A stretch of DNA of 64,000 nt from Gemmatimonadaceae bacterium (GTDB taxonomy: Bacteria > Gemmatimonadota > Gemmatimonadetes > Gemmatimonadales > Gemmatimonadaceae): positions 1 to 64,000 of the forward strand of contig DASUHB010000026.1 in the NCBI GenBank assembly GCA_036273715.1. Direction: 5' to 3'. Of this stretch, positions 1 through 64,000 are shown piece by piece (position 1 is the stretch's first letter; each line of letters opens with the position of its first letter). The translations under genes were made by a program, and so were the position numbers. The notes under the pieces were generated by a model. That model ran no database searches and was not told the DNA's origin. It saw only the letters and a program-made list of their open reading frames with translations.

Positions 1-321
1 GCCGCGGGCGATGGCGTCGAGGTCGTTGAGGAGACGCGCGTGCGGGATACCGATCTCTTTCGCGAGGCTTCGTTCGTCGAGCGTCCACGGCAAGTTAGGC
101 GTGGCCGTGCGGCCGTCGGTCACCGGACCGGCGACGCCGAACGCCGCGCGCAGCGGCAACTCGCTCCCCGGCCGAAGAAACTCCTGCACGATGGGCGCGA
201 GCGACGGATAGTCCGCGCTCGGGAATCGCGCCTCCCGCACGAGCTGCACCCGCCGATCGTCGATGTCCACCACCGCCAACCGCGCGTGCGTGCCGCCGAT
301 GTCGCCGGCGAGCACTCTCAT
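1..321 (-). CDS. glk: Glucokinase, N-terminal part (runs off left edge)
   Basis: The gene starts at 321 with ATG and runs off the left edge, so only about 107 N-terminal residues are visible. They begin MRVLAGDIGGTHARLAVVD, which is the ATP-binding phosphate-1 motif (DIGGT) of bacterial glucokinases in the ROK/Glk fold. The visible part also holds the FGVAGPV segment typical of this family. The enzyme would phosphorylate glucose to glucose-6-phosphate in the cytoplasm. Its start overlaps the stop of the upstream 6-phosphogluconolactonase gene by 4 bases (ATGA), so the two are probably co-translated. This fits a glucose entry/oxidative pentose phosphate operon. Glucose specificity is inferred from the family; the substrate-binding residues lie outside the window. 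Confidence 0.85.
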   Translation of the reverse strand, partial: MRVLAGDIGGTHARLAVVDIDDRRVQLVREARFPSADYPSLAPIVQEFLRPGSELPLRAAFGVAGPVTDGRTATPNLPWTLDERSLAKEIGIPHARLLNDLDAIARG

Positions 322-1025
322 GCCGGCGCAGGCGTCAGCTTGGACGCCGCTTCGCGGTCGAGAATCCACACATCGCAAAGCGCCAACTGCACCGGCAGTT
401 GGTGCGGATCGCGCGGTCCCTCGAGCGCGCGCTGCACGATGCCGGCCTTCTCCCGGTCGGCAACGATCACCGCGGTGCGGCGCGCGGCGGCGATCACGGG
501 CGGCGTGATCGTCAGGCGTCGCGGCGGCGGGAACGGACTGTCGGACGGCACGAGGCGCCGCGTGCGTTCGTCCAGGGTCGGCGCGCCGGGAAAGAGCGAG
601 GCCGTGTGTCCGTCCGGGCCGATGCCTAACAGCAAGACGTCGAACGCCGGCGGGAGGAGCCGCTCGTAGTCGCGCGCGGCGGCGTCCAGGTCGGCGCGCT
701 CGCCTTCCATGCGGTGCACGTTGCCGTTGGGCACCGGCACGCGGTCGAGCAGCGACGCCCGCGCCATCCCGTAATTGCTCATCGGATCGGTGGGCGGCAC
801 CGCGCGCTCGTCGCCGAAGAAGACGTTCACCTTGTCCCACGGGATCACGGGGAACGCCGCGCCGAGCTCTGCATAGATCGGCTGCGGCGACTTCCCGCCC
901 GACAACGCGATCGAACACCGGCCGGTCTCCCGAATCGCCTGCAGGATTGCATTCGCAATCCATGCTGCAGCGGTGTGCGGCAGCTCTTTCGCTTCGACGA
1001 CGATGCGTTCCGGCCGATTGGACAA
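318..1025 (-). CDS. pgl: 6-phosphogluconolactonase
   Basis: About 235 residues, the usual length for the SugarP_isomerase/Pgl family. Visible family motifs are the SGGKSPQPIYAEL phosphate-binding segment, VFFGDERAVPP followed by SNYGMAR, and LLLGIGPDGHTASLFPG. It hydrolyses 6-phosphogluconolactone in the oxidative pentose phosphate pathway. I chose the TTG at 1025 because a GGAGG ribosome site sits 9 bases upstream (around 1035) and homology begins there. An ATG at 1064 in the same frame would add residues that look non-homologous. The gene is followed with a 4-base overlap by glucokinase. The LLLGIG codons contain one copy of the dispersed heptamer, GTTAGGC. Confidence 0.92.
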   Translation of the reverse strand: MSNRPERIVVEAKELPHTAAAWIANAILQAIRETGRCSIALSGGKSPQPIYAELGAAFPVIPWDKVNVFFGDERAVPPTDPMSNYGMARASLLDRVPVPNGNVHRMEGERADLDAAARDYERLLPPAFDVLLLGIGPDGHTASLFPGAPTLDERTRRLVPSDSPFPPPRRLTITPPVIAAARRTAVIVADREKAGIVQRALEGPRDPHQLPVQLALCDVWILDREAASKLTPAPA

Positions 1026-1128
1026 CTCGCGACGCCTCCGGTGGTGACGGCTCGACACGCCCATGGGCGTGGCCGATCCGCGTGTTCCGAAACTTACCGA
1101 AAGCGCGACGCGCGTGCAGGGCGTGCGA

Positions 1129-2142
1129 CTATCGCGGCCGGGGCTTGGCCGCCACCCAGCGCCAGATGTGCAGATCGCCGCCGTCCGTGAGGGCGTACAC
1201 GACATCGCCTCGGACCGCTATGGCGCTGGAGGGGAGCGGCAGCCGACGGGAGCCCTCGTAGACTCCAGTGGAGACGCGATACATGTCGACGGTGCGGCCA
1301 CGGTCGCCTGGAGCGTTGCGACCGTTCCAATAGAGCGAGTAAATGATTCCGGAGTCGACGGCGAGCGCAAGCGTAGCGGGCGGCGCATCCGGGCCGGCCT
1401 TGTACGTGTGCACGGTTCTTCCGCGGATGACGACGTCGCTCTCGCGGAACCGCGGGAAGGGCCGCGGCTCGACGGACCACACATCGCGCACGTGGCCGTG
1501 CGCGTGCGGTGGGGCGATCAGAAATCGTCCCGCGTCAACATAGGCGACGACCAGCGTGTCACCCGTCATGGCCAGGAGGGCGTCGCCCACTGCGTCCTTT
1601 GGCGCAGTCAATGTCCGCGGCAGCCGCAGCGCGCGAACGCGGACTCCGCGCGCATCGAACAACGACGGCCTCACGCCGATGAACGACGCTTTCCAGAACG
1701 AGCCGTCGGGCCGCGGAGCAAGGTGGGGGCTGTCGTGCAGCGGGATGACGCGCTCGACGGCGCCTAACGGAGAGATGATCGTGCACCGTCCGGCGTTCGG
1801 ATCCGCCGCCCACACGCCGCCATCGAGGCCCGGAGCAAGCGACACGACGCGGTCCACGTGGAACCGGAGCGAGTCGGGGGGCGTGTAGCGCCAGCGCACG
1901 TGTCCGTCGAGCGCGAGCGCGAGGACGGTGCCCGGGCCGGCGTTGAACACATACAGCGTGTTGCCGGCGAGCGCGAGCGAAATCGGGTGGTCGAGTCCGC
2001 CGGCGCCGCCGGTGAGCTCACCGAGGCTGCGCCACGAGCCGTTCTCCCATCGCCGTGTCGTGTCTCTCTGCTGCGTCGTTGCGGCGCGCGGGAGTGCCGC
2101 GCATGCCGCGGCGACGATCACCACCAGGCGCGAGGCGATCAC
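1129..2142 (-). CDS. Secreted propeller-like protein of unknown function
   Basis: Encodes about 337 residues. The start is the GTG at 2142, overlapping the stop of the upstream permease gene (GTGA), so translation is probably coupled. The N-terminus is a clear signal peptide (hydrophobic run ending ALPRAATTQQ), so the product is exported. The rest shows repeated short beta segments of the kind seen in NHL/six-bladed propellers, such as LALAGNTLYVFNAGPGTV, DGGVWAADPNAG and GDVVYALTDGGDLHIW. I do not recognise a named family or any catalytic motif. Coupling to an orphan MacB/FtsX-type permease suggests an accessory role at the cell surface, but this is inference only. Confidence 0.7.
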   Translation of the reverse strand: MIASRLVVIVAAACAALPRAATTQQRDTTRRWENGSWRSLGELTGGAGGLDHPISLALAGNTLYVFNAGPGTVLALALDGHVRWRYTPPDSLRFHVDRVVSLAPGLDGGVWAADPNAGRCTIISPLGAVERVIPLHDSPHLAPRPDGSFWKASFIGVRPSLFDARGVRVRALRLPRTLTAPKDAVGDALLAMTGDTLVVAYVDAGRFLIAPPHAHGHVRDVWSVEPRPFPRFRESDVVIRGRTVHTYKAGPDAPPATLALAVDSGIIYSLYWNGRNAPGDRGRTVDMYRVSTGVYEGSRRLPLPSSAIAVRGDVVYALTDGGDLHIWRWVAAKPRPR

Positions 2143-4559
2143 TCCGAGCGCAGCACGCGCATGGGATCCACGCGCGTCGCCTCGAGGAGCGGCGCCACTA
2201 TGGCGAGGAGCGTACCCACGACGAGCACACCGCACACGATCTCGAGCACGGCAGGGTCGGTGGTGCTCACCCCCGAGAGCAGCGCGCGTAAGAAGCGCGT
2301 CGTGGCCCAGGCGCCGGAGAGGCCGATCGCAAGGCCGGCGCCGAGGAGGCGCGCAACCCGCCGCAGTACGAGACGGACGACATCGCCGCGCTCCGCGCCG
2401 ACCGCGACGCGGATGCCGATTTCTCGGCGACGCTCCTGCACGATGTACCACATGCCGGCAAACATCCCGCCGCCCGCGAGCAGCAGGGCGACTGCGCCGA
2501 AGGTGCCCAACACGGCGAGATAGAAGCGCGGGCGCGCGGCGCTCTCCGTGAGGACGGCGTCGAGCGGCCGGCCGCCGGCCACCGGTTGGGCGGGGTCGAG
2601 ACGGCGCACGATGCGGCGGATCGCGCCTAACGCGGCGCCGGCCGCGAGCGACGCACGCACCATGACCGTCAGGTGCGCCACCGGCATCCGGGCGAACGGC
2701 AGATATGCGTCCGGCGGCCGCGGCCGCGTGACCCCCGGCGCAACCACGTCCGCGACTTCCCCGATGATGCGCCGCGGCTGCCACGGCGCAGCCGGATGGT
2801 CGCCATCCGGCACGTACACGACTTTGCCTAACGGATTGGCGGAGCCGGAGACACGGTGCGCCAGCCCAGCGCTCACCACGATCGGGATGACTCCGGCCCC
2901 GGAGGCCGGCGCGTCGCGCGCATCGAATCCACGGCCGCGCAGGACGGGGGAGCCGAGCACGCGAAAATACTGGTCGGTGACGACGTTCCAGCTCGCGGCG
3001 ACGGTATCGCCGGCCGCGCGCAGCGGCGCGGTCACGCCAACCGTCGCCGGCGGCGTGAGCGCGATCGCCACGGCGACGACGCCCGGCGTGGCCTCGAGCG
3101 AATCGGTCAACGAGCGCACGAACGGCAGAACCGACTGGCGGTCGCGAAACCAGGGCTCGACCGGGCGCGTGATCGTCGCGACGATCACGTGCTCGGTGCG
3201 CAGGCCCGACGGCGTGCCTAACAACTTGATGACGCTCTTCGCCAGGAGGCCGGCGCCGGCGAGGAGCACCACCGTGACGGCCAGCTCGGCGACGAGCAGC
3301 GCGTCGTACGCGCGCACGAACACGGGCGACGCCGAGAGGCTCCCTCCGGTCCGGAGTGCATCGGCGGCGTCGCCGCGCGTCGTGAGCAGCGCCGGGATGA
3401 CCCCGCTCAGCACGGTGGTCAGAACCACCAGGCCGACGACGACGAGGAAGGCGTCCGGGCGGACGGCGATCTCCGTCGCACGCGGCACGAGGGATGATCC
3501 CAGGCGGCGCACGATACCGACGAGCGCCGGCGCCGCGAGCAGCGCCACCACGGACGCGCCGGCCGACAGCACGAGCGTTTCACACAGCATCACCGATGCC
3601 AGGCGCGCCCGGCTCGCGCCTAACGCACGCCGCACGGCCTGATCGCGGCGGCGCGACGCAGCGCGCGCGACGAGGAGCGCCGCCGCGTCGGCGCAGGCAA
3701 CCACGAGCACCAGGACGCTGGCGCCGAACAGCATCAGGAGCACCGGGCGCACGTCGCCGACGATCACCCGCTGCAGCGGCTCTGCCGCCGCGCGCGCCAC
3801 GCCGTAGCTGTTGCCGTACGTCACGCCGTGCGGCGCGAGCGACGCCAGTGTGCGCCGCACACCATCCACATCGCGGCCGGCCGACAGGCGCACGACCGCG
3901 CCCGCAAGGCCGATGCTGTCGTTGTCGGCCAGAAACGGCATCTGCGCATCGAGCGGCATCCAGGCGGCGGCATCCGGTGTGACGAGCGCAACCGTCTGGG
4001 GCATGACGCCGATCACCGTCACGTCGGCGCCGTCCACGGACATCGACCGGCCGACGACGTTCGGGTCGGCGCCGTACGCGTCGCGCCACAGCGAGTCGGA
4101 GAGCACGATGACGGGCGGCGCGCCCGGACGATCGTCATCGGCCGTCACACCTCTGCCTAACTGCGCCCGGACGCCGAGCACGCGGAAGAGATCGGGCGTC
4201 ACCGTCGCCACCCAGCCGCGGCGCGCCCCCGCCGGTGTGCCGAGATCATACGGCATCTCCTGCCAGCCCGCCGAGGCCGAGCCCGGCACAGCGCGACGCC
4301 AGCGCTCGAGCATCGGAAGCGACGGCCCCACCAGCCCGCCGCGTGGATTCCGAAAGCCGATCGATACGAGGTCATCCGCGCTTGGGAACGGGAGCCCGCG
4401 CACGACCACCGAGTCGACCACGCTCCACACGGCGGTGACGGACGCCATGCCCAACGCGAGCATCGCGACGATGACCCAGGCGAAGGCCGGCCGGCGGCGC
4501 AATGCGCGAACCGCGGCTCGTGCGTCATCGCCGCATGCTTTGCCGATCGCGGTGCTCAT
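2139..4559 (-). CDS. ABC transporter permease, MacB/FtsX (ADOP) type
   Basis: 806 residues with the layout of the large duplicated permeases common in Acidobacteria and Gemmatimonadota. An N-terminal cytoplasmic stretch leads into a first membrane span (AWVIVAMLALGMASV). A MacB-like periplasmic domain follows (SIGFRNPRGG, TPDLFRVLGV, VVLSDSLWR). Next come an FtsX segment (LMLFGASVLVLVVACADAAALLVARA), a second periplasmic core, and a C-terminal FtsX block (VALLLAGGGMFAGMWYIVQERRREIGIRVAVGA). The ATG at 4559 fits the usual N-terminus of the family; an upstream in-frame start would add unrelated residues. No ATPase gene is adjacent, which is usual for these orphan permeases. Transported substrate unknown. 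The downstream secreted protein is translationally coupled. Confidence 0.88.
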   Translation of the reverse strand: MSTAIGKACGDDARAAVRALRRRPAFAWVIVAMLALGMASVTAVWSVVDSVVVRGLPFPSADDLVSIGFRNPRGGLVGPSLPMLERWRRAVPGSASAGWQEMPYDLGTPAGARRGWVATVTPDLFRVLGVRAQLGRGVTADDDRPGAPPVIVLSDSLWRDAYGADPNVVGRSMSVDGADVTVIGVMPQTVALVTPDAAAWMPLDAQMPFLADNDSIGLAGAVVRLSAGRDVDGVRRTLASLAPHGVTYGNSYGVARAAAEPLQRVIVGDVRPVLLMLFGASVLVLVVACADAAALLVARAASRRRDQAVRRALGASRARLASVMLCETLVLSAGASVVALLAAPALVGIVRRLGSSLVPRATEIAVRPDAFLVVVGLVVLTTVLSGVIPALLTTRGDAADALRTGGSLSASPVFVRAYDALLVAELAVTVVLLAGAGLLAKSVIKLLGTPSGLRTEHVIVATITRPVEPWFRDRQSVLPFVRSLTDSLEATPGVVAVAIALTPPATVGVTAPLRAAGDTVAASWNVVTDQYFRVLGSPVLRGRGFDARDAPASGAGVIPIVVSAGLAHRVSGSANPLGKVVYVPDGDHPAAPWQPRRIIGEVADVVAPGVTRPRPPDAYLPFARMPVAHLTVMVRASLAAGAALGAIRRIVRRLDPAQPVAGGRPLDAVLTESAARPRFYLAVLGTFGAVALLLAGGGMFAGMWYIVQERRREIGIRVAVGAERGDVVRLVLRRVARLLGAGLAIGLSGAWATTRFLRALLSGVSTTDPAVLEIVCGVLVVGTLLAIVAPLLEATRVDPMRVLRSE

Positions 4560-4574
4560 GTGAGGCGTGTGCGA

Positions 4575-4594
4575 GAGAACCAACAGACGTTCTC
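4575..4594. promoter_or_regulatory. Inverted repeat upstream of the permease gene
   Basis: GAGAAC and GTTCTC form a perfect 6-base inverted repeat separated by 8 bases, 16 bases upstream of the permease start codon. The size and place suit a dimeric repressor site or a small leader hairpin. The rest of 4560-4752, between the permease and the end of the T6SS operon, shows no gene and no clear T-run terminator. Confidence 0.35.
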
Positions 4595-4752
4595 GTTCAC
4601 CACAACGCACGCGGCTCGACCGACCGTGCGCCAGAGCGTTGGTCGTGTGCAGCCGAGCGATCCGAGCGGTATCCGGTGTGCCCGTGCTGTGTCGGTGTCT
4701 TCACGAGCGTAAATATCAGAACTCGTGCTCCCCTGAACTCAGAGGCCGTCCG

Positions 4753-5052
4753 CTAGCCGATCAACACCGTCGGAGCGCCGAGCACGATGGAACCTCCGTG
4801 CGCCGTCATGTCGCCCATGCGCGCCGCCGGCTGGTTGCAGATGAGCACGGTGAAGGAGCCGAGCGCGATCACATCCGGCGGGCCGACGCAGGTCGCCATG
4901 TCGCCGACCCGCGCGGCCGGCACGCCCGCGATCAACACGGTGACGCCGCCGGGCGGCAGCACCGGTCCTCCGACGTGCGGAATCGGCGGCACGCCCGGCG
5001 TCACCATCGGACAGACGTGCATGTCGGACACGCGCGCGGCCGGCTGGCCCAT
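4753..5052 (-). CDS. PAAR-repeat spike tip protein
   Basis: 99 residues with three PAAR-type signatures in a row (PAARVSDMHVCP near the start, PAARVGDMATC in the middle, PAARMGDMTAHGG near the end) and Gly/Pro turns between them. Proteins of this family fold into a small cone that caps the VgrG trimer and sharpens the T6SS spike. There is no extra effector domain, so this is a bare tip. It is the last gene of the minus-strand T6SS operon, 45 bases downstream of the DUF6931-like gene and two genes after vgrG, which fits assembly on that VgrG. Confidence 0.9.
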   Translation of the reverse strand: MGQPAARVSDMHVCPMVTPGVPPIPHVGGPVLPPGGVTVLIAGVPAARVGDMATCVGPPDVIALGSFTVLICNQPAARMGDMTAHGGSIVLGAPTVLIG

Positions 5053-5097
5053 GGTTCGTCCTCCGTTAGCAGGCCCGGAGGCCCGCGTTAGGCATCG

Positions 5098-5682
5098 TCA
5101 CGAGCCGCCCCAGAGCTTGAGACGGTTCACCACATCCAGCCCCTGCGCGATGAACGACTGAAACCGCTCCGGCGCCTTGGACGCGTCGCCGCAGACCGCG
5201 GCGGCCACCACGGCGCCGGTGATCGCCTTCGCCGTGAGAAATTCGCCCGGCGGGACCGGCGGCGTGTGTGCCGGCCCCAGGCTGCCGCCGCTCACGAACG
5301 CGGCGAGCGCCGTGCAGCCGGCCGGCGTCGCAAGTCCGACGGCCTCGGCAGCCCGCATGGCCGCGCGGCGATTGTCGTCGGTGGGCTGCGTGATCCAGCG
5401 TTCGGTCGCCTCGAGCGCCGCCGCATCCTTGGGCGTCGGCGCCTCGGTGGCGGCGCGGCGCGCGCAGACCCACGCCCACCAGATGCCTTCCCGTTTGGGC
5501 AGCGCGTGCGCGAGAAAGCGCACCGCATCAGGATAGAGCTTGGCATCGAGCAGCGTCTGCACGTATTGCGCGGGCCCGTGCGTCGGTGCGAGCGCGACCT
5601 TGGCCTCATCGCCTAACCCAGCCAACTCGATGAAGTCCGACATCGTCCGCGCCGCCACGGGCGGCTGGGCGCTCGTCGTCAT
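5098..5682 (-). CDS. T6SS-associated protein of unknown function (DUF6931-like)
   Basis: 194 residues, mostly alpha-helical by composition, with a REGIWWAWVCAR segment followed by an Ala-rich helical C-terminal half. The paired Trp and Cys motif resembles small proteins (DUF6931 as I recall it) encoded beside vgrG and PAAR genes. It sits directly between vgrG and the PAAR gene, with one base separating it from the end of vgrG. This position is typical of adaptors or chaperones that load effectors on the spike, or of small effectors. There is no signal peptide or catalytic motif. A spike-loading role is inferred from position only. Confidence 0.55.
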   Translation of the reverse strand: MTTSAQPPVAARTMSDFIELAGLGDEAKVALAPTHGPAQYVQTLLDAKLYPDAVRFLAHALPKREGIWWAWVCARRAATEAPTPKDAAALEATERWITQPTDDNRRAAMRAAEAVGLATPAGCTALAAFVSGGSLGPAHTPPVPPGEFLTAKAITGAVVAAAVCGDASKAPERFQSFIAQGLDVVNRLKLWGGS

Positions 5683-5683
5683 A

Positions 5684-7777
5684 TCAATTGATCATGGTGA
5701 TGGCGCCCTTGGCCTGCAGCATCGCGTCGGCGCTGATGGAGGTCATCATCCCCTTCACCTCGCACTGAATCTGCCCCTCGATGGACACCATCATTCCGCT
5801 GATCGTGATCCCCTGCTGGCTGATCTTCACACTGTTCCCGCCCACCTTCAACTCGATCTGCTCGAGCGCTTCGAACGAGATGCTGCCCGCATCGCAAACC
5901 GTTTTCTGATCGCCCGTGTGCACCGCGACTTTCATGTCGCCCACGTCGATCTCGATCGAGTGGTCGCCGTTCGCGAGGTGCGTCTTGTGATTCCCTTGCG
6001 TGAGGTCGGCGGAATAGCTGCCGTTGTCCATGTCCAGCGTCTTGTCGCCCTTCTGGAGCCACACTTGGCTGTTGCCGTCCTGAAGGATCAACGAGTGCGT
6101 GCCCTTCTTAAGCGTCGTCGAGTGATCGCCTTCGTCGAGCATCGTCTCGTCCTTGCCCTTTTTGACGGTCTTCACCTCGTCCGACTGAATCGTGGTGGTG
6201 CGCGTGTTGCGCACCTCGCGCGTCTCGTTGTTCTTGACCACCGTCGACAGGTCTTTCTCCGCCTGCACGGTGATCATTTCGGAGCCTTTCTTGTCCTCGA
6301 AGCGCAGCTCGTTGAAGTTGTCAGACCCGCCGTCTTTCGAGCTGTGTGTCTTGATGCCCGTCTGCGTCTGGTTCGCCGGCAGCGTGTAGGGCGGCATCTG
6401 CTCCGCGTTGTACAACGAGCCGACGATCACCGGCCGATCGGGATTGCCCGACTCGAACGCGACGAGCACTTCCTGGCCGATGCGCGGCCAGGCCACGAAT
6501 CCCCACTGCTTGCCGGCCCACGGTTGGGCGACGCGCACCCAGCACGAGCTCTGTTCGTTCTCCTTGCCTAACCGATCCCAGAAAAACTGCACCTTCACGC
6601 GCCCGTACTTGTCGACCCAGATTTCTTCGCCGCTCGAGCCGACGACGACGGCCGACTGCAGGCCGTACGCGGCCGGCCGCGGCGTCACGCGTTCGGGCCG
6701 GTACGGCGTCGAGAACGGAATGCAGTTGAACGTGTTCCAGTAATGCGGCGACGACCCGTCGTTCGCGCTGATATAGCTTCCGTTCGACCCGGAGTGCGAC
6801 ACCACGGTGAGCACGTACGGCCCGTTGTTGGCGGATTGCGGGTGCTCGTTGAGCGTGAAACGGTAGCCGGGCGTGAACGCGCGGCAGCTGCCCGAGCCGG
6901 ACGCGGTCGCGACGCGCGCTTCCTGCTCCTGCATCCGGACGCGCGCCACGGTCTCGCCGTCGCTCTTCTTGCCGTAGGCGCCCGGGAACTCGTACAGCTC
7001 GTAGGCGTCGTTGTCGCCTAACTTGATCGTCGTGGGTTCGCTCACCGACAGGCTCGTGCTCGGCGTCTCGAAGTTGTAGTCGGTGAACGTGTACTTGCCG
7101 GCGCGGAACTCGTGCACCAGCTCCCACGACGACACGACATCGACGTCGCTCGATCCGCTCGCCGTCGAGTGGAATCGCGCGGTCGCCTGTCCGGCAACGG
7201 TCTGGTGCGCACTCGAGGAATCCGCGAGGACGAGCGTGTGCTTCGACTCGTCGTGCTCGAAGAAATAGAAGATCCCGTACTCTTCCATGAGACGCGATAC
7301 GAACGCGAAATCCGTCTCGCGGTACTGCACGCAATAGTCGAGCGGCTGATAGGTGCCGGTGACGTTCAACGTGTAATCGATGTTCGCCTCCTTGAACACC
7401 GCTTCGATGACGTCGGTGACGCTTTTTTGCTGGAAGATGCGAATGTCCGCGCGACGGGTGAGCAACGACAGCACGGGGACGAGCTGCGCGCGGTACCAGA
7501 TGAACGTGGAATCCGAGCCCGTTTGCGCGAACGAGCTCACGACGCCGTTGATGTGGCGCGAGACGTCGCCGGAGGCATCGGCGATCGCGATCGTCATCGG
7601 CTGGGCGATCAGCTGTTTCGCGTCGACGGCGGTGTCGCGGGTGGCGCACAGCGAGAGGTCGAACCGGAACGGCATCGAGATGCCCTCGCTGCCGGAAAAT
7701 CCGGCCAGGAGCAGCACGTCTTTGCCTAACGGAGTGGTCACCTTCAGCAGGCGATCGTCCTGCGTATAGTCGCTCAC
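5684..7777 (-). CDS. vgrG: Type VI spike protein VgrG (TssI)
   Basis: 697 residues. The N-terminal half is the gp27-like ring (VTTPLGKDVLLLAGFSGSEGIS, FAQTGSDSTFIWYRAQLVP, RIFQQKSVTDVIEAVF, YCVQYRETDFAFVSRLMEEYGIFYFFEHDESKHTLVLAD). A gp5-like OB segment follows (VWVDKYGRVKVQFFWDR as EIWVDKYGRVKVQFFWDR, SCWVRVAQPWAG, GFVAWPRIGQEVLVAFESGNPDRPVIVGSLYN). The C-terminal third is a long series of short beta repeats rich in Gly-Asp (LTQGNHKTHLANGDHS), the needle. No effector domain is fused after the needle. The GTG start at 7777 begins with the family N-terminus. It trimerises at the tip of the Hcp tube and carries PAAR and effectors. Confidence 0.95.
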   Translation of the reverse strand: MSDYTQDDRLLKVTTPLGKDVLLLAGFSGSEGISMPFRFDLSLCATRDTAVDAKQLIAQPMTIAIADASGDVSRHINGVVSSFAQTGSDSTFIWYRAQLVPVLSLLTRRADIRIFQQKSVTDVIEAVFKEANIDYTLNVTGTYQPLDYCVQYRETDFAFVSRLMEEYGIFYFFEHDESKHTLVLADSSSAHQTVAGQATARFHSTASGSSDVDVVSSWELVHEFRAGKYTFTDYNFETPSTSLSVSEPTTIKLGDNDAYELYEFPGAYGKKSDGETVARVRMQEQEARVATASGSGSCRAFTPGYRFTLNEHPQSANNGPYVLTVVSHSGSNGSYISANDGSSPHYWNTFNCIPFSTPYRPERVTPRPAAYGLQSAVVVGSSGEEIWVDKYGRVKVQFFWDRLGKENEQSSCWVRVAQPWAGKQWGFVAWPRIGQEVLVAFESGNPDRPVIVGSLYNAEQMPPYTLPANQTQTGIKTHSSKDGGSDNFNELRFEDKKGSEMITVQAEKDLSTVVKNNETREVRNTRTTTIQSDEVKTVKKGKDETMLDEGDHSTTLKKGTHSLILQDGNSQVWLQKGDKTLDMDNGSYSADLTQGNHKTHLANGDHSIEIDVGDMKVAVHTGDQKTVCDAGSISFEALEQIELKVGGNSVKISQQGITISGMMVSIEGQIQCEVKGMMTSISADAMLQAKGAITMIN

Positions 7778-7793
7778 GGCTCACCGCCTTTGG

Positions 7794-7810
7794 CCGGGCT
7801 CGGCGCCCGG
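7794..7810 (-). other. GC-rich hairpin between clpV and vgrG
   Basis: CCGGGC-N5-GCCCGG forms a perfect 6-bp stem in the 85-base gap between clpV and vgrG. No T-run follows, so it is more likely an RNA-processing or stability element that separates expression of the spike genes from the upstream operon than a full terminator. Confidence 0.35.
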
Positions 7811-7862
7811 TCTGGAAGAAACGCGCGTCGCACGCATGCCCGCGTGCCCAACCGCAGTGCTG

Positions 7863-10571
7863 TCACGCGACGGCCGCCGGTTCCGCGGCCGGCGCGGCCG
7901 CCGGCGTCGACGTGGACGTCGCGCTGTCGACGTGGTAGTCGAACGCGCCGTCGGCGCCCACACCCACCCGAATGGCGCTCATCCGATCCCCGGCCGCCAT
8001 ACGCTCGAGCAGCTCGCGCGAGATTTCGGGCAGCAGCGTGTTGGTGAGAATGTTGTCCACGTTGCGCGCGCCGCTCTCGACCTCCGTGCAGCGCTCGGCC
8101 ACCTGGTTGACGAGCGCATCGTCGTACGTCATGGCGACGCGGTGGGTCTCGTTCAGGCGGCGCTGGATCTTGCCTAACTTGAGCTTGATGATGCGCTTCA
8201 GGTTCTCGTCCCGGATCGGGAAGTACGGAATGATCACCATGCGGCCGAGGAACGCCGGCTTGAACACCTTGTCCAACTCCGGCTTGAGCGCTTTCACCAG
8301 GCCTTCGTCGCTCGGCGCCGTCTCGGGATCGGCGCACAACTTCATGATCGTGTCGGTGCCGGCATTGGTCGTCAGGATGATGATCGAGTTGCGGAAATCG
8401 ATCTGCCGCCCTTCGCCGTCCTCCATCTGCCCCTTGTCGAACACCTGGAAGAAGAGCTCGAGCACGTCGGGGTGCGCCTTTTCCACCTCGTCCAGCAGCA
8501 CCACCGAATAGGGCCGCCGGCGCACGGCTTCCGTTAGGACACCGCCTTCGCCGTAGCCCACGTATCCCGGGGGCGACCCCTTGAGCGTGGACACGGTGTG
8601 CGCTTCCTGGAACTCCGACATGTTGATGGTGATGAGATTCCGCTCGCCGCCGTAGAGCAGGTCGCAGAGCGCCAGCGCCGTTTCCGTCTTGCCGACGCCG
8701 CTCGGTCCCACGAGCATGAACACGCCTTTCGGCTTGTTCGGGTCTTCGATCCCGGCGCGCGACGTGCGGATGCGCCGGCTGATGAGCTCGAGCGCGTGCG
8801 ATTGCCCGATCAGCCGCTTGCCCAGATGGCTCTCGAGCTCGAGCACGGTGGCGGTCTCGTCGCGCTGCATCTTGCCCACCGGAATGCCGGTCCACCCCGA
8901 AATCACTTCGCCGACGATGCCGGCGTCCACGCAGACGCGCACGAGGGGCGTCTCGCCCTGGAGCGCCGCCAGGCGGTCCTGGAGCGCGGCCATTTCGTCG
9001 CGCTGCGACGCCGTCCCATCGCCGCCTCCGTTCGCGGCGGCGCCTGCCTCGAGCGCTTCGCGAAGCGCGCGGATTTTCGCCACGAGATCGCGCTCCTCGG
9101 CCCAACGCGTGCTGAGCGCGCCCAGGCTCGCTCCCACCTCGGCGCGTTCCTCGGCGATCTTGCCCAACCGTTCGGCGTGGTCGCCGCCGGCCGCCGCTTC
9201 GCGGGACAGCACGCGCTCCTGCACCGCCAGGTCGTCGAGGCGCCGTTGGGCATCCTCGATCGCCGGCGGCGTGGCGTTCTGGCCTAACGCAAGACGGGCG
9301 CACGCGGTGTCGAGCACGCTCACCGCCTTGTCGGGCAGCTGCCGGTCCGCCAAAAACCGGTGGGAGAGCCGGACCGCCGCATCGACGCCGTCATCCAGGA
9401 TGCGCACCTTGTGGTGGTGCTCGAGCGACGGCACGATCCCCCGCATCATGAGCAGGCACTGCTCTTCGCTCGGCTCCTCCACCTTGACTAACTGGAAGCG
9501 GCGCGCGAGGGCCGGATCCTTCTCGAAATACTTCTTGTACTCGGACCAGGTCGTGGCCGCGAGCGTCCGCAGCTCGCCGCGCGCCAGCGCGGGCTTGAGC
9601 AGATTCGCCGCGTCGCCCTGGCCGGCCGAACCGCCCGCGCCAATCATCGTGTGCGCTTCGTCGATGAACAGGATGATCGGCGTCGGCGACTGCTTCACCT
9701 CTTCGATCAGTCCCTTGAGTCGATTCTCGAACTCGCCTTTCACGCCCGCGCCGGCCTGCAGCAGCGCCAGGTCGAGCGTGCGCAGCGTGACGTTCTTGAG
9801 CGACGGCGGCACGTCGCCCTCGGCGATGCGCCGCGCGAAGCCTTCGACGACCGCGGTCTTGCCCACGCCGGCCTCGCCGACGAGAATCGGGTTGTTCTGA
9901 CGGCGCCGCGTGAGGATGTCGACGCACTGGCGCACTTCGAAGTCGCGGCCCAACACCGGATCGATCTTGCCGTCGCGCGCCTTCTGCGTCAGGTCGACCG
10001 TGTACTGGTCCAAGTTAGGCGTGCGTCCGCCGGCCGCGCGCGGCGCGCCCGCGCCGGCGCCCGAGTTCGGAGCCTCGCCGGCGCCGCCCCCGATCTCCTC
10101 CGACGAGGACGCCACGATCGCCGCCAGATCCTTCCGCAGCGCCTCGGCCGGGATCTTCGCGAACTCTCTGCTGGCGTCGCCAACCATGCGCGCCAACTCG
10201 GGATCGGATGCGAGCGCGAGGATGGTGTGGCCGCTCCGCACCGTGCTCGCGCCGAAGTCGACCGACCCGATGGTCCACGCCTCGGTGAACATCTCGACCA
10301 GCTTCGGGCTCAGCACGGGCGTACGCGCGTTGCCCGTTTTGAGGCGGTCGAGGCTGCGCGTGAGCTCGCCCGCGAAGCGCGAGCGGTCGATCCCGTAGTG
10401 CTTGAGGATGAACGTCAGGTCGCTGTCGGGCACGTCGAGCAGCTTCATCAAGTAGTGCTCGACTTCCACGTCGTAGTGGGTGCGCGAGAGGCACAATCCG
10501 GCGGCCGACTCGAGTGCGTTGCGGGTCACCGGGTTGAGCTTGCCGATGAGGTGCTTCAGGTTGACGGTCAT
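7863..10571 (-). CDS. clpV: T6SS sheath-recycling ATPase ClpV (TssH)
   Basis: 902 residues of the Clp/Hsp100 class with two AAA+ modules. The N-terminal domain starts LKHLIGKLNPVTRNALESAAGLCLSRTHYDVEVEHYL, which is the ClpV type. Module 1 has Walker A GEAGVGKT and Walker B ILFIDEAHTMIGAGG. Module 2 has Walker A GPSGVGKT and Walker B VVLLDEVEKAHPDV. A coiled middle domain separates them. ClpV unfolds contracted TssB/TssC sheath so that subunits can be reused. The ATG at 10571 matches the family start; a longer in-frame extension is basic and non-homologous. The gene lies 17 bases downstream of tssG. Confidence 0.96.
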   Translation of the reverse strand: MTVNLKHLIGKLNPVTRNALESAAGLCLSRTHYDVEVEHYLMKLLDVPDSDLTFILKHYGIDRSRFAGELTRSLDRLKTGNARTPVLSPKLVEMFTEAWTIGSVDFGASTVRSGHTILALASDPELARMVGDASREFAKIPAEALRKDLAAIVASSSEEIGGGAGEAPNSGAGAGAPRAAGGRTPNLDQYTVDLTQKARDGKIDPVLGRDFEVRQCVDILTRRRQNNPILVGEAGVGKTAVVEGFARRIAEGDVPPSLKNVTLRTLDLALLQAGAGVKGEFENRLKGLIEEVKQSPTPIILFIDEAHTMIGAGGSAGQGDAANLLKPALARGELRTLAATTWSEYKKYFEKDPALARRFQLVKVEEPSEEQCLLMMRGIVPSLEHHHKVRILDDGVDAAVRLSHRFLADRQLPDKAVSVLDTACARLALGQNATPPAIEDAQRRLDDLAVQERVLSREAAAGGDHAERLGKIAEERAEVGASLGALSTRWAEERDLVAKIRALREALEAGAAANGGGDGTASQRDEMAALQDRLAALQGETPLVRVCVDAGIVGEVISGWTGIPVGKMQRDETATVLELESHLGKRLIGQSHALELISRRIRTSRAGIEDPNKPKGVFMLVGPSGVGKTETALALCDLLYGGERNLITINMSEFQEAHTVSTLKGSPPGYVGYGEGGVLTEAVRRRPYSVVLLDEVEKAHPDVLELFFQVFDKGQMEDGEGRQIDFRNSIIILTTNAGTDTIMKLCADPETAPSDEGLVKALKPELDKVFKPAFLGRMVIIPYFPIRDENLKRIIKLKLGKIQRRLNETHRVAMTYDDALVNQVAERCTEVESGARNVDNILTNTLLPEISRELLERMAAGDRMSAIRVGVGADGAFDYHVDSATSTSTPAAAPAAEPAAVA

Positions 10572-10588
10572 GAGACGCCGGTCCGGGC

Positions 10589-11605
10589 TTAGAGAGTGAG
10601 AACGGTTTCGTCTGGGTCGCGGTCGAGGGGCGCGCTGCGGAGCCAGGTGCACCAGCCTAACGGAGCGGCGCCTTCGTCATCGGCGCCGAGCGTGCAGGCG
10701 GGCACCGCTTCGCGGTCGAGCACGAGCTGCAGCTCGACGTCGGTCCGGCCGCCGGTGAAGAAGGCAGCGAGCGCGCGGATTTCTGCATAGGCGTTGCCAT
10801 CGGGCAGGAACATGTCGTACGGGGCGCGCGGCATGGGGCCCAGGCGTATGCGAATCCTGGCTTGCTGGTCCCAGGTTTCGTCGCCTGCCACCGCGCCTAA
10901 CCCGAGCGCCGTCGACGCCGTGTCGTCGTCGCCTAACTCGCATTGGGTGTCGGTATCGAGCGGGTACCAGCCGCCCACGAACTGCTCGATCTCGGCGGGC
11001 ACGCCGAAATAGTCTTCGATCAGGTGCTCGAGCGCCACGGCCGGCCGCGTGGGCAGCGCGAACAGGCCGCTGTAGAACAGCAACGATTCATCCCGCACCG
11101 GCAGCCGGCGGGCGAGCCCGGGGGTGCCGATGCCCACCAGGTCCATGAGGTGGCGCATGAGCGGATCCGACCCCTCGCGCTCGTGCGGCACGATGAACCG
11201 GTTCTTCTCCCATGCGCGGTAGAACAGCGAGATGATGCGGTGGTTGAAGATGTCGATGAAGTCGCGGGCCGCCGTATCCCGCACGCGCTCGCGCTCGGCG
11301 ATGAGCGACGTGTAGTGCAGCGGCAGCACGCCCTGTGGTCCCGTTAGGCCCATGAAGTTGACGCGCATGCGCGCCGGGCCGTCCGCGTCCATGTCCAGCG
11401 ACTGGATCTGGCTCGCCGGGAATGCGATCGCCGCGTGCGCGCCGAAGCGCACGACTTCGTCGGCCGGCGACCCGAAGCCGCCCACCGGCGCGCGCGTCGG
11501 CCGCAGCTGTTCCAGGTGGTGGACGGCCTGGAAGAACTCGAACGAGTTCGGGTCGTCGCGGAGCACGCGCTCGAGCGCGTCGGAGGTCAGAGGAGCGTCT
11601 TCCAT
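10589..11605 (-). CDS. tssG: T6SS baseplate protein TssG
   Basis: 338 residues of the TssG (ImpH/VasB) family. Typical segments are NSFEFFQAVHHLEQL near the N-terminus, VNFMGLTGPQGVLPLHYT, the DFIDIFNHRIISLFYRAWEKNRF helix, and LGWCTWL near the C-terminus. With TssF it forms the wedge of the baseplate around the VgrG hub. The start at 11605 overlaps the end of tssF by 19 bases, so the two subunits are probably made in a coupled way. Several copies of the GCCTAAC heptamer fall inside the gene. Confidence 0.94.
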   Translation of the reverse strand: MEDAPLTSDALERVLRDDPNSFEFFQAVHHLEQLRPTRAPVGGFGSPADEVVRFGAHAAIAFPASQIQSLDMDADGPARMRVNFMGLTGPQGVLPLHYTSLIAERERVRDTAARDFIDIFNHRIISLFYRAWEKNRFIVPHEREGSDPLMRHLMDLVGIGTPGLARRLPVRDESLLFYSGLFALPTRPAVALEHLIEDYFGVPAEIEQFVGGWYPLDTDTQCELGDDDTASTALGLGAVAGDETWDQQARIRIRLGPMPRAPYDMFLPDGNAYAEIRALAAFFTGGRTDVELQLVLDREAVPACTLGADDEGAAPLGWCTWLRSAPLDRDPDETVLTL

Positions 11606-13431
11606 CCGGCCCTCGGCGGCCACACGCGCATCACGTCCTTCCGTTGGGTGGTGCGCGCGGCAAGAATCGAAAAGCTGTTGATCGACGCGTACAATCCCAG
11701 AAATCGTTCGAGCACGGTCGCGAACAAGAACGCGCCGCCGCCGGTGAACTGCTCCTCGTCGAGCGTGATGTCGACGCGGGTGCCGCGGGCGAAGCTGAGT
11801 CCGTGCGCGGATGAGACGCGGGAGTACGCCGGTCCGCTGGACACGTCCACCAGGCCCTGGATCTGTTTCTCGGCCGCGGCGGTGTCGGCGAAGTTGTGCA
11901 GCCGCAGGATCTCGCGCAGCGCTTCGGCGCCGCCCTCGACGAGCGAGAGGTAGTTGAGCGAGAGCTGCGAGATGAGGCGCCACAGCTGCGGCTGGCCTAA
12001 CGGCGGTTCCACCACCGACGTCGGCTTGACGATCGCCGTGATGCGCTTGATCGGGCCGCCGCCGTCGAGCTCGAGATCGCCGGCCCCGCTGCCGAACGGC
12101 AGCCGGCTGGGCAGGTCCGCGTTGTAGCAGGTGAGACGCGCCGTCACCGCGTCGGCATCCGGCTCGACTGGCGCCGACGACAGGTCGACGAACGACAGGT
12201 AGACATCCGACCCACCATCGGGTCGCCAGCCCGCCGTGCGCCTCACCGCGTGCCAGAAGAGCTGCGGCGTGTTGCCGTTGGTCGCGTGGCGATAGGAATA
12301 GAAGGGTTCGAACCGCGCCGGCGCGGTGGCGCCGGGCGAGACGCCCAGCACCTCGTCCACCGAAAAGATGGACACGGACTGGCGCCGCCGCGCGTCGGGC
12401 ACGAGGAGATATTCGTGCTGGCGCTGCGTGAGCAGAATCGGCTCCGACGTTTGCGGAAACAGATTCACCGCCGGCGTGCAGCCTAACCGGATCGTCCGGT
12501 CGCCGATGCCCGCCTCGAGCATGCTGCGGCGATCGGCGCGCTCGAAGGGCGACAGGAACAGCAGCAGCTCCACGCGCTCGCCGAAGCCGGCTGTCCGCAG
12601 CTGCGACAGCCCGGCGAGATCGTAGAACAGGAATTTCTCCGGGAAGGTGAAATACTCCTGCAGCATCCGGTAGCCGACGAACGAGCGCCGCGGGTACGGC
12701 AGCATGCCGTCGTCGTCGCCGAAGCCCGCCGGCGTGAGCGCGTTCGCGGGCAGCGCGATGGCCCGTCCGCCGGCGGCCTTGCCCGCCGGATCGCGCGCCA
12801 GAATGCGCACGACGTTGTTGCCTAACAGCTCGTAGAGCGAATACACCGTCGACGAATCGCCGGCGAGGTGGAAGCGCAGTGTGTCGAGCGCGAGCTTGGA
12901 GAACGACACGTCGGGATAGCACGTGAGCTCGATGCGCAGCACCGCGATCGCATCCGGCGCCTTGAACGCGGGCCGCAGCCGGTCGGGCGTCGTCCACTGC
13001 ACGGCGGAAATCTCGACCGGCCACAACATCGTGTCGTACGCCGTACGGAACTTGCAGGGCGTGCCGGCCACCGGTCGCGACAAGAGCTGCGATCCGCGCG
13101 GAATCCGGACGCCCGTCATCACCTTGCCCTGCTCCGGGTCGAGCTGGAACTCGACCAGCGTCATCGACGGAATCGGCCGGATGTAATGCGGATAGACGAT
13201 GCTCAGCAGCGCATCGCTGATTTCGGAAAAGTCGTCGTCGAGCTTGAGATGGATGCGCGCGGCGAGAAACGCGAACGCTTCGATGATCCGTTCGACGTGC
13301 GGGTCCTCGCACTTGCTCGGCTCGATCTGGAGCCGGCCCGCGACCTTCGGGTACGTTTGCGCGAACTCGGCGCCCATGCGGCGCAGGAAGGTCAGCTCGC
13401 GCTCGTAGAGGTACAGGAGCGCGTCACGCAC
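11587..13431 (-). CDS. tssF: T6SS baseplate protein TssF
   Basis: 614 residues of the TssF (ImpG/VasA) family, normal length. It opens with RDALLYLYERELTFLRRMGAEFAQTYPKVA, includes the DPHVERIIEAFAFLAARIHLKLDDDF segment and LLSIVYPHYIRPIPSM, and ends with LERFLGLYASINSFS and RTTQRKD. This is the larger wedge subunit (two TssF per TssG). The start is a GTG at 13431, overlapping the tssE stop by 8 bases. It is co-operonic with tssE upstream and tssG downstream. Confidence 0.95.
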   Translation of the reverse strand: MRDALLYLYERELTFLRRMGAEFAQTYPKVAGRLQIEPSKCEDPHVERIIEAFAFLAARIHLKLDDDFSEISDALLSIVYPHYIRPIPSMTLVEFQLDPEQGKVMTGVRIPRGSQLLSRPVAGTPCKFRTAYDTMLWPVEISAVQWTTPDRLRPAFKAPDAIAVLRIELTCYPDVSFSKLALDTLRFHLAGDSSTVYSLYELLGNNVVRILARDPAGKAAGGRAIALPANALTPAGFGDDDGMLPYPRRSFVGYRMLQEYFTFPEKFLFYDLAGLSQLRTAGFGERVELLLFLSPFERADRRSMLEAGIGDRTIRLGCTPAVNLFPQTSEPILLTQRQHEYLLVPDARRRQSVSIFSVDEVLGVSPGATAPARFEPFYSYRHATNGNTPQLFWHAVRRTAGWRPDGGSDVYLSFVDLSSAPVEPDADAVTARLTCYNADLPSRLPFGSGAGDLELDGGGPIKRITAIVKPTSVVEPPLGQPQLWRLISQLSLNYLSLVEGGAEALREILRLHNFADTAAAEKQIQGLVDVSSGPAYSRVSSAHGLSFARGTRVDITLDEEQFTGGGAFLFATVLERFLGLYASINSFSILAARTTQRKDVMRVWPPRAGWKTLL

Positions 13432-13945
13432 CGGAGTCTCCGGTCACCTGGTATTCGCCGCTCGACGCATCGAGCGTGGTATCGAACATCACCGGTTCCG
13501 GATTCGGATCCATGCGCAGCACCGCGTGGATCACGAAGTGCAGATCGCGGCGGGTGGCGTTGGCGGCCGGATCCTCGACCAGCGAGGCGCGGACGTTCGT
13601 TAGGCGCGGCTCGTACATCGAGATCGCATCTTCCACCAGGCGCAGCAGCCGCGTGCGCGAGTCGTGCGCGTCGCGGCTCATCGAGCTGATGTCCGGCAAG
13701 CCGTAGTTGTAGAGCGACGCCTTGAGCTCGGGCAGCGCGTCGGTGGCCGGCTTGGCCGTGCGGCGCGTGTTGAGGAGCGACTCCAGGTCGCGGCGCACGG
13801 AGCGCTTGAGCTCGCGCACCGATTGCGCCCAGGTGACGGCCGGCTCGCTGCGTTCCTGCGGCGAGAGGTCGATGAGCCGATCCAACAAGGATTGCTGGAC
13901 CGTGCGTTCGAGCTCCGCTCGCGACGTCGACCGGCGGGGCGGCAC
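13424..13945 (-). CDS. tssE: T6SS baseplate protein TssE (gp25-like)
   Basis: 173 residues of the gp25-like TssE family. It shows LLDRLIDLSPQER near the start, the SVRRDLESLLNTRR segment (the conserved R-x-L-x-x-L-L-N-T-R pattern), LYNYGLPDISSMS, and YEPRLTNVRASL. TssE links the baseplate to the first ring of sheath. The GTG start at 13945 lies 3 bases after the tssA stop and gives the right N-terminal length. Eight bases overlap tssF. Confidence 0.93.
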   Translation of the reverse strand: MPPRRSTSRAELERTVQQSLLDRLIDLSPQERSEPAVTWAQSVRELKRSVRRDLESLLNTRRTAKPATDALPELKASLYNYGLPDISSMSRDAHDSRTRLLRLVEDAISMYEPRLTNVRASLVEDPAANATRRDLHFVIHAVLRMDPNPEPVMFDTTLDASSGEYQVTGDSGA

Positions 13946-13948
13946 CGG

Positions 13949-15733
13949 TCAGCCCTGCCCGAACCCGATGGCCTGCAGTGGATCGAGGCGCGCGATGCGC
14001 TGATAGAGGTCGTGACGCGTGCTGGAATCGCCGTCGAGTTTCTCGAGGCAGCGATACATGAGCGCCATGGGACGCGCCACGAGCTCGCCCGCTTCCCACT
14101 CATCGAGCTTGTGGGTTTCGATGTCGGCCATGAGCTCCTGGAGAATCGGCTGCGCCACCTGCACGAAGCCGGCATCGACCATGATGCGTGCGAGCTCGGC
14201 CTGGCGCAGAAAGCGTCCACGGCGCGTCTTTTCGCGGTCGAGCGCGCGCATGAGCAACTCGATGGCTTTCTCGGGGCGGCCGCCGCGCACTTCGGCGGCG
14301 GCGCGCTCGAGGCCGGCGCGTCCCTCGCGTTCGCGCGCCTCGCCGCTGACCAACGACGGCGACGCCACGGGCAGCTCCTCGCTTGCGTCGTCGTCGCCGA
14401 TGATCTTCTCGTCGCGCAGCCACGTGAGCGTGGGGCCGGTGGCCGTGGGCATGTCGTCCATGAGCGCCATGGAGGGCAGCGACGGAATGGCGGCCAGGAG
14501 CGTGCGCAGCTCGCTCCGGATGGCCGACGCGACGATCGCGTAGTCTTCGCCTAACGCCTGGCACGCGGTGAGCGTGTAGCGCTGCAAGTCGAGCCAGCCG
14601 CGACCGACCGTCGTTCCCATCACCGTCTCGGACGTCTCGAGCAGCTGCTCCCACGCCGAGTCGAGCATGAGGCCGCGCAGCTGAGTGCGCACCTGTGTGG
14701 TGGGCGCCTCGAGCAGCTTGGGATCCGGGGTGCTGCCCGCCGCGCGCAGCTCGCCCCAGCGCAGCGCGCGGAGCATGAGATACGCCGCGGGACTCAACGG
14801 TTCGGTGCGGCGCAGGAAGCGCGCCGCCGAGATGACCCGCGAGGCGGCATCGTTGCGGTCGGCCGGCTCGGCGGAGAGCAGGCGCACGTCCGCCGCGCTG
14901 CCTAACGCAGCGCCCGCCGCGTCATCGGCCGCCGCGGCGACGGGCGCCGCCTGGACGGGATCCGGATCCTGCTCGAGCTTTTTCGCCAGCAGTTGGCCGA
15001 CGACGCGCTGTTCTTCCTGCAGCACGTCGCGGAGCTTGAGAAAACTGGGCGCCGCGTCGCCGAACTTCTCGCGCGAGAGGTCGTCGAGCAACTGGAGCGA
15101 CGCGAGCGACGCGTCCACGTCCGATGCGAGCTGCTTGATCCATACTTTCGGCGTCTCGGCGAACGCCTTGTCGAACTCTTCGATCGTCGGCTTCCTGGCC
15201 GCAATCGCTTCCTCGCGCCTGACGCGCTTGGCCGCATCGGCGTCGGCGTCCTGCTCCGTGCCGATGCTCCGCGCCTCGGCGTACTGGAAGTACGAATGGC
15301 CGGCGCGGTTGAGCGGGACCGACTTCACCGGCACCTCGAGCCTCAACCCGAGCCACTCGAGGGGCGCGGCGCGCATCTCCACGTCCCCGTCTTCGACCAC
15401 GGGGTAGACGTGGTCCCAGAACCGGTCGATCAGGCCGCGCGTCACGTCGAGCGTCGCTCGGAACGAGCCGAAGCCTTCGCGGCGGAGCATCGCTTCGCCT
15501 AACCAGACGGCGAGCTGCAGGTCCTTGGTGCGCGTGGCCAGCGCCTCGCCGGCGAGTTTGATGACGAGCGGCCAGTCGGCGAGCTTGCGCGGGTGCTGCC
15601 ACTCGCCTTGGGGCGCGTCGTCGTCCTCGCGGCGGGCTTCCTTGATCTTGTCGTAGATCGGATCGTAGCGCAGGTCCGCGCCCGCCGGGTTGTCTCCGGC
15701 GATCGGGTTCAGCAGATCATCGCGGAGCGGCAT
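13949..15733 (-). CDS. tssA: T6SS assembly protein TssA (ImpA N-terminal domain)
   Basis: 594 residues. The N-terminal ImpA domain is recognisable (LLNPIAGDNPAGADLRYDPIYDKIKEARR, PRKLADWPLVIKLAGEALATRTKDLQLAVWLGEAML, GLIDRFWDHVYPVVEDGDVEMRAAPLEWL). A variable Ala/Asp-rich middle is followed by a helical C-terminal region (GLERAAAEVRGGRPEKAIELLMRAL, REKTRRGRFLRQAELARIMVDAG) of the long TssA class. TssA primes polymerisation of tube and sheath and can stay at the distal end. The start is the ATG at 15733, 8 bases after the tagJ stop; no strong ribosome site is visible. Annotated from the family pattern; subclass not certain. Confidence 0.93.
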   Translation of the reverse strand: MPLRDDLLNPIAGDNPAGADLRYDPIYDKIKEARREDDDAPQGEWQHPRKLADWPLVIKLAGEALATRTKDLQLAVWLGEAMLRREGFGSFRATLDVTRGLIDRFWDHVYPVVEDGDVEMRAAPLEWLGLRLEVPVKSVPLNRAGHSYFQYAEARSIGTEQDADADAAKRVRREEAIAARKPTIEEFDKAFAETPKVWIKQLASDVDASLASLQLLDDLSREKFGDAAPSFLKLRDVLQEEQRVVGQLLAKKLEQDPDPVQAAPVAAAADDAAGAALGSAADVRLLSAEPADRNDAASRVISAARFLRRTEPLSPAAYLMLRALRWGELRAAGSTPDPKLLEAPTTQVRTQLRGLMLDSAWEQLLETSETVMGTTVGRGWLDLQRYTLTACQALGEDYAIVASAIRSELRTLLAAIPSLPSMALMDDMPTATGPTLTWLRDEKIIGDDDASEELPVASPSLVSGEAREREGRAGLERAAAEVRGGRPEKAIELLMRALDREKTRRGRFLRQAELARIMVDAGFVQVAQPILQELMADIETHKLDEWEAGELVARPMALMYRCLEKLDGDSSTRHDLYQRIARLDPLQAIGFGQG

Positions 15734-15741
15734 GGATTCGA

Positions 15742-16467
15742 TCAGGACGTGGTCGCGGGGGCGGCCGCGGGCGCGATGTCGAGCTCGCGCACCTCGAGAA
15801 TCGGGTACTCCTCGCCGTCGACCAACAGCATCTTCTGCCCAACGGGAATCGCCGTGCCATCCGGCAGCTCCCGCCATTCCGTGACCCGGCCTAACCGAAC
15901 GTGGTCGTTGGGATCTTCCGCGCTCAGCGGCGTGAGCGCCGGCAGAATCACCTCGCCGAGATCCAGGCCCCTGAAGAGCGGACCCGTCTTGAGCACGGCC
16001 GGCGGCCACATCAGATCGCGCAGCCGCGTGGGCGGCGACATGCGCAGCGACGCGATGTGCGCCAGCGGCAACAGCGTGTACTGGCCGGCCGCAAAGACTT
16101 CGAGCCGTGGACCGATGCGTGGATCGCCGTCGACCAGCGACGAGAACGGCGTGCCGTTGATGGTCCCCGACACCTCCGCGGCCGCCGCCGCCACCGGCGG
16201 CACCGCGTTCTCCTTGAACATGCGGTCGCGCGTTAGGCATGCGTGCAGCGCGCTGCGGTACAGCAGCGCGCCCATGCCGGCCTGCGGGCCCGCCTGCGCG
16301 AGCACGTCGAGATGTTTCTCGGCGCGACCGTACTGGCCGGCAAAACAGAGCAACTCGAACAGAAACGTGCGCCGCTGGGTGTCGGTCGGGTTGTCCCGAA
16401 CCTCGACACCCAGGGCGTCGATTGCCGCATCGAGCTGCCCCGCCTGAAAGAGCTCTCGCGCTTTCAT
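15742..16467 (-). CDS. tagJ: T6SS accessory protein TagJ (ImpE)
   Basis: 241 residues of the ImpE/TagJ family: an N-terminal TPR-like helical repeat (ARELFQAGQLDAAIDALGVEVRDNPTDTQRRTFLFELLCFAGQYGRAEKHL) and a C-terminal domain with GPRLEVFAAGQYTLLPLAHIASL and LRDLMWPPAVL. In other systems TagJ binds the TssB N-terminal helix and helps ClpV recognise sheath; it is present only in some T6SS subtypes. The ATG at 16467 starts exactly at the homologous region. It lies 16 bases downstream of hcp and just upstream of tssA. Confidence 0.9.
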   Translation of the reverse strand: MKARELFQAGQLDAAIDALGVEVRDNPTDTQRRTFLFELLCFAGQYGRAEKHLDVLAQAGPQAGMGALLYRSALHACLTRDRMFKENAVPPVAAAAAEVSGTINGTPFSSLVDGDPRIGPRLEVFAAGQYTLLPLAHIASLRMSPPTRLRDLMWPPAVLKTGPLFRGLDLGEVILPALTPLSAEDPNDHVRLGRVTEWRELPDGTAIPVGQKMLLVDGEEYPILEVRELDIAPAAAPATTS

Positions 16468-16483
16468 GCGCCTTGCTCGATCC

Positions 16484-16975
16484 TCACGACTTCGCGTTCG
16501 TCTTGAGGTTCCATCCCGCGATGACCGGGGAACCCGGCGACCCATCTGCCTTCTGCGGCGTGTACGTCACGTTCACGGCGCCGAATGCCAACGACACCGA
16601 TTCCGCAGGCGTGTCATCACCGCCGCTCGCGCCGGACCACTGGATGGATTCCACGAACACTTCCGTGAACTCGTACTTGAGATAGCTGAGCGACTTGTCG
16701 CCGCCGGCCTTGTTCAACGTCAACGTGGCCTTGCTGAAATGTTTCCCATCGCAGCACATCTGAAACATCTTCGGGCTCGCCTGATCGGTCTTCTTCATGA
16801 AGTTGAATCCGCTCAGCGACACCTTGCCCGCTCCGGCACCCTGACCGCTGGTTCCGATGCTCGTCGGATTGGAAGCGCCCATGCTGAAGGAGTAGATCTC
16901 GATCCACCCTTCGAACCCGCTGCGCACGGACTCGCCGGGGACCCCGTCGAGCTTGAGAAATGCATCGAACGCCAT
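16484..16975 (-). CDS. hcp: T6SS tube protein Hcp (TssD)
   Basis: 163 residues of the Hcp1 family: FDAFLKLDGVPGES, EGWIEIYSFSMGAS, VSLSGFNFMKKTDQASPKMFQMCCDGKHF, TLTLNKAGG, LSYLKYEFTEVFVESIQWSG and VSLAFGAVNVTYTPQ. Hexameric rings stack to form the inner tube and carry small effectors. There is no C-terminal effector extension. It follows tssC with a 61-base gap, long enough for its own translation signal, as expected for a protein needed in large amounts. Confidence 0.96.
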   Translation of the reverse strand: MAFDAFLKLDGVPGESVRSGFEGWIEIYSFSMGASNPTSIGTSGQGAGAGKVSLSGFNFMKKTDQASPKMFQMCCDGKHFSKATLTLNKAGGDKSLSYLKYEFTEVFVESIQWSGASGGDDTPAESVSLAFGAVNVTYTPQKADGSPGSPVIAGWNLKTNAKS

Positions 16976-17036
16976 GTCGTACTCCTCCTAAAAATGATGT
17001 TCTGGCTATGGGACCTTCGGTTGTCGACCAACGGTG

Positions 17037-18518
17037 CTACTTCGCGGGTGCCGGCAGCTCCGCGACCAACCGCATCGAAACGCTCAACTCGTCCAACTGG
17101 AAATGCGGCCGGAGGAACGCGACCGCGCGGTACGCACCCGGCTTCCCGGGGACTTCCTGCACTTCGACGTTCGCTTCCTTGAGCGGCCGCTTGGCTTTCA
17201 CCGACAGCGGCGCGTCATCGTTGCCCACCACGTAGTTCGCGATCCACGTGTTGAGGAACGACTGCGCTTCGCTCTTCGACATGTACCCGCCGATCTTGTC
17301 GCGCATCATCGCCTTCAGATAGTGCGCGAAGCGCGACACCGCGAAGATGTACGGCAGCTGCGCCGAGATGCGCGCGTTTGCCGTGGCCGCATCGCTCGTG
17401 TAGAGCTTGGGCTTCTGCGCCGACTGCACGCTGAAGAAGCACGCATTTGACGACCCCTTCTGGTGCACCAGCGGCGCGAAGCCCAGGTCGGCCAGCTCCT
17501 TCTCCCGGCGGTCGGTGACCGGCGTCTCCGTTGGGCACTTCATCGCGATGTCGCCCGAGTCGGTGCGGAAATTGTGCGTCGGCAGGCCTTCCACCATCCC
17601 GCCCGATTCCACGCCGCGAATGCACGCGCACCATCCGTACTGTGCGAACGCGTTGGTCACGCGCGCGCCTAACGCCCAGGCCGCGTTGCCCCACAGATAC
17701 TTGTCGTGGTCGGTGCCATCCACGCGCTCGTCGTAGTTGAACGCGTCCACCGGAACCGTGTTGGGCCCGTAGGGCTCGCGCAGCAGCATGTGCGGCAGCG
17801 TGAGCGCGACGTACCGCGAATCTTCGCTGCCGCGGAACGCCTTCCAGCGCGCGTATTCGGTGGTGTCGAACACCTTGGCGAGATCGCGCGGCGAATCGAG
17901 CTGCGTGAAGTTCTCCAGGTTGAGCATTTCCGGATCGGTGCCGGTGATGAACGGCGCGTGCGATGCCGCCGCCACCTGCGCGATCTTCTCGAGCAGCTCG
18001 ATGTCCTGACCGGACTTGTTGAACTCGTAGTCGCCCACGAGCGCGCCGAACGGGGCGCCGCCGAACACGCCGTACTCTTCCTCGTACACCTTCTTGAACA
18101 ACGCGCTCTGATCGAACTCGGGTGCGCGCTGCAGGTCCCGCAGCAGCTCCTTCTTGCCCACGTTCAGGATCTTGATCTTGAGCATGTCGCTCGTTTCGGA
18201 CTGGCCCAACATGTAGCGCAGGCCACGCCACGTGCCCTCGAGCTTCTGGAACTCGGGCGCATGCATGATCTCGTTCAATTGCAGCGAAATCAGATGATCG
18301 ATCTGCGCGATGCGCGCGTTGATCATCACTTCCGTGTCTTTCGCAACCGTGATCTGGCCGGCGAGCACCTCGGACACGAACTGCTTCACCATGTCCTTGC
18401 CGCGCTCCTTGGCGGCGGAATCCTTGCCCATCCGACCTTGCTCGACGATCTGATCGAGCAGACTCAGCTCGGTGGCCTCGGCGGCGGCTGTCGCCTGTAC
18501 GGCCTTTGCTTCAGGCAT
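17037..18518 (-). CDS. tssC: T6SS contractile sheath large subunit TssC
   Basis: 493 residues of TssC (VipB/EvpB), normal length. Motifs include ISLQLNEIMHAPEFQKLEGTWRGLRY, KIKILNVGKKELLRDLQRAPEFDQSALFKKVYEEEYG, FGALVGDYEF, QVAAASHAPFI and KYLWGNAAWALGARVTNAFAQYGWCACIRG. With TssB it builds the contractile sheath. The ATG at 18518 is preceded by GGAGGG with 5-base spacing and overlaps the tssB stop by 8 bases. An ATG at 18530 is an alternative. Only one heptamer copy falls in this gene and none in tssB, the start of a heptamer-poor stretch. Confidence 0.96.
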   Translation of the reverse strand: MPEAKAVQATAAAEATELSLLDQIVEQGRMGKDSAAKERGKDMVKQFVSEVLAGQITVAKDTEVMINARIAQIDHLISLQLNEIMHAPEFQKLEGTWRGLRYMLGQSETSDMLKIKILNVGKKELLRDLQRAPEFDQSALFKKVYEEEYGVFGGAPFGALVGDYEFNKSGQDIELLEKIAQVAAASHAPFITGTDPEMLNLENFTQLDSPRDLAKVFDTTEYARWKAFRGSEDSRYVALTLPHMLLREPYGPNTVPVDAFNYDERVDGTDHDKYLWGNAAWALGARVTNAFAQYGWCACIRGVESGGMVEGLPTHNFRTDSGDIAMKCPTETPVTDRREKELADLGFAPLVHQKGSSNACFFSVQSAQKPKLYTSDAATANARISAQLPYIFAVSRFAHYLKAMMRDKIGGYMSKSEAQSFLNTWIANYVVGNDDAPLSVKAKRPLKEANVEVQEVPGKPGAYRAVAFLRPHFQLDELSVSMRLVAELPAPAK

Positions 18519-19032
18519 TGGACCCTCCATCGGTGCCGAGCTCCGCGCGCAGTTTCTTCATCTTGTCTTCGTCGCCCAACGTGGACTGAAGGATGTCGTC
18601 CAACTTGTCGTTGCCCTGCAACGTGCCGCGCAGATCCGCCAGCTTGGTGCGCAGGTCGAGCAGCTCCTTGAGCGGCTTCACCTGGCGCGCCACCGCGTCC
18701 GGCGAGAAGTCATCGAGGCTCTTGAACGTGAGATCGACGCCGAGCTTCCCGGCGTTCGGATCCTCGCTCAGCTTGTTCTCCACCGAGAACGCGAGATGCG
18801 GCTTCATGCTCGCGATCACCTCGTCGAAGTTGTCGAGCGTCACGTCGACGAATTTGCGGTCCTTGAGCTTCGCCAACGGTTCAACCGGCTGACCCGAGAA
18901 GTCGCCGAGCACGCCCATCACGAACGGCAGCTCCTTGACCTCGATCGCACCACCGGTCTCCACGTCGTAACTGATGTTGACACGTGGCGGTCGTACGCGC
19001 TCCAACTTCTTCTGCGTGCTCTCCTTTGCCAT
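18511..19032 (-). CDS. tssB: T6SS contractile sheath small subunit TssB
   Basis: 173 residues of TssB (VipA/ImpB), normal length. It shows PRVNISYDVETGGAIEVKELPFVMGVLGDFSG near the N-terminus, the family hallmark, then VEPLAKLKDRKFVDVTLDNFDEVIASMKPHL, SVENKLSEDP and LTFKSLDDFSPDAVARQV. It pairs with TssC in the sheath and exposes a helix recognised by ClpV. It is the first gene of the long T6SS operon: a ribosome site AGGAG lies 7 bases before ATG, and a near-consensus promoter lies about 185 bases upstream. Confidence 0.96.
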   Translation of the reverse strand: MAKESTQKKLERVRPPRVNISYDVETGGAIEVKELPFVMGVLGDFSGQPVEPLAKLKDRKFVDVTLDNFDEVIASMKPHLAFSVENKLSEDPNAGKLGVDLTFKSLDDFSPDAVARQVKPLKELLDLRTKLADLRGTLQGNDKLDDILQSTLGDEDKMKKLRAELGTDGGSNA

Positions 19033-19224
19033 GACTGAGCTCCTGATCGGGGTCGGTGCCGTACCGGTTGAAAACGGGGTGGCTCGTTAGAAATCGAGAG
19101 AGTTGAAGAACGCCGGCACCGAGCTGTGGAGCCCGATCACGGCGCTGGGTAGTCCGGGAGCGAGGGGAGATGTTCTGGCCGCACTCTTGGCGACACCCAT
19201 CACTGACTGGAGACCAACGCGCCG

Positions 19225-19253
19225 ATCATACGGGCCTATGGGCCGGGTGTCAA
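19225..19253 (-). promoter_or_regulatory. Near-consensus promoter of the tssB operon
   Basis: Read on the minus strand, TTGACA (19253-19248) is followed after exactly 17 bases by TATGAT (19230-19225). That is a perfect -35 and a one-mismatch -10 for the housekeeping sigma factor, in otherwise GC-rich sequence. The predicted start is near 19218, leaving a leader of about 185 bases before tssB. The spacer contains a direct repeat GGCCC-ATA-GGCCC, a possible operator. The remainder of 19033-19349 holds no gene that I can support. Confidence 0.75.
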
Positions 19254-19349
19254 GAAAACACATCTTCGCTGCGCATGAAGTGTCGTACGGCGCGATTTGC
19301 TTGTACGCCGCGACACACTCGCCTGAATTCGCACGACATGCGACGGCAT

Positions 19350-20885
19350 TCACGCGGCCGCCACCGGCAGGGGCAGCAGCTCCGTTTCGAGGCAGCCGGC
19401 GTTCACAAAAAATGAGACGAGCGACACGATCGCTTCCTCGGCGCCGTCCACACCGACCAGCCCATCGGCGACCAGCGCGCGCGCCAGCTCGCGCACGCCG
19501 ATCGATTCCGTGCAGCGCGTGAGGATCGCTCCGGTTTCGGCCGAGCACTCGACATTCGTCCTGAACGGCGCCTCTACCGACAGTTCGACCCGTTCGATTC
19601 GCCAGCCGCCATCGGCGAGCCGCTGGTCCGAGCGAATGCGGACGCCATCGCGACACCGCACCCGAGAGTCGAGCAGTCGCGCTGCAAAGCCGGGCGATTC
19701 CCGGTTACGTACCCAATCCAACTCCCAGTCCAGCGATTCGCCGAGTTGCGCGGTGCCGCAGGACCGCCGCGCGGTGAATGGTGTTCGCGGCGACGCATGA
19801 CGCTCGATGGCCATCGACGCGTACACGAGCTTCTCGGCGCCCATGGCCTGATAGGCGGCGATCTTCGCATCGGCGTCGTCCTGCGACGACTGTCCGGCGC
19901 GCGCGACGGCGCGAAAATAGTCGGCCGGGTCGCGCGCCACGCGGACGGCGAGTACGACATCAAACTCGTCGTTCGACGGGCCGATCATCCGACGGATGCG
20001 CTGCTCGAACGGTCCCTCGGTGCGGTCGGTTGCCACACACGTCATGTAGAACCGGCCGCCGGGCTCGAGGAATTCGGGCAGTCCTGCGAGCAGCGCACGA
20101 GTGAACTGTTCGCCGTCGGGGCCGCCGTCGCGGTAAATCATGGTTTGCTCCGGCGACGCGATGTACGGCGGGTGCGCCACGATGCGATCGAACGTGAGGC
20201 CGCGCACGGGCTCGTACATGTCGCCCTGCACCGCCCGCACATTGCCGAGCCCGTTGAGATCGGCGTTGAATCGGGCGTATCGCGTGGCGCGTTCGGTGAC
20301 GTCCCCGGTCCAGGTCGTGCCGCCGTGCCGCGCCGCCATCAGCGCGGCGATTCCGGTTCCACCGCACATCTCCAAAAACCGCTCGCATGGGGTGCGAGGC
20401 AAGGACGATATGAAGTCGCGGGTATTCTCGGTGATCGCCGGATAGACCGCGTCGGGCGGAAGTGGTTTGGGCGCGCCGGCGGCGGTCACGGGCAGATCGG
20501 AGATCAACCACAAGCCGTTCGTCGGATAGAGCAGCACGGTTGCGAATTGCTTGGACGCATCGCTCGGCGGACCGCTCAGCAAGCCGAGGCTTTCGAGCGC
20601 GCGCACCACGTTACCGGGGAGGTGGTGCTCGATGTGCGCGCGCTCCACGAGCTCTCCATCGAGGAACAGCCGGATGACAATGTCCAGGGCGTCGACGGGC
20701 TCGGACGATGCGCGTCCTTCGCGAATCGACGTGAACGCGTAGATGGATTCGACGCCGGTGCGGCGACTAACGGACTCTTCGGTGAACGATGCGCCGGCCA
20801 GGAACTCGCGCAGCACGCGCATCGCGGCCGGGTCGCCGGTGCGGACGGACGGCGTCGGCGAGGGCGGCAGTGCGGTGGCGGTCAT
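19350..20885 (-). CDS. SAM-dependent methyltransferase within the T6SS locus
   Basis: 511 residues in three parts. Residues 1-150 form an alpha-helical N-terminal domain with a winged-helix look (VIRLFLDGELVERAHIEHHLPGNVVRALESLGLL). About 160-330 is a Rossmann methyltransferase: CERFLEMCGGTGIAALMAAR is the SAM loop, VRAVQGDMYEPV the motif II region, and IVAHPPYI takes the place of the NPPY of glutamine/adenine N-methyltransferases. The last 130 residues are a small mixed domain. The order resembles bacterial PrmC-like enzymes with extra terminal domains (DUF7059/DUF7782 type, from memory). The first motif residue is His instead of Asn, which may alter the target. It overlaps the sheath-fusion gene upstream by 4 bases (ATGA), so it belongs to that operon. 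Target unknown; a sheath or effector protein is a guess. Confidence 0.75.
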   Translation of the reverse strand: MTATALPPSPTPSVRTGDPAAMRVLREFLAGASFTEESVSRRTGVESIYAFTSIREGRASSEPVDALDIVIRLFLDGELVERAHIEHHLPGNVVRALESLGLLSGPPSDASKQFATVLLYPTNGLWLISDLPVTAAGAPKPLPPDAVYPAITENTRDFISSLPRTPCERFLEMCGGTGIAALMAARHGGTTWTGDVTERATRYARFNADLNGLGNVRAVQGDMYEPVRGLTFDRIVAHPPYIASPEQTMIYRDGGPDGEQFTRALLAGLPEFLEPGGRFYMTCVATDRTEGPFEQRIRRMIGPSNDEFDVVLAVRVARDPADYFRAVARAGQSSQDDADAKIAAYQAMGAEKLVYASMAIERHASPRTPFTARRSCGTAQLGESLDWELDWVRNRESPGFAARLLDSRVRCRDGVRIRSDQRLADGGWRIERVELSVEAPFRTNVECSAETGAILTRCTESIGVRELARALVADGLVGVDGAEEAIVSLVSFFVNAGCLETELLPLPVAAA

Positions 20886-22399
20886 GGTTGGGCCGCCTGC
20901 CACCGGCCGGCGAGCGCCGTGACCGGGTGGGCAATCGACTGCAGGCGCACGAGCAGCGCGGCGTCCTGATCCTTGAGCGATGCCAGCGGCATGATGCCGC
21001 AGTCGAGCAGCCTGTTGGACGCGCGCTCCGTTAGGAGCACCTCGGCGCAGGGTTTGGCCTGCACCTCGCCGTTCCGGCGCAGGAGCACGAAGGGCAGTCC
21101 CGTGAGCTCGCGCCGCGAGCCCGGGCGCATGCGCCATCCGCCGGCGGAAAACGACTGGCCGAGCAGCGCGGCGCACGCGAACGCCGCGTTGGCCCAGAGA
21201 AACTCGCGGTGATCCGGAGTCTCGCCTAACTCCTCGAACGCGAACCGGTCGCACTCCTCGCCGCCGGCGCCGTAGGGCAGACGGGCCAGGAAGCGCGGCG
21301 CCGCGAGCCCGATGTACGCCGCCTCGGGCGACGCGCGCAGCGCCTCCCATGCGTCGATGGCGTTGGTCGACCAGGCCGATGCATCGCTCGATGTATCGAA
21401 CGCCGGCATACCGGCCAGGCGCGGCGCCGCGCCGGCGACCACCGGCGCGCCGGCGCGGCGGGCGATCGTGCCTAACCGGGACAACACCGCGAGATCGGCG
21501 TCGTCCCATCCGAACGTGAACGCGCCGACGAGGAGGGACCATGGATGCGCGCCGGGCTGCTCTACGGATCCTTCCGCGATAATGCGCCAGAGATCGCTCT
21601 CCTGCGGCGGCACGTCCGGCGCGAGATCCGCAACGAGCTCCGCGGCCGACACATCGAGCAGGTAGATCTCGAGATGCTCGTCGGTCTCGAGGCGCCGCGT
21701 GAGCATCCACACGGACCGCCACGCGGCTTCGACGGCCTGGAAGGCGCGGGTGTGCAGCACGCCGCGCATTGCGTTAGTCATCGCGCGATCCACGCGCGCG
21801 AGCAGCGCGTCCTGCCGCGGATCGGCCGCGGCCACGAGGTAGGGTTCGATCGCGCGCCGGATGAGCTGCTGCAGTGCATCCTCCGACGGCTCGGCCGCCG
21901 GGGCCGGCTCGCCGAGGATGGCGTCGAGCACGTGACCCGGCGCGGGTCGAGGCGGTGATGGCGCGGCGCTCTGGCCGGTCTCGCCGGTGAGGTCGGAGGC
22001 CGCGAGCTCGCGCGCGGCACTGGCAAACGTCGCCGGGTCGGCGAGCCGCGCGCGCATCGTGCGCAGCGATTTGAACAACGGGAGCGCGTCGTACAGCTGA
22101 TCGGGGTGAAAATCGTCGATCGACGCGATCCGAACGATCACGTCGCCGTCGGCGCCGCGCTCGAGCAGGATTTCCGGCGCGATTTGAGCGATGACGTCGT
22201 CGACCGTGTCGCGATCGACGGCGATCGGACGGCGAGCCGCGAGCGGCGCATGCGACGCGCCGGCACGCGACCTGTCCCCGCTGAAATCGCCCAAGACGAG
22301 AATGCGGAACGGCGTATCATCGTCCGGCACCATGCCGGCGCGCGCGCGTCCCGCAGTGACGTCCAACTCGATGTGTGCTCTGCGTTGGTGATCCGACAT
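20882..22399 (-). CDS. Fused TssB/TssC-like sheath protein
   Basis: 505 residues. Residues 1-160 match TssB: PFRILVLGDFSGDRS is the TssB hallmark, then a TVDDVIAQIAPEILL segment and IASIDDFHPDQLYDALPLFKSL as in TssB FKSLDDFSPD. A Pro/Ala linker follows, and residues 210-505 match TssC: RAFQAVEAAWRSVWMLTRRL (compare FQKLEGTWRGLRYM), YLLDVSAAELVADLA, HPWSLLVGAFTFG, RAGAPVVAGA and REFLWANAAFACAALLG. The proper TssB and TssC genes are present nearby, so this is a second, single-chain sheath-like component. It may be a minor sheath subunit, a cap, or a specialised assembly factor. The ATG at 22399 starts a product with the correct N-terminus. It shares an operon with the methyltransferase. Confidence 0.82.
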   Translation of the reverse strand: MSDHQRRAHIELDVTAGRARAGMVPDDDTPFRILVLGDFSGDRSRAGASHAPLAARRPIAVDRDTVDDVIAQIAPEILLERGADGDVIVRIASIDDFHPDQLYDALPLFKSLRTMRARLADPATFASAARELAASDLTGETGQSAAPSPPRPAPGHVLDAILGEPAPAAEPSEDALQQLIRRAIEPYLVAAADPRQDALLARVDRAMTNAMRGVLHTRAFQAVEAAWRSVWMLTRRLETDEHLEIYLLDVSAAELVADLAPDVPPQESDLWRIIAEGSVEQPGAHPWSLLVGAFTFGWDDADLAVLSRLGTIARRAGAPVVAGAAPRLAGMPAFDTSSDASAWSTNAIDAWEALRASPEAAYIGLAAPRFLARLPYGAGGEECDRFAFEELGETPDHREFLWANAAFACAALLGQSFSAGGWRMRPGSRRELTGLPFVLLRRNGEVQAKPCAEVLLTERASNRLLDCGIMPLASLKDQDAALLVRLQSIAHPVTALAGRWQAAQP

Positions 22400-22496
22400 C
22401 AGATATAGCAGGAGAGACGGACAATCTCGTCGCACGATGACGAGTGTCAAGGTGGACATCGACACGAGACCGGTGCTGGTACAGTTTTGGTCACCG

Positions 22497-22526
22497 ATTC
22501 GTCGCCGAACTGACAATTCGTCACCG
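22497..22526 (+). promoter_or_regulatory. Direct repeats upstream of the first tssK
   Basis: ATTCGTCGCCG (22497-22507) and ATTCGTCACCG (22516-22526) are near-identical 11-base repeats with a 19-base period, ending 20 bases before the tssK start. They sit in the 147-base divergent gap between the sheath-fusion gene and tssK, which also has a TTGACA-like box facing the fusion gene (22450-22445, minus strand) but no good -10. Tandem sites of this type suit binding of a regulator to one DNA face. Confidence 0.35.
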
Positions 22527-22546
22527 CGATAGTACTTTAGGGCGCC

Positions 22547-23902
22547 ATGAGACAGATGCAGCCGGTCCTCTGGACGAAGGGCGTGCTCCTGAGTCCCCAG
22601 CACCTGCAGACGCAGGATCGCTTCCTCGAGGACCTCATCCAGTTCCAACTTTCGGGCCTCACCTACTGTCCGTGGGGCTTTCACCGGTTGGAGATCGATC
22701 ACGAGGCGCTGGCCGCGGGATCGTTCGCGATTTCGCAGGCGGCCGGGATTCTGCCCGACGGATTGTTGTTCGATCTACCGGTGAGCGACCCGGCGCCGGC
22801 GCCCAAGGTGCTCGACGCGGTGTGGGAGCAGGACCAGACGGAGTTGGACATCTATCTCGCGGTCCCGGAGTATCGCACGAGCGGGCACAACGTCGCCGTT
22901 GCGGCGGGCGACTCGAGTGCGCGCTATTCGGCGGAAGTGTTGTTGCGTCGCGATGAGAACACCGGGCTCGCCGAGAAGCCGATCCAGGTCGCGAAGAAAA
23001 ACTTTCGGCTGTTAGTCCAGGGCGAGTCGCTCGAGGGAAACTCGACGCTGCGGGTGGCGCGCGTGCGCAAGTCTGCCACGGGCGACCTGTCGCTCGACCC
23101 GCAGTTCGTGCCGCCGCTCATCGACATCGGCGCGAGCGATTTCATCATCGCCATCGCGCGCCGGCTGGTCGAAATCCTGTCGGCGCGGAGCAGTGCGCTC
23201 GCGGGCACGCGCCGGCAGAAGAATCAGAGTCTGGCGGACTTCAGCATCGCGGACGTCGCGAGCTTCTGGCTGCTCTACACGATCAACACGTACTTCCCGC
23301 AGCTCCGTCATCTCTACGAGACGAAGCGCGGGCATCCGGAAGAGTTGTTCAGCGCGATGCTCTCGCTTGCCGGGGCGCTCACGACGTTCTCGACGATCGT
23401 GCATCCGCGCGACCTGCCGGCGTACGAGCACGACGATCTCACGTCGTGCTTCTCGAAGTTGGACGAGCAGCTTCGCATGCTGCTGGAGACGGTGGTGCCG
23501 TCGAACTGCGTCTCCCTGCCGCTGCGGCTGGTGCAGCAGTCGATTTATGCGACGGCGCTCGACCAGGACAAGTATTTCACGGCACCGCAGTTGTATTTAT
23601 CGGTGGACGCGAACATGAGTCCGGCCGATCTCATTCAGCGGGCGCCGGGGTTGATCAAGATTTCATCGGCGGACCGGATCGATCACCTGATCCGCCAGGC
23701 GCTGGCGGGCGTGCCGCTCACGTATGCGCCGAACCCGCCGCCGGCGGTGCCGGTGAAGGTGAGCTCGCACTATTTCCAGGTTGGCAAGAGCGGTAGCGAG
23801 TGGGAGGCGATCATGCGGGCGCGGAACCTGGCGGCCTATGTTCCGGCCGATTTTCCGAGTCCGCAGCTCGAGCTCTTGGTCGTGCTGCCACCACAGCGGT
23901 AA
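22547..23902 (+). CDS. tssK: T6SS baseplate protein TssK, first copy
   Basis: 451 residues of TssK (ImpJ/VasE). The N-terminal shell domain shows VLWTKGVLLSPQHLQTQDRFLEDLIQFQL, WGFHRLEIDHEALAAGSF and GILPDGLLFDLP. The middle has KNFRLLVQGE and FVPPLIDIGASDFI. The C-terminal head has SLPLRLVQQSIYATAL and RAPGLIKISSADRI. TssK trimers tie the baseplate wedge to the TssM/TssL membrane complex. A second full-length copy lies at 26314. This copy stands alone, divergent from the sheath-fusion operon and 147 bases from it, and it contains no heptamer copy. That suggests it serves with the fusion protein and has a different history from the second copy. Confidence 0.93.
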   Translation: MRQMQPVLWTKGVLLSPQHLQTQDRFLEDLIQFQLSGLTYCPWGFHRLEIDHEALAAGSFAISQAAGILPDGLLFDLPVSDPAPAPKVLDAVWEQDQTELDIYLAVPEYRTSGHNVAVAAGDSSARYSAEVLLRRDENTGLAEKPIQVAKKNFRLLVQGESLEGNSTLRVARVRKSATGDLSLDPQFVPPLIDIGASDFIIAIARRLVEILSARSSALAGTRRQKNQSLADFSIADVASFWLLYTINTYFPQLRHLYETKRGHPEELFSAMLSLAGALTTFSTIVHPRDLPAYEHDDLTSCFSKLDEQLRMLLETVVPSNCVSLPLRLVQQSIYATALDQDKYFTAPQLYLSVDANMSPADLIQRAPGLIKISSADRIDHLIRQALAGVPLTYAPNPPPAVPVKVSSHYFQVGKSGSEWEAIMRARNLAAYVPADFPSPQLELLVVLPPQR

Positions 23903-24451
23903 GGCGAACAAGACCGGACAATCCGGACACGGCCGGACAGAAGGCCGGCCAGAACACCGAAAGGCGGACTACAGGCGGACTACAGGCGGACAAGGCCACA
24001 CAGGGCCGGACGGAAAACCGAAAGGCGGACTACAAGGCGGACAAGGCCGGACAGGGCCGGACGGAAAACCGAAAGGCGGACTACAGGCGGACAAGGCCGG
24101 ACAAAGAAGCGAAAGGTGGGTAGGCGCGGAGAGAGGCGGATGAAGCCGACGGCCGGATAAAAGGAGATGCTGGATGGAGTAGCAGGGAGCTGAACACATC
24201 GGCGGCGGCACGATGGTAGTCATCGTCAGGTCTGACCTTTCTTTCTGCTCGGCGCGCCCAGCTGTGTCCGGTCTGTCCGCCTGTCAGTTGTGCGCGTGAT
24301 CCGTCCGCCGTTCACTGTTTTTTGTCCGGCGCTGTCCGGGCTGGTCCGCGTCCTGTCCGCCTTTCGGTTTTCTGTCCGGCGCTGTCCGGCCTTGTCCGCC
24401 CGTAGTCCGCCTTTCGGTTTTTTACCCGGCCTTGTTCGGATTATCCGCCCT
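23903..24451. repeat. Inverted field of GGACA-type repeats between convergent genes
   Basis: This 549-base gap holds no gene. The left arm (about 23903-24125) is built of 10-11 base units ending in GGAC or GGACA (AAGGCCGGACA, GGCGGACTACA). These are organised in larger units starting CCGAAAGGCGGAC at 23957, 24018 and 24069 (periods 61 and 51). The right arm (about 24264-24447) carries the same units as reverse complement, including CTTTCGG and GTCCGCC blocks at about 24361 and 24411. A unique centre (24126-24263) separates the arms. Each arm starts immediately after a stop codon: tssK at 23902 and the proline-rich gene at 24452. Each convergent transcript would therefore end in the same repeat in the same sense. 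The AAAACCG/CGGTTTT runs suggest bidirectional termination. An open frame through the left arm is repeat-driven and not accepted as a gene. Confidence 0.8.
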
Positions 24452-26110
24452 TCACTTCTTGATTATGAAGTATGCGATCAGCGCGATCGCCAAAATGACG
24501 ATCACATTGAGCGCGATCACCAACGGCATGTAGGATGGTTTTCGCGGTTGGAGCTGCTGCGCGGCCGCGGTTGCGTTAGGCATAGCGGGCGGCTGCGCGG
24601 CGCCGATCGCGGGCCCTGCCGCGGGCGGCGTCGCCGAGCTCAGGATGCGGGTGAATTCGCTCGGCACGTGCGACGGTTGGCCGGAGGGCGCGGCGAACAC
24701 CGGCGGCGGCAGCGTCGGCACGGGAATCATTGGTGGTGCCGGCGGCGTCGGCGGTTGCGGGATGCCCGAATGGCCGGGCGCCGGCGGCACGGCGCCGAAG
24801 TTAGGCGAAGGCGGTACGGCGCCGACGTGCGGCGCGGGCGGCGCGATGCCGAAGTTAGGCGCGGGTGGCACCGACGGCGCGCGCGGGATCTGCGGCGTGG
24901 GCGGCATGGCCGGCGCGTGCATCGACGGCATCGGCATCGCGCCGAGCCGCGGCTGCGGGATCACGGGCGCCGGCGGCGGCGGAGGGGCGACCGGACGCGG
25001 CTCCGGGGCTCGGGCGATCGGCGCACTCATCATACCCGTCGCGCTTGCAGATCCCGGTGAGGGTGCGGCCGGAGGAAGCACGCTCGGCATCGGCACGAAG
25101 GGCTGAGGCGGCGCTGCCGATGGCGGCGTCGGCATGGCCGGTCGCGGTGGCTGCGGCATCGCGCCGGGCGATGGCGGTGAGTACAGTGGTCCGCTCGGCG
25201 CCGAACGCTCGGCGGGAGACGAGAAACCGCCCCCCTGAAAGATGCGCGTGAACTCGCCGGGCGCAGGCGGCGGGGGAGGTGGCGGGGGCGGCGCCGGCTG
25301 AGCGGCTGGTGGCGCGGGAGGCGGTGCGGCGTGTTGCACGGCCGGCGGAATCGGTTGACTAACGCTGACCGGCGGCGCGGCGGGACGCACCGGAGCCGGC
25401 GGCGGCGGGACGAACGGCGGTTCCGCTTGACGCGCGGGCGAGACCGGCTGCGACGGCGTCGCGGGCGGACCGCCGGTCATCGAATTGAAAAGACGTGTGA
25501 ATTCGCCGGCTTGATTGGGTTTGGGCGCAGGCGGCGCGGGCGGCGGCGGCGGCGGCACCACCGGCGGAGCCGGTGGTGGTGCCGGCGGCGCCTTGGGTGT
25601 CGCGGCGACTGGCGCGATGGGCTGCGTCATGGCGCCGGTCGCGCTCGCCGCCTGTGGCGGCGGAGCGACCGGCGGCGGTGATGGCGGCGCAACCTTCCCC
25701 GCGGCGCCGCCACCCGCCCGAATCGGCTGCGTCGATCCCGCGCGAGACGGCGTCTCATCCGGACGCCGCATCGTGACCTTGATCTGCTTCGCCGGCCCAT
25801 CGCCAGGCGCCGGCGCACTTCGCGTGTGCGACGAAATCCACACGTCGAGCGACTCGAAGCCCTGCAGAAACTGCGTGACCACGACCGGATGGCCTTCGAT
25901 GTCCAGGAGCTCGATCACCTTGAGCCGCTCGACGTCGGGCAGCGCGCGCGCGCGCGCGAGCATGGCGTTATTCTCGTCTGTGGTTCCGACGAGATAATGC
26001 ACCATGACGACTTTGCCGCTCGCCACCGCCAACGCATTGAGCGTGCGGACCTTCCCGTCGGCAACCGGCTTGAGAAGCTGATAGCGTGCGCTGAACTCGG
26101 CGCTTGTCAT
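24452..26110 (-). CDS. Proline-rich, tail-anchored protein with pseudokinase-like N-terminus
   Basis: 552 residues. Residues 1-97 read like the N-lobe of a Ser/Thr kinase (ARYQLLKPVADG as glycine-loop region, KVVMVHYLV where VAIK would be, then VERLKVIELLDIEGHPVVVTQFLQGFESLDVWI as hinge), but the catalytic lysine and the whole C-lobe are missing. About 400 residues of Pro/Ala-rich linker follow, carrying three copies of a short motif at about residues 202, 285 and 484 (GEFTRLF, GEFTRIF, SEFTRIL). The protein ends with one membrane span (YMPLVIALNVIVILAIALI) and KK at the tip. This is a C-tail-anchored cytoplasmic protein. Its place between two tssK genes suggests a scaffold at the T6SS membrane complex. 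I know no named family for the whole chain. Confidence 0.75.
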   Translation of the reverse strand: MTSAEFSARYQLLKPVADGKVRTLNALAVASGKVVMVHYLVGTTDENNAMLARARALPDVERLKVIELLDIEGHPVVVTQFLQGFESLDVWISSHTRSAPAPGDGPAKQIKVTMRRPDETPSRAGSTQPIRAGGGAAGKVAPPSPPPVAPPPQAASATGAMTQPIAPVAATPKAPPAPPPAPPVVPPPPPPAPPAPKPNQAGEFTRLFNSMTGGPPATPSQPVSPARQAEPPFVPPPPAPVRPAAPPVSVSQPIPPAVQHAAPPPAPPAAQPAPPPPPPPPPAPGEFTRIFQGGGFSSPAERSAPSGPLYSPPSPGAMPQPPRPAMPTPPSAAPPQPFVPMPSVLPPAAPSPGSASATGMMSAPIARAPEPRPVAPPPPPAPVIPQPRLGAMPMPSMHAPAMPPTPQIPRAPSVPPAPNFGIAPPAPHVGAVPPSPNFGAVPPAPGHSGIPQPPTPPAPPMIPVPTLPPPVFAAPSGQPSHVPSEFTRILSSATPPAAGPAIGAAQPPAMPNATAAAQQLQPRKPSYMPLVIALNVIVILAIALIAYFIIKK

Positions 26111-26186
26111 CGACTAGTGGTGGGTCATACGTTAGGGCACTCGCGCCGCCAGGTAGCCTCGTGCGGCTCGGGCGGACGACAGCACA

Positions 26187-26215
26187 CCGACTTCCTCACC
26201 CGAATCGTCTACAAT
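26187..26215 (+). promoter_or_regulatory. Possible promoter of the tssK-tssL-tssM operon
   Basis: TACAAT (26210-26215) is a good -10 in GC-rich surroundings. A weak -35 (CCGACT, 26187-26192) stands 17 bases upstream. The tssK start follows about 98 bases later. It lies in the 203-base divergent gap with the proline-rich gene. Confidence 0.35.
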
Positions 26216-26313
26216 AGCTGGCAACGCATCTCACGCGCAAACCGATTCGGCCGTCTCACCGGCGCCGTCTCGATCCGCGTGGCCGAGTCGAGCGATACAG
26301 GCTCAGGACACTC

Positions 26314-27669
26314 ATGACGCAACTCTCCAAAGTGGTGTGGCGCGAGGGCATGCACCTGGCCCAGCACCACTTCCAGGCGCAGAACCGCTACTTCGAGGAC
26401 TCCATTCAGTTTGCGGTGTCGCATCTGTTCTTCGCGCCGTACGGACTGATCGGAAGCGAGCTGGATGCGAACGCGCTGCGAAACGGAACCGTTGCGCTGA
26501 TCCACGCGCGGGGCGTCATGCCGGATGGGATGCCGTTTCACATTCCCGATGGAGACGCGGCGCCCGCGCCGCTGGCCATCGGCGAGCTGTTCTCGCCCAC
26601 CGCCGACGCGCACGTCGTCTACTTGACGATCGCGCCGTATCGCCGTGACGCCGCGAACTGCCTGCCCGCCGATGCGGTCGGGCGCGACGGCCGGGGCGTC
26701 CGCTACCTCTCGGAGCCGCACGTGATGCGCGACGAGACCACCGGGCACGACGAGAAGCCGGTGACACTCGGCCGCAAGAATTTCTGGCTCGCGCTCGACA
26801 GCTCGCTCGACGATGGCGCCGTCTCGCTCGCCATCGCGCGCGTCCGGCGCGACGGCAGGGGCAGCTTCGTGTACGACGCGGACTACATTCCGCCGCTGCT
26901 CCAGATCGGCGGCAGCGACCGCCTGATGACGACGCTTGGCCGGCTGGTCGAAATGCTGGACGCCAAGAGCGCTGCGTTAGGCGCGGGCACCGGCCGCCAG
27001 TCGTTAGGCGACTGGGCCAGCCGGGAAGTCGCGATGTTCTGGCTCATGCACGCCGTGCACTCTGCGTTAGGCCCGCTCCGGCATCACCTGCAGGTCAAGC
27101 GCTCGCGCCCCGAGCAGGTGTACGCCGAGTTGTCACGGCTGGCCGGCGCGCTGTGCACGTTCTCGCTCGACGCGCATCCGCGCGCGCTGCCGTCGTACGA
27201 CCACGACCATCTCGACGCCTGTTTCGATGCGCTCGACCGACACATCCGCGCCAACCTCGACATCATCATCCCGACCAACTGCGTGTCGGTGCCGTTGCGT
27301 TCCACATCGGCGTTCATGTACACCGGGCCCGTGAGCGACACGCGGTGCTTTGGCCGCGCCCGCTGGTTTCTGGGAGTACGCTCGAGCGTCGGCGAAGCCG
27401 AGACCATCACGCGCGTGCCGCGCTTCGTGAAAGTCTGCTCGGCCAAGTTCACGCCGGAGCTGGTGAAGCGGGCGTATCCCGGTCTCCCGCTCGAGTACGT
27501 GCAGGCCCCGCCGGCGGCGATCTCGCCGCGCGTCGACGCCCAGTATTTCTCGATCAGCAAAGCCGGCCCGTGTTGGGACACGCTCGTCCAAACCCAAGAG
27601 ATCGGCGTGTACGTGCCCGACGCGCTGTCCGGCGCCGAGGTGCAGGTGCTCGTGCTGCTCGAGTCGTGA
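26314..27669 (+). CDS. tssK: T6SS baseplate protein TssK, second copy
   Basis: 451 residues, the same length as the first TssK but clearly diverged. N-terminus KVVWREGMHLAQHHFQAQNRYFEDSIQFAV and PYGLIGSELDANALRNGTV, then GVMPDGMPFHIPDGD, KNFWLALDSS, YIPPLLQIGGSDRLM, and the head region VSVPLRSTSAFMYTG with VPRFVKVCSAKF. It is 36 bases upstream of tssL and heads the tssK-tssL-tssM operon, so it is the likely partner of the membrane complex. It contains three GTTAGGC heptamers, unlike the first copy. Confidence 0.94.
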   Translation: MTQLSKVVWREGMHLAQHHFQAQNRYFEDSIQFAVSHLFFAPYGLIGSELDANALRNGTVALIHARGVMPDGMPFHIPDGDAAPAPLAIGELFSPTADAHVVYLTIAPYRRDAANCLPADAVGRDGRGVRYLSEPHVMRDETTGHDEKPVTLGRKNFWLALDSSLDDGAVSLAIARVRRDGRGSFVYDADYIPPLLQIGGSDRLMTTLGRLVEMLDAKSAALGAGTGRQSLGDWASREVAMFWLMHAVHSALGPLRHHLQVKRSRPEQVYAELSRLAGALCTFSLDAHPRALPSYDHDHLDACFDALDRHIRANLDIIIPTNCVSVPLRSTSAFMYTGPVSDTRCFGRARWFLGVRSSVGEAETITRVPRFVKVCSAKFTPELVKRAYPGLPLEYVQAPPAAISPRVDAQYFSISKAGPCWDTLVQTQEIGVYVPDALSGAEVQVLVLLES

Positions 27670-27704
27670 TTGCGCCGCACCGCGCCATCGAGGATTTTCG
27701 CTGA

Positions 27705-28454
27705 ATGACGATTCCCGTCCAGATCGTTGCTCCGCCCGCGCCGGCCTCGGCGCCCGTCGCGCCGTCCGCGCGCCGCGGCCAGCTCGCGCTCGCGATGCAG
27801 GAAGTGCTGACGGCTACCGTTAGGCTGCGCGCCAACCGCCAGGTCGCCGCCGATGCCGACTCGTTCCGCGCCCACATGAAGCAGGTGATGGGCGCCGCCG
27901 AGCAGCAGGCGCGCCAGGCCGGGTACGCGGACGAGGACGTGCGGCTCGTGCTGTACGCCGTCGTCACGTTCCTCGATGAGTCGGTGCTCAACTCCACGCA
28001 GCCGATGTTCGCCGATTGGCCGCGCAAGCCGCTCCAGGACGAAATCTTCGGCGGGCATCTGGGCGGCGAACTGTTCTTCCAGAACCTGCAGTACCTGTTG
28101 GCCCGTCCGGATTCCGAGGATGGGGCCGACGTGCTCGAGGTGTTCGAGCTCTGTCTGCTGTTGGGCTTTCACGGGCGGTACAGCGCGAGCGATGGCGGCG
28201 AGCTGCACGCGCTCATGTCGCGCGTCGCCGAAAAGATACAGCGTATCCGCGGCCCGTCCGGCGAGCTGTCGCCGTCCTGGACGCCGCCGGCCGGCGACAT
28301 CCCGAGCGCCGGCGGCGACGTCTGGTCGAAGCGGTTAGGCATCGCCATGATCGCCGTGTTCCTCATCGCCGCCGCGCTGTTCGGCATCTACTCCGCATCG
28401 CTCCGGTCGAGCGTGGCCGCCGTGCACGACGCCGCCGCGCAGGTGGCCCGGTGA
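27705..28454 (+). CDS. tssL: T6SS inner-membrane protein TssL (DotU/IcmH)
   Basis: 249 residues of the DotU family. A short Pro/Ala-rich head is followed by the cytoplasmic hook domain with VRLVLYAVVTFLDESVLNS (the conserved YxxxAxxDE-type helix), DWPRKPLQDEIFGGHLGGELFFQNLQYL and LEVFELCLLLGFHGRYSA. A single C-terminal membrane span (RLGIAMIAVFLIAAALFGIYSA) ends the protein. There is no peptidoglycan-binding extension. TssL contacts TssM and TssK at the inner membrane. It sits between tssK and tssM with gaps of 35 and 36 bases. Confidence 0.94.
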   Translation: MTIPVQIVAPPAPASAPVAPSARRGQLALAMQEVLTATVRLRANRQVAADADSFRAHMKQVMGAAEQQARQAGYADEDVRLVLYAVVTFLDESVLNSTQPMFADWPRKPLQDEIFGGHLGGELFFQNLQYLLARPDSEDGADVLEVFELCLLLGFHGRYSASDGGELHALMSRVAEKIQRIRGPSGELSPSWTPPAGDIPSAGGDVWSKRLGIAMIAVFLIAAALFGIYSASLRSSVAAVHDAAAQVAR

Positions 28455-28490
28455 GCCCGTTCGGCCTGCCTCTTTCGCTCGGGTCCCGCC

Positions 28491-31400
28491 ATGTCGCGTA
28501 AGGCGAAAATCTGGGTGATCGCCTCGGTCATCTATCTGGTGTTCGTGGTCGTCGTGTGGTTCGGCGCCGCGGCGTTGCATCTCAAGGCGTCCGACGTCTG
28601 GGTCTTCCGGTTCGGGCTGTGGGTGCTCGGCTTCGTTGCCGCGGCGTTCATCGTGTGGTACCTGTTGCGGCAGCTCGCACCGGCGGCGCCGGGCAAGACC
28701 GACGACATCGACGCCGCGATGCACGCGGCGCGCGCGCAGCTGGCCGCGTCGCGCACCGGCGGCAAGGCCGCGGGCACGCTCGCGCGGCTGCCGATGGTCA
28801 TTCTGTTAGGCGCGGAGGGCAGCGCCAAGACCACGACCATCGTGCGCTCGGGCCTCGAGCCGGAGATGCTGGCCGGCGGCGGCGTCTCTCGCGATGAGAC
28901 CGTCGCGCCGACGAAAGGGGTCAACGTCTGGTACGCGCGCGACACGGTGTTCGTCGAAGCCGGCGGTCCGCTGGCGGCGGATCCGGGGCGGTTCGCGCGC
29001 CTCATCCGCTACCTGCAGCCGCGGCGCCTGGCGGCCGTCCTCGGCGGCGGCGCGCAGGCGTCGCGCCTGGCCCTGGTGTGCGTGAGCTGCGACCACCTGG
29101 TCCAGCCGGGGGCGAGCGAACAGGCGGTTGCGTTAGGCCGCATGCTGCGGGAGAGGTTGAACGAACTGGCACGCGGGTTGGGCATTCGGCTTCCGGTGTA
29201 CGTCCTCTTCACCAAGGCGGACCGGATCGCGTACTTCGCCGACTACGTGCGCAACTTCTCGAACGAGGAAGGACGCGAGGTGCTCGGCGTCACCCTGCCC
29301 GCGGACGCCGGCGCCGCCGGACTCTATGCGGACCGCCAGGCAAAGCGCATTGCTGAATCGTTTCAGCGGTTGTTCGTCTCGCTCGCCGACAGGCGGCTGC
29401 AGGCGCTGGGCCGCGAGGCAGCCGTGGAACCCAAGCCGGGCGCGTACGAGTTTCCGCGCGAGCTTCGCAAGACGGGCGCGGTGGTGACGCAGTTCCTCGT
29501 CGAGCTGTGTCGGCCGAGTCAGCTGCAGGTGAGTCCGTTCCTGCGCGGATACTACTTCGCGGGCGTCAGGCCCGTGTACATCAACGACGCCGCTCCGGCG
29601 GCGGCCGCGGCGGCACTGCAATCGCGCGGCGAGGCGCGCTCGGCCACGGCGGTGTTTCGCGCCGAGCAGATGGCGGCGCAGGCGCGCACGGCGCCTGCCG
29701 CGGCCGCGACGCGCAAAGTACCGCAGTGGGTGTTCCTCGGGCGGCTGTTCACGGATGTTGTGTTAGGCGACCGCGCCGCCATGCGCGTGACCCGCGGCGG
29801 CGCCCGGGTCAACACGCTGCGGCGCGTCGCGCTCGCGGTCGCCACCGCGGCCGGCGTCGTGCTCGCGTTAGGCTTCACGATTTCCTGGTCGGGCAACAAG
29901 CAGCTGGCGGCCGACACGGCCGCCGAGACGCACGATGCGATGGCGTTGACGCTGGCCGGCTCCGGCGCTCCCCCGGTGGAAACGCTCCACAAGTTGGACA
30001 CGCTGCGGGCGCAGGTGCAGATGCTGCGCGACTACGATCGGAACGGGCCGCCGAAGCATCTCGAGTGGGGATTGTACACGGGCGGCGCGCTGTTGTCCGA
30101 TGCCCGGCGCGCATACTTCACGTCGTACGACAAGCTGTTGTTCGAGGATACGCGTGGCGCGCTCGAGTCGGCGCTGCGCGCCGTGCCGCCGGCGCCGCGC
30201 CCGACAGACGACTACGGCAGCACGTATCGCATCCTCAAGGCGTATCTGATCACGACGACGAACCCCGAGCGCAGTACCGAAGACTTCTTGTCGCCGGTGC
30301 TGCTCACCGAGTGGTCGGGCGTTCGCGCGCCGGACACGGCGCAGAGCCAGCTGGCGCAGCGCCAGTTCGCGTTCTACGCGCGCGAGCTTCCGTTAGGAGA
30401 CCCGTTCAGCTTCGCCGCCGACACATCGCTCGTCGGACGGGCGCGCTCGTTTCTGCGCCAGTTCACCGGTATCGAGCCCATCTACCAGGCGATGCTCGCC
30501 GAAGCGGACAGCGGGCACGCCGCCATCCAGTTCAACAAGATGGTCCCCGGCTCGGCGGCCTATGTGCTGGATCGCGTCACCGTGCGCGGCGCGTTCACCA
30601 AGCCGGGCTACGCAGCGATGCAGCGTGCGTTAGGCAGCGCGGACCGGTTCTTCCAGGGCGAACGCTGGGTGTTGGGCGACGAGCCGCCGAGTCTGGTCGA
30701 CAAGACCAAGGCGCTGGCCGACCTCCGCGCGCGCTACGAGAACGACTACATCGCCGCCTGGCGCGAGTATCTGCAGGGCGCGAGCGTGACCCGGTACGGC
30801 AACGTGAGCGACGCCGCATCCAAGCTCGCGCAGCTGTCGGGCAACCAGTCGCCGCTGCTCGCCCTGATCTCGATCGCGTCGCAGAACACGAACACGGATA
30901 CGACGATCGGCAACGCGCTGCAGCCGGCGCACGCCGTCGTGCCGCCCGGCCAGACCGACAAGTTGATCGGCCAGTCGGTGCAGGGCTACATGGCCGCCCT
31001 GCTCACGCTGCAGGGTTCGTTAGGCCAGGTGGCGACGGCCCCGCCCGGGCAGTCCGAAGGCGCCATCGCCAACGCGACGCAGAACGCCAATGCCGCGCGC
31101 GGCGAAGCACAGAAGCTGGCGCAGAGCTTCGTCGTCGGGCGCGAGCCCGCGGTGGCGACCGCCATCCAGCGCCTGCTCACCGAACCGCTGGCCAGCATCG
31201 ATCCCTATCTGCGCAACTACGGCGCCGGCCAGCTGAACGGAAAAGGCGAGTCGTTCTGCGCCAGGAACGCGACGCTCTTCACGAAGTATCCGTTCAACGA
31301 GCGGTCGCCGATTCAGGCGTCGCTCGATGAGGTGAGCACGGTGTTCAAGCCGGGCACGGGGTCGTTGTGGACCTATTACAACGATGCGCTCCAGAACGTG

Positions 31401-31925
31401 ATCCAGGCCCAGGGCAGCACGTTCGCGCCGAAGTCGGGCGGTACGCTGAACGTCAATCCGGCCTTTCTCTCGTTCTTCAACCGCGCCGCGCAATTCTCGG
31501 CGGCGATTTTCCCGGCCGGCTCCAACGAGCCCCGCCTCACGCTCAGTCTCACCAATTACCTCATGCCGCAGAGCGGCCGCCTCCGCGTGGTGGGCGATGG
31601 ACTGACGGTGGACTACGCCGCCGCGGTCAAGCCGCACCAATTCACGTGGACGTTCCAACCGTCGGGCGAAGCGACCATCGCGGTCGAGCAAGGCAGTACC
31701 TGGGCGAACGTCGCCAGCTTCCACGGCACGTGGGCGGTGTTCCAGTTGTTCGGCGCCGCGGCCACGTGGGAACCGACGGCCACCGACTATCGCGCCGAAT
31801 GGAACATCCCCGGCAACGGCGCCGGTGCGAAGGTCGGGCTCGACGTCGGTCTGAACAACGTGCCGCCGGTGCTGCGGAAGGGATTCTTTTCCGGGTTCTC
31901 GTGCGTGAGCCGCGTGGTGCAGTAG
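28491..31925 (+). CDS. tssM: T6SS inner-membrane protein TssM (IcmF)
   Basis: 1144 residues, normal for TssM. Two N-terminal spans (KIWVIASVIYLVFVVVVWF, WVFRFGLWVLGFVAAAFIVWY) precede a cytoplasmic NTPase-like domain. A third span (VALAVATAAGVVLALGFTISW) leads to the large periplasmic part, ending in the IcmF C-terminal beta domain (FTWTFQPSGEATIAVEQGSTWANVASFHGTWAVFQLF). The P-loop is GAEGSAKTT (about residue 107), with Ala in place of the last Gly. The Walker B-like segment is VFVEAGG instead of LLDTAG, while the base-recognition TKAD motif is kept. Nucleotide binding may therefore be weakened. No TssJ lipoprotein gene that TssM would normally bind was found. Confidence 0.94.
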   Translation: MSRKAKIWVIASVIYLVFVVVVWFGAAALHLKASDVWVFRFGLWVLGFVAAAFIVWYLLRQLAPAAPGKTDDIDAAMHAARAQLAASRTGGKAAGTLARLPMVILLGAEGSAKTTTIVRSGLEPEMLAGGGVSRDETVAPTKGVNVWYARDTVFVEAGGPLAADPGRFARLIRYLQPRRLAAVLGGGAQASRLALVCVSCDHLVQPGASEQAVALGRMLRERLNELARGLGIRLPVYVLFTKADRIAYFADYVRNFSNEEGREVLGVTLPADAGAAGLYADRQAKRIAESFQRLFVSLADRRLQALGREAAVEPKPGAYEFPRELRKTGAVVTQFLVELCRPSQLQVSPFLRGYYFAGVRPVYINDAAPAAAAAALQSRGEARSATAVFRAEQMAAQARTAPAAAATRKVPQWVFLGRLFTDVVLGDRAAMRVTRGGARVNTLRRVALAVATAAGVVLALGFTISWSGNKQLAADTAAETHDAMALTLAGSGAPPVETLHKLDTLRAQVQMLRDYDRNGPPKHLEWGLYTGGALLSDARRAYFTSYDKLLFEDTRGALESALRAVPPAPRPTDDYGSTYRILKAYLITTTNPERSTEDFLSPVLLTEWSGVRAPDTAQSQLAQRQFAFYARELPLGDPFSFAADTSLVGRARSFLRQFTGIEPIYQAMLAEADSGHAAIQFNKMVPGSAAYVLDRVTVRGAFTKPGYAAMQRALGSADRFFQGERWVLGDEPPSLVDKTKALADLRARYENDYIAAWREYLQGASVTRYGNVSDAASKLAQLSGNQSPLLALISIASQNTNTDTTIGNALQPAHAVVPPGQTDKLIGQSVQGYMAALLTLQGSLGQVATAPPGQSEGAIANATQNANAARGEAQKLAQSFVVGREPAVATAIQRLLTEPLASIDPYLRNYGAGQLNGKGESFCARNATLFTKYPFNERSPIQASLDEVSTVFKPGTGSLWTYYNDALQNVIQAQGSTFAPKSGGTLNVNPAFLSFFNRAAQFSAAIFPAGSNEPRLTLSLTNYLMPQSGRLRVVGDGLTVDYAAAVKPHQFTWTFQPSGEATIAVEQGSTWANVASFHGTWAVFQLFGAAATWEPTATDYRAEWNIPGNGAGAKVGLDVGLNNVPPVLRKGFFSGFSCVSRVVQ

Positions 31926-31979
31926 ACCGCCCATCGCCGGCCACGTGCAGCGTTGGTCCGCAACACGACGGGCCGTGTC

Positions 31980-34631
31980 CTACCGACGGCCCGCGTGCGT
32001 CGTGCGCGCCACAAGCGACTGGAAATTCGTGATCGTCTCGAGCGTCCGCGCGTCCCGATCGGGGCTGTTCATGAGCACGAGCACCCGCCCATCGGGACTC
32101 ATCGCGTGGTTCCACGCGAACGCCGAGAGAAACGACCCTTCGATCAGCAGCGTCGGCTTCCCGGTGTGGAAGCCGCCCGTCGTGGTGACGGGCACGCGGT
32201 AGTAGCGCGAGCGGTCGCGGTACACGATCGCTCTGCCGTTAGGCATCCAGAGCGGCATGTCGCCCTGCTGGGCAATGTGGTAGACGGTGCCCGTCGGCGG
32301 CAGCGGGGTGACGTCCACCGAGCCATCGTCGCCGCCCCACGACAACCACCGGCCGTCCGGGGAAAAGCTCGCCGCCGTGCCGACGCCGCCGGGCACGCGC
32401 GTCGACGTCGTGTCGGGGCCCAGCGACCGAAGATACAGATCGTGCCGGCGCCAGTCCGAGAACACGAACGACTTGCCGTCGGGCGCCACCGTCATGTACG
32501 ACGCGTTGGACAGATGGAGGTTCGTCCACGCGCCCGTGTCCAACGCCTGGATGCGCGCGCCGTAGTTCAGGAACTGCACCGGGTCGAACAGGCCGATCAT
32601 GAGCGCATGGCCGGACGGGAGCCACGACGCCGGAAACGCGCGATAGTTGCCGTCCACCGGCACCTGCTGGCGGACGCCGGTGGCCATGTCCATCAGCATC
32701 ACCTGCCATCCGCCTAACGGATTGCGCACCTGCACGGCGAGCCGGGTGCCGTCGGGCGAGACGCGCGGCTGCGTGTAGGGTCCGCGGGGGAACGGCAGCG
32801 TATCGAGATGGCCGTCGGGCGAGACGAGGGCGACGTTCACGTAGAGCTGATTGGCGCCCGGGACGTAGGTCAGCGTCCCGTCGCCGGAGATCGCGTACTC
32901 GGCGGCTCCGAAGCCCGCTTCCATGCGCACACCGGTGACGACGGGGACCGCTTCGCCTAACACTGCGCGGCGGGCGGCGTCGAACGGCATCGCCGACAGC
33001 TGGCCGTCGCCCGTGGCGTACACGAGGTAGCCGCCGCGGATCCACTGCGGACTCGCACCGAACAAGAGGTCGGATTGTCGCACCGAGTCGAGTGCCAGCA
33101 CGCCGCGCTGCGTGATGGCGAGCTCGGATCCGTTCTCGAGCGACAGGAGCGCGAGCTGCCCCGAGCTGAGCTGCCCGACGAGCCAGCGGCCGCCCGGAAG
33201 GGCGCCCGGCGTGCCGAATTGGGTCGTTAGGCGGGTGACGGAATCGGCGCCGCCGCCCGCTGCGGCCACGCGGTGCAGCTCGAAGCCGTTTCGCTCGAAG
33301 ACCACGATCTCGTCGGGCGTCACCCACACGGCTCCGGTCACGCTCGCGACCTGCGCCAGCGTGATGGGCGTTCCCCCGGTCGACGACACCTTGCGGAGCA
33401 GGTTGCCGCTGACAAAGCCGATCCACGCCCCGTCGGGCGAATAGAAGGGATCGGACGCGCCGTCGCTGCCGGGCACCGCCGCCTCGTCGCCGGTCTCCGC
33501 GGATCGCAGCACGAGCACGGTGGTGCTGCCCTGCGGGGCGACGTACGCCAGCTGCTTGCCATCGGGCGACGCCGCCATGGCGCTGTACCAGCCCCCGGGG
33601 GTCGACGGACCAACGAGCGCGACGCTTTCGTTAGGCGGCAGGACGATGTTCCAGCGGTGCGGTGTCGTGTCGACGGGGGGCCGCCGGAGCGACGCGGCGA
33701 GCGCACCGAGCCCGATGCCGACGATGAGCGCGGCAGCGAGCCCGAGCAGCATCGGACGCCCGCTCGCCCGGCCGCCCACGACGCCCGGGGCCGGCACCGT
33801 GAGCGCCGCGCGAAATTCCGATGCCGTGGCGAAGCGATCGGCTGGCAGTTTCTCGAGCGCCTTGCGCACGCAGTCGTCGAGCTCGGCCGGCACGGTCCGC
33901 CGCTGGGCATGCAGGCGCCGCGGCTCCTCCGTCATCACGCGCGCGACGATGGCCTGGGCCGTCGGGCCGGAAAACGGCGGCTCCCCGGCCAGCATCTCGT
34001 ACACCACGCAGCCTAACGCATAGATGTCGACGCGCGGCGTGAGCGCCCGGTCGCCCATCGCCTGCTCGGGGGCCATGTAGGCGGGCGTCCCGAGACTCAA
34101 GCCGGTTTCCGTTAGGCGGACCGCCGCCGGGCCGCCGCTGGCCGCGAGCGCGATGCCGAAATCGGCGACCACCGCGTGCCCGTCCTGCAGGAGGATGTTC
34201 TCCGGCTTGATGTCGCGGTGGATCACGCCATGCTCGTGCGCGTAGCCGAGCGCGTCCGCCACCTCCGAGGCGATGCGCACCGCGTCGACCACGGGCAGCT
34301 GCCCCTCGCGCTCGAGGCGGTCTCGCAGACTCACCCCCTTCACGAACGGCATCACGTAGAACACGGTCCCGTCGATTTCGCCGGAATCGTGCAGCGCGAG
34401 GATGTGCGGGTGCTGGAGCTGCGCGGTGGTCCGGATCTCGTGGAGAAAGCGCTGCGCGCCAACGATGGCTGCCAACTCCGGCCGCAGCACTTTGAGGGCG
34501 ACGGGTCGATCGTGGCGCACATCGTGCGCGAGGTACACGGTCGCCATGCCGCCACTGCCGAGCTCGCGCTCGATGACGTAGCGTTGGCTGAGTGCGGTCG
34601 AAAGCCGGAGGAGATCGTCCGAGCCGGGCAC
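31980..34631 (-). CDS. Serine/threonine protein kinase with extracytoplasmic beta-propeller
   Basis: 883 residues. Residues 15-280 are a complete Hanks kinase: ELGSGGMATVYLA loop, VALKVL lysine, HRDIKPENIL catalytic loop, ADFGIAL, GTPAYMAPEQ. One membrane span follows (MLLGLAAALIVGIGLGALAASL). The remaining 550 residues form WD40/TolB-like repeats, each with an SPDG or near SPDG turn (AASPDGKQLAYVA, SPDGAWIGFVSG, VSPDGTRLAVQV, SPDGRWLSWGG, MSPDGRVLVL). The propeller would face the periplasm and act as a sensor. This design is abundant in Gemmatimonadota. It converges on tssM with only 54 bases between stops. T6SS control by kinases is known elsewhere, but a role here is only suggested by position. 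The start is a GTG at 34631. Confidence 0.92.
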   Translation of the reverse strand: MPGSDDLLRLSTALSQRYVIERELGSGGMATVYLAHDVRHDRPVALKVLRPELAAIVGAQRFLHEIRTTAQLQHPHILALHDSGEIDGTVFYVMPFVKGVSLRDRLEREGQLPVVDAVRIASEVADALGYAHEHGVIHRDIKPENILLQDGHAVVADFGIALAASGGPAAVRLTETGLSLGTPAYMAPEQAMGDRALTPRVDIYALGCVVYEMLAGEPPFSGPTAQAIVARVMTEEPRRLHAQRRTVPAELDDCVRKALEKLPADRFATASEFRAALTVPAPGVVGGRASGRPMLLGLAAALIVGIGLGALAASLRRPPVDTTPHRWNIVLPPNESVALVGPSTPGGWYSAMAASPDGKQLAYVAPQGSTTVLVLRSAETGDEAAVPGSDGASDPFYSPDGAWIGFVSGNLLRKVSSTGGTPITLAQVASVTGAVWVTPDEIVVFERNGFELHRVAAAGGGADSVTRLTTQFGTPGALPGGRWLVGQLSSGQLALLSLENGSELAITQRGVLALDSVRQSDLLFGASPQWIRGGYLVYATGDGQLSAMPFDAARRAVLGEAVPVVTGVRMEAGFGAAEYAISGDGTLTYVPGANQLYVNVALVSPDGHLDTLPFPRGPYTQPRVSPDGTRLAVQVRNPLGGWQVMLMDMATGVRQQVPVDGNYRAFPASWLPSGHALMIGLFDPVQFLNYGARIQALDTGAWTNLHLSNASYMTVAPDGKSFVFSDWRRHDLYLRSLGPDTTSTRVPGGVGTAASFSPDGRWLSWGGDDGSVDVTPLPPTGTVYHIAQQGDMPLWMPNGRAIVYRDRSRYYRVPVTTTGGFHTGKPTLLIEGSFLSAFAWNHAMSPDGRVLVLMNSPDRDARTLETITNFQSLVARTTHAGRR

Positions 34632-34882
34632 GGAGAGGAAGATGCGTCGTGTCGGTTGGGCAGTCTAGAGGGGCGCAACATTCACCGGGCGGCTGCCCCG
34701 CGTCCGCTCTCGACGAGCGCCGATTCGCCGCCGGCCGCCGGGAAGACGCAGGCGCATCGCGCACCCGGGGCTTTCGTTAGGCACGCCGCGGCGGCGCGGC
34801 GCCCCCGCGCCGGCAGCGGACGCGCGTCGGGCGCCGATCCAGCAGGGCGCGTCGACGGAAAATCCTGTGGCCCGTCCAGCCG

Positions 34883-34888
34883 TATTAT
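34883..34888 (+). promoter_or_regulatory. Possible -10 element of the kinase-BRCT gene
   Basis: TATTAT is a one-mismatch -10 box in very GC-rich sequence, but no -35 match lies 16-18 bases upstream. Transcription would begin near 34895, where an in-frame GTG could serve as a leaderless start, or 54 bases before the ATG at 34949. The 34632-34882 gap contains nothing else that I recognise. Confidence 0.35.
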
Positions 34889-34948
34889 CTTGGGGTGGCC
34901 GTTTCACCGCCGTGTCTCGAACGCGTCGCTGCTTCCCGGAACTATCGT

Positions 34949-36151
34949 ATGGCGACTCAGCGCAATCCCAGCACAACCGCTCGCGTCACGCGCCTCCGCG
35001 GGTTGCAACCGAGCGGACTCTCGGTCGAGCCGGGAGCAGTGGCGCACAGCTCCGAGACCGGTCGCACCTATCGGCTCGAGCGGATGATCGGCAGCGGCGG
35101 CTTCGGCAAAGTGTATCTGGCCACGACCACGCTTGCGTCGGGCGCCACCTTCAACGTGTGCATCAAGATCAGCGACAATCTCGCCGGCTGGCTGCGCGAG
35201 GCGTACTTCGCCGAGCTGTTGGCGTCGCAGGAACGCGCCCTGCGCATCATCGACCGGTTCGCCGAATTCGCGAACGGCGCGATGCGATACTGCCTCGCCA
35301 TGGAATACGCCGAGCATGGCGACCTGGGCTCGTGGCTCGAGCGCGTGGGTCCACAGACCGAGCGCTACGTGCGCCGCGAAATCGCCGCCATACTCGGCGT
35401 GCTCGACGCGCTGCACCGCGGGCAGGCGCTGCACCGCGACCTCACGCCGTTCAACGTATTCGTGTGCGAGGGCGGGCACCTCAAGCTCGGCGACTTCGGC
35501 ATCGCGACGCACCAGCTCAATCGGCGCGGCGTGACGGCCGATGCATTCAACCGGATGCACGCGCCCAACGAGATCGCATGGGGTCGCGTGCGGCGGTGGC
35601 AGAAGCGCGACGATGTCTATCAGATCGGACTGCTCGCGGTGATGCTCCTGCGCGGCGACATCTCGAGCGCCGTCCGCAGCAAGGATGTGCGCACCCTGCC
35701 CTGCAGCGATCACCTGAAGGAAGTCATCCATGGATGCCTCGGCTCGCGCGGCAAACGCTATGACGCCGCGCGCGAATTGATCGAGGCGCTGCGACACCGC
35801 GCGAGGCAGCCCAGGCTGGGGCGCGTCGAACGACTGGCCGGCAAGCGGGTTTCGTTCACCGGATTCCTCGTGCGTCCGCGCGCGGCGGCGATCGCGGCGG
35901 CGAAGAAGGCCGGCGCGATCGTGCAGTCGACGCCCGGCGCGACGACGGACATTCTGGTTCGCGGCCGGCCTAACAAGCAACAGATCGCGGGCAAGGACGG
36001 CGGCTCGAAGCTGATCGAGGTGCGCCGTCTCGCGGCCAAGGGCCACAAGGTGACGGTGATCGGGGAGCGGCTGTTCTGGAAGCTCGCTGAGCCCCCGGCG
36101 CGCAAACGGGCCAAGCAGGTGTCGCCACCCTCAAAGCGAGGAAGGCTGTGA
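34949..36151 (+). CDS. Protein kinase fused to a BRCT-like domain
   Basis: 400 residues from the ATG at 34949 (GGAA 7 bases upstream); a GTG at 34895 could add 18 residues. The kinase domain (about 35-285) has the loop GSGGFGKVYLA, lysine in CIKIS, catalytic loop HRDLTPFNVFV (Thr where most Hanks kinases have Lys) and DFG in LGDFGIA. From about 296 to 383 the sequence reads as a BRCT domain of the DNA-ligase type: LAGKRVSFTGFLVRPRAAAI, then AKKAGAIVQSTPGATTDILV, GSKLIEVRRLAAKG and RLFWKL. A short basic tail ends the chain. BRCT domains bind DNA ends or phosphopeptides. The fusion to a kinase is unusual in bacteria and suggests phosphorylation tied to DNA damage or to a phosphopeptide-read signal. 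No membrane span. Confidence 0.8.
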   Translation: MATQRNPSTTARVTRLRGLQPSGLSVEPGAVAHSSETGRTYRLERMIGSGGFGKVYLATTTLASGATFNVCIKISDNLAGWLREAYFAELLASQERALRIIDRFAEFANGAMRYCLAMEYAEHGDLGSWLERVGPQTERYVRREIAAILGVLDALHRGQALHRDLTPFNVFVCEGGHLKLGDFGIATHQLNRRGVTADAFNRMHAPNEIAWGRVRRWQKRDDVYQIGLLAVMLLRGDISSAVRSKDVRTLPCSDHLKEVIHGCLGSRGKRYDAARELIEALRHRARQPRLGRVERLAGKRVSFTGFLVRPRAAAIAAAKKAGAIVQSTPGATTDILVRGRPNKQQIAGKDGGSKLIEVRRLAAKGHKVTVIGERLFWKLAEPPARKRAKQVSPPSKRGRL

Positions 36152-36183
36152 CGTTTCCCTTCACGTCGTGTTTCGAGGTCTCC

Positions 36184-36954
36184 ATGAGCCGCGGGTTCCT
36201 TCTGCTCGGTACGCTCGCGCTGTTCGGCGGCTCGGCACTAACGTTAGGCACGAAGGCGCACGCCGGCGCGAGGACGCCCGCTGTTTCGGCGCTCTCGGCC
36301 ACGGATTCGGAGGAGATTGCGCTCGGCGCCGCACTCGCCCGCCAGTTCGACAGCACGCGCGGCATCCGCCCGACGCCCGAGAGCGACCGCATCCAAGCCT
36401 ACCTGCAAGGCATCGCCGACTCGCTCGGCCGCTTCACCAAGCGCAAGCTGCCGTGGACCATCCATTTCGATCCGCACCCGGGCATCAAGAGCGGGTTCGC
36501 GCTGCCCGGCGGGCACATCGTCATCTGGGGCGGCATTCTGTCTTACATGGGCACGGAGGACGAAGCCGCGGCGGTGATCGCGCACGAGATCGAGCACATC
36601 GACAACGGCCAGGTGTCGCGCCGCATCGACAGCCTCGTGACCACCGAGCACCGCGACGTGACCAACGCGTCGCAATGGCGGTGGGGCGAGTTCGGCGCGA
36701 GCTACGGGCAGGTGCTCGAATACCGCTGCGACTCGTTAGGCGCGGAGCTCGTCGTCAAGGCGGGCTACTCGCCCTACGCCTACAAAACGATGATGGAGAG
36801 CTTCATCGCGCTCGGCAAGGTGCATGCGCCTAACGCAGCGCCGGCCCGGGAGCTCACCGACCGCATCGCGCAGATCGAGCGGCAGATTGCCGAAATGCAC
36901 TGGGACACCCTCACCAGGACGCGGCCGCTGCGGCTGCCCGGGACCGGCGGATGA
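36184..36954 (+). CDS. Secreted M48-family metallopeptidase
   Basis: 256 residues. A signal peptide (MSRGFLLLGTLALFGGSALTLG) is followed by a peptidase unit with FALPGGHIVIWGGIL, the zinc motif HEIEH (HExxH) in AAAVIAHEIEHIDNG, and a downstream glutamate in EYRCDSLGAELVVKAGYSPYA as third ligand. This matches periplasmic BepA/LoiP-like M48 enzymes that act on misfolded envelope proteins. I chose the ATG at 36184 because GAGG lies 5 bases upstream and the signal peptide begins there. A GTG at 36148 overlapping the kinase stop is possible. It runs in the same direction as the kinase-BRCT gene, 32 bases apart. Confidence 0.87.
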   Translation: MSRGFLLLGTLALFGGSALTLGTKAHAGARTPAVSALSATDSEEIALGAALARQFDSTRGIRPTPESDRIQAYLQGIADSLGRFTKRKLPWTIHFDPHPGIKSGFALPGGHIVIWGGILSYMGTEDEAAAVIAHEIEHIDNGQVSRRIDSLVTTEHRDVTNASQWRWGEFGASYGQVLEYRCDSLGAELVVKAGYSPYAYKTMMESFIALGKVHAPNAAPARELTDRIAQIERQIAEMHWDTLTRTRPLRLPGTGG

Positions 36955-37010
36955 TCCGGAAACGTCTCGATTGCATGCGATGGTAATAAATCGCCGCCCG
37001 CTGCGGCGCC

Positions 37011-38594
37011 CTACTGCCCCGGGCGCTTGATCGACGCGAACACGCTCGTCGGGTACCACGCCGGCCGCGTTGGGCGGTCGGCCACGGCGCGCACGATGTC
37101 GAAGTACATCGCATCGAACGCGATGGCGGTCTGGAAATTCACCGGCTGCGCGAGATCGTCCGACGGTCTGTGGTAGCGCGTGTCGAGCCACCGCGTGACC
37201 GTCGAATCGCCTGGTGAATCTTTCGTGTAACCCACCTTGAACGCCAGCGCCGGGATGCCGCGTTGAATGAAGCTGTACTGGTCGCTGCGAATGAAGCGAA
37301 CCTGCTCCGGCTCCGGATCTTCCAGATTCGCCAGATGGTGCTGCCGCAGCACCGGCAGAATGTCTTTGCCCAAATCGGATTCGTTCCAGCCGTACGCGAA
37401 CACGCCCGTCAGCGGCTGAATCGGCAGATACATGTCGGTGTTGAGGTCGGCCACGATCCCCGATGCCGGCACCGTAGGATGGAGCGCGAAGTACGCGGAG
37501 CCGAGCTCGCCCTCCTCTTCGCCGGTCACGGCGAGGAAGATGACCGAGCGCTTCGGCCTCACGTGTCGATCCTTGAACGCACGCGCCGTTTCGAGCAGCG
37601 TGGCGATGCCTGACGCGTTGTCCATCGCCCCATTGTAGATGCTGTCGCCGTTCACCGGCCGCCCAACGCCCAGGTGATCCAGGTGCGCGCTCACGACGAG
37701 ATACTGGTCGCGCAACCCCGCGTCGCTGCCGCGCAGCACGCCGACGACGTTCGGCGCGTCCACCGGCGTGCGCTGGATGTCCAGGCGCACGCGCAATCGC
37801 GGTGCGAGCGGAACGGTCGGGAGCGTCTGCTGCGCGTCGGAGAGCGCGACCATCTCGGCGTACGTGTGGCCCGAGCCGGCGAACAGTTTCTCGGCGTCTT
37901 CGCCGCCGACGCTCACCAGCACGCCGCGCTCGAGCGAATCGTCCGCCAGTCCCATTACGGGCCGCGCGCCCGGACGCGGCGGCGGCCGGTTTCCGTTAGG
38001 CGGAGCCGGATCGGCGATCGCGATGCCGGCGACCGCGCCGCGCCGCTCGAGCTCCTTCCAGCGCGATGCGCGCCCGTGCGCGAAGAGCGTCGCGTTGAGT
38101 CCCTTGGGCATGCGGTCGAGATACACGGCCACCCTGCCGCGCAGGTCCACGCCGGCGAGATCGTCGTGCACGCCCGGTAAGGCGAGGCCGTACCCGACGA
38201 ACACCAGCGGGCCATCCGCTCGGGCCGCCGACGATGGCGTTATGCGCACCCGGAGCGGCAGCGTGTCGCTCGTGCCCGTCGACTCCAGCACCAGGCTCGA
38301 GCTGTCGGGCACGACACGCGCTTCGGCCAGGTGCACGGTCTGGAAGTATCCGTCGCTGCCGCCCGGTGCGAGCCCTGCCGCCTGAAACTGGCTCGCCACA
38401 TAATGCGCAGCCTCGACGTAGTCGGCGGTGCCGGTGCGCCGCCCGTGCATGCTGTCGTCGGCGATGACGGTGATGTCGTGCCACCAGCGCGCGGCGCCCG
38501 GAGGGGGCGTCTGTTGGGCGTGAAGCGACGGAGCCGCGGATGCGAGCGCCCACGCGGCGAGGACTACGGCAGAAAAAGGACGCCGATTTGTCAT
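37011..38594 (-). CDS. Secreted M28-family aminopeptidase with PA domain
   Basis: 527 residues with a signal peptide (VVLAAWALASAAPSLHAQQ). A PA insert is recognisable around GPLVFVGYGLALP and GRVAVYLDRMPKG. The M28 core shows SAHLDHLG (first zinc His and bridging-Asp neighbour), YNGAMDNASGIATLLETAR, FLAVTGEEEGELGSAYFA (catalytic Glu and ligand), VADLNTDMYLPI and TRYHRPSDDL (last His ligand). It would release N-terminal residues from peptides outside the cytoplasm. The family is greatly expanded in Gemmatimonadota. Transcribed away from the PQQ dehydrogenase, with a 181-base gap between them in which I see no clear promoter. Confidence 0.92.
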   Translation of the reverse strand: MTNRRPFSAVVLAAWALASAAPSLHAQQTPPPGAARWWHDITVIADDSMHGRRTGTADYVEAAHYVASQFQAAGLAPGGSDGYFQTVHLAEARVVPDSSSLVLESTGTSDTLPLRVRITPSSAARADGPLVFVGYGLALPGVHDDLAGVDLRGRVAVYLDRMPKGLNATLFAHGRASRWKELERRGAVAGIAIADPAPPNGNRPPPRPGARPVMGLADDSLERGVLVSVGGEDAEKLFAGSGHTYAEMVALSDAQQTLPTVPLAPRLRVRLDIQRTPVDAPNVVGVLRGSDAGLRDQYLVVSAHLDHLGVGRPVNGDSIYNGAMDNASGIATLLETARAFKDRHVRPKRSVIFLAVTGEEEGELGSAYFALHPTVPASGIVADLNTDMYLPIQPLTGVFAYGWNESDLGKDILPVLRQHHLANLEDPEPEQVRFIRSDQYSFIQRGIPALAFKVGYTKDSPGDSTVTRWLDTRYHRPSDDLAQPVNFQTAIAFDAMYFDIVRAVADRPTRPAWYPTSVFASIKRPGQ

Positions 38595-38775
38595 ACGATG
38601 TTGGTTATGGAGAGGTCGAGGGATTCACGCTATTGAACGCACGGGTCTATCGGATCGATGAGCACGGTTCGCCGGTGAGAAGCAAATTGATGGAATCGCC
38701 CTTCACCGCGCGCCGATGGCATAGCGTTCTTCGCCGGATGGAGCGATGATCGTACCGTCGCGTTCGAGGCGAAAC

Positions 38776-40587
38776 ATGATGAAGGTGCATCTCACATCCG
38801 TGTTGTTCGGAGCGGCGTGCGCAACCGCAGTTGCGTGGGCGGCCGTCGCGTTCACACCGGGAGCGATCGCCGGCCCGCGCACCACGGTTGCGGCGGCGTC
38901 CGACGATGGCGAGTGGACCATGCCGGGCAAGGACTATGCGTCCACGCGGTACAGCGGCCTCTCGCAAATTACGCCGGCTAACGCCGCACGTCTGCATCCT
39001 GTGTGGTCCTTTTCCACCGGCGTGCTGGGCGGTCACGAAGGACAGCCGCTCGTCGTACACAACACGATGTACGTGGTGACTCCGTATCCGAACACGCTGT
39101 ACGCGTTCGACCTCACGCAGCCCGACTACCCGCTCGAGTGGAAGTATCGCCCCGCCGTTTCGCCTAACGCGGTCGGCGTCGCCTGCTGCGACGCGGTCAA
39201 TCGAGGCGCGTTCTACGCCGAGGGGAAAATCGTGTACAACCTGCTCGACGGCCACACGGTTGCCGTCGACGCCAAGACCGGCAAGCAGCTGTGGGAGACC
39301 ACCATCGCCGACGTATCCAACGGCGAAACGACGCCCATGGCGCCGTTCGTCGCGAGAGATCGCGTGCTCGTCGGCGCGTCCGGTGGCGAATTCGGCATCC
39401 GCGGATGGGTCAAGGGACTCGACCTGCAATCGGGCCGCGTCGTGTGGACCGGCTATAACATCGGAGCCGACAGCGAGCTGCTCGCCAAGCCGGGCCAGTT
39501 CAAACCGTTTTACGATCACGCCCCGAACCTCGGCGCGTCCACGTGGCCTAACAACGCCTGGCAGACGGGAGGCGCGCCGGTGTGGGGCTGGATGTCGTAC
39601 GACTCGACGCTCGATCTCGTGTATTACGGGACAGGTAATCCCGCGCCGTACAATCCCGAGCAACGCGCCGGAGACAACAAGTGGACGACGAGCGTGATGG
39701 CGCGGCGCCCCGAGGACGGATCGCTCGTGTGGGCGTATCAGTTCACGCCGCACGATAGTTGGGACTTCGACGCAACCGCCGAGATGGTTCTGGCCGACCT
39801 GCGCATCGACGGCACGATTCGCAAAGTGCTCGTCCATTTCGACAAGAACGGATTCGCGTACACGATCGACCGTGCGACCGGCCAGGTGCTCGTCGCCCAA
39901 CCGTTCGTGCAGGAGAACTGGGCCAAGCGCATCGACCTCGAGACCGGGCGTCCCGTCGTCGACTCGAGCAAGCTCACCGGTGTGTCGCGCGGCAACGTGA
40001 AGAACATCTGCCCAACGCTGGAAGGCGGCAAGAGTCCGGCCTCGCCGGTTGCGTATTCGCCGCGCACGCACCTCTTCTACGTGTCCACGAGCAACATGTG
40101 TATGGACTATCAGGCCGTTCCCGCTGCGCACATTCGCGGCACGCCGTACATCGGCGCCAACTCGCCCTACTATGCCGGCGCCGGCGGCTACATGGGCGCG
40201 TTCGTGGCATGGGACGCGTCCGTTGGGCGGAAGGTGTGGGAGATCAAGGAGCGGTGGCCGGTGTGGAGCGGGGTCGTCGCGACCGCGGGCGACGTCGTGT
40301 TTTACGGGACGCTCGACGGCTGGCTCCGCGCCGCCGATGCGCGGACGGGAAAGATTCTCTGGAGCTTCAAGGTGGGATCGGGTGTCGTCGGCAACCCGAT
40401 TACGTACCGCGGCCCGGACGGGAAACAGTACGTGGCCGTGTATGCCGGGATCGGCGGTGACTGGTTCCTGCTTGCCGGCGACGTGCGATCCGACGATCCG
40501 GCCGACGTTCGTCCACCGGCCGACTTCGCGAAAGATCTGGCGAGACACACGAGCCAGGGCGGCATGGTGTGGATCTTCGCGCTCTGA
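38776..40587 (+). CDS. PQQ-dependent alcohol dehydrogenase, lanthanide-type signature
   Basis: 603 residues. A signal peptide (LTSVLFGAACATAVAWAAVAF) precedes an eight-bladed quinoprotein propeller. Typical pieces are DYASTRYSGLSQITPANAARL, the vicinal cysteine pair in GVACCDAVNRGAFY (the disulfide ring over PQQ), LVYYGTGNPAPYNPEQRAGDNKW, and the active site HDSWDFDATAEM. Catalytic Asp is at about 330 and a second Asp at about 332. That extra Asp two residues on is the mark of XoxF/ExaF-type enzymes that use lanthanides in place of calcium. The ATG at 38776 follows GAGG by 6 bases. It is followed after 37 bases by a cytochrome c gene, its likely electron acceptor. Substrate (methanol, ethanol or other) cannot be told. 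Confidence 0.9.
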   Translation: MMKVHLTSVLFGAACATAVAWAAVAFTPGAIAGPRTTVAAASDDGEWTMPGKDYASTRYSGLSQITPANAARLHPVWSFSTGVLGGHEGQPLVVHNTMYVVTPYPNTLYAFDLTQPDYPLEWKYRPAVSPNAVGVACCDAVNRGAFYAEGKIVYNLLDGHTVAVDAKTGKQLWETTIADVSNGETTPMAPFVARDRVLVGASGGEFGIRGWVKGLDLQSGRVVWTGYNIGADSELLAKPGQFKPFYDHAPNLGASTWPNNAWQTGGAPVWGWMSYDSTLDLVYYGTGNPAPYNPEQRAGDNKWTTSVMARRPEDGSLVWAYQFTPHDSWDFDATAEMVLADLRIDGTIRKVLVHFDKNGFAYTIDRATGQVLVAQPFVQENWAKRIDLETGRPVVDSSKLTGVSRGNVKNICPTLEGGKSPASPVAYSPRTHLFYVSTSNMCMDYQAVPAAHIRGTPYIGANSPYYAGAGGYMGAFVAWDASVGRKVWEIKERWPVWSGVVATAGDVVFYGTLDGWLRAADARTGKILWSFKVGSGVVGNPITYRGPDGKQYVAVYAGIGGDWFLLAGDVRSDDPADVRPPADFAKDLARHTSQGGMVWIFAL

Positions 40588-40624
40588 GTCCCAGTTCGTT
40601 AGGCGCAGCCGAGGAGACGATCCG

Positions 40625-41098
40625 ATGACGCAGACGATGATCCAGCGGGTTGCGCGACCGGCGATCGTGCTTGCGCTCGCGGCGGCCTGTCGAGAAACCA
40701 AAGGCGGTGCGGCGCCAACGCACAGCGACGCGCCACCTGCGATCGCGTATCCTTCTCACATTGCGGCGGGCGGCGCGGTACCGCGCGGAACGACGCTCAC
40801 GAACCCATACGCCGGCGACACGGCCGCGGTGACCGCCGGTGCCGCGCTGTTCACGGCGATGAACTGCGATGGCTGCCACGGCGGCGGAGCGACCGGTTGG
40901 GTCGGACCCAGTCTCGCCGATGGGCGGTGGCGCTACGGCGGCGCCGCCGGCGAGATCTTCTCCTCCATCTACGATGGGCGTCGCCAGGGTATGCCGGCGT
41001 TCGGCGGCATCATGCCGGCGGCCGGCATCTGGAAGCTCGTCACCTATCTGCAATCGCTCGAGCCGCCTAACGACGTGCCGACCGAGTCCTGGAAATGA
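40625..41098 (+). CDS. Cytochrome c, class I
   Basis: 157 residues. The N-terminus has an export signal ending LALAAACRETKG, possibly a lipoprotein box. The haem site is NCDGCHGGG (CxxCH) with the sixth ligand probably Met in RRQGMPAFGG. The final helix IWKLVTYLQSLE is typical of class I monohaem domains. The ATG at 40625 has GAGGAG 8 bases upstream. It lies just downstream of the PQQ dehydrogenase and would accept its electrons in the periplasm. Confidence 0.9.
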   Translation: MTQTMIQRVARPAIVLALAAACRETKGGAAPTHSDAPPAIAYPSHIAAGGAVPRGTTLTNPYAGDTAAVTAGAALFTAMNCDGCHGGGATGWVGPSLADGRWRYGGAAGEIFSSIYDGRRQGMPAFGGIMPAAGIWKLVTYLQSLEPPNDVPTESWK

Positions 41099-41102
41099 CC
41101 GC

Positions 41103-41119
41103 GCGTCTGCCGCAGGCGC
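41103..41119 (+). terminator. Hairpin after the cytochrome c gene
   Basis: GCGTCTG-CCG-CAGGCGC folds into a 7-bp stem (one G-T pair) directly after the cytochrome stop, followed by CTATTTCC, only a weak T-run. It lies between convergent genes and may serve as a terminator. Confidence 0.4.
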
Positions 41120-41193
41120 CTATTTCCGGTGCCCCTCTGTGTCGATGTTGAGGGTGTCGTTATTCCGTTAGACGGGGGCGACGGTGCCGGCAG

Positions 41194-41958
41194 TTACCGC
41201 GCGGCACCGCGCCATGCGCGACCCGCGTCGAGCAAACCGGCGAACAGCCGGCGCATGTGCCAGTCGGCGTGCGTGAGGTCCTCGGGATGCCACTGCACGC
41301 CGAACAGAAACGCATCGTCGGTCGACTCGAGCCCTTCCACGAGGCCATCCGGTGCGTGCGCGGTGGCGACCAACGATGGTGGCACCGACTTGATGCCTTG
41401 GTGGTGCATGCTGTTCACCATCGCGCCCTGCTCCTCGAGCAGCGCCGCCAAGCGCGACGCCGGCGCGACCGCGACCTCGTGCACCAGCTGGTCGCGCGGA
41501 TTGGCGCCGCCGTGCGGGAAATAGTCGTGCTTGATCGCGCCGGGCATCTCGGCCGCCACATCCTGGTACAGCGTGCCGCCGGCGGCGACGTTGATGAGCT
41601 GCACGCCGCGGCAGATGCCTAACACAGGCTTGCCGTCGTCCATCGCCCACCGCGTGAGCATGACTTCGGCGCGATCGCGGTCGATGTCGGTGCGCCCGCA
41701 CCCCGCGAGACGGGACGCGCCATAGGTGCGCGGATCGATGTCGACACCGCCCGGCAGCAGCAGACCGTCCAACTGCTCGTAGATCCTGCGCATGGTGTCC
41801 GGATCGTCGGGCATGAGCGGGATGATCCACGGCACCCCTCCCGACTCGGCCATGGCGTGCACGTACCGCTGGCTCATCACCCAGCAGCGCGGCAGCTCGT
41901 CCGGGATGGCGTCCAGGGTCTGTGTCGTGATGCCGATTATCGGGCGCGATGCGGACAA
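41194..41958 (-). CDS. Class I glutamine amidotransferase-fold hydrolase (PuuD/peptidase C26 type)
   Basis: 254 residues. The nucleophile elbow is LGICRGVQ (Cys), and the His-Glu pair lies in GVQWHPEDL. The segments GLLLPGGVDIDPRTYG and AGGTLYQDVAAE are typical of the gamma-glutamyl-GABA hydrolase (PuuD) group. It cleaves a gamma-glutamyl amide. The start is a TTG at 41958 with AAGGAGA 8 bases upstream. It is the third gene of an operon behind a permuted ATP-grasp and a GCS2-type ligase. It may edit or trim the gamma-glutamyl product those enzymes make; that link is inferred. Confidence 0.88.
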   Translation of the reverse strand: MSASRPIIGITTQTLDAIPDELPRCWVMSQRYVHAMAESGGVPWIIPLMPDDPDTMRRIYEQLDGLLLPGGVDIDPRTYGASRLAGCGRTDIDRDRAEVMLTRWAMDDGKPVLGICRGVQLINVAAGGTLYQDVAAEMPGAIKHDYFPHGGANPRDQLVHEVAVAPASRLAALLEEQGAMVNSMHHQGIKSVPPSLVATAHAPDGLVEGLESTDDAFLFGVQWHPEDLTHADWHMRRLFAGLLDAGRAWRGAAR

Positions 41959-41991
41959 AACCGTGTCTCCTTGGCGAGGCGCTTCCCTCTC

Positions 41992-43101
41992 CTAACAATC
42001 TACTCCTTCAGCCGTCTCTCTGACCAACTGGTCGACCACGTCTTTCAGGTCCCCGGTGCGCTTGAACATCGCCAGTTGGCGATCAGCGCTCGTGCCGTTG
42101 GAGAGAATCGTGTACGCGTACTCGACTTCGGCGCGCGTCCCCAGATCGTCGACGACGTCGTCGATGAACCAACCCACCAGCTCGCGAATGAGATCCGAGG
42201 CCGGCAGCTCTTCGCCCTTGCCGAAATCTATGAGTTTTCCGCTCAGGCCATAGCGGACGGCGCGCCACTTGTTCTCCTCGAGCAACGACCCCGGATAGGT
42301 GCGGAACGTGAGGTTGTCGCGGCGCAGCTTCCACAACTTCGCGATGATTGCTTGCAGGATCGCGGCCACGCACACCGCTTCCTCGACCCGCGTGCACACG
42401 TCGCAGACGCGGAACTCGAGGGTCGGGTAGCTCCAGTTAGGCCGGACGTCCCACCAGATCTTGGAGCCGTCGGGGATGCAGTGCGTGCGCACGAGCGCGT
42501 CGAGCACCGCTTCGTAGTCCGACCACGCGTGCATCTCGGGTGGAATCCCGGTGCGCGGGAAATTCCGGAAGATCACGCTGCGGTACGACTTGAGGCCGGT
42601 CAGGCGGCCCATCCAGAACGGCGAGCTCGTCGAGAGACACAGCACGTGCGGCACGAAGTAGCGCGCCACGTTCATGGCGTCGATGAGAAAGTCGCGGTCC
42701 TCGATCCCGATGTGGACGTGCGTGCCGAAGATGAGCAGCTGCTGGGCGAGATCCTGCAGGTCCTGCTTGACGCCCATGTAGCGCTCGAGCGGCGTGATTT
42801 CCTGCGTGATCCAGCTGGAGAATGGGTGCGTGCCGGCGGCGGCGATCTTGAGGCCCTTGCGCGCGGCGAGCTGCATCACGGTCCCGCGCAGTCGCACCAG
42901 TTCCGAGCGCACCTCGCCCGGCGTGCGACAGACCTTGGTGCCGATCTCCACCATCGATTGGTGGAGCTCCGGCTTCACCTCTTCCATTACCAGGTGGTCG
43001 CCGGCGAGGATCTCGGTGATGTACGACCGGAGCTCGCGCGTCTCCGGATCGATGATCTGATACTCTTCCTCGACGCCTAACGTGAGCGACGGCTGTTGCA
43101 T
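41992..43101 (-). CDS. Carboxylate-amine ligase of the GCS2/YbdK family
   Basis: 369 residues. The glutamate-cysteine ligase type 2 core is clear: LGVEEEYQIIDPETREL, LVMEEVKPELHQSMVEIGT, GTHPFSSW, FGTHVHIGIEDRDFLI, SSPFWMGRLTGLKSYR and YPTLEFRVCDVCT. Members join amino acids or amines to the carboxylate of glutamate or similar, using ATP. The ATG at 43101 has GAGGGGGA in front. It follows the permuted ATP-grasp gene by 17 bases. The true acceptor is unknown; many YbdK proteins are not real gamma-glutamylcysteine synthetases. Confidence 0.92.
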   Translation of the reverse strand: MQQPSLTLGVEEEYQIIDPETRELRSYITEILAGDHLVMEEVKPELHQSMVEIGTKVCRTPGEVRSELVRLRGTVMQLAARKGLKIAAAGTHPFSSWITQEITPLERYMGVKQDLQDLAQQLLIFGTHVHIGIEDRDFLIDAMNVARYFVPHVLCLSTSSPFWMGRLTGLKSYRSVIFRNFPRTGIPPEMHAWSDYEAVLDALVRTHCIPDGSKIWWDVRPNWSYPTLEFRVCDVCTRVEEAVCVAAILQAIIAKLWKLRRDNLTFRTYPGSLLEENKWRAVRYGLSGKLIDFGKGEELPASDLIRELVGWFIDDVVDDLGTRAEVEYAYTILSNGTSADRQLAMFKRTGDLKDVVDQLVRETAEGVDC

Positions 43102-43118
43102 GGCTCCCCCTCGAATGC

Positions 43119-44489
43119 CTAACGGCGAGCGGTCACGAAGGTCGGAACGGTCGATCCGCCGCCGGCGGTCACGTTGAGCAGCGGTGTGGTGCCCAGCCGC
43201 GTCAGACAGCCCTCGACGTAGCGGCCGTGGGACACGAAAGGCGCCAGATCCACCATCCGGTCGGTGAACTGTACGGATCCATCGACAAAACTGGGGTAGG
43301 GCTCGGTGGGCAGCCGGATCCGCCGCTGGACGATCGACGGCGCCTCGAGCGCGGACGCGAGGGCGTCCGACCAGGTGTCGTCATCCACTTCCCAGCCGAG
43401 GACGATGCCCTTCCCGCCGTATTCATCGTTGGGCTTGAGCACCAGCGTGTCGCGGTTGGCCGCGATCCACGGCACGAGGTCGATGCGGTCGCCCTGATAT
43501 ACCGTGGTGCGCTCGGCCACGACCCGAGTCCAGGGGATGTGCGCGTCGATCGCGTCGCGCTGCTCGGCGGTGAAGAGGTGCGCGTTGCGTTCGTCGCTCA
43601 GGACGGCGAGGCTCGCTTTCTTGTGCAGGATCTTGCAGCGAAACGGGTTCACCATGCACGCCGCGCGGTCGCGGACCGCGCGGATGACCGGATGGTCGAT
43701 GCCGCCGCGCGCCACGAGCTCGCTGAGCAGCACGCGCTTGTAGATGAGCGTGATGTGAAAGTCGCCGCAGACGAGGCGCCCGTTCTCGTATGCCACCTCG
43801 CGCGGGTCGGCAATAACGCTCGGGATGCCTAACGCATGGAAGTAGCGCTCGAAGAGCACGAACTCGTTGTAGGTGGGCACTTCGCGCCAGTCGAGGATCG
43901 CGATGCGCGGCTGCTCCCGCGCCCCGCGCCAGCTCCGGAACGAGTCGAGCAGCGGGAACAGCACGCCGTGCCGCGCGGGGAGCGGGCGCAGCTCGTACTC
44001 GCGCAGGAAGTCGCCGGCGACCGGCAGCGCCAGGAACGCATCGGAGAGCGCGTCGCCGTACGCCAGTCCCGCGGGCGTCTCCGCGTTGTACTCGGTGAAG
44101 TAGAGGGGGCCGGCATCGGCGTCGTAGAATGCGTCGAGGCGCGAGGTCGGGCTCGCCTCACGAAACCCGGGATCGAACTCGACGAGCGTGCGCTCCCAAT
44201 CCTCGAGTCCGAACTGATCGAGCACGGCGGGATCGCCGAGCGCCGCACCGAGCGCGCGGGCGAACGCGGCGAGCAGCAGCGCGCACCGTTGCTGGACGTA
44301 TCGGTACTGTTCGCCTAACAACAGGCGCGGTCGCAGAACGGTGCAGAGTGCGCGGTCGCCGAAGAACAACCCGCGCGCCAGCAGTTGCTCGTCGAGCAAC
44401 GCCTGGCTCTCGGCGGCGACTTCCGGCGTGAGCCGCTCGTGGTACCGTTCGATCGCGCGTCGGAGCGTCATGACGCACCGCGTGCGCAT
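43119..44489 (-). CDS. Circularly permuted ATP-grasp protein
   Basis: 456 residues. The C-terminal half has the signature of permuted ATP-grasp ligases: [40 protein letters not shown] (the ATP-binding lysine and glycine loop), [11 protein letters not shown] and [12 protein letters not shown]. Upstream parts show [16 protein letters not shown] and PRIAILDW. Relatives make glutathionylspermidine or unknown peptide-like amides. The start is ATG 44489 (ATG 44471 is also possible; neither has a clear ribosome site). It heads the three-gene operon with the GCS2 ligase and the PuuD-like hydrolase. Confidence 0.88.
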
Positions 44490-44496
44490 GGTGGTC

Positions 44497-44525
44497 TTGC
44501 CTTAGTCCACTGCATTAGTCATATT
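44497..44525 (+). promoter_or_regulatory. Promoter of the toxin-antitoxin operon, likely leaderless
   Basis: TTGCCT (44497-44502) and CATATT (44520-44525) are separated by exactly 17 bases. The start of transcription would fall at or next to the antitoxin ATG at 44532, so the mRNA is probably leaderless; indeed no ribosome site is seen. A direct repeat TTAGTC overlaps the spacer (about 44502-44508 and 44514-44519) and may be the operator bound by the antitoxin. Confidence 0.55.
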
Positions 44526-44531
44526 GTGGCC

Positions 44532-44774
44532 ATGCCCAAGCGTCGGACGTACAACGTGCACGAAGCCAAGACCCAATTGTCCAAGCTGCTGAAGCGCGTC
44601 GCGGAGGGACAGGAGGTGTACATCGCGCGCGCGGGCGTGCCTGTCGCGCGTCTCGTGCCCGTGACGCTGCCGGAGGGCGAGCGCGTGCTCGGCTCTGAAC
44701 GCGGGCGCATTACGATCGGCGACGACTTCAATGCGCCGCTGCCGCCGGAGCTCCTCGACGTCTTCGAGACGTGA
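44532..44774 (+). CDS. Antitoxin, Phd/YefM family
   Basis: 80 residues. The N-terminal fold YNVHEAKTQLSKLLKRVAEGQEVYIARAGVPVARLVPV is the Phd/YefM DNA-binding domain. The tail (DDFNAPLPPELLDVFE) would be the toxin-neutralising part. It overlaps the toxin gene by 4 bases (GTGA). It should repress its own promoter and block the PIN toxin. The pair stands between the two halves of the ligase neighbourhood and points the opposite way to both, which suggests later insertion. Confidence 0.92.
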   Translation: MPKRRTYNVHEAKTQLSKLLKRVAEGQEVYIARAGVPVARLVPVTLPEGERVLGSERGRITIGDDFNAPLPPELLDVFET

Positions 44775-45160
44775 GAGTTCTGCTCGACACGCACGTGTGG
44801 CTTTGGATGGTGGCGGCACCCGAGCGGCTCTCGAAAAAGGGCCGCTCGATTGTCATCGCGGCCGACAACGAGCTGGTGCTGTCGGCGGCCAGCACGTGGG
44901 AGATCGCGATCAAGTTCGCGCTCGGCAAGCTGGCGCTGCCGGAGACGCCGGCAACGTACATTCCGCGACTCATGGTGCGCACGGCGGTCACGGCGCTCCC
45001 GGTACTGGCGAGTCACACGTTGCACGTCGCCACGCTGCCGCGGCATCATCGCGATCCGTTCGACCGGTTGCTCGTGGCGCAAGCGCAGCTCGAGGAGCTG
45101 CCCATTCTCACCACCGACGCCGCGTTCCGGCGCTACGACGTCAAGACCGTTCGCGCGTGA
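44771..45160 (+). CDS. PIN-domain toxin (VapC-like)
   Basis: 129 residues of the PIN ribonuclease family. Acidic residues expected for the metal site are visible in RVLLDTHVWLWM (first Asp), STWEIAIKFALGKLAL (Glu), HRDPFDRLLVAQA (Asp) and LPILTTDAAFRRY (Asp). It would cleave RNA when not bound by its antitoxin. The GTG at 44771 overlaps the antitoxin stop. It converges with the RimK-like gene, 25 bases between stops. Confidence 0.92.
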   Translation: MRVLLDTHVWLWMVAAPERLSKKGRSIVIAADNELVLSAASTWEIAIKFALGKLALPETPATYIPRLMVRTAVTALPVLASHTLHVATLPRHHRDPFDRLLVAQAQLEELPILTTDAAFRRYDVKTVRA

Positions 45161-45185
45161 GGCATTGGCCCGCCGAGCATGCATG

Positions 45186-46142
45186 TCAGATCGGCGCTGC
45201 GTTAGGCAGGCGGCGGCCGGCGGCCAGCAGGCCATCCCACCTCAGCTCGCGCGCCTGGGGCCGCGGCTCCTTCGCCAGGCGGATGGCCAGGTCGGCCATG
45301 TGCGCCACCACCCACTCGAAGTACGTGGGCGTGAGCGAGTAAATGTCCATGTCCGGCGCGGGGTTCATGAAGTCGATCGCGTACGGCACGCCATCGCGCA
45401 CGGCCCATTCGAGCGAATTCATGTCGTAGCCCAGCGCCCGCACGAGCGTGAGCGTGTCGCGCACGATGCGTTCGCCTAACGCGGGCGACAGGTGGGCGTG
45501 GTCCACGTGATACTTGCGCTCGCGCGGGTCGTACTTGATGGGCAGCACGTGGTCCTGGCCGATGGCGAGACACCGCACGAACTGCTCCCACTCGATGAAC
45601 TCCTGCACCACCATCGTGAGCAGCCCCGACGCGTCGTAATGATGGATCAGCTCGTCGAGCGACCGGCACACATAGACGTCTTTCCATCCGCCGCCGTGCG
45701 CATCCTTGAGGACGCACGGGAGGCCGACGTATTCGATCAGCCCCTTCCAGTCGATCGGGTAGCGGAGGTTGCGCAGGCTCTCGTCGTGCTTGATGCCCGC
45801 GACGTAGGCTTTGTTAGGCAGCGCGGCCGTCCTCGGGCTCGCGACGCCGAGCCTGGTGGCCAGCGTGGCGCCAAAGAATTTGTCGTCGGCCGTCCACATG
45901 AACGGATTGTTGATGACCGTGACGCCCTGGAGCACCGCGTATTTGAGGTAGCTCCGGTAGTACGGCACCTCGTGCGAGATCCGGTCGACGATCACGGCAT
46001 ATGGACACGGCTCATCCATGCGCGTCGCATCGAGCTGCACGAGCTCGGCCTCGACGCCGGCGTCTTGCTGTCTGACGCGATCGATGAACGCCGGCGGCCA
46101 GGACCATTCCCGCCCAACGAGCAGTCCCACTTTGCGCACCAT
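45186..46142 (-). CDS. RimK-like ATP-grasp protein
   Basis: 318 residues of the ATP-grasp fold: INNPFMWTADDKFFGATLATRLGV, a central lysine and glycine loop in LPCVLKDAHGGGWKDVYV, VVQEFIEWEQFVRCLAIG, and the metal-site region SLEWAVRDGVPYAIDFMNPAPDM. Such enzymes join a carboxylate to an amine via an acyl phosphate. The N-terminal half opens KVGLLVGREWSWPPAFIDRV, typical of a group encoded next to GCS2 and permuted ATP-grasp proteins. It follows an esterase gene by 16 bases. Product unknown; likely peptide-like. Confidence 0.87.
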   Translation of the reverse strand: MVRKVGLLVGREWSWPPAFIDRVRQQDAGVEAELVQLDATRMDEPCPYAVIVDRISHEVPYYRSYLKYAVLQGVTVINNPFMWTADDKFFGATLATRLGVASPRTAALPNKAYVAGIKHDESLRNLRYPIDWKGLIEYVGLPCVLKDAHGGGWKDVYVCRSLDELIHHYDASGLLTMVVQEFIEWEQFVRCLAIGQDHVLPIKYDPRERKYHVDHAHLSPALGERIVRDTLTLVRALGYDMNSLEWAVRDGVPYAIDFMNPAPDMDIYSLTPTYFEWVVAHMADLAIRLAKEPRPQARELRWDGLLAAGRRLPNAAPI

Positions 46143-46158
46143 CGCCCGGCTCCCGTCT

Positions 46159-46875
46159 TCAGGCGTTGCCGCCCATGTATCGGCGGATCATCTCGACCCA
46201 GTAGGGCCAATCGTGACACCACCCGTCCCAGATCCGGAGGGCGTGCGGAATATGCTTCGCCGAAAGAACGGTGGACAGGTATTCGTTGTTGGAGCGCGCC
46301 GCGTCGTCTCGGCCGACGGCGAGAATGATGTCGAGCCGCCGCAGCGCCGCGAGGCGCGCTTCATCGTGCTCGTGGACGAGAAAGTCGCACGGGTTGTTGA
46401 AGTAGACCGTGTCGTTGGACCAGCCGCCCGTCATTTCCTTGATGTCGTAGAGGCCGCTGAGTCCGATGGTGCGTCCCACGAGGCTCGGATGCCGCAGCGC
46501 GAAGTTGACCGCGTGGTATGCACCGAAGCTTGCGCCGGTGGTGATGAGGAACGGGTTCGCGTTCTGTCGCGAAAGCGGCAGGACTTCGTCGATCAGGTAG
46601 CGTTCGTACTGCTCGTGGCGTGCCGCGCGTTCCCAGAGCGGGCGCCATTTCGCGTACCAGCTCTCGGCGTCGACGCTGTCGACGCAGATCACCTGGATCC
46701 AGCCGTTGTCGATCTGATCGCCGAGGGCGCCGATCACGCCGCGGTCTTCCCACTCGTAAAAGCGTCCCATGGACGTGGGAAACACGAGGACTCGGGCGCC
46801 GGCGTGACCGAAGCGGAGCAGCTCCATGGGGCGGCCGAGGGAGGGGCTGAACCATTGATGGTATTCGCGGTGCAC
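46159..46875 (-). CDS. Alpha/beta-hydrolase, esterase-like
   Basis: 238 residues. The nucleophile elbow is TTGASFGAYHA (GxSxG), with LVFPTSMGRFYEWEDRG before it and HALRIWDGWCHDWPYW carrying the C-terminal His. This group of putative esterases occurs beside ATP-grasp ligases. The start is a GTG at 46875 with GGAG 9 bases upstream. It heads the two-gene operon with the RimK-like ligase. Only 34 bases separate it from the divergent second esterase, so their promoters must overlap. Confidence 0.83.
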   Translation of the reverse strand: MHREYHQWFSPSLGRPMELLRFGHAGARVLVFPTSMGRFYEWEDRGVIGALGDQIDNGWIQVICVDSVDAESWYAKWRPLWERAARHEQYERYLIDEVLPLSRQNANPFLITTGASFGAYHAVNFALRHPSLVGRTIGLSGLYDIKEMTGGWSNDTVYFNNPCDFLVHEHDEARLAALRRLDIILAVGRDDAARSNNEYLSTVLSAKHIPHALRIWDGWCHDWPYWVEMIRRYMGGNA

Positions 46876-46909
46876 GTAAGGTGGCTCCGGGGCGTTACGT
46901 TACACGACC

Positions 46910-47710
46910 ATGACCGACGAGACTCCGCGCCGCCCAACGACGTTGACGGGGGCGTTCCGCTTGCATCCGGCGTTCGCGTCGCGCTACGTGTCGGCGCGGC
47001 ACGACGTGCTGGTGCATTTGCCGTTAGGCTACGACACGGACGCGGCGAAGCGATATCCGGTGTTGTACATGCAGGACGGACAGAACTTGTTCGACGAGGC
47101 GACGAGTTTTGCCGGCGAGTGGCGCATGGACGAGACGTCGGACGCGCTGGCGCGCGAGGGTGCGATCAGGCAGCCGATCATCGTCGGCATTTACAATGCC
47201 GGGGCGTATCGCATCGACGAATACACGCCGACGCGCGATGCCGCCAGGCGGGCGGGGGGAAAAGCGCTGTTGTATGGGCGGATGCTGGTGGAGGAGCTCA
47301 AGCCGTTCATCGATGCGACCTATCGCACGATGCCCGACGTCGCCGACACCGGCCTCGGTGGGTCATCCCTCGGCGGGCTGGTGTCGTTGTACCTGGGCCT
47401 GATTCACCCGAGCGTGTTCGGAAAGCTGGCGGTGTTGTCGCCGTCGGTATGGTGGGACAACCGATTCATCGTGCGACGGATCCGGGCGCTCAGGGCGAAG
47501 CCGGCGACCAAGATCTGGCTCAGTACGGGCACCGCGGAGGGCGAAGGCGTGGTCGAGGCGGCGCGGCGCGTGCGCGGCGCACTCGAGGCCAAGGGATGGA
47601 CGTTAGGCATTGATCTCGACTACGTGGAGGTCGAGGGCGCTCCGCACAACGAGGCGGCGTGGGCGGGCTTGGTGCGTCCCATGCTGCGATTTCTCTTTCC
47701 CAAGCGGTAG
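46910..47710 (+). CDS. Putative esterase (enterochelin-esterase-like fold)
   Basis: 266 residues. Segments DVLVHLPLGYDTDAAKRYPVLYMQDGQNLFDE and the elbow GLGGSSLGGLVSLYLG mark the esterase D/Fes family. The late Asp/His pair lies in IWLSTGTAEGEG and VEGAPHNEAAW. No signal peptide, so cytoplasmic. It is divergent from the other esterase and ligase genes. It may release or trim products of the ligases; no substrate can be read from the sequence. Confidence 0.87.
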   Translation: MTDETPRRPTTLTGAFRLHPAFASRYVSARHDVLVHLPLGYDTDAAKRYPVLYMQDGQNLFDEATSFAGEWRMDETSDALAREGAIRQPIIVGIYNAGAYRIDEYTPTRDAARRAGGKALLYGRMLVEELKPFIDATYRTMPDVADTGLGGSSLGGLVSLYLGLIHPSVFGKLAVLSPSVWWDNRFIVRRIRALRAKPATKIWLSTGTAEGEGVVEAARRVRGALEAKGWTLGIDLDYVEVEGAPHNEAAWAGLVRPMLRFLFPKR

Positions 47711-47980
47711 CTCGCGGCGCTTCACGTATCGAGCACGGATGCTCTGGTCGTTTCATGTGCCGGCGTTCGTTCTATCGCGAGTCCTTGCAGCGTAATCAAG
47801 GTCGGGCTATTGGCCGATCGCACTTAACTCTTGAGTGGATGCGGAGTTGCGATCCTGGCAGCCAAATGGACCAACGTTTGGGCCGCAGGCCCTTGCGATC
47901 TAATTGTAACCCTCGCAGCATAAGCTCGCAGCATAAGCAAATCCACGATGCGAGCCCGCAGCATGAGCCCAAAGTTAGGC
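47711..47980 (+). other. Non-coding stretch with short repeats and an attC-like right half
   Basis: No gene is supported here. The segment CGCAGCATAAGC occurs twice in tandem (about 47913-47938) and once more as CGCAGCATGAGC (about 47958-47969). It is followed by N5 and GTTAGGC (47974-47980). The GAGC-N5-GTTAGGC layout is the right half (L'-spacer-R') of an integron attC site. A clear left half was not found; ACTTAAC at 47822 fits the R'' consensus but pairing is poor. A small hairpin GGGCC-GCA-GGCCC lies near 47880-47892. Confidence 0.45.
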
Positions 47981-48009
47981 GGAAGCATCCACCTCGGACA
48001 AGCATCGAC

Positions 48010-48144
48010 ATGCCGGAATGGCACTGCAACTTCGCCTGGGACGCCCGCAAGCCCGCAGCCAATCTGCGCAAACACGGCGTCAGCTTCACCGAGGACGCTA
48101 CCAGCGGCAGGCGCCCGGTCGCTCGCCACCGAGCGCTGCGTTAG
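48010..48144 (+). pseudogene. BrnT-like toxin fragment
   Basis: 44 codons. The first 32 residues (CNFAWDARKPAANLRKHGVSFTEDAT) match the N-terminus of BrnT ribonuclease toxins, which normally have about 90 residues. The frame then runs into attC-like DNA and stops at the TAG inside GTTAGGC. The catalytic part is lost, and no BrnA antitoxin follows. It is a decayed gene cassette, or one cut by recombination. Confidence 0.6.
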
Positions 48145-48146
48145 GC
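48130..48146 (+). other. attC-like right half at the end of the BrnT fragment
   Basis: CGAGC, a 5-base spacer GCTGC and GTTAGGC (48140-48146) reproduce the L'-spacer-R' arrangement of the complete attC site downstream. Cleavage between G and TT would mark the start of the zinc-ribbon cassette at 48141. The matching left half is absent, so this is a partial site. Confidence 0.5.
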
Positions 48147-48180
48147 CGAGCATCAACATTAAGAACAGGAGGGGTACCTC

Positions 48181-48396
48181 ATGGATGCGCCCATTGAGTG
48201 TCTGCGCTGCCACACCCCGATGGAGCCGGGGTTCGTTGCCGACCGGACGTACGGGGGCTGGGTCGAGGAGCGGTGGGCACCCGGCCGCCCAGACCTGCAC
48301 TGGTGGGGAATGGCAGAGCCCACGGGGCGCCTCCCCGTGACCACGCTGCGGTGTCCGCGGTGCGGTGCCCTCGAGTCGTTTGCGCCGCCGGCCTAA
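48181..48396 (+). CDS. Zinc-ribbon cassette protein
   Basis: 71 residues with two CxxC pairs: CLRCHTPMEPGFVAD at the start and LRCPRCGALESF at the end, joined by a Trp-rich middle. This is a small zinc-ribbon family of unknown function seen in many soil bacteria. The ribosome site is AGGAGGGG with 6 bases before ATG. The stop TAA lies inside GCCTAAC, the first box of the attC site. This is the standard arrangement of an integron gene cassette (about 336 bp, 48141-48476). Confidence 0.75.
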   Translation: MDAPIECLRCHTPMEPGFVADRTYGGWVEERWAPGRPDLHWWGMAEPTGRLPVTTLRCPRCGALESFAPPA

Positions 48397-48482
48397 CTTG
48401 GCGCTCGAACCGAGGGGCGGTCTCCGGCGGCCCGCTGCGCTCGCTCGTATGTGATCGACCGCAGGTGAGCTTGGCGTTAGAC
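48391..48482 (+). other. Integron attC recombination site
   Basis: 92 bases with all parts of an attC hairpin. R'' GCCTAAC (48391) pairs with R' GTTAGAC (48476-48482). Both are flanked inward by the same unpaired spacer TTGGC. L'' GCTCGAACC faces L' GGTGAGC with extra-helical bases. An inner stem GCGGTC/GACCGC closes the variable loop. No integrase gene is in the window, so this is an isolated cassette (or part of an array lacking an integrase). Confidence 0.72.
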
Positions 48483-48518
48483 GGCATCGGGCGCCACTCG
48501 ACCCGTGTCGCACCGCGA

Positions 48519-48620
48519 TACGTCAACGCGGGGCTCGTCGACGAGATGCCGCTTCACATCAGCGCGGCCCGAAAATTCTTCGAGGGCGCTGTCGGATCGG
48601 GGCAAGTCTGTTCGTTGTAG
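48519..48620 (+). pseudogene. Remnant resembling a RibD-C/dihydrofolate-reductase-like protein
   Basis: A 33-codon tail (YVNAGLVDEMPLHIS then a divergent end) resembles the AGLVDE-LHI segment that precedes the last strands of RibD C-terminal-domain reductases. There is no start codon with matching sequence and the rest of the domain is missing. It lies directly downstream of the attC site, as expected for decayed cassette cargo. Confidence 0.3.
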
Positions 48621-48669
48621 TGGTGAGACCGGTTGAAACACCACGCCCTGCTCCGAGGAAACCCGCCCA

Positions 48670-49368
48670 ATGCAGCAAACCAAGATCGGCTCCATCACGA
48701 TCAACACAGTCGCCGTACTCGCCGTGCTCTCCGCGGCGAATTCAGCAATGGCGCAGGATAGCGCGACGGCGTATCCGCGCATGGCTCCGGTCGAGCAGTA
48801 TCTAATGGACCGGAGCGCGGAGATCGCGCTGGCGCGCACCGCGGCGCCGGCCTCCATCTCGCGCGAGGCCGCGGTGCTCGTGCTCGGTCGTCACGGCTTC
48901 GAGACCGCGGTCACCGGGAAGAACGGCTTCGTCTGCTTCGTCGATCGTGGATGGAGCTCCGCGACCGATCCCGACTTCTGGAATCCGAAAGTGCGCGTTC
49001 CGCAGTGCGAGAATGCACCGAGCGCGCAGTCGCATCTTCCAATGATTCTGAAGCGGGCGGCACTGGCGCTGGCCGGACACACGAAGGATCAGGTGGAGAA
49101 GGCCACGACGATGGCCATCGCCACGAAGGAGCTGCCGCCGATGGCGCCCGGCGCAATGTGCTACATGATGTCGAAGCAGGGATACGCCGGCGACAGCAGC
49201 AAGCACTGGCCGTCGCACATCATGTTCTTCTATTCGCATTTCGATCCGGCCGCCTCGGGAGCGAATTTGCCAGGGTCCCCGGTGCTCGGGATAGAAGACA
49301 CGGTCAATCACCTGACGGGGTTCGCGATTCCGGTGCAGCAGTGGTCGGATGGAACGCCTGCCCGCTGA
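48670..49368 (+). CDS. Secreted protein of unknown function
   Basis: 232 residues with a signal peptide (SITINTVAVLAVLSAANSAMAQ). The mature part is compact with three cysteines (VCFVDRG, VPQCENAP, GAMCYMMSKQG) and no recognised catalytic motif. Similar exported proteins occur in soil bacteria, but I cannot name the family. Spacing to the next gene is 52 bases, in the same direction as the YCII and sigma-factor pair, so it may share their transcript. No heptamer copy lies in it. Confidence 0.65.
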   Translation: MQQTKIGSITINTVAVLAVLSAANSAMAQDSATAYPRMAPVEQYLMDRSAEIALARTAAPASISREAAVLVLGRHGFETAVTGKNGFVCFVDRGWSSATDPDFWNPKVRVPQCENAPSAQSHLPMILKRAALALAGHTKDQVEKATTMAIATKELPPMAPGAMCYMMSKQGYAGDSSKHWPSHIMFFYSHFDPAASGANLPGSPVLGIEDTVNHLTGFAIPVQQWSDGTPAR

Positions 49369-49420
49369 GGGGGGCTTCGCACGGGCCGCATGCGCGCCCC
49401 AAACACAGGAGAAGTTCGAG

Positions 49421-49756
49421 ATGCAGTATCTGCTTTCCGTGATCGCCGAGGGTGCCAGTCTCGCTGACGATGCCGAGATGGCTGCGATCGATCTCTTCAA
49501 CGAAGGACTCCGAGCGAAGGGTCACTGGGTCTTCGCCGGCGGACTCGGCACCCCGGACACGGCTACGGTGATCGACAACCGCCACGGCGAGGAAGTGTTC
49601 ACCGACGGGCCGTTCGTGGAGTCGAAGGAATACCTCGCCGGCTTTTGGATCATCGACGCGCCCGATCTCGACGTCGCGCTCAAACTCGGCGCCGCGGGCT
49701 CCAAGGCGTGCAATCGCAAGGTCGAGGTTAGGCCGTTCCTTCCCAACCCGGAGTGA
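49421..49756 (+). CDS. YCII/DGPF-domain protein
   Basis: 111 residues. The DGPF motif is visible in VFTDGPFVESKEYLAGFWIIDAP, preceded by FAGGLGTPDTATVIDN. This small dimeric fold is a regular partner of ECF42 sigma factors. The ATG at 49421 has AGGAG 9 bases upstream. Its stop overlaps the start of the sigma factor gene (TGATG). Role unknown; targets of ECF42 factors are often DGPF genes themselves. Confidence 0.88.
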   Translation: MQYLLSVIAEGASLADDAEMAAIDLFNEGLRAKGHWVFAGGLGTPDTATVIDNRHGEEVFTDGPFVESKEYLAGFWIIDAPDLDVALKLGAAGSKACNRKVEVRPFLPNPE

Positions 49757-51018
49757 TGGACGTCCGGGAAACAATCTCGCGCGCGCACCACGAGGAGTGG
49801 GCCCGCGTGGTCGCCGCCCTGGCGAAGCGTTTCGGCAATCTCGACGTCGCCGAAGAAGCAGCGGCCGACGCATTCGCGACAGCGGTCGTGAGGTGGCCGG
49901 CGGACGGCGTGCCTCCAAATCCAGGCGCGTGGCTCATGTCCGTGGCCAATCGCAAAGCCATCGACTGGATCCGTCGCGAGAACAAGCGCGACGGCAAGCA
50001 GAGAGAGGCACAGATGCGCTACTTTGACGACGAGCCGGAGCCGCTCGATGCCATTGGGGACGAACGGCTTCGGTTGATCTTCACCTGCTGCCATCCGGCG
50101 CTCTCGATGGAAGCGCGCGTGGCGCTCACGCTGCGCATGGCGGGCGGGCTAACGGTGGCCGAGATCGCTCGCGCCTTCTTCGTGCAAGAGACCGCGATGG
50201 GGCAGCGGATCACCCGCGCGAAGGCCAAGATCCGCGTCGCTCGCATCCCATATCGCACGCCATCGGTGGAGGATCTTCCCGGGCGAGTCTCCGGAATACT
50301 CGCCGTACTGTTCCTCGCTTTCAACGAAGGCTACCTGGCGACGGGACCTGACGCCGATCCGATCCGTCCTGCGCTCACCGCCGAGGCGATCCGGCTCACG
50401 CGGCTCGTGCACGCGCTCATGCCAGACGATGGCGAGGTGACCGGACTGCTCGCGCTGATGCTGCTCATCGAGGCACGCAGGACGGCGCGAGTTTCCGAGA
50501 GTGGCGAGCTGGTCCCGCTCGGGGAGCAGGATCGTGCGAGCTGGGATGCGGCGATGATCGCCGAAGGGCATCGCTTGGTGCGCGAGCGACTGGCTTCCGG
50601 CGTGGCTCCGGGGCGCTACCAGATTCACGCGGCGATCAACGCGGTGCACACCTCCGCCCGACACCTGCGGGATACGGACTGGTCTCAGATCGTCGCGCTG
50701 TACGATCGGCTCGCTCGCATCGATCCGTCGCCGGTCGTCACCCTGAACCGCGCGATCGCGGTCGGTGAGGTCGACGGTCCGCGAGCGGCACTCGCGATCG
50801 TCGACACGCTCGATGACAGGCTGGCCGGCTATCACGCCTACCACGCGACACGCGCCGACTTGCTGCGGCGGCTGGGATCGATGCCGGCGGCGCGCGCGGC
50901 GTACGACAGGGCGATCGATCTCTCGGGGAACGCGGCGGAGAGGGCGTACCTCGCGCGTCGACGCGACGAGTTGGAGTCGCGTACGCGGGATCAAAGTCTA
51001 TCGCGCGATCCCGGCTAG
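49756..51018 (+). CDS. ECF42-type sigma factor with C-terminal TPR extension
   Basis: 420 residues. Sigma region 2 (EEWARVVAALAKRFGNLDVAEEAAADAFATA, GAWLMSVANRKAIDWIRRE) and region 4 (LTLRMAGGLTVAEIARAFFVQETAMGQRITRAKAKIR) are followed by a long helical C-terminal domain with PSVEDLPGRVSGILAVLFLAFNEGY and TPR-like repeats (VVTLNRAIAVGEVDGPRAALAIVDTL, ADLLRRLGSMPAARAAYDRAI). Group ECF42 lacks a classical anti-sigma factor; the TPR part itself controls activity. The start ATG at 49756 overlaps the DGPF stop. No heptamer copies occur from 49.8 to 51.5 kb. Confidence 0.92.
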   Translation: MDVRETISRAHHEEWARVVAALAKRFGNLDVAEEAAADAFATAVVRWPADGVPPNPGAWLMSVANRKAIDWIRRENKRDGKQREAQMRYFDDEPEPLDAIGDERLRLIFTCCHPALSMEARVALTLRMAGGLTVAEIARAFFVQETAMGQRITRAKAKIRVARIPYRTPSVEDLPGRVSGILAVLFLAFNEGYLATGPDADPIRPALTAEAIRLTRLVHALMPDDGEVTGLLALMLLIEARRTARVSESGELVPLGEQDRASWDAAMIAEGHRLVRERLASGVAPGRYQIHAAINAVHTSARHLRDTDWSQIVALYDRLARIDPSPVVTLNRAIAVGEVDGPRAALAIVDTLDDRLAGYHAYHATRADLLRRLGSMPAARAAYDRAIDLSGNAAERAYLARRRDELESRTRDQSLSRDPG

Positions 51019-51046
51019 ATCCTTTGCGACGCCGGATATCCGCTTT

Positions 51047-53245
51047 CTAGAACGACCGCAGCACCGTTAGGAAGAGCGTCCTCGGCGCGCCCGGCGTCCG
51101 TTCCATGATGTCCACGTATTTGTCCTGGAACAGGTTCGAGATTTTCGCCTGCACGAACGAGCCGAACACTTTTGCCCCCGCGCGAAAATCCACCAGCGTA
51201 ATCGACCCGCGCGGGTCGGCGGGAAACAGCAAGACCCGCTGCACCCGGCTGCGATACCTGATGTCCAACCCAGTAAGGCCGCCGAGCACGTTGAACGACG
51301 CCGTCGCGTAGTGCTGCGATCGATACGGCAGCGGGCCCTTGAACTCGTAGTCGTAGGTATCCAGGAACGTGTAATTCACAGCCACGTCGAATACGTTCGG
51401 CACGATCGTCGTCTTCGTACCCACGTCGACGCCGCGCACTCGCGCCCGCTGCACGTTCTGGAACTGGAACACGAATCCGCTGTCGGGAATGATCCCCGGT
51501 CCGATCAGGTCGTGATAATCACTCTCGTACACCGCGCCATCCACCCAGAACCACGGCGTCACCGTCGCCGTCGCGCCTAACTCGGTCGACCACGCCGTCT
51601 CGCCGTGCAGACCAGGATTGGGGTGCACCGGAATCCCGCTCTGCCGGGAATTCACGAACTGCTCGATCGCCGCCGCGGCCCGGTAGCCCCGCGCCACGCT
51701 CGCCCGCACGCTCACCGTCGGCGACACACGATACGCCAGACCGAACTTCGGACTGAGCGTCGTCTCGTTCGACGAACCAGTCGCCTGGTGCGCATCCATC
51801 CGCACGCCCACCGTTGCCGTGACGCGCGACGCGATCGCCGCTTCGTCCTGCGCGTACAACCCCTCGTCCTCGAGATGCGGCCGACCGAGAATGTCCGACT
51901 GGACCTGCGTCTCCGCCGCCTCGCCGCCTAACGTGACCGTCTGCGAGACGCTCGGCGCCAAGGTCAGCTGCGCCGTCGTCCCGTACTTGGTCGCATTGTG
52001 AAACGAGAAATCGGTGTCGCTCGGGAAATGGTTCTGCGTCCCGTCCTTCTCCACGTACGGATCCACGGCGAGTCGCAGCGCCCCGCGCGCGATCGGCGTG
52101 ATCGTCGCGCCGAGGCTCAGCTTGGTATCGTGAGCCCAATCGTTGAGCGTGTTGGCCGGCGGCCGCGTGGGAAACGCCGACGAGTCCCACATGAAGAAGT
52201 TGCCGACGTCACCCGTCGTGTAGATGGCGTACGCCGACACCGGGTGCTCGCTGCCCGACGGCACGTCGACCTTGGCGCGCAAGAACCACCGCGACGAGTG
52301 GTCGTCCTGCCGGAACCCGTCTGAGGTTTCACCTTGAACCACGCCGCGCACGCCGACGTCGCCGAACTCGCGCGAGTGCTGGAGCATGAACCCGGCGAAG
52401 GACGGATACCGTTCATCACCGAACCGATAGTTGTCTGGTTCGTCGTAGGCGCCGTAGTGCAGATCGGCCACCGTCTCCGGCGGCCCCGTGACCGGCGTCG
52501 TGACGACGTTCACCACGCCGCCTAACGCATTGCTGCCGTACAACGCCGAGTACGCCCCCTTGACGACTTCGATGCGATCGACGTCGAGAAGCGGCAGACT
52601 GGTGAAGTCCGTCTCGCCGCCATCGGCCGTGAGCACCGAGTGCCCGTCCAGAAGCAAGAGGACGCGGCTCCCGACTCCGCCGGCGGCGCCGGTCGAGCCG
52701 CGGATGTCGATGTCGCCGTCGTTGAAGCTGACGCCGGACACGAACGGCAGCTCCTGGTCCAGCGTGAGGACGTTGCGATTCAGGATCTCCTGGTCGCTCA
52801 CCACGACCTGGCTCGCGGGCACGTCGCCGATGAGTCGCGTCCCGCGGCTCGCCGTCACGGTGACCGGCTCCAGGCGAAGGAGGGCGTGCTCGAGCGCGAC
52901 GTCCTGGCGGGCCGTGTCCCCGGCCTGGACAGCCACGACGCGCTCGGCCATGTGATAGCCGACGCGGAGCACGCGCACGAGCCGCTGGCCGGCGGCGACA
53001 TCGCGCACCAGGTAGCGTCCCTGCGCGTCGGTCACCGCGCGGCCTAACGTTCCCTCGACGAGCACGAAGGCGCCCGCCACCGCACTGTCGGTGCCCGCGG
53101 CCGTCACGCGTCCGGCAATCGCACCCGCCGACTGCGCGGCGGCCGTCGCGACACACGAGACGCCTAACGAGAGAACGAACGCAACGGCCGCGCGCCGCCG
53201 ACCCCGCGCGCGGCCGGCCCGAACCCAAACGCGCCGCTCGCGCAC
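51047..53245 (-). CDS. TonB-dependent outer-membrane receptor
   Basis: 732 residues. After a signal peptide, a carboxypeptidase-like regulatory domain (GAIAGRVTAAGTDSAVAGAFVLVEG, DAQGRYLVRDVAAG) precedes the plug (RLIGDVPASQVVVSDQEI, DIDIRGSTGAAGG, VDRIEVVKGAYSALYGSNALGGVVNVVT) and a 22-strand-type barrel ending in LFLTVLRSF with terminal Phe. It imports a large or scarce ligand; the type of ligand cannot be told. The GTG at 53245 lies 13 bases after the stop of the lipoprotein gene, so both form an operon. Confidence 0.93.
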   Translation of the reverse strand: MRERRVWVRAGRARGRRRAAVAFVLSLGVSCVATAAAQSAGAIAGRVTAAGTDSAVAGAFVLVEGTLGRAVTDAQGRYLVRDVAAGQRLVRVLRVGYHMAERVVAVQAGDTARQDVALEHALLRLEPVTVTASRGTRLIGDVPASQVVVSDQEILNRNVLTLDQELPFVSGVSFNDGDIDIRGSTGAAGGVGSRVLLLLDGHSVLTADGGETDFTSLPLLDVDRIEVVKGAYSALYGSNALGGVVNVVTTPVTGPPETVADLHYGAYDEPDNYRFGDERYPSFAGFMLQHSREFGDVGVRGVVQGETSDGFRQDDHSSRWFLRAKVDVPSGSEHPVSAYAIYTTGDVGNFFMWDSSAFPTRPPANTLNDWAHDTKLSLGATITPIARGALRLAVDPYVEKDGTQNHFPSDTDFSFHNATKYGTTAQLTLAPSVSQTVTLGGEAAETQVQSDILGRPHLEDEGLYAQDEAAIASRVTATVGVRMDAHQATGSSNETTLSPKFGLAYRVSPTVSVRASVARGYRAAAAIEQFVNSRQSGIPVHPNPGLHGETAWSTELGATATVTPWFWVDGAVYESDYHDLIGPGIIPDSGFVFQFQNVQRARVRGVDVGTKTTIVPNVFDVAVNYTFLDTYDYEFKGPLPYRSQHYATASFNVLGGLTGLDIRYRSRVQRVLLFPADPRGSITLVDFRAGAKVFGSFVQAKISNLFQDKYVDIMERTPGAPRTLFLTVLRSF

Positions 53246-53258
53246 CGTCGCCGTCCGG

Positions 53259-53681
53259 TTAATGCACCATCACCCACACAGTCGAGATCGCAGTCCCGGC
53301 GGCGGTCAGATCGACGGACAGCGTGTCGTGCGACAGACTAACGGTGCCCTGCTCCTGCCCCTGACCGCTGCTCGAGGTCTGCGTCCACTGATGGCCGCTC
53401 ACCGTCCAGGTCCCGCTGTCCTGCTGCGTTCCCGACGGCAGCATGAGCGTCAGGTTGTACGTGCTGCTGGTGAGCGCCAGCGTGCCCGTCGCCGTGGGCG
53501 GCGTGAGCGGCGCCGAATTCCCCAGGGTGAGCGACACGAGGCTGTACGTCCCGACGAGCTCGGCCGGCGTCAACCCAGGATTGGTGGATCCGTTGCTGCT
53601 GCCGCACGCCGCGCCCGCACCCACCGCCAGCACCGCCGCGATCACCATCATCGCGCGCGGGACCCTCACACGCTCCCTCAT
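53259..53681 (-). CDS. Small lipocalin-like lipoprotein
   Basis: 140 residues. The signal ends VLAVGAGAACGSS, an imperfect lipobox with Cys followed by Gly-Ser. The rest contains short beta strands (LVGTYSLVSLTLG, GTLALTSSTYNLTLMLP, SGTWTVSGHQWTQTSS, GTVSLSHDTLSVDL), a pattern typical of lipocalin-like lipoproteins. It is upstream of and co-transcribed with the TonB receptor and may be a surface or periplasmic partner for the same ligand; this is inference. Confidence 0.7.
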   Translation of the reverse strand: MRERVRVPRAMMVIAAVLAVGAGAACGSSNGSTNPGLTPAELVGTYSLVSLTLGNSAPLTPPTATGTLALTSSTYNLTLMLPSGTQQDSGTWTVSGHQWTQTSSSGQGQEQGTVSLSHDTLSVDLTAAGTAISTVWVMVH

Positions 53682-53826
53682 CGATGCCCCCTTCCGTGAC
53701 ACGGTCCGAGCGCCTACACCGATGTGCGGCGCCGTGGAACCCCAACACTCGTCGGCGACGGCACCATTTCTGCCGTACTCGACGGTACGCGCGGCACGCG
53801 CCGCGCACTCGGGTTCCGACACGGAC

Positions 53827-53854
53827 ATTATGCGTCACGCCTGGCGCGCGCCAG
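53827..53854 (-). promoter_or_regulatory. -10 box and palindrome upstream of the lipoprotein-receptor operon
   Basis: On the minus strand CATAAT (53832-53827) is a good -10. The perfect 14-base palindrome CTGGCGCGCGCCAG (53841-53854) covers the expected -35 place, where no -35 match exists. This suits an activator-dependent or repressed promoter. The rest of 53682-54001 holds no supported gene. Confidence 0.35.
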
Positions 53855-54001
53855 CCCGCGCGACTCGCGTACGGCGCATCGGTCTCTTTGCGCGATGAAT
53901 TGCGCACGACCGCCGATCAATCCAGCTTCAGATGAGCGCGTCGGCCGCGAACCCGCGCTCGCTCGCCCCGATGCCGGGCACCACGGCAGGAGTCGAACCC
54001 G

Positions 54002-55186
54002 ATGACGCACAACAAAACGCCGGTCGCTCCCTCGAGCGAGACACCCACCGGCGAAGTCGAGCGACTGAGCGGCCACCATCTCCGCCGCGCCGAAGATGAT
54101 GTGGTGCGCCATCCGACACTCAGCGCGCTCGAACGCGCGATGGGCAGCCTCCATACGCGCTCGCTCGAGCTCACGATTCTCTGCGTGCTCAGCGTACTCT
54201 ACACGCTGTATCTGGCGCGCGAGGTCGTCGTCCCGGTCGTGTTCGCGGTGCTGCTCAAGCTGTTCTTCGGCCCGGTGATGCGCGCGCTCCGTAAGGCACA
54301 CATTCCGGATCCCGTCGGCGCCGCGCTCGTGATTCTGCTTCTCCTCTCGGTGGTCGGCGTCGGGGGCTATGCGATTGCGGGACAGGCGCAGGACTGGATC
54401 GAGAAAGCGCCGCGCGCCATGGCCGTGGTCGGCTCCAAGTTCAAGAAGGTCCGCCAGCCCATGGAACGCGTGACGCGGTCCGCCGAGCAGATGGAGAGCG
54501 CGACGGGCGTGTCCGATGGATCGCCCGGCCGCGAGGTGATCGTGCGGGGTCCAACGCTGCTCTCGCGGGTGTTCGGCACGACGACGAGCCTCGTCGTCGG
54601 GCTGCTGGAGGTGATCGTCCTGCTCTTCTTCCTCCTCGCGGGCGGCGAGCTGTTTCTCCAGAAGCTCGTCAAGGTCTTGCCTAACTTGCCCGACAAGAAG
54701 CGGGCGGTGACCATCGCGCGCGAGACGGAGGCGTCGATCTCCACGTATCTCTCGACGATCCTGCTCATCAACGTCTCCGAGGGCATCGTGGTCGCCCTCA
54801 TCATGGCGCTGCTCGGGATGCCGAACCCGGTGCTCTGGGGCGTGCTCGCGGCGCTGCTCGAGTTCATCCCGTATCTGGGCGCCGGCACGATGATCGCGAT
54901 CCTGGCGATCGCCGGACTGACGACGTTCAACAGCGTCGGACACGCGATGCTCGCGCCCGCCGGATTCTTCATCGTGTCGCTCATCCAGTCGAACTTCGTG
55001 AGCCCGCCGCTGTTAGGCCGGCGGCTCACGCTCAATCCCGTGGCCATCTTCGTCGGACTCGCGGTCTGGTTCTTCATCTGGGGCGTCCCGGGCGCGTTCA
55101 TGGCCGTGCCGCTCCTCGCGGCGACCAAGATCTTCTGCGACCACACCGAGGCGCTCGCCCCCATCGGCGAATTCCTCGGCAAGTAG
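54002..55186 (+). CDS. AI-2E family (PerM-like) transporter
   Basis: 394 residues. After a hydrophilic head of about 50 residues come about seven membrane spans: LTILCVLSVLYTLYLA, VVFAVLLKLFFGPVM, VGAALVILLLLSVVGVGGYA, SLVVGLLEVIVLLFFLLAG, GIVVALIMALLGMPNPVLWGVLAALLEFIPYLG (the conserved family core with GxxxPxxWG and EFIPYLG), MIAILAIAGL and IFVGLAVWFFIWGVPGAFMAVPLLA. Members export small molecules or sodium. AGGAG stands 9 bases before ATG. The next gene starts directly at the stop codon. Confidence 0.9.
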   Translation: MTHNKTPVAPSSETPTGEVERLSGHHLRRAEDDVVRHPTLSALERAMGSLHTRSLELTILCVLSVLYTLYLAREVVVPVVFAVLLKLFFGPVMRALRKAHIPDPVGAALVILLLLSVVGVGGYAIAGQAQDWIEKAPRAMAVVGSKFKKVRQPMERVTRSAEQMESATGVSDGSPGREVIVRGPTLLSRVFGTTTSLVVGLLEVIVLLFFLLAGGELFLQKLVKVLPNLPDKKRAVTIARETEASISTYLSTILLINVSEGIVVALIMALLGMPNPVLWGVLAALLEFIPYLGAGTMIAILAIAGLTTFNSVGHAMLAPAGFFIVSLIQSNFVSPPLLGRRLTLNPVAIFVGLAVWFFIWGVPGAFMAVPLLAATKIFCDHTEALAPIGEFLGK

Positions 55187-57358
55187 GTGCTGGCTAACGG
55201 GCTAACGCTATGGTTGGGCAGCGTCGCGGTCGCGCTGGCCGCGGCGACCCCGGCCGCCGCGCAGGGACCGCGCGACACCCTCACCGTGCGCATCGATGCC
55301 GCGGCCGGACCCGTCGCCTCGTTCGACCCCCGCACCGCCCTCGGCGCCGGACTCGACGGCCATCGCCTCGGCGACATCGCCAAGCTCTATACCCCGCAAA
55401 ACCTGCGCGCCATGTCGAGCGCCGGCTTCGGCGTCGTCACGTACCGGTTGCGCACCGAGCTCGCAAACGATGCCTGGCACTGGAACCCGGCCGGCCGCTG
55501 GAGCGATGCAGCACACGCCCGGGGCTACTGGACGTCCGATACAGCGTTAGGCGCGTCGATCGTCACCTCGCGCGGCTATCGGCTGCCCAGACGCGGCAAC
55601 ACGGTCGACCAGGCCGACAACCGCGGCTATTCGCGCATCGACGACGGCGATACTGCCACCTTCTGGAAGAGCGATCCGTACCTCGACAGCGCCTACACCG
55701 GCGACCCCGAGGCGGCACACCCGCAATGGGTCATTCTCGACCTGGGCCGCATCGAGCGCGTGGATGCGATTCGCATCGACTGGGCCACGCCGTTCGCGAC
55801 GACCTACGAAGTGCAGTACTGGAGCGGCGAGCTGCCCGGATCGGGGCTCGACGAAAACCCGGACGGCGCCTGGCGCCGGTTTCCGTTAGGCGCGGTGACC
55901 CGCGGCGGCGGCGGACGCGACCAGCGCCGCCTGAGCGAAGCGCCCGTCCGCACACGCTTCGTGCGCCTCTGGCTCCGCGCCGGCTCACACACCGCCCCGC
56001 CCGACTCGCACGACCGGCGCGACGCGCTCGGCTACGCGATCCGCGAGATTTCGTTAGGCACGCTCCGGCCCGACGGAAGCCTCGCCGACCGCGTGCGCCA
56101 TGCCGCGGATCACGATGGCCAGACCGTGATCGCCGTATCGTCGACCGATCCCTGGCATCGCGCGTCCGACATCGATCCGGCGCTCGAGCAGCCCGGCCTC
56201 GACCTCGTCTTCACGAGCGGCCTCACGCACGATCGCGCGCCGCTCATCCCCGTAGCCGTCCTGTTCGGTACGCCCGAGGACGCAGCCGCCGAGGTGACGT
56301 ATCTGCGGCGACGCCGCTATCCGCTCGACCGCGTCGAGATCGGCGAGGAACCGGATGGACAGTACGTGTCGCCCGATGACTACGGCGCGCTCTACGTACA
56401 GTGGGTGCGTGCGCTCCGCCGAGCGGATCCGTCCATTCGGACGGGCGGCCCGTCGTGGCAGTCCACGTCCACCGATCTCATGATGGCCTGGCGCGAGGAC
56501 CCGGACGAGCGCCCATGGCTCACGCGTTTTCTCGACTATCTGCGCGACCACCGCGCGGCATCGTCGCTCCACTTCTTCTCGTTCGAGTGGTATCCGTTCG
56601 ACTCGATCTGCGAGCCGTCCGCGCCCCAGCTCGCCGCGGCGCCGGGCCTGCTCGACTCCGCGCTCGCCAAGCTCGACGCCGATGGCCTCCCGTTAGGCGT
56701 CCCGCGCATCATTGCCGAATACGGCTATTCGGCGTTCGCCGGCCGGGCCGAGGTGGATCGCGCCGGCGCGCTGCTCGACGCCGATGCCGCCGCACACTTT
56801 CTGACGCGGGGCGGCGCGCAAGCCTACCTGTACGGTTGGGAACCGTCACCCCTCGACGAGAACGACCAGTGCCATTCATGGGGCAACAACACGATGTTCG
56901 TGTCCGATGCCGCACGCCGCATCATCGACACGACGGCCACTTATTTCGCCGCGCGCATGTTGACCAACGAGTGGTTGTTGCCGGCGCCGATGCAACGGGT
57001 GTATCGCGCGACGGTGAGTCGGCACGGAGCCCACGGCGCGGCGCTCGTCACCGCGTACGCTGCCAAGCGATCCGATGGACGCTGGTCGGTTCTTCTCGTG
57101 AACATGGATCCCAAACGCAGTTGGGCGGCAGCGATCCGCATGGACGATGGCGCCACTCGGCCGACGACATGGACGCTGATCCAATTCGGCGCCGCGAGCT
57201 ACGTCTGGCACGCGCGCGGCGCGCGCGGGCTTCCTCGCCCGGATGGACCGTTCATCCGACGGAGGCTGGATGGCGACGGGTTCATCCCGCTGCCTCCCTG
57301 GTCCTTGAGCGTGGTCCGGTGGCCCGAACCGACGCGAGAGCGGCCGCCGCGATCCTAA
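55187..57358 (+). CDS. Secreted glycosidase-like protein with F5/8-type-C domain
   Basis: 723 residues. The GTG start at 55187 abuts the stop of the transporter gene. A signal peptide (LWLGSVAVALAAATPAAAQG) is followed by a discoidin/F5/8-type-C carbohydrate-binding region within about 130-300 (DDGDTATFWKSDPYL, HPQWVILDLGRIERVDAIRIDWATPFATTYEVQYW). A TIM-barrel-like domain has candidate acid and nucleophile glutamates in RVEIGEEPDGQYV and PRIIAEYGYSAF, a layout of clan-A glycoside hydrolases. A small C-terminal beta region ends the chain. Family and sugar are not assigned. It converges with the histidine-kinase-like gene, sharing 4 bases at the stops. Confidence 0.75.
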   Translation: MLANGLTLWLGSVAVALAAATPAAAQGPRDTLTVRIDAAAGPVASFDPRTALGAGLDGHRLGDIAKLYTPQNLRAMSSAGFGVVTYRLRTELANDAWHWNPAGRWSDAAHARGYWTSDTALGASIVTSRGYRLPRRGNTVDQADNRGYSRIDDGDTATFWKSDPYLDSAYTGDPEAAHPQWVILDLGRIERVDAIRIDWATPFATTYEVQYWSGELPGSGLDENPDGAWRRFPLGAVTRGGGGRDQRRLSEAPVRTRFVRLWLRAGSHTAPPDSHDRRDALGYAIREISLGTLRPDGSLADRVRHAADHDGQTVIAVSSTDPWHRASDIDPALEQPGLDLVFTSGLTHDRAPLIPVAVLFGTPEDAAAEVTYLRRRRYPLDRVEIGEEPDGQYVSPDDYGALYVQWVRALRRADPSIRTGGPSWQSTSTDLMMAWREDPDERPWLTRFLDYLRDHRAASSLHFFSFEWYPFDSICEPSAPQLAAAPGLLDSALAKLDADGLPLGVPRIIAEYGYSAFAGRAEVDRAGALLDADAAAHFLTRGGAQAYLYGWEPSPLDENDQCHSWGNNTMFVSDAARRIIDTTATYFAARMLTNEWLLPAPMQRVYRATVSRHGAHGAALVTAYAAKRSDGRWSVLLVNMDPKRSWAAAIRMDDGATRPTTWTLIQFGAASYVWHARGARGLPRPDGPFIRRRLDGDGFIPLPPWSLSVVRWPEPTRERPPRS

Positions 57359-58383
57359 CGCGCCGCGGCGCGCAGCGGGCGCTCGGCCGGGAAGTCGATG
57401 GTCGTCCGCTCGGGATCTTGCGTTAGGCGCGCGTGCTGCGCGGCGAGCAGCCGCCGTGCAAGCCGCACATCGAGCGACGCCGGTCCCTCGGAACGCGCGT
57501 GCGTGATCTCGACTGCCACACGCCCGTCCGCGCGCTCGCCTGCCCGCACCGCCACATCGGCCGCCGCCGACGCGCTTGCGATCGCGGCGCACACCAAGGT
57601 AGTGATCGCCTCCTGCGCCAAGGTCGCATCCGCCAGTACCCGCGGCGCCCGATCGGATATGTCGACATGCAGCTGTACGCTCGCCGATGTGGCCCGGGAT
57701 TGCGCGATGGCTAACGCAGGCCGCATGAGCTCGGCGAGTCCGATCGGTTGAATCATGGGCGCGAGCGCGCCGCGGTCGAGCTCCACCAGCTTGCGCAGGC
57801 GTCGCAGCGCCACGTCAGCCGAGTCGATGGCCGATTGGGCGGCGCTCAGCATCTCTTCCTGGTTTTCGTTGAGCGCGCCGAAAGGACTGGACAGCAGAAT
57901 GTGCAACGGGAGTCGCGCGTCCGCGATGCGTGCGCTCATCACGCCCGTGATGTCGCCGATGAGAACCGCGTATTCGTCGGCGCGCGCCCCGGCCGCGCGC
58001 GCACGGCGCGTTCCGTCATCTTCGGCGGCCGCCACGGCCGTCGCGAGACGCTGCGTGCGGGCCTCGATCAGGTCGAGCTCATCGGCGCGCGTCGCGCCCT
58101 CGACGGGTCTCGCGTTCGGCGCGACCGTCTCGCGTCGTTGGAATGCCGGCGCCGCGAGGCGCTCGATGCGCGCGGCGACCTGTCGCGTACTGACCCAGGC
58201 GACGATGATGGTCGCAACGATCGCCGCGATCGCAATCCACAGCACGGACATCGGCGCTGCGCGCGGCTTGCCGGCCCAGACGAGGGCGGCGATCGCGAGC
58301 AGCCCGAGGATCGATGGCGCCACGGCGAGGGCCAACCGATGGCCGACCCTCATGTCGGCATCCCCGCCGCCAGCGTTAGGCAT
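57355..58383 (-). CDS. Membrane histidine-kinase-like protein with degenerate active site
   Basis: 342 residues. Two N-terminal membrane spans (LALAVAPSILGLLAIAALVWAG, VLWIAIAAIVATIIVAWVSTRQ) lead into a linker and a HisKA-like helix. There the phosphoacceptor His is replaced: ADARLPLHILL (about residue 155) aligns with SHDLRTPLHAIL with Ala for His. The ATPase part LADATLAQEAITTLVCAAIASA lacks the N-box Asn (Ala), and the glycine boxes are not recognisable. It is 3 bases downstream of the KdpD sensor module, the position of the missing kinase half of KdpD. It looks like a pseudo-kinase that may still pass on signals by dimer contacts. Confidence 0.72.
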   Translation of the reverse strand: MPNAGGGDADMRVGHRLALAVAPSILGLLAIAALVWAGKPRAAPMSVLWIAIAAIVATIIVAWVSTRQVAARIERLAAPAFQRRETVAPNARPVEGATRADELDLIEARTQRLATAVAAAEDDGTRRARAAGARADEYAVLIGDITGVMSARIADARLPLHILLSSPFGALNENQEEMLSAAQSAIDSADVALRRLRKLVELDRGALAPMIQPIGLAELMRPALAIAQSRATSASVQLHVDISDRAPRVLADATLAQEAITTLVCAAIASASAAADVAVRAGERADGRVAVEITHARSEGPASLDVRLARRLLAAQHARLTQDPERTTIDFPAERPLRAAAR

Positions 58384-58386
58384 GTG

Positions 58387-59595
58387 TTATTCATCGTCGA
58401 CGCTACCAGTAGATGCCGGTTCCTCGAACGAGACGACGAGCACGTCGAGACCGTGAGCCGCCTCGACGAGCGTGTCGACTACCGACCCGTGGCGGATGCG
58501 GTGCCACCAGGATCGCGTGCTCTTCCCGACGATCAGCAGCGACACCCGGCGCTCGCGCGCGAACCGCAAAATCGCCCCGGCCACGTCGTCCCCCTCCAGC
58601 TTCACCACCTCGGCCCCCATGGCCTGCGCCATCTGGATGTTGTCCACGAGGCGGCGCTGCACCGACGCATCGATGCGGTCGGCGCGTTCGTCAGGCGTCT
58701 GGACGTAGACACAGTACCAGTCGGAGTTGAGCCGCCCGGCGATGCGGCTCGCCTTACGCAGTAAGGCAGCCGTGCGCGGCGGATTGCTCGACATCGCCAC
58801 CATGATGCGATCCGCGGTCGGTGCGCCTGCGGCGCGTCCGCCCTCTTCGCGCCGCACGATGTCTTCGCGCACGCGGTCCACCGAGCTCGCGACCTCGCGC
58901 AAGGCAAGCTCGCGCAGTGTGGTCAGGTTCTCTTCGGTGAAGAAGTTTTCGAGCGCCGCCGGAATGCGCTCGCGCCCGTAGATCTTGCCTTCCACCAACC
59001 GCTGTCTCAAGTCTTCGGCCGAGAGGTCGATGTTCACCACCTGGTCCGCGCGCGCCACCACCCAATCGGGCACCGTCTCGCGCACCAGTACGCCTAACGT
59101 CCGTTGGACCACGTTGTTGAGCGACTCGAGATGCTGGACGTTGACGGCGGTGATCACGTTGATGCCGGCATCGAGCAGTTCGAGCACATCTTCCCACCGC
59201 TTGCAATGGCTGGAGCCGGGCACGTTGGTGTGCGCGAGCTCGTCCACGATGGCGACGTCGGGATGGCGTGCCGCGACGCCATCCACGTCCATCTCTTCGA
59301 GCACCACGCCGCGGTACGCGATTTGGCGCCGCGGCACCACCTCGAGGTCGCCGATGAGCGCCGCCGTGTCGGCGCGGCCGTGCGCCTCCACGAAGCCCAC
59401 GACGACGTCGACGCCCCGGCGGCGGAGATCGTGCGCCTCCTGTAGCATACGATAGGACTTGCCGACGCCGGCTGCCGAGCCGATGTACACCTTGAGACGC
59501 CCGCGCTTGCGTTGCCGCACGAGCGTGAGAAACTCCGCCGCGCCAATCGCCTCGGCAGGCGCGTGTGGAGTCGTCGGACTCTCGCGGTCGGGCAC
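58387..59595 (-). CDS. kdpD: Stand-alone KdpD sensor module (KdpD and USP domains, no kinase)
   Basis: 402 residues, against about 900 for full KdpD. The N-terminal KdpD domain has Walker A IGSAAGVGKSYRMLQEAHDL and VAIVDELAHTNVPGSSHCKRWEDVLELLDAGINVITAVNVQHLESLNNVV. A universal-stress domain follows (RIMVAMSSNPPRTAALLRKASRIAGRL, LLIVGKSTRSWW). Membrane spans and the histidine kinase are absent. I chose the GTG at 59595, which has GAGAGG 8 bases upstream; a GTG at 59640 is possible. Such short KdpD proteins occur in other phyla. It follows kdpC. A potassium or nucleotide sensor is expected from the family. Confidence 0.88.
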   Translation of the reverse strand: MPDRESPTTPHAPAEAIGAAEFLTLVRQRKRGRLKVYIGSAAGVGKSYRMLQEAHDLRRRGVDVVVGFVEAHGRADTAALIGDLEVVPRRQIAYRGVVLEEMDVDGVAARHPDVAIVDELAHTNVPGSSHCKRWEDVLELLDAGINVITAVNVQHLESLNNVVQRTLGVLVRETVPDWVVARADQVVNIDLSAEDLRQRLVEGKIYGRERIPAALENFFTEENLTTLRELALREVASSVDRVREDIVRREEGGRAAGAPTADRIMVAMSSNPPRTAALLRKASRIAGRLNSDWYCVYVQTPDERADRIDASVQRRLVDNIQMAQAMGAEVVKLEGDDVAGAILRFARERRVSLLIVGKSTRSWWHRIRHGSVVDTLVEAAHGLDVLVVSFEEPASTGSVDDE

Positions 59596-59645
59596 CAAGT
59601 TCGCCTCTCGCTCCGCATCCACGTGGTCGGTCTCCGGCACGTCGC

Positions 59646-60248
59646 CTAACGCATTGCAGCCGGTGGGGCGGCAGTGCCCAGCCGGTCCAATGCGCGGTTC
59701 AGCCGCAGCACGTTCACGCGGCGCTCGCCCAACACACCGAATTGACGACCTTGCGTGTACCGGTCCACGAGCCCCTGCACCGCGCCGGCATCCATCCCGC
59801 GCGCCTGTGCCACGCGCTCGACCTGCAGCCGCGCGTTGGCCGGCGAGATGTCGGGATCGAGCCCCGAGCCCGACGACGTCACCATGTCCGACGGGATCTC
59901 GCCGCGCGCGCCGCCATCGTCGTGCACCACCGTGTCGATCGCGTCGGCGATCAACGTGTCCGCGAGCTTGGCGCTCGTGGGTCCGAGGTTCGTGCCCCCG
60001 GACAGCGTGTCGTCGTAGCCCGCGCCGGCCGCCGACGGACGCGGATGAAAATACTTGGCAGCGGTGAAGCCCTGCCCGATGAGCGTGCTGCCGATCACCG
60101 TTCCATTCGACGTGACGAGCGAACCGGCCGCCTGCCGCGGAAAGAGCAGCTGAGCGAGACCGGTGACGATGCCCGGATAGATGAGCCCCGTGAGCACGCA
60201 CAGCACGAGCGTGAGCACGATCGCCGGGCGCAGTTGATGGCGAAGCAT
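59646..60248 (-). CDS. kdpC: Potassium-transporting ATPase subunit KdpC
   Basis: 200 residues. One N-terminal span (LRPAIVLTLVLCVLTGLIYPGIVTGLAQLLFP) and conserved periplasmic parts: GSTLIGQGFTAAKYFHPRPSAAGAGYD, GTNLGPTSAKL, VTSSGSGLDPDISPANARLQVERVAQARG and LVDRYTQGRQFGVLGERRVNVLRLNRALD. KdpC stabilises the KdpFABC complex. The ATG at 60248 lies 2 bases after the kdpB stop. Confidence 0.96.
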   Translation of the reverse strand: MLRHQLRPAIVLTLVLCVLTGLIYPGIVTGLAQLLFPRQAAGSLVTSNGTVIGSTLIGQGFTAAKYFHPRPSAAGAGYDDTLSGGTNLGPTSAKLADTLIADAIDTVVHDDGGARGEIPSDMVTSSGSGLDPDISPANARLQVERVAQARGMDAGAVQGLVDRYTQGRQFGVLGERRVNVLRLNRALDRLGTAAPPAAMR

Positions 60249-60250
60249 GG

Positions 60251-62368
60251 TTAGGCCAGGTGCAGGAGGACGATCAGCATGTCGATGAGCTTGATGCCGA
60301 CGAACGGCACAACCAGACCGCCCACGCCGTAGACCCACAGGTTGCGCCGCAGGATCATCGCCGCCGGCGCCGGGCGATAACGCACGCCTCTCAAGGCCAG
60401 CGGGATGAGCGCGATGATGATGAGCGCGTTGAAGATCACGCTCGCCAGAATCGCCGACTGCGGCGTATGCAGGCCCATGATGTTGAGCCCGTGTAGCGCA
60501 GGATATGTCGCCACGAACATCGCCGGGATGATGGCGAAATACTTGGCGACATCGTTGGCGATCGAGAACGTCGTGAGCGAGCCGCGCGTCATGAGCAGCT
60601 GCTTCCCGATCTCGACCACTTCGATGAGCTTCGTCGGGTTCGAGTCCAGGTCGATCATGTTGCCGGCTTCCTTCGCCGCCTGCGTGCCGGAGTTCATCGC
60701 CACACCGACGTCGGCCTGCGCGAGCGCCGGCGCGTCGTTGGTGCCGTCGCCGGTCATCGCCACGAGCCGGCCGCCCGCCTGCTCGCGCTTGATCAGCGCC
60801 ATCTTGTCCTCGGGCGTCGCCTCGGCCAGAAAATCATCGACGCCCGCTTCGGACGCGATCGCGGCCGCGGTGAGCGGGTTGTCGCCCGTGATCATGATCG
60901 TGCGGATGCCCATCGCGCGGATGCGGTCGAAGCGCTCCTTGATGCCGCCCTTCACCACGTCCTTCAAGTAGATCACACCCAACATGTGCGCCGCGCCGTT
61001 GGCGCGCTCGGCGACGACTAACGGAGTGCCGCCGTCGCGCGCGATGCGCTCGACGATCGGCTTGAGACCCTCGGGGATGGCGCCGTGGTTCTCCTGCACC
61101 CACCGCGCAACGGCGTCGCCCGCGCCCTTGCGCACGTGCAGCGTGCCCATGTTCACGCCGCTCATGCGCGTCGACGCGGAAAATGGAACGAACTCCGCTT
61201 CGGTGGCGGCGTCGGCATCGCTCGAGCGTGCACCGCTCGGCGCGACCAGGACGCGGCGGCCGTCGGCCAGCGCGCGCCCGCGCAGCCCGAATTTCTCCTT
61301 GGCCAGGACAACGATGCTGCGTCCTTCCGGCGTCTCGTCGGGCAGCGAGGCAAGTTGGGCGCGGTCGGCGAGATGCTCGAGCGTCACGCCGCCTACGGGA
61401 ATGAACTCCACGGCCTGCCTGTTGCCTAACGTAATCGTCCCGGTCTTGTCGAGCAGCAGCGTGTTCACGTCGCCCGCGGCTTCCACCGACCGCCCGCTCA
61501 TCGCGATCACGTTCTGCTGGATCAGCCGGTCCATGCCCGCGATGCCGATGGCCGATAGCAGGCCGCCAATGGTGGTCGGGATGAGGCAGACCAGGAGCGC
61601 GATGAGCACCGTCACCGGCACCGACCCGCCGCTGTACATCGCGAACGGCTCCAGCGTCGCCACGGCGAACAGGAAGATGATGGTGAGGCCGGACAGCAGG
61701 ATCGTGAGCGCCATCTCGTTAGGCGTCTTTTGACGTTGGGCGCCTTCCACGAGCGCGATCATGCGGTCGAGGAACGTCTCGCCGGGGTTGGCCGTGATCC
61801 GGATGATGAGAAAGTCCGAAAGCACGCGCGTGCCGCCGGTCACGGCCGACCGGTCGCCGCCCGATTCACGAATCACGGGGGCCGACTCGCCGGTGATCGC
61901 CGATTCGTCTACCGAGGCGACGCCCTCGATCACTTCGCCGTCGCCGGGGATGACATCGCCGGGCGTGCACAGGACACAATCGCCGCGGCGCAACCGCGTG
62001 GCGGGAACGGCCTCGGCTGACAGCCGGTTCGCCGGATCCTCGAGGCGCTTGGCGGTGGTCGTGGTGCGCATCGCACGCAGACTGTCGGCCTGCGCCTTCC
62101 CGCGGCCCTCGGCCATGGCCTCGGCGAAATTCGCGAAGACGACCGTGAACCACAGCCACAACGCCAGCTGGAGCGTGAAGCCAATGTGGCCGGCGTGCGC
62201 GACGATGTCGCGTACGAGCACCACCGTCGTGATGGCGCTGCCTAACAGCACGATGAACATGACCGGGTTTCGCACCATGTGGCGCAGGCTCACGGTCTTG
62301 GCAAACGCCTCGCGGATCGCGCGCGTGACGATCGGCGGGTCGAAGAGCGGACGCTTGGTGACGGCCAT
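60251..62368 (-). CDS. kdpB: Potassium-transporting P-type ATPase subunit KdpB
   Basis: 705 residues. P-type ATPase hallmarks: actuator motif [10 protein letters not shown], phosphorylation site [13 protein letters not shown], nucleotide site region and [53 protein letters not shown]. The family-specific [19 protein letters not shown] is also present. It hydrolyses ATP to drive potassium uptake through KdpA. It lies one base after kdpA. Confidence 0.97.
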
Positions 62369-62369
62369 G

Positions 62370-64000
62370 TCAGAACAACCGTCCCGCGTGCATCAGGAAG
62401 TGCTCGACCACCGGGCCTAACGACAGCGCCGGAAAGAAGGTGAGCGCCCCGACGATCACGATGACGGAGATGAGAAGCGCCACGAAGAGCGGCGTCGTGA
62501 CGGGGAACGTCCCCGCCGACTCGGGCACGATGCGCTTCTCGGCCAGGAAGCCGGCCATCGCCAGCATCGGCACGTGCATCGCGAACCGCCCGATCAGCGT
62601 ATTGAGGCCGAGGAGCGTGTTGGAGAAGTAGGAGGTCCCCGTCAGACCGGCGAACGCGCTGCCATTGTTGGCGGCGGTCGAGCTGAACGCATACAAAATC
62701 TCGGACAGCCCGTGCGGGCCGGCGTTGTTCCGTCCCTCGAGCCCGACCGGCGTGACGGCGGCGAGCGCGGAGAGCACGAGGATCGCACCCGCGAACACGA
62801 GCACGAACAACATCGCCATCTGGACCTCTCGCGCCTCGATCTTCTTGCCCAGGTATTCGGGCGTACGTCCGACCATGAGACCGGCGAGGAACACCGTGAG
62901 GATGACCATCACGATCATTCCGTACAATCCGGCGCCGGTGCCCCCAAAGATGACTTCGCCTAACTGGATGTTCACCAACGGGACCATGCCGCCCATGGGC
63001 GTGAACGAGTCGTGCATGCTGTTCACGGCGCCGCACGACGTCGCGCTGGTCACCGTCGCGAAGAGCGCCGAGTTGACGATGCCGAACCGCACCTCCTTGC
63101 CTTCCATGTTCCCGCCGGGATTGCCAGACGACGCGACGACGTCGACGCCCTCCCTGGCATGGATCGGATTGCCGCGCGCTTCGGCGCGATAGACGGTCGT
63201 GACGCCGGCCAGGAACAGGATGTACATCGCCGCCCAGATCGCCCACCCGTGACGCTGATTGCGCGCCATGCGGCCGTACGTGTACGTGAGCGCCGACGGG
63301 ATGGCGAAGATCGCCACCATCTCGAGGAGATTCGTGAGCGGCGTCGGGTTCTCGAACGGATGCGCGGAGTTGGCGTTGAAGAATCCGCCGCCGTTCGTGC
63401 CGAGCTCCTTGATCGCTTCCTGGCTCGCCACCGGCCCCATGGCGAGCACTTGCTTCACGCCTTCGACCGTGGTCGCCGTCACGTAGTGCGATACGTTCTG
63501 GATCACGCCCTGCTGCGTGAGCACGAGCGCGAGCACGAGCGACATCGGCAGCAGCAGGTACAGCGTGCCGCGCACGAGGTCTCTCCAGAAGTTGCCTAAC
63601 GTACCCACCGACCGCCGCACGATGCCGCGCACGAGCGCCATGGCGAGCGCGATGCCCGTGGCCGCCGAGGCGAAGTTGTGGAACGTCAACTGCGTCATCT
63701 GCGACAGGTACGACATCGTCGTCTCGCCGCTGTACGACTGCCAATTCGTGTTCGTGGTGAACGACGCGGCGGTCTCGAACGCCTGGCGGTCGGACACCGC
63801 GGCCATCCCCTGGGGATTGAGCGGCAGGAGATGCTGCAAGCGCAGCACGGCGTACGTCAGCAGCATGGACGCCGCGCTGAAGACCAGCATCGACACGGTA
63901 TAGCGCGTCCAGTGTTGGTCCTCGCGCGGGTCGATGCCCGAGACCCGATACATGACGCGCTCCACCGGACCAAGCCACGTGAGCGAGCCGTCGTACACCC
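62370..64000 (-). CDS. kdpA: Potassium-transporting ATPase subunit KdpA (N-terminus off right edge)
   Basis: At least 543 residues are visible; the first about 35-40 are beyond the right edge. Selectivity-filter-like loops and signatures are clear: [73 protein letters not shown] and [15 protein letters not shown]. KdpA is the channel-like subunit that binds potassium with high affinity. It heads kdpABC followed by the KdpD module; kdpF and the promoter must lie to the right. Three heptamer copies fall in the visible part. Confidence 0.96.

Follow-up and report, generated by a model that had tools for sequence, protein, structure and literature searches.

The stretch of DNA analyzed here, hereafter the window, comprises 64,000 nucleotides of a contig from a Gemmatimonadaceae bacterium (DASUHB010000026.1, positions 1 to 64,000 of the forward strand) and carries a gene for a protein in which an N-terminal Hanks-type protein kinase is followed by a single BRCT domain of the DnaQ/LigA/RFC1 type (Table 1). 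The reading frame begins with the ATG at 34949 and ends with the TGA stop codon at 36149–36151, and its boundaries and motifs are exactly those given in the original prediction, which had been made from the sequence; the kinase plus BRCT architecture proposed there was likewise borne out by profile searches, an AlphaFold model and Foldseek. An alternative in-frame GTG start is possible at 34895, but the alignment with a 95% identical orthologue starts at the ATG at 34949. The chain appears to be soluble, and the confidence of the model is moderate (pLDDT 71 for the whole chain and 77 for the BRCT domain).

Table 1. Features of the kinase-BRCT gene, in window coordinates
Feature	Residues	Position	Strand	Basis or remark
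Kinase-BRCT gene, whole		34949..36151	+	ATG to TGA, 400 aa
Hanks-type protein kinase domain	~40-283	35066..35797	+	Pfam Pkinase, E = 3.4e-23; Foldseek
Catalytic loop HRDLTPFN	162-169	35432..35455	+	Invariant in 25/25 orthologues
DFG metal-binding motif	182-184	35492..35500	+	Orthologue alignment
BRCT domain	~295-381	35831..36091	+	NCBIfam, hhalign, AlphaFold model, Foldseek
T304-G305, predicted phosphate-pocket positions, end of strand 1	304-305	35858..35863	+	Invariant; alignment to LigA/RFC-type BRCTs
R311 of invariant PR pair, candidate phosphate-binding Arg, helix 1	311	35879..35881	+	Alignment, conservation
K354, candidate phosphate-binding Lys, start of helix 2 (GG-x-K; GSKL in the window)	354	36008..36010	+	Invariant
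Basic C-terminal tail, variable between orthologues		36092..36148	+	Orthologue alignment; model of low confidence

The gene is located just beyond TssM of a type VI secretion system (T6SS) cluster that encodes a ClpV-type ATPase, VgrG, TssC, TssE, TssF, Hcp, TssK, TssL and TssM, and the same adjacency was found at three orthologue loci from the genus of the window (L032, L033 and L056). The cluster (4756–31925) also holds PAAR-like and TssB-like genes and, unusually, two divergent copies of TssK (22547–23899 and 26314–27666), between which a reverse-strand gene (24455–26110) encodes a 552-residue proline-rich protein that has no Pfam match, is conserved at L056 and resembles a kinase N-lobe, by eye, at its N-terminus. 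An ordinary Gemmatimonadota kinase with a PD40 β-propeller is encoded on the reverse strand at 31983–34631, where its gene converges with TssM and runs divergently from the kinase-BRCT gene; it is also present at L032, and a different gene lies upstream of the kinase-BRCT gene at L033 and L056. Farther downstream, the forward-strand segment 44385–45157 appears by eye to encode a pair consisting of a Phd-type antitoxin and a PIN-domain toxin.

Kinase and BRCT domains

The closest solved structures to the kinase domain in the Foldseek search are Mycobacterium tuberculosis PknB and other kinases. All of the elements that define a Hanks-type kinase, namely the glycine loop, the β3 lysine, the αC glutamate, HRD...N and DFG, are present, and G48, G50, G53, K73, E84, H162-R163-D164, N169, D182 and G184 are invariant in 25 of 25 orthologues, one of which has Tyr in place of the DFG Phe. 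Because the catalytic residues are invariant, the kinase is predicted to be catalytically competent. The sub-signature HRDLKPxN, which is typical of Ser/Thr-type kinases but does not define them, is altered in all 25 orthologues by Thr166 in the position of Lys, and the segment after DFG (THQ..RRGVTADAFN...AP.EIAWG) is strongly conserved, unusual in sequence and modelled with low confidence. The protein shares its kinase fold with PknB and other bacterial Hanks-type kinases and differs from them in this Lys-to-Thr replacement and in the unusual activation segment; unlike PknB, which is membrane-bound and carries PASTA domains, the kinase-BRCT chain is apparently soluble. Since the fold is Hanks-type and not PI3K-like, the protein is not a member of the eukaryotic PIKKs, and its kinship to DNA-PKcs and ATM is at most a functional analogy.

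On the window protein alone, the Pfam BRCT profile scored below threshold (E = 0.041, 14.6 bits, with a cut-off of 21.3), so that a check by Pfam only would be misleading and the domain would be called absent, whereas the same profile matched eight of 11 orthologues with a best E-value of 1.7e-4. The NCBIfam model PRK06195 (DnaQ-BRCT) matched residues 292–379 of the window protein (E = 5.1e-6), each of the first 11 orthologues and every one of the 25 isolated tails, and hhalign aligned the tail family with bacterial BRCTs over 90 columns (98.5% probability, E = 1.6e-15). In the AlphaFold model, the tail has the β-α-β-β-α-β-α order of BRCT domains, with predicted strands at 300–304, 324–326, 335–338 and 369–372 and helices at 311–320, 353–363 and 373–380, and W377, the conserved tryptophan of helix 3, is found in 25 of 25 orthologues. 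Foldseek against the PDB with the BRCT domain gave an RNA polymerase–LigA model as the top match and the RFC1 BRCT as the second-best group; the nearest solved BRCT folds are thus those of LigA and RFC1 bound to nicked or gapped DNA. Profile, profile-profile and fold comparisons agree that the tail is a genuine BRCT domain, and a chance motif is ruled out by profile, fold and conservation. The tail profile also matched designed WRAP repeats in the PDB, but these matches only added up numerous very short partial alignments and were disregarded.

With regard to subtype, the isolated tails were matched best by the DnaQ-BRCT type (E = 7.6e-7, against 0.018 for LigA), and the only other proteins with a related tail that the family's BRCT profile found in the phylum were DnaQ-BRCT exonucleases (approximately 2e-11). 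These DnaQ-type 3'-5' exonucleases (PRK06195) have the BRCT subtype in common with the kinase-BRCT protein, including a longer loop before helix 2, and differ in the effector, which is an exonuclease instead of a kinase. Two 405-residue reading frames among them (L121 and L122) have an extra in-frame N-terminal stretch, and a near-identical shorter paralogue occurs in the same genome. The BRCT of NAD-dependent DNA ligase LigA shares the fold and the T-G and Arg positions, and that of Thermus thermophilus LigA aligns without gaps through a common T-G-x-L-x-R-P-R pattern; however, the kinase-BRCT protein possesses no ligase domains, and its sequence match to LigA is weaker than that to DnaQ-BRCT. 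The Hanks-type kinase with HRDLTPFN in the original prediction therefore holds, with a Pfam E-value of 3.4e-23 and all catalytic residues intact, and the profile and structure check on which its BRCT domain had been staked returned a match on both counts. The proposed likeness to LigA stands for the fold and gives way to DnaQ-BRCT for the closest subtype. The description of the combination as eukaryote-like is not the best one, since DnaQ-BRCT, the closest relative of the domain, and LigA, the next closest, are both bacterial, and the fusion therefore looks as though it was assembled from bacterial parts.

Six residues of the BRCT domain, T304, G305, P310, R311, K354 and W377, are the same in all 25 orthologues. 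The phosphate-binding signature of RFC1/LigA-like BRCTs, consisting of T-G after strand 1, an arginine in helix 1 and a lysine at the start of helix 2, is present, and T304, G305, R311 and K354 occupy the positions that, from RFC1 and BRCA1-type BRCTs, we take to form the phosphate pocket.

Distribution and genomic neighbors of the fusion

A survey of related genomes, suggested together with the original prediction, revealed a conserved fusion in some 35 Gemmatimonadota genomes. Orthologues were found in 11 of 60 relatives searched and in 29 of 250 genomes of the order (12%), distributed patchily over 13 of 75 genera, and 27 were recovered from GTDB contigs by a scan with two family-specific peptides, which reaches fusions close to this family. 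Full-length orthologues are 61–95% identical, and both domains are kept in every full-length copy recovered; together with the occurrence of the same fusion in some 35 genomes, this rules out a frameshift or an assembly artefact. The copies at L052, L054 and L055 look frameshifted, as expected of draft metagenome-assembled genomes. All of the orthologues are from Gemmatimonadota except L038, which is on a contig labelled Chloroflexi; because it is near-identical to L053 and has the same neighbor on a contig of 4.7 kb, this contig is probably misbinned. In the kinase tree, sequences from the two families of the order are intermingled (L051 and L047, for instance, are placed among sequences of family f1), so losses or transfers of the gene within the phylum are likely. 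An origin as a phage or plasmid gene was rejected, as neither a relative on a viral contig nor a plasmid record with 80% coverage of the gene was found. A role as an anti-phage defence kinase was also rejected, because the PADLOC matches are generic to kinases and the ordinary neighboring kinase scores far higher. A literature search, of incomplete coverage, found no description of a bacterial kinase-BRCT fusion, and the portions consulted of a review on BRCT domains give no such fusion (PMC10386641).

Most orthologues, including that of the window, lack a repair gene within 8 kb, and repair genes recur beside the kinase-BRCT gene in two lineages other than the genus of the window. A stand-alone ATP-dependent ligase gene adjoins it at L041 and L052, and Prim-Pol is encoded nearby, in differing arrangements, at L039, L042, L052 and L054; in the kinase tree, this linkage belongs essentially to one clade. 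The ligase and Prim-Pol neighbors are like the components of the mycobacterial LigC and Prim-PolC base-excision repair system (PMC5663958), with putative orthology. A gene for an AlkZ-like DNA glycosylase lies directly downstream at L048, 3.5 kb away at L044, and adjacent in divergent orientation at L051, the last of which belongs to a distant kinase clade. AlkZ within 6 kb was seen in three genomes against 0.04 expected (14 AlkZ matches, 25 genomes), and in five of 25, against 0.7 expected, the neighborhood of 8 kb held Ku, Prim-Pol, ligase or AlkZ; these enrichments are suggestive only, because the expectations presuppose random gene placement, take no account of kinship and were calculated once the neighbors were known. 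The linkage to repair genes is thus suggestive and lineage-specific.

A possible role as an accessory factor in Ku/LigD end joining was gauged from co-occurrence. Of the 29 genomes with the kinase-BRCT gene, 28 also encode Ku, compared with 124 of the 221 other genomes (Fisher p = 8e-6); for Prim-Pol, the corresponding counts are 28 of 29 and 132 of 221 (p = 2e-5). Counted by genus, the association with Ku is not significant (12 of 13 against 47 of 62, p = 0.28), so that phylogeny and genome size may explain its co-occurrence, and one genome (G164) carries the kinase-BRCT gene but neither Ku nor a LigD-type Prim-Pol nor an ATP-dependent ligase. SOS regulation was rejected, as no common SOS-type palindrome was found upstream. 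The other neighbors vary widely and include transporters, esterases and a lanthionine synthetase-like gene. At L036 (6970–9056), a PP2C phosphatase gene lies directly upstream on the same strand and may form a kinase-phosphatase pair, and at L051 (9184–12627) a large AAA_16/TPR (STAND-like) gene lies directly downstream.

Possible function of the kinase-BRCT protein

From the two folds with intact catalytic and pocket residues, the conserved fusion and the lineage-specific repair linkage, we infer what follows on the ligand, the gating or activation of the kinase, its substrates, the phenotype and the role in repair. The reading tentatively preferred here is that the BRCT domain docks on nicked, gapped or 5'-phosphorylated DNA, or on repair proteins bound there, and that the kinase signals from repair intermediates. 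The pocket formed by T304, G305, R311 and K354 may bind nicks, gaps or ends that carry a 5' phosphate, or the proteins at these sites; docking could then concentrate or activate the kinase at repair intermediates, by tethering or gating, and the kinase may phosphorylate repair or cell-cycle proteins there. The isolated BRCT of RFC1 binds DNA at approximately 10 nM with a preference for a 5' phosphate, and its deletion sensitizes yeast to MMS (PMC9293009). This BRCT of RFC1 (p140), a binder of 5'-phosphate DNA ends, is the model and a strong precedent by analogy for the proposed DNA-binding mode, although RFC1 is a clamp loader subunit without a kinase. Several observations speak against the preferred reading: most loci have no repair gene nearby, the neighbors in the genus of the window belong to the T6SS, the ligase and Prim-Pol linkage is essentially confined to one clade, the association with Ku loses significance by genus, an SOS-type motif was not found upstream, many BRCTs bind only proteins, and the confidence of the model is moderate.

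Most of what is known of DNA-damage signalling in bacteria concerns LexA/RecA, and kinase-based examples are few; one of these, RqkA, is a quinoprotein kinase without a BRCT domain. RqkA is a DNA damage-responsive Ser/Thr kinase of Deinococcus radiodurans and provides a precedent for a Hanks-type kinase in the bacterial DNA-damage response (PMC6052341). A stronger version of the preferred reading, in which a BRCT domain that senses nicks or 5' phosphates directly gates a kinase acting on base-excision or end-joining factors, would make the protein a single-polypeptide DNA-break kinase and is considered doubtful.

Reading of nicked DNA or of phosphopeptides, with signalling by phosphorylation as suggested in the original prediction, would be consistent with the invariant pocket residues and with the repair neighbors in some lineages, but the gene of the window and its genus has T6SS neighbors. 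In other BRCTs, the same pocket residues bind phosphopeptides, and the BRCT domain here is in the same chain as a kinase. The domain may thus bind a phospho-Ser/Thr peptide, either an autophosphorylation site or a phosphorylated substrate, in an FHA-like manner that would result in processive phosphorylation or self-assembly instead of DNA sensing. The BRCT review lists three single BRCTs that prefer phosphopeptides (PMC10386641), and the PP2C gene at L036 would fit such a role. However, this adjacency occurs at one locus only, and the nearest relatives of the domain by both sequence and fold are the BRCTs of DNA enzymes (DnaQ, LigA and RFC1), and the phosphopeptide role is accordingly regarded as rather unlikely.

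Many BRCTs bind proteins only, and a BRCT domain with a degenerate pocket could be a homodimerization or partner scaffold for a kinase in an unrelated housekeeping signal; the widely varying neighborhoods and the accessory nature of the gene (12% of the order) are in keeping with this, but the pocket residues are invariant and not degenerate, which makes such a dock unlikely. Control of the neighboring T6SS by a PpkA-like kinase in a threonine-phosphorylation pathway, for which the position just past TssM in the window and three genomes of its genus speaks, is highly improbable and was rejected as a general role, because the linkage is confined to this genus, no other orthologue locus tested matched the T6SS proteins of the window, the cluster is not co-directional throughout, and a separate kinase gene on the opposite strand intervenes in the window.

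Each half of the protein, the Hanks-type kinase and the BRCT domain, is known, and the new part is their stable combination and the possible link to repair. The fusion shows kinase-BRCT coupling arising inside bacteria, and because a reader of DNA ends or phosphorylated sites and a kinase are in one chain, the question of whether a nick leads to phosphorylation becomes testable with one purified protein. The kinase-BRCT protein may be a one-piece bacterial sensor that converts DNA nicks into a phosphorylation signal; if the single-chain break kinase were true, it would be a functional counterpart, made of bacterial modules, to the damage kinases of eukaryotes.
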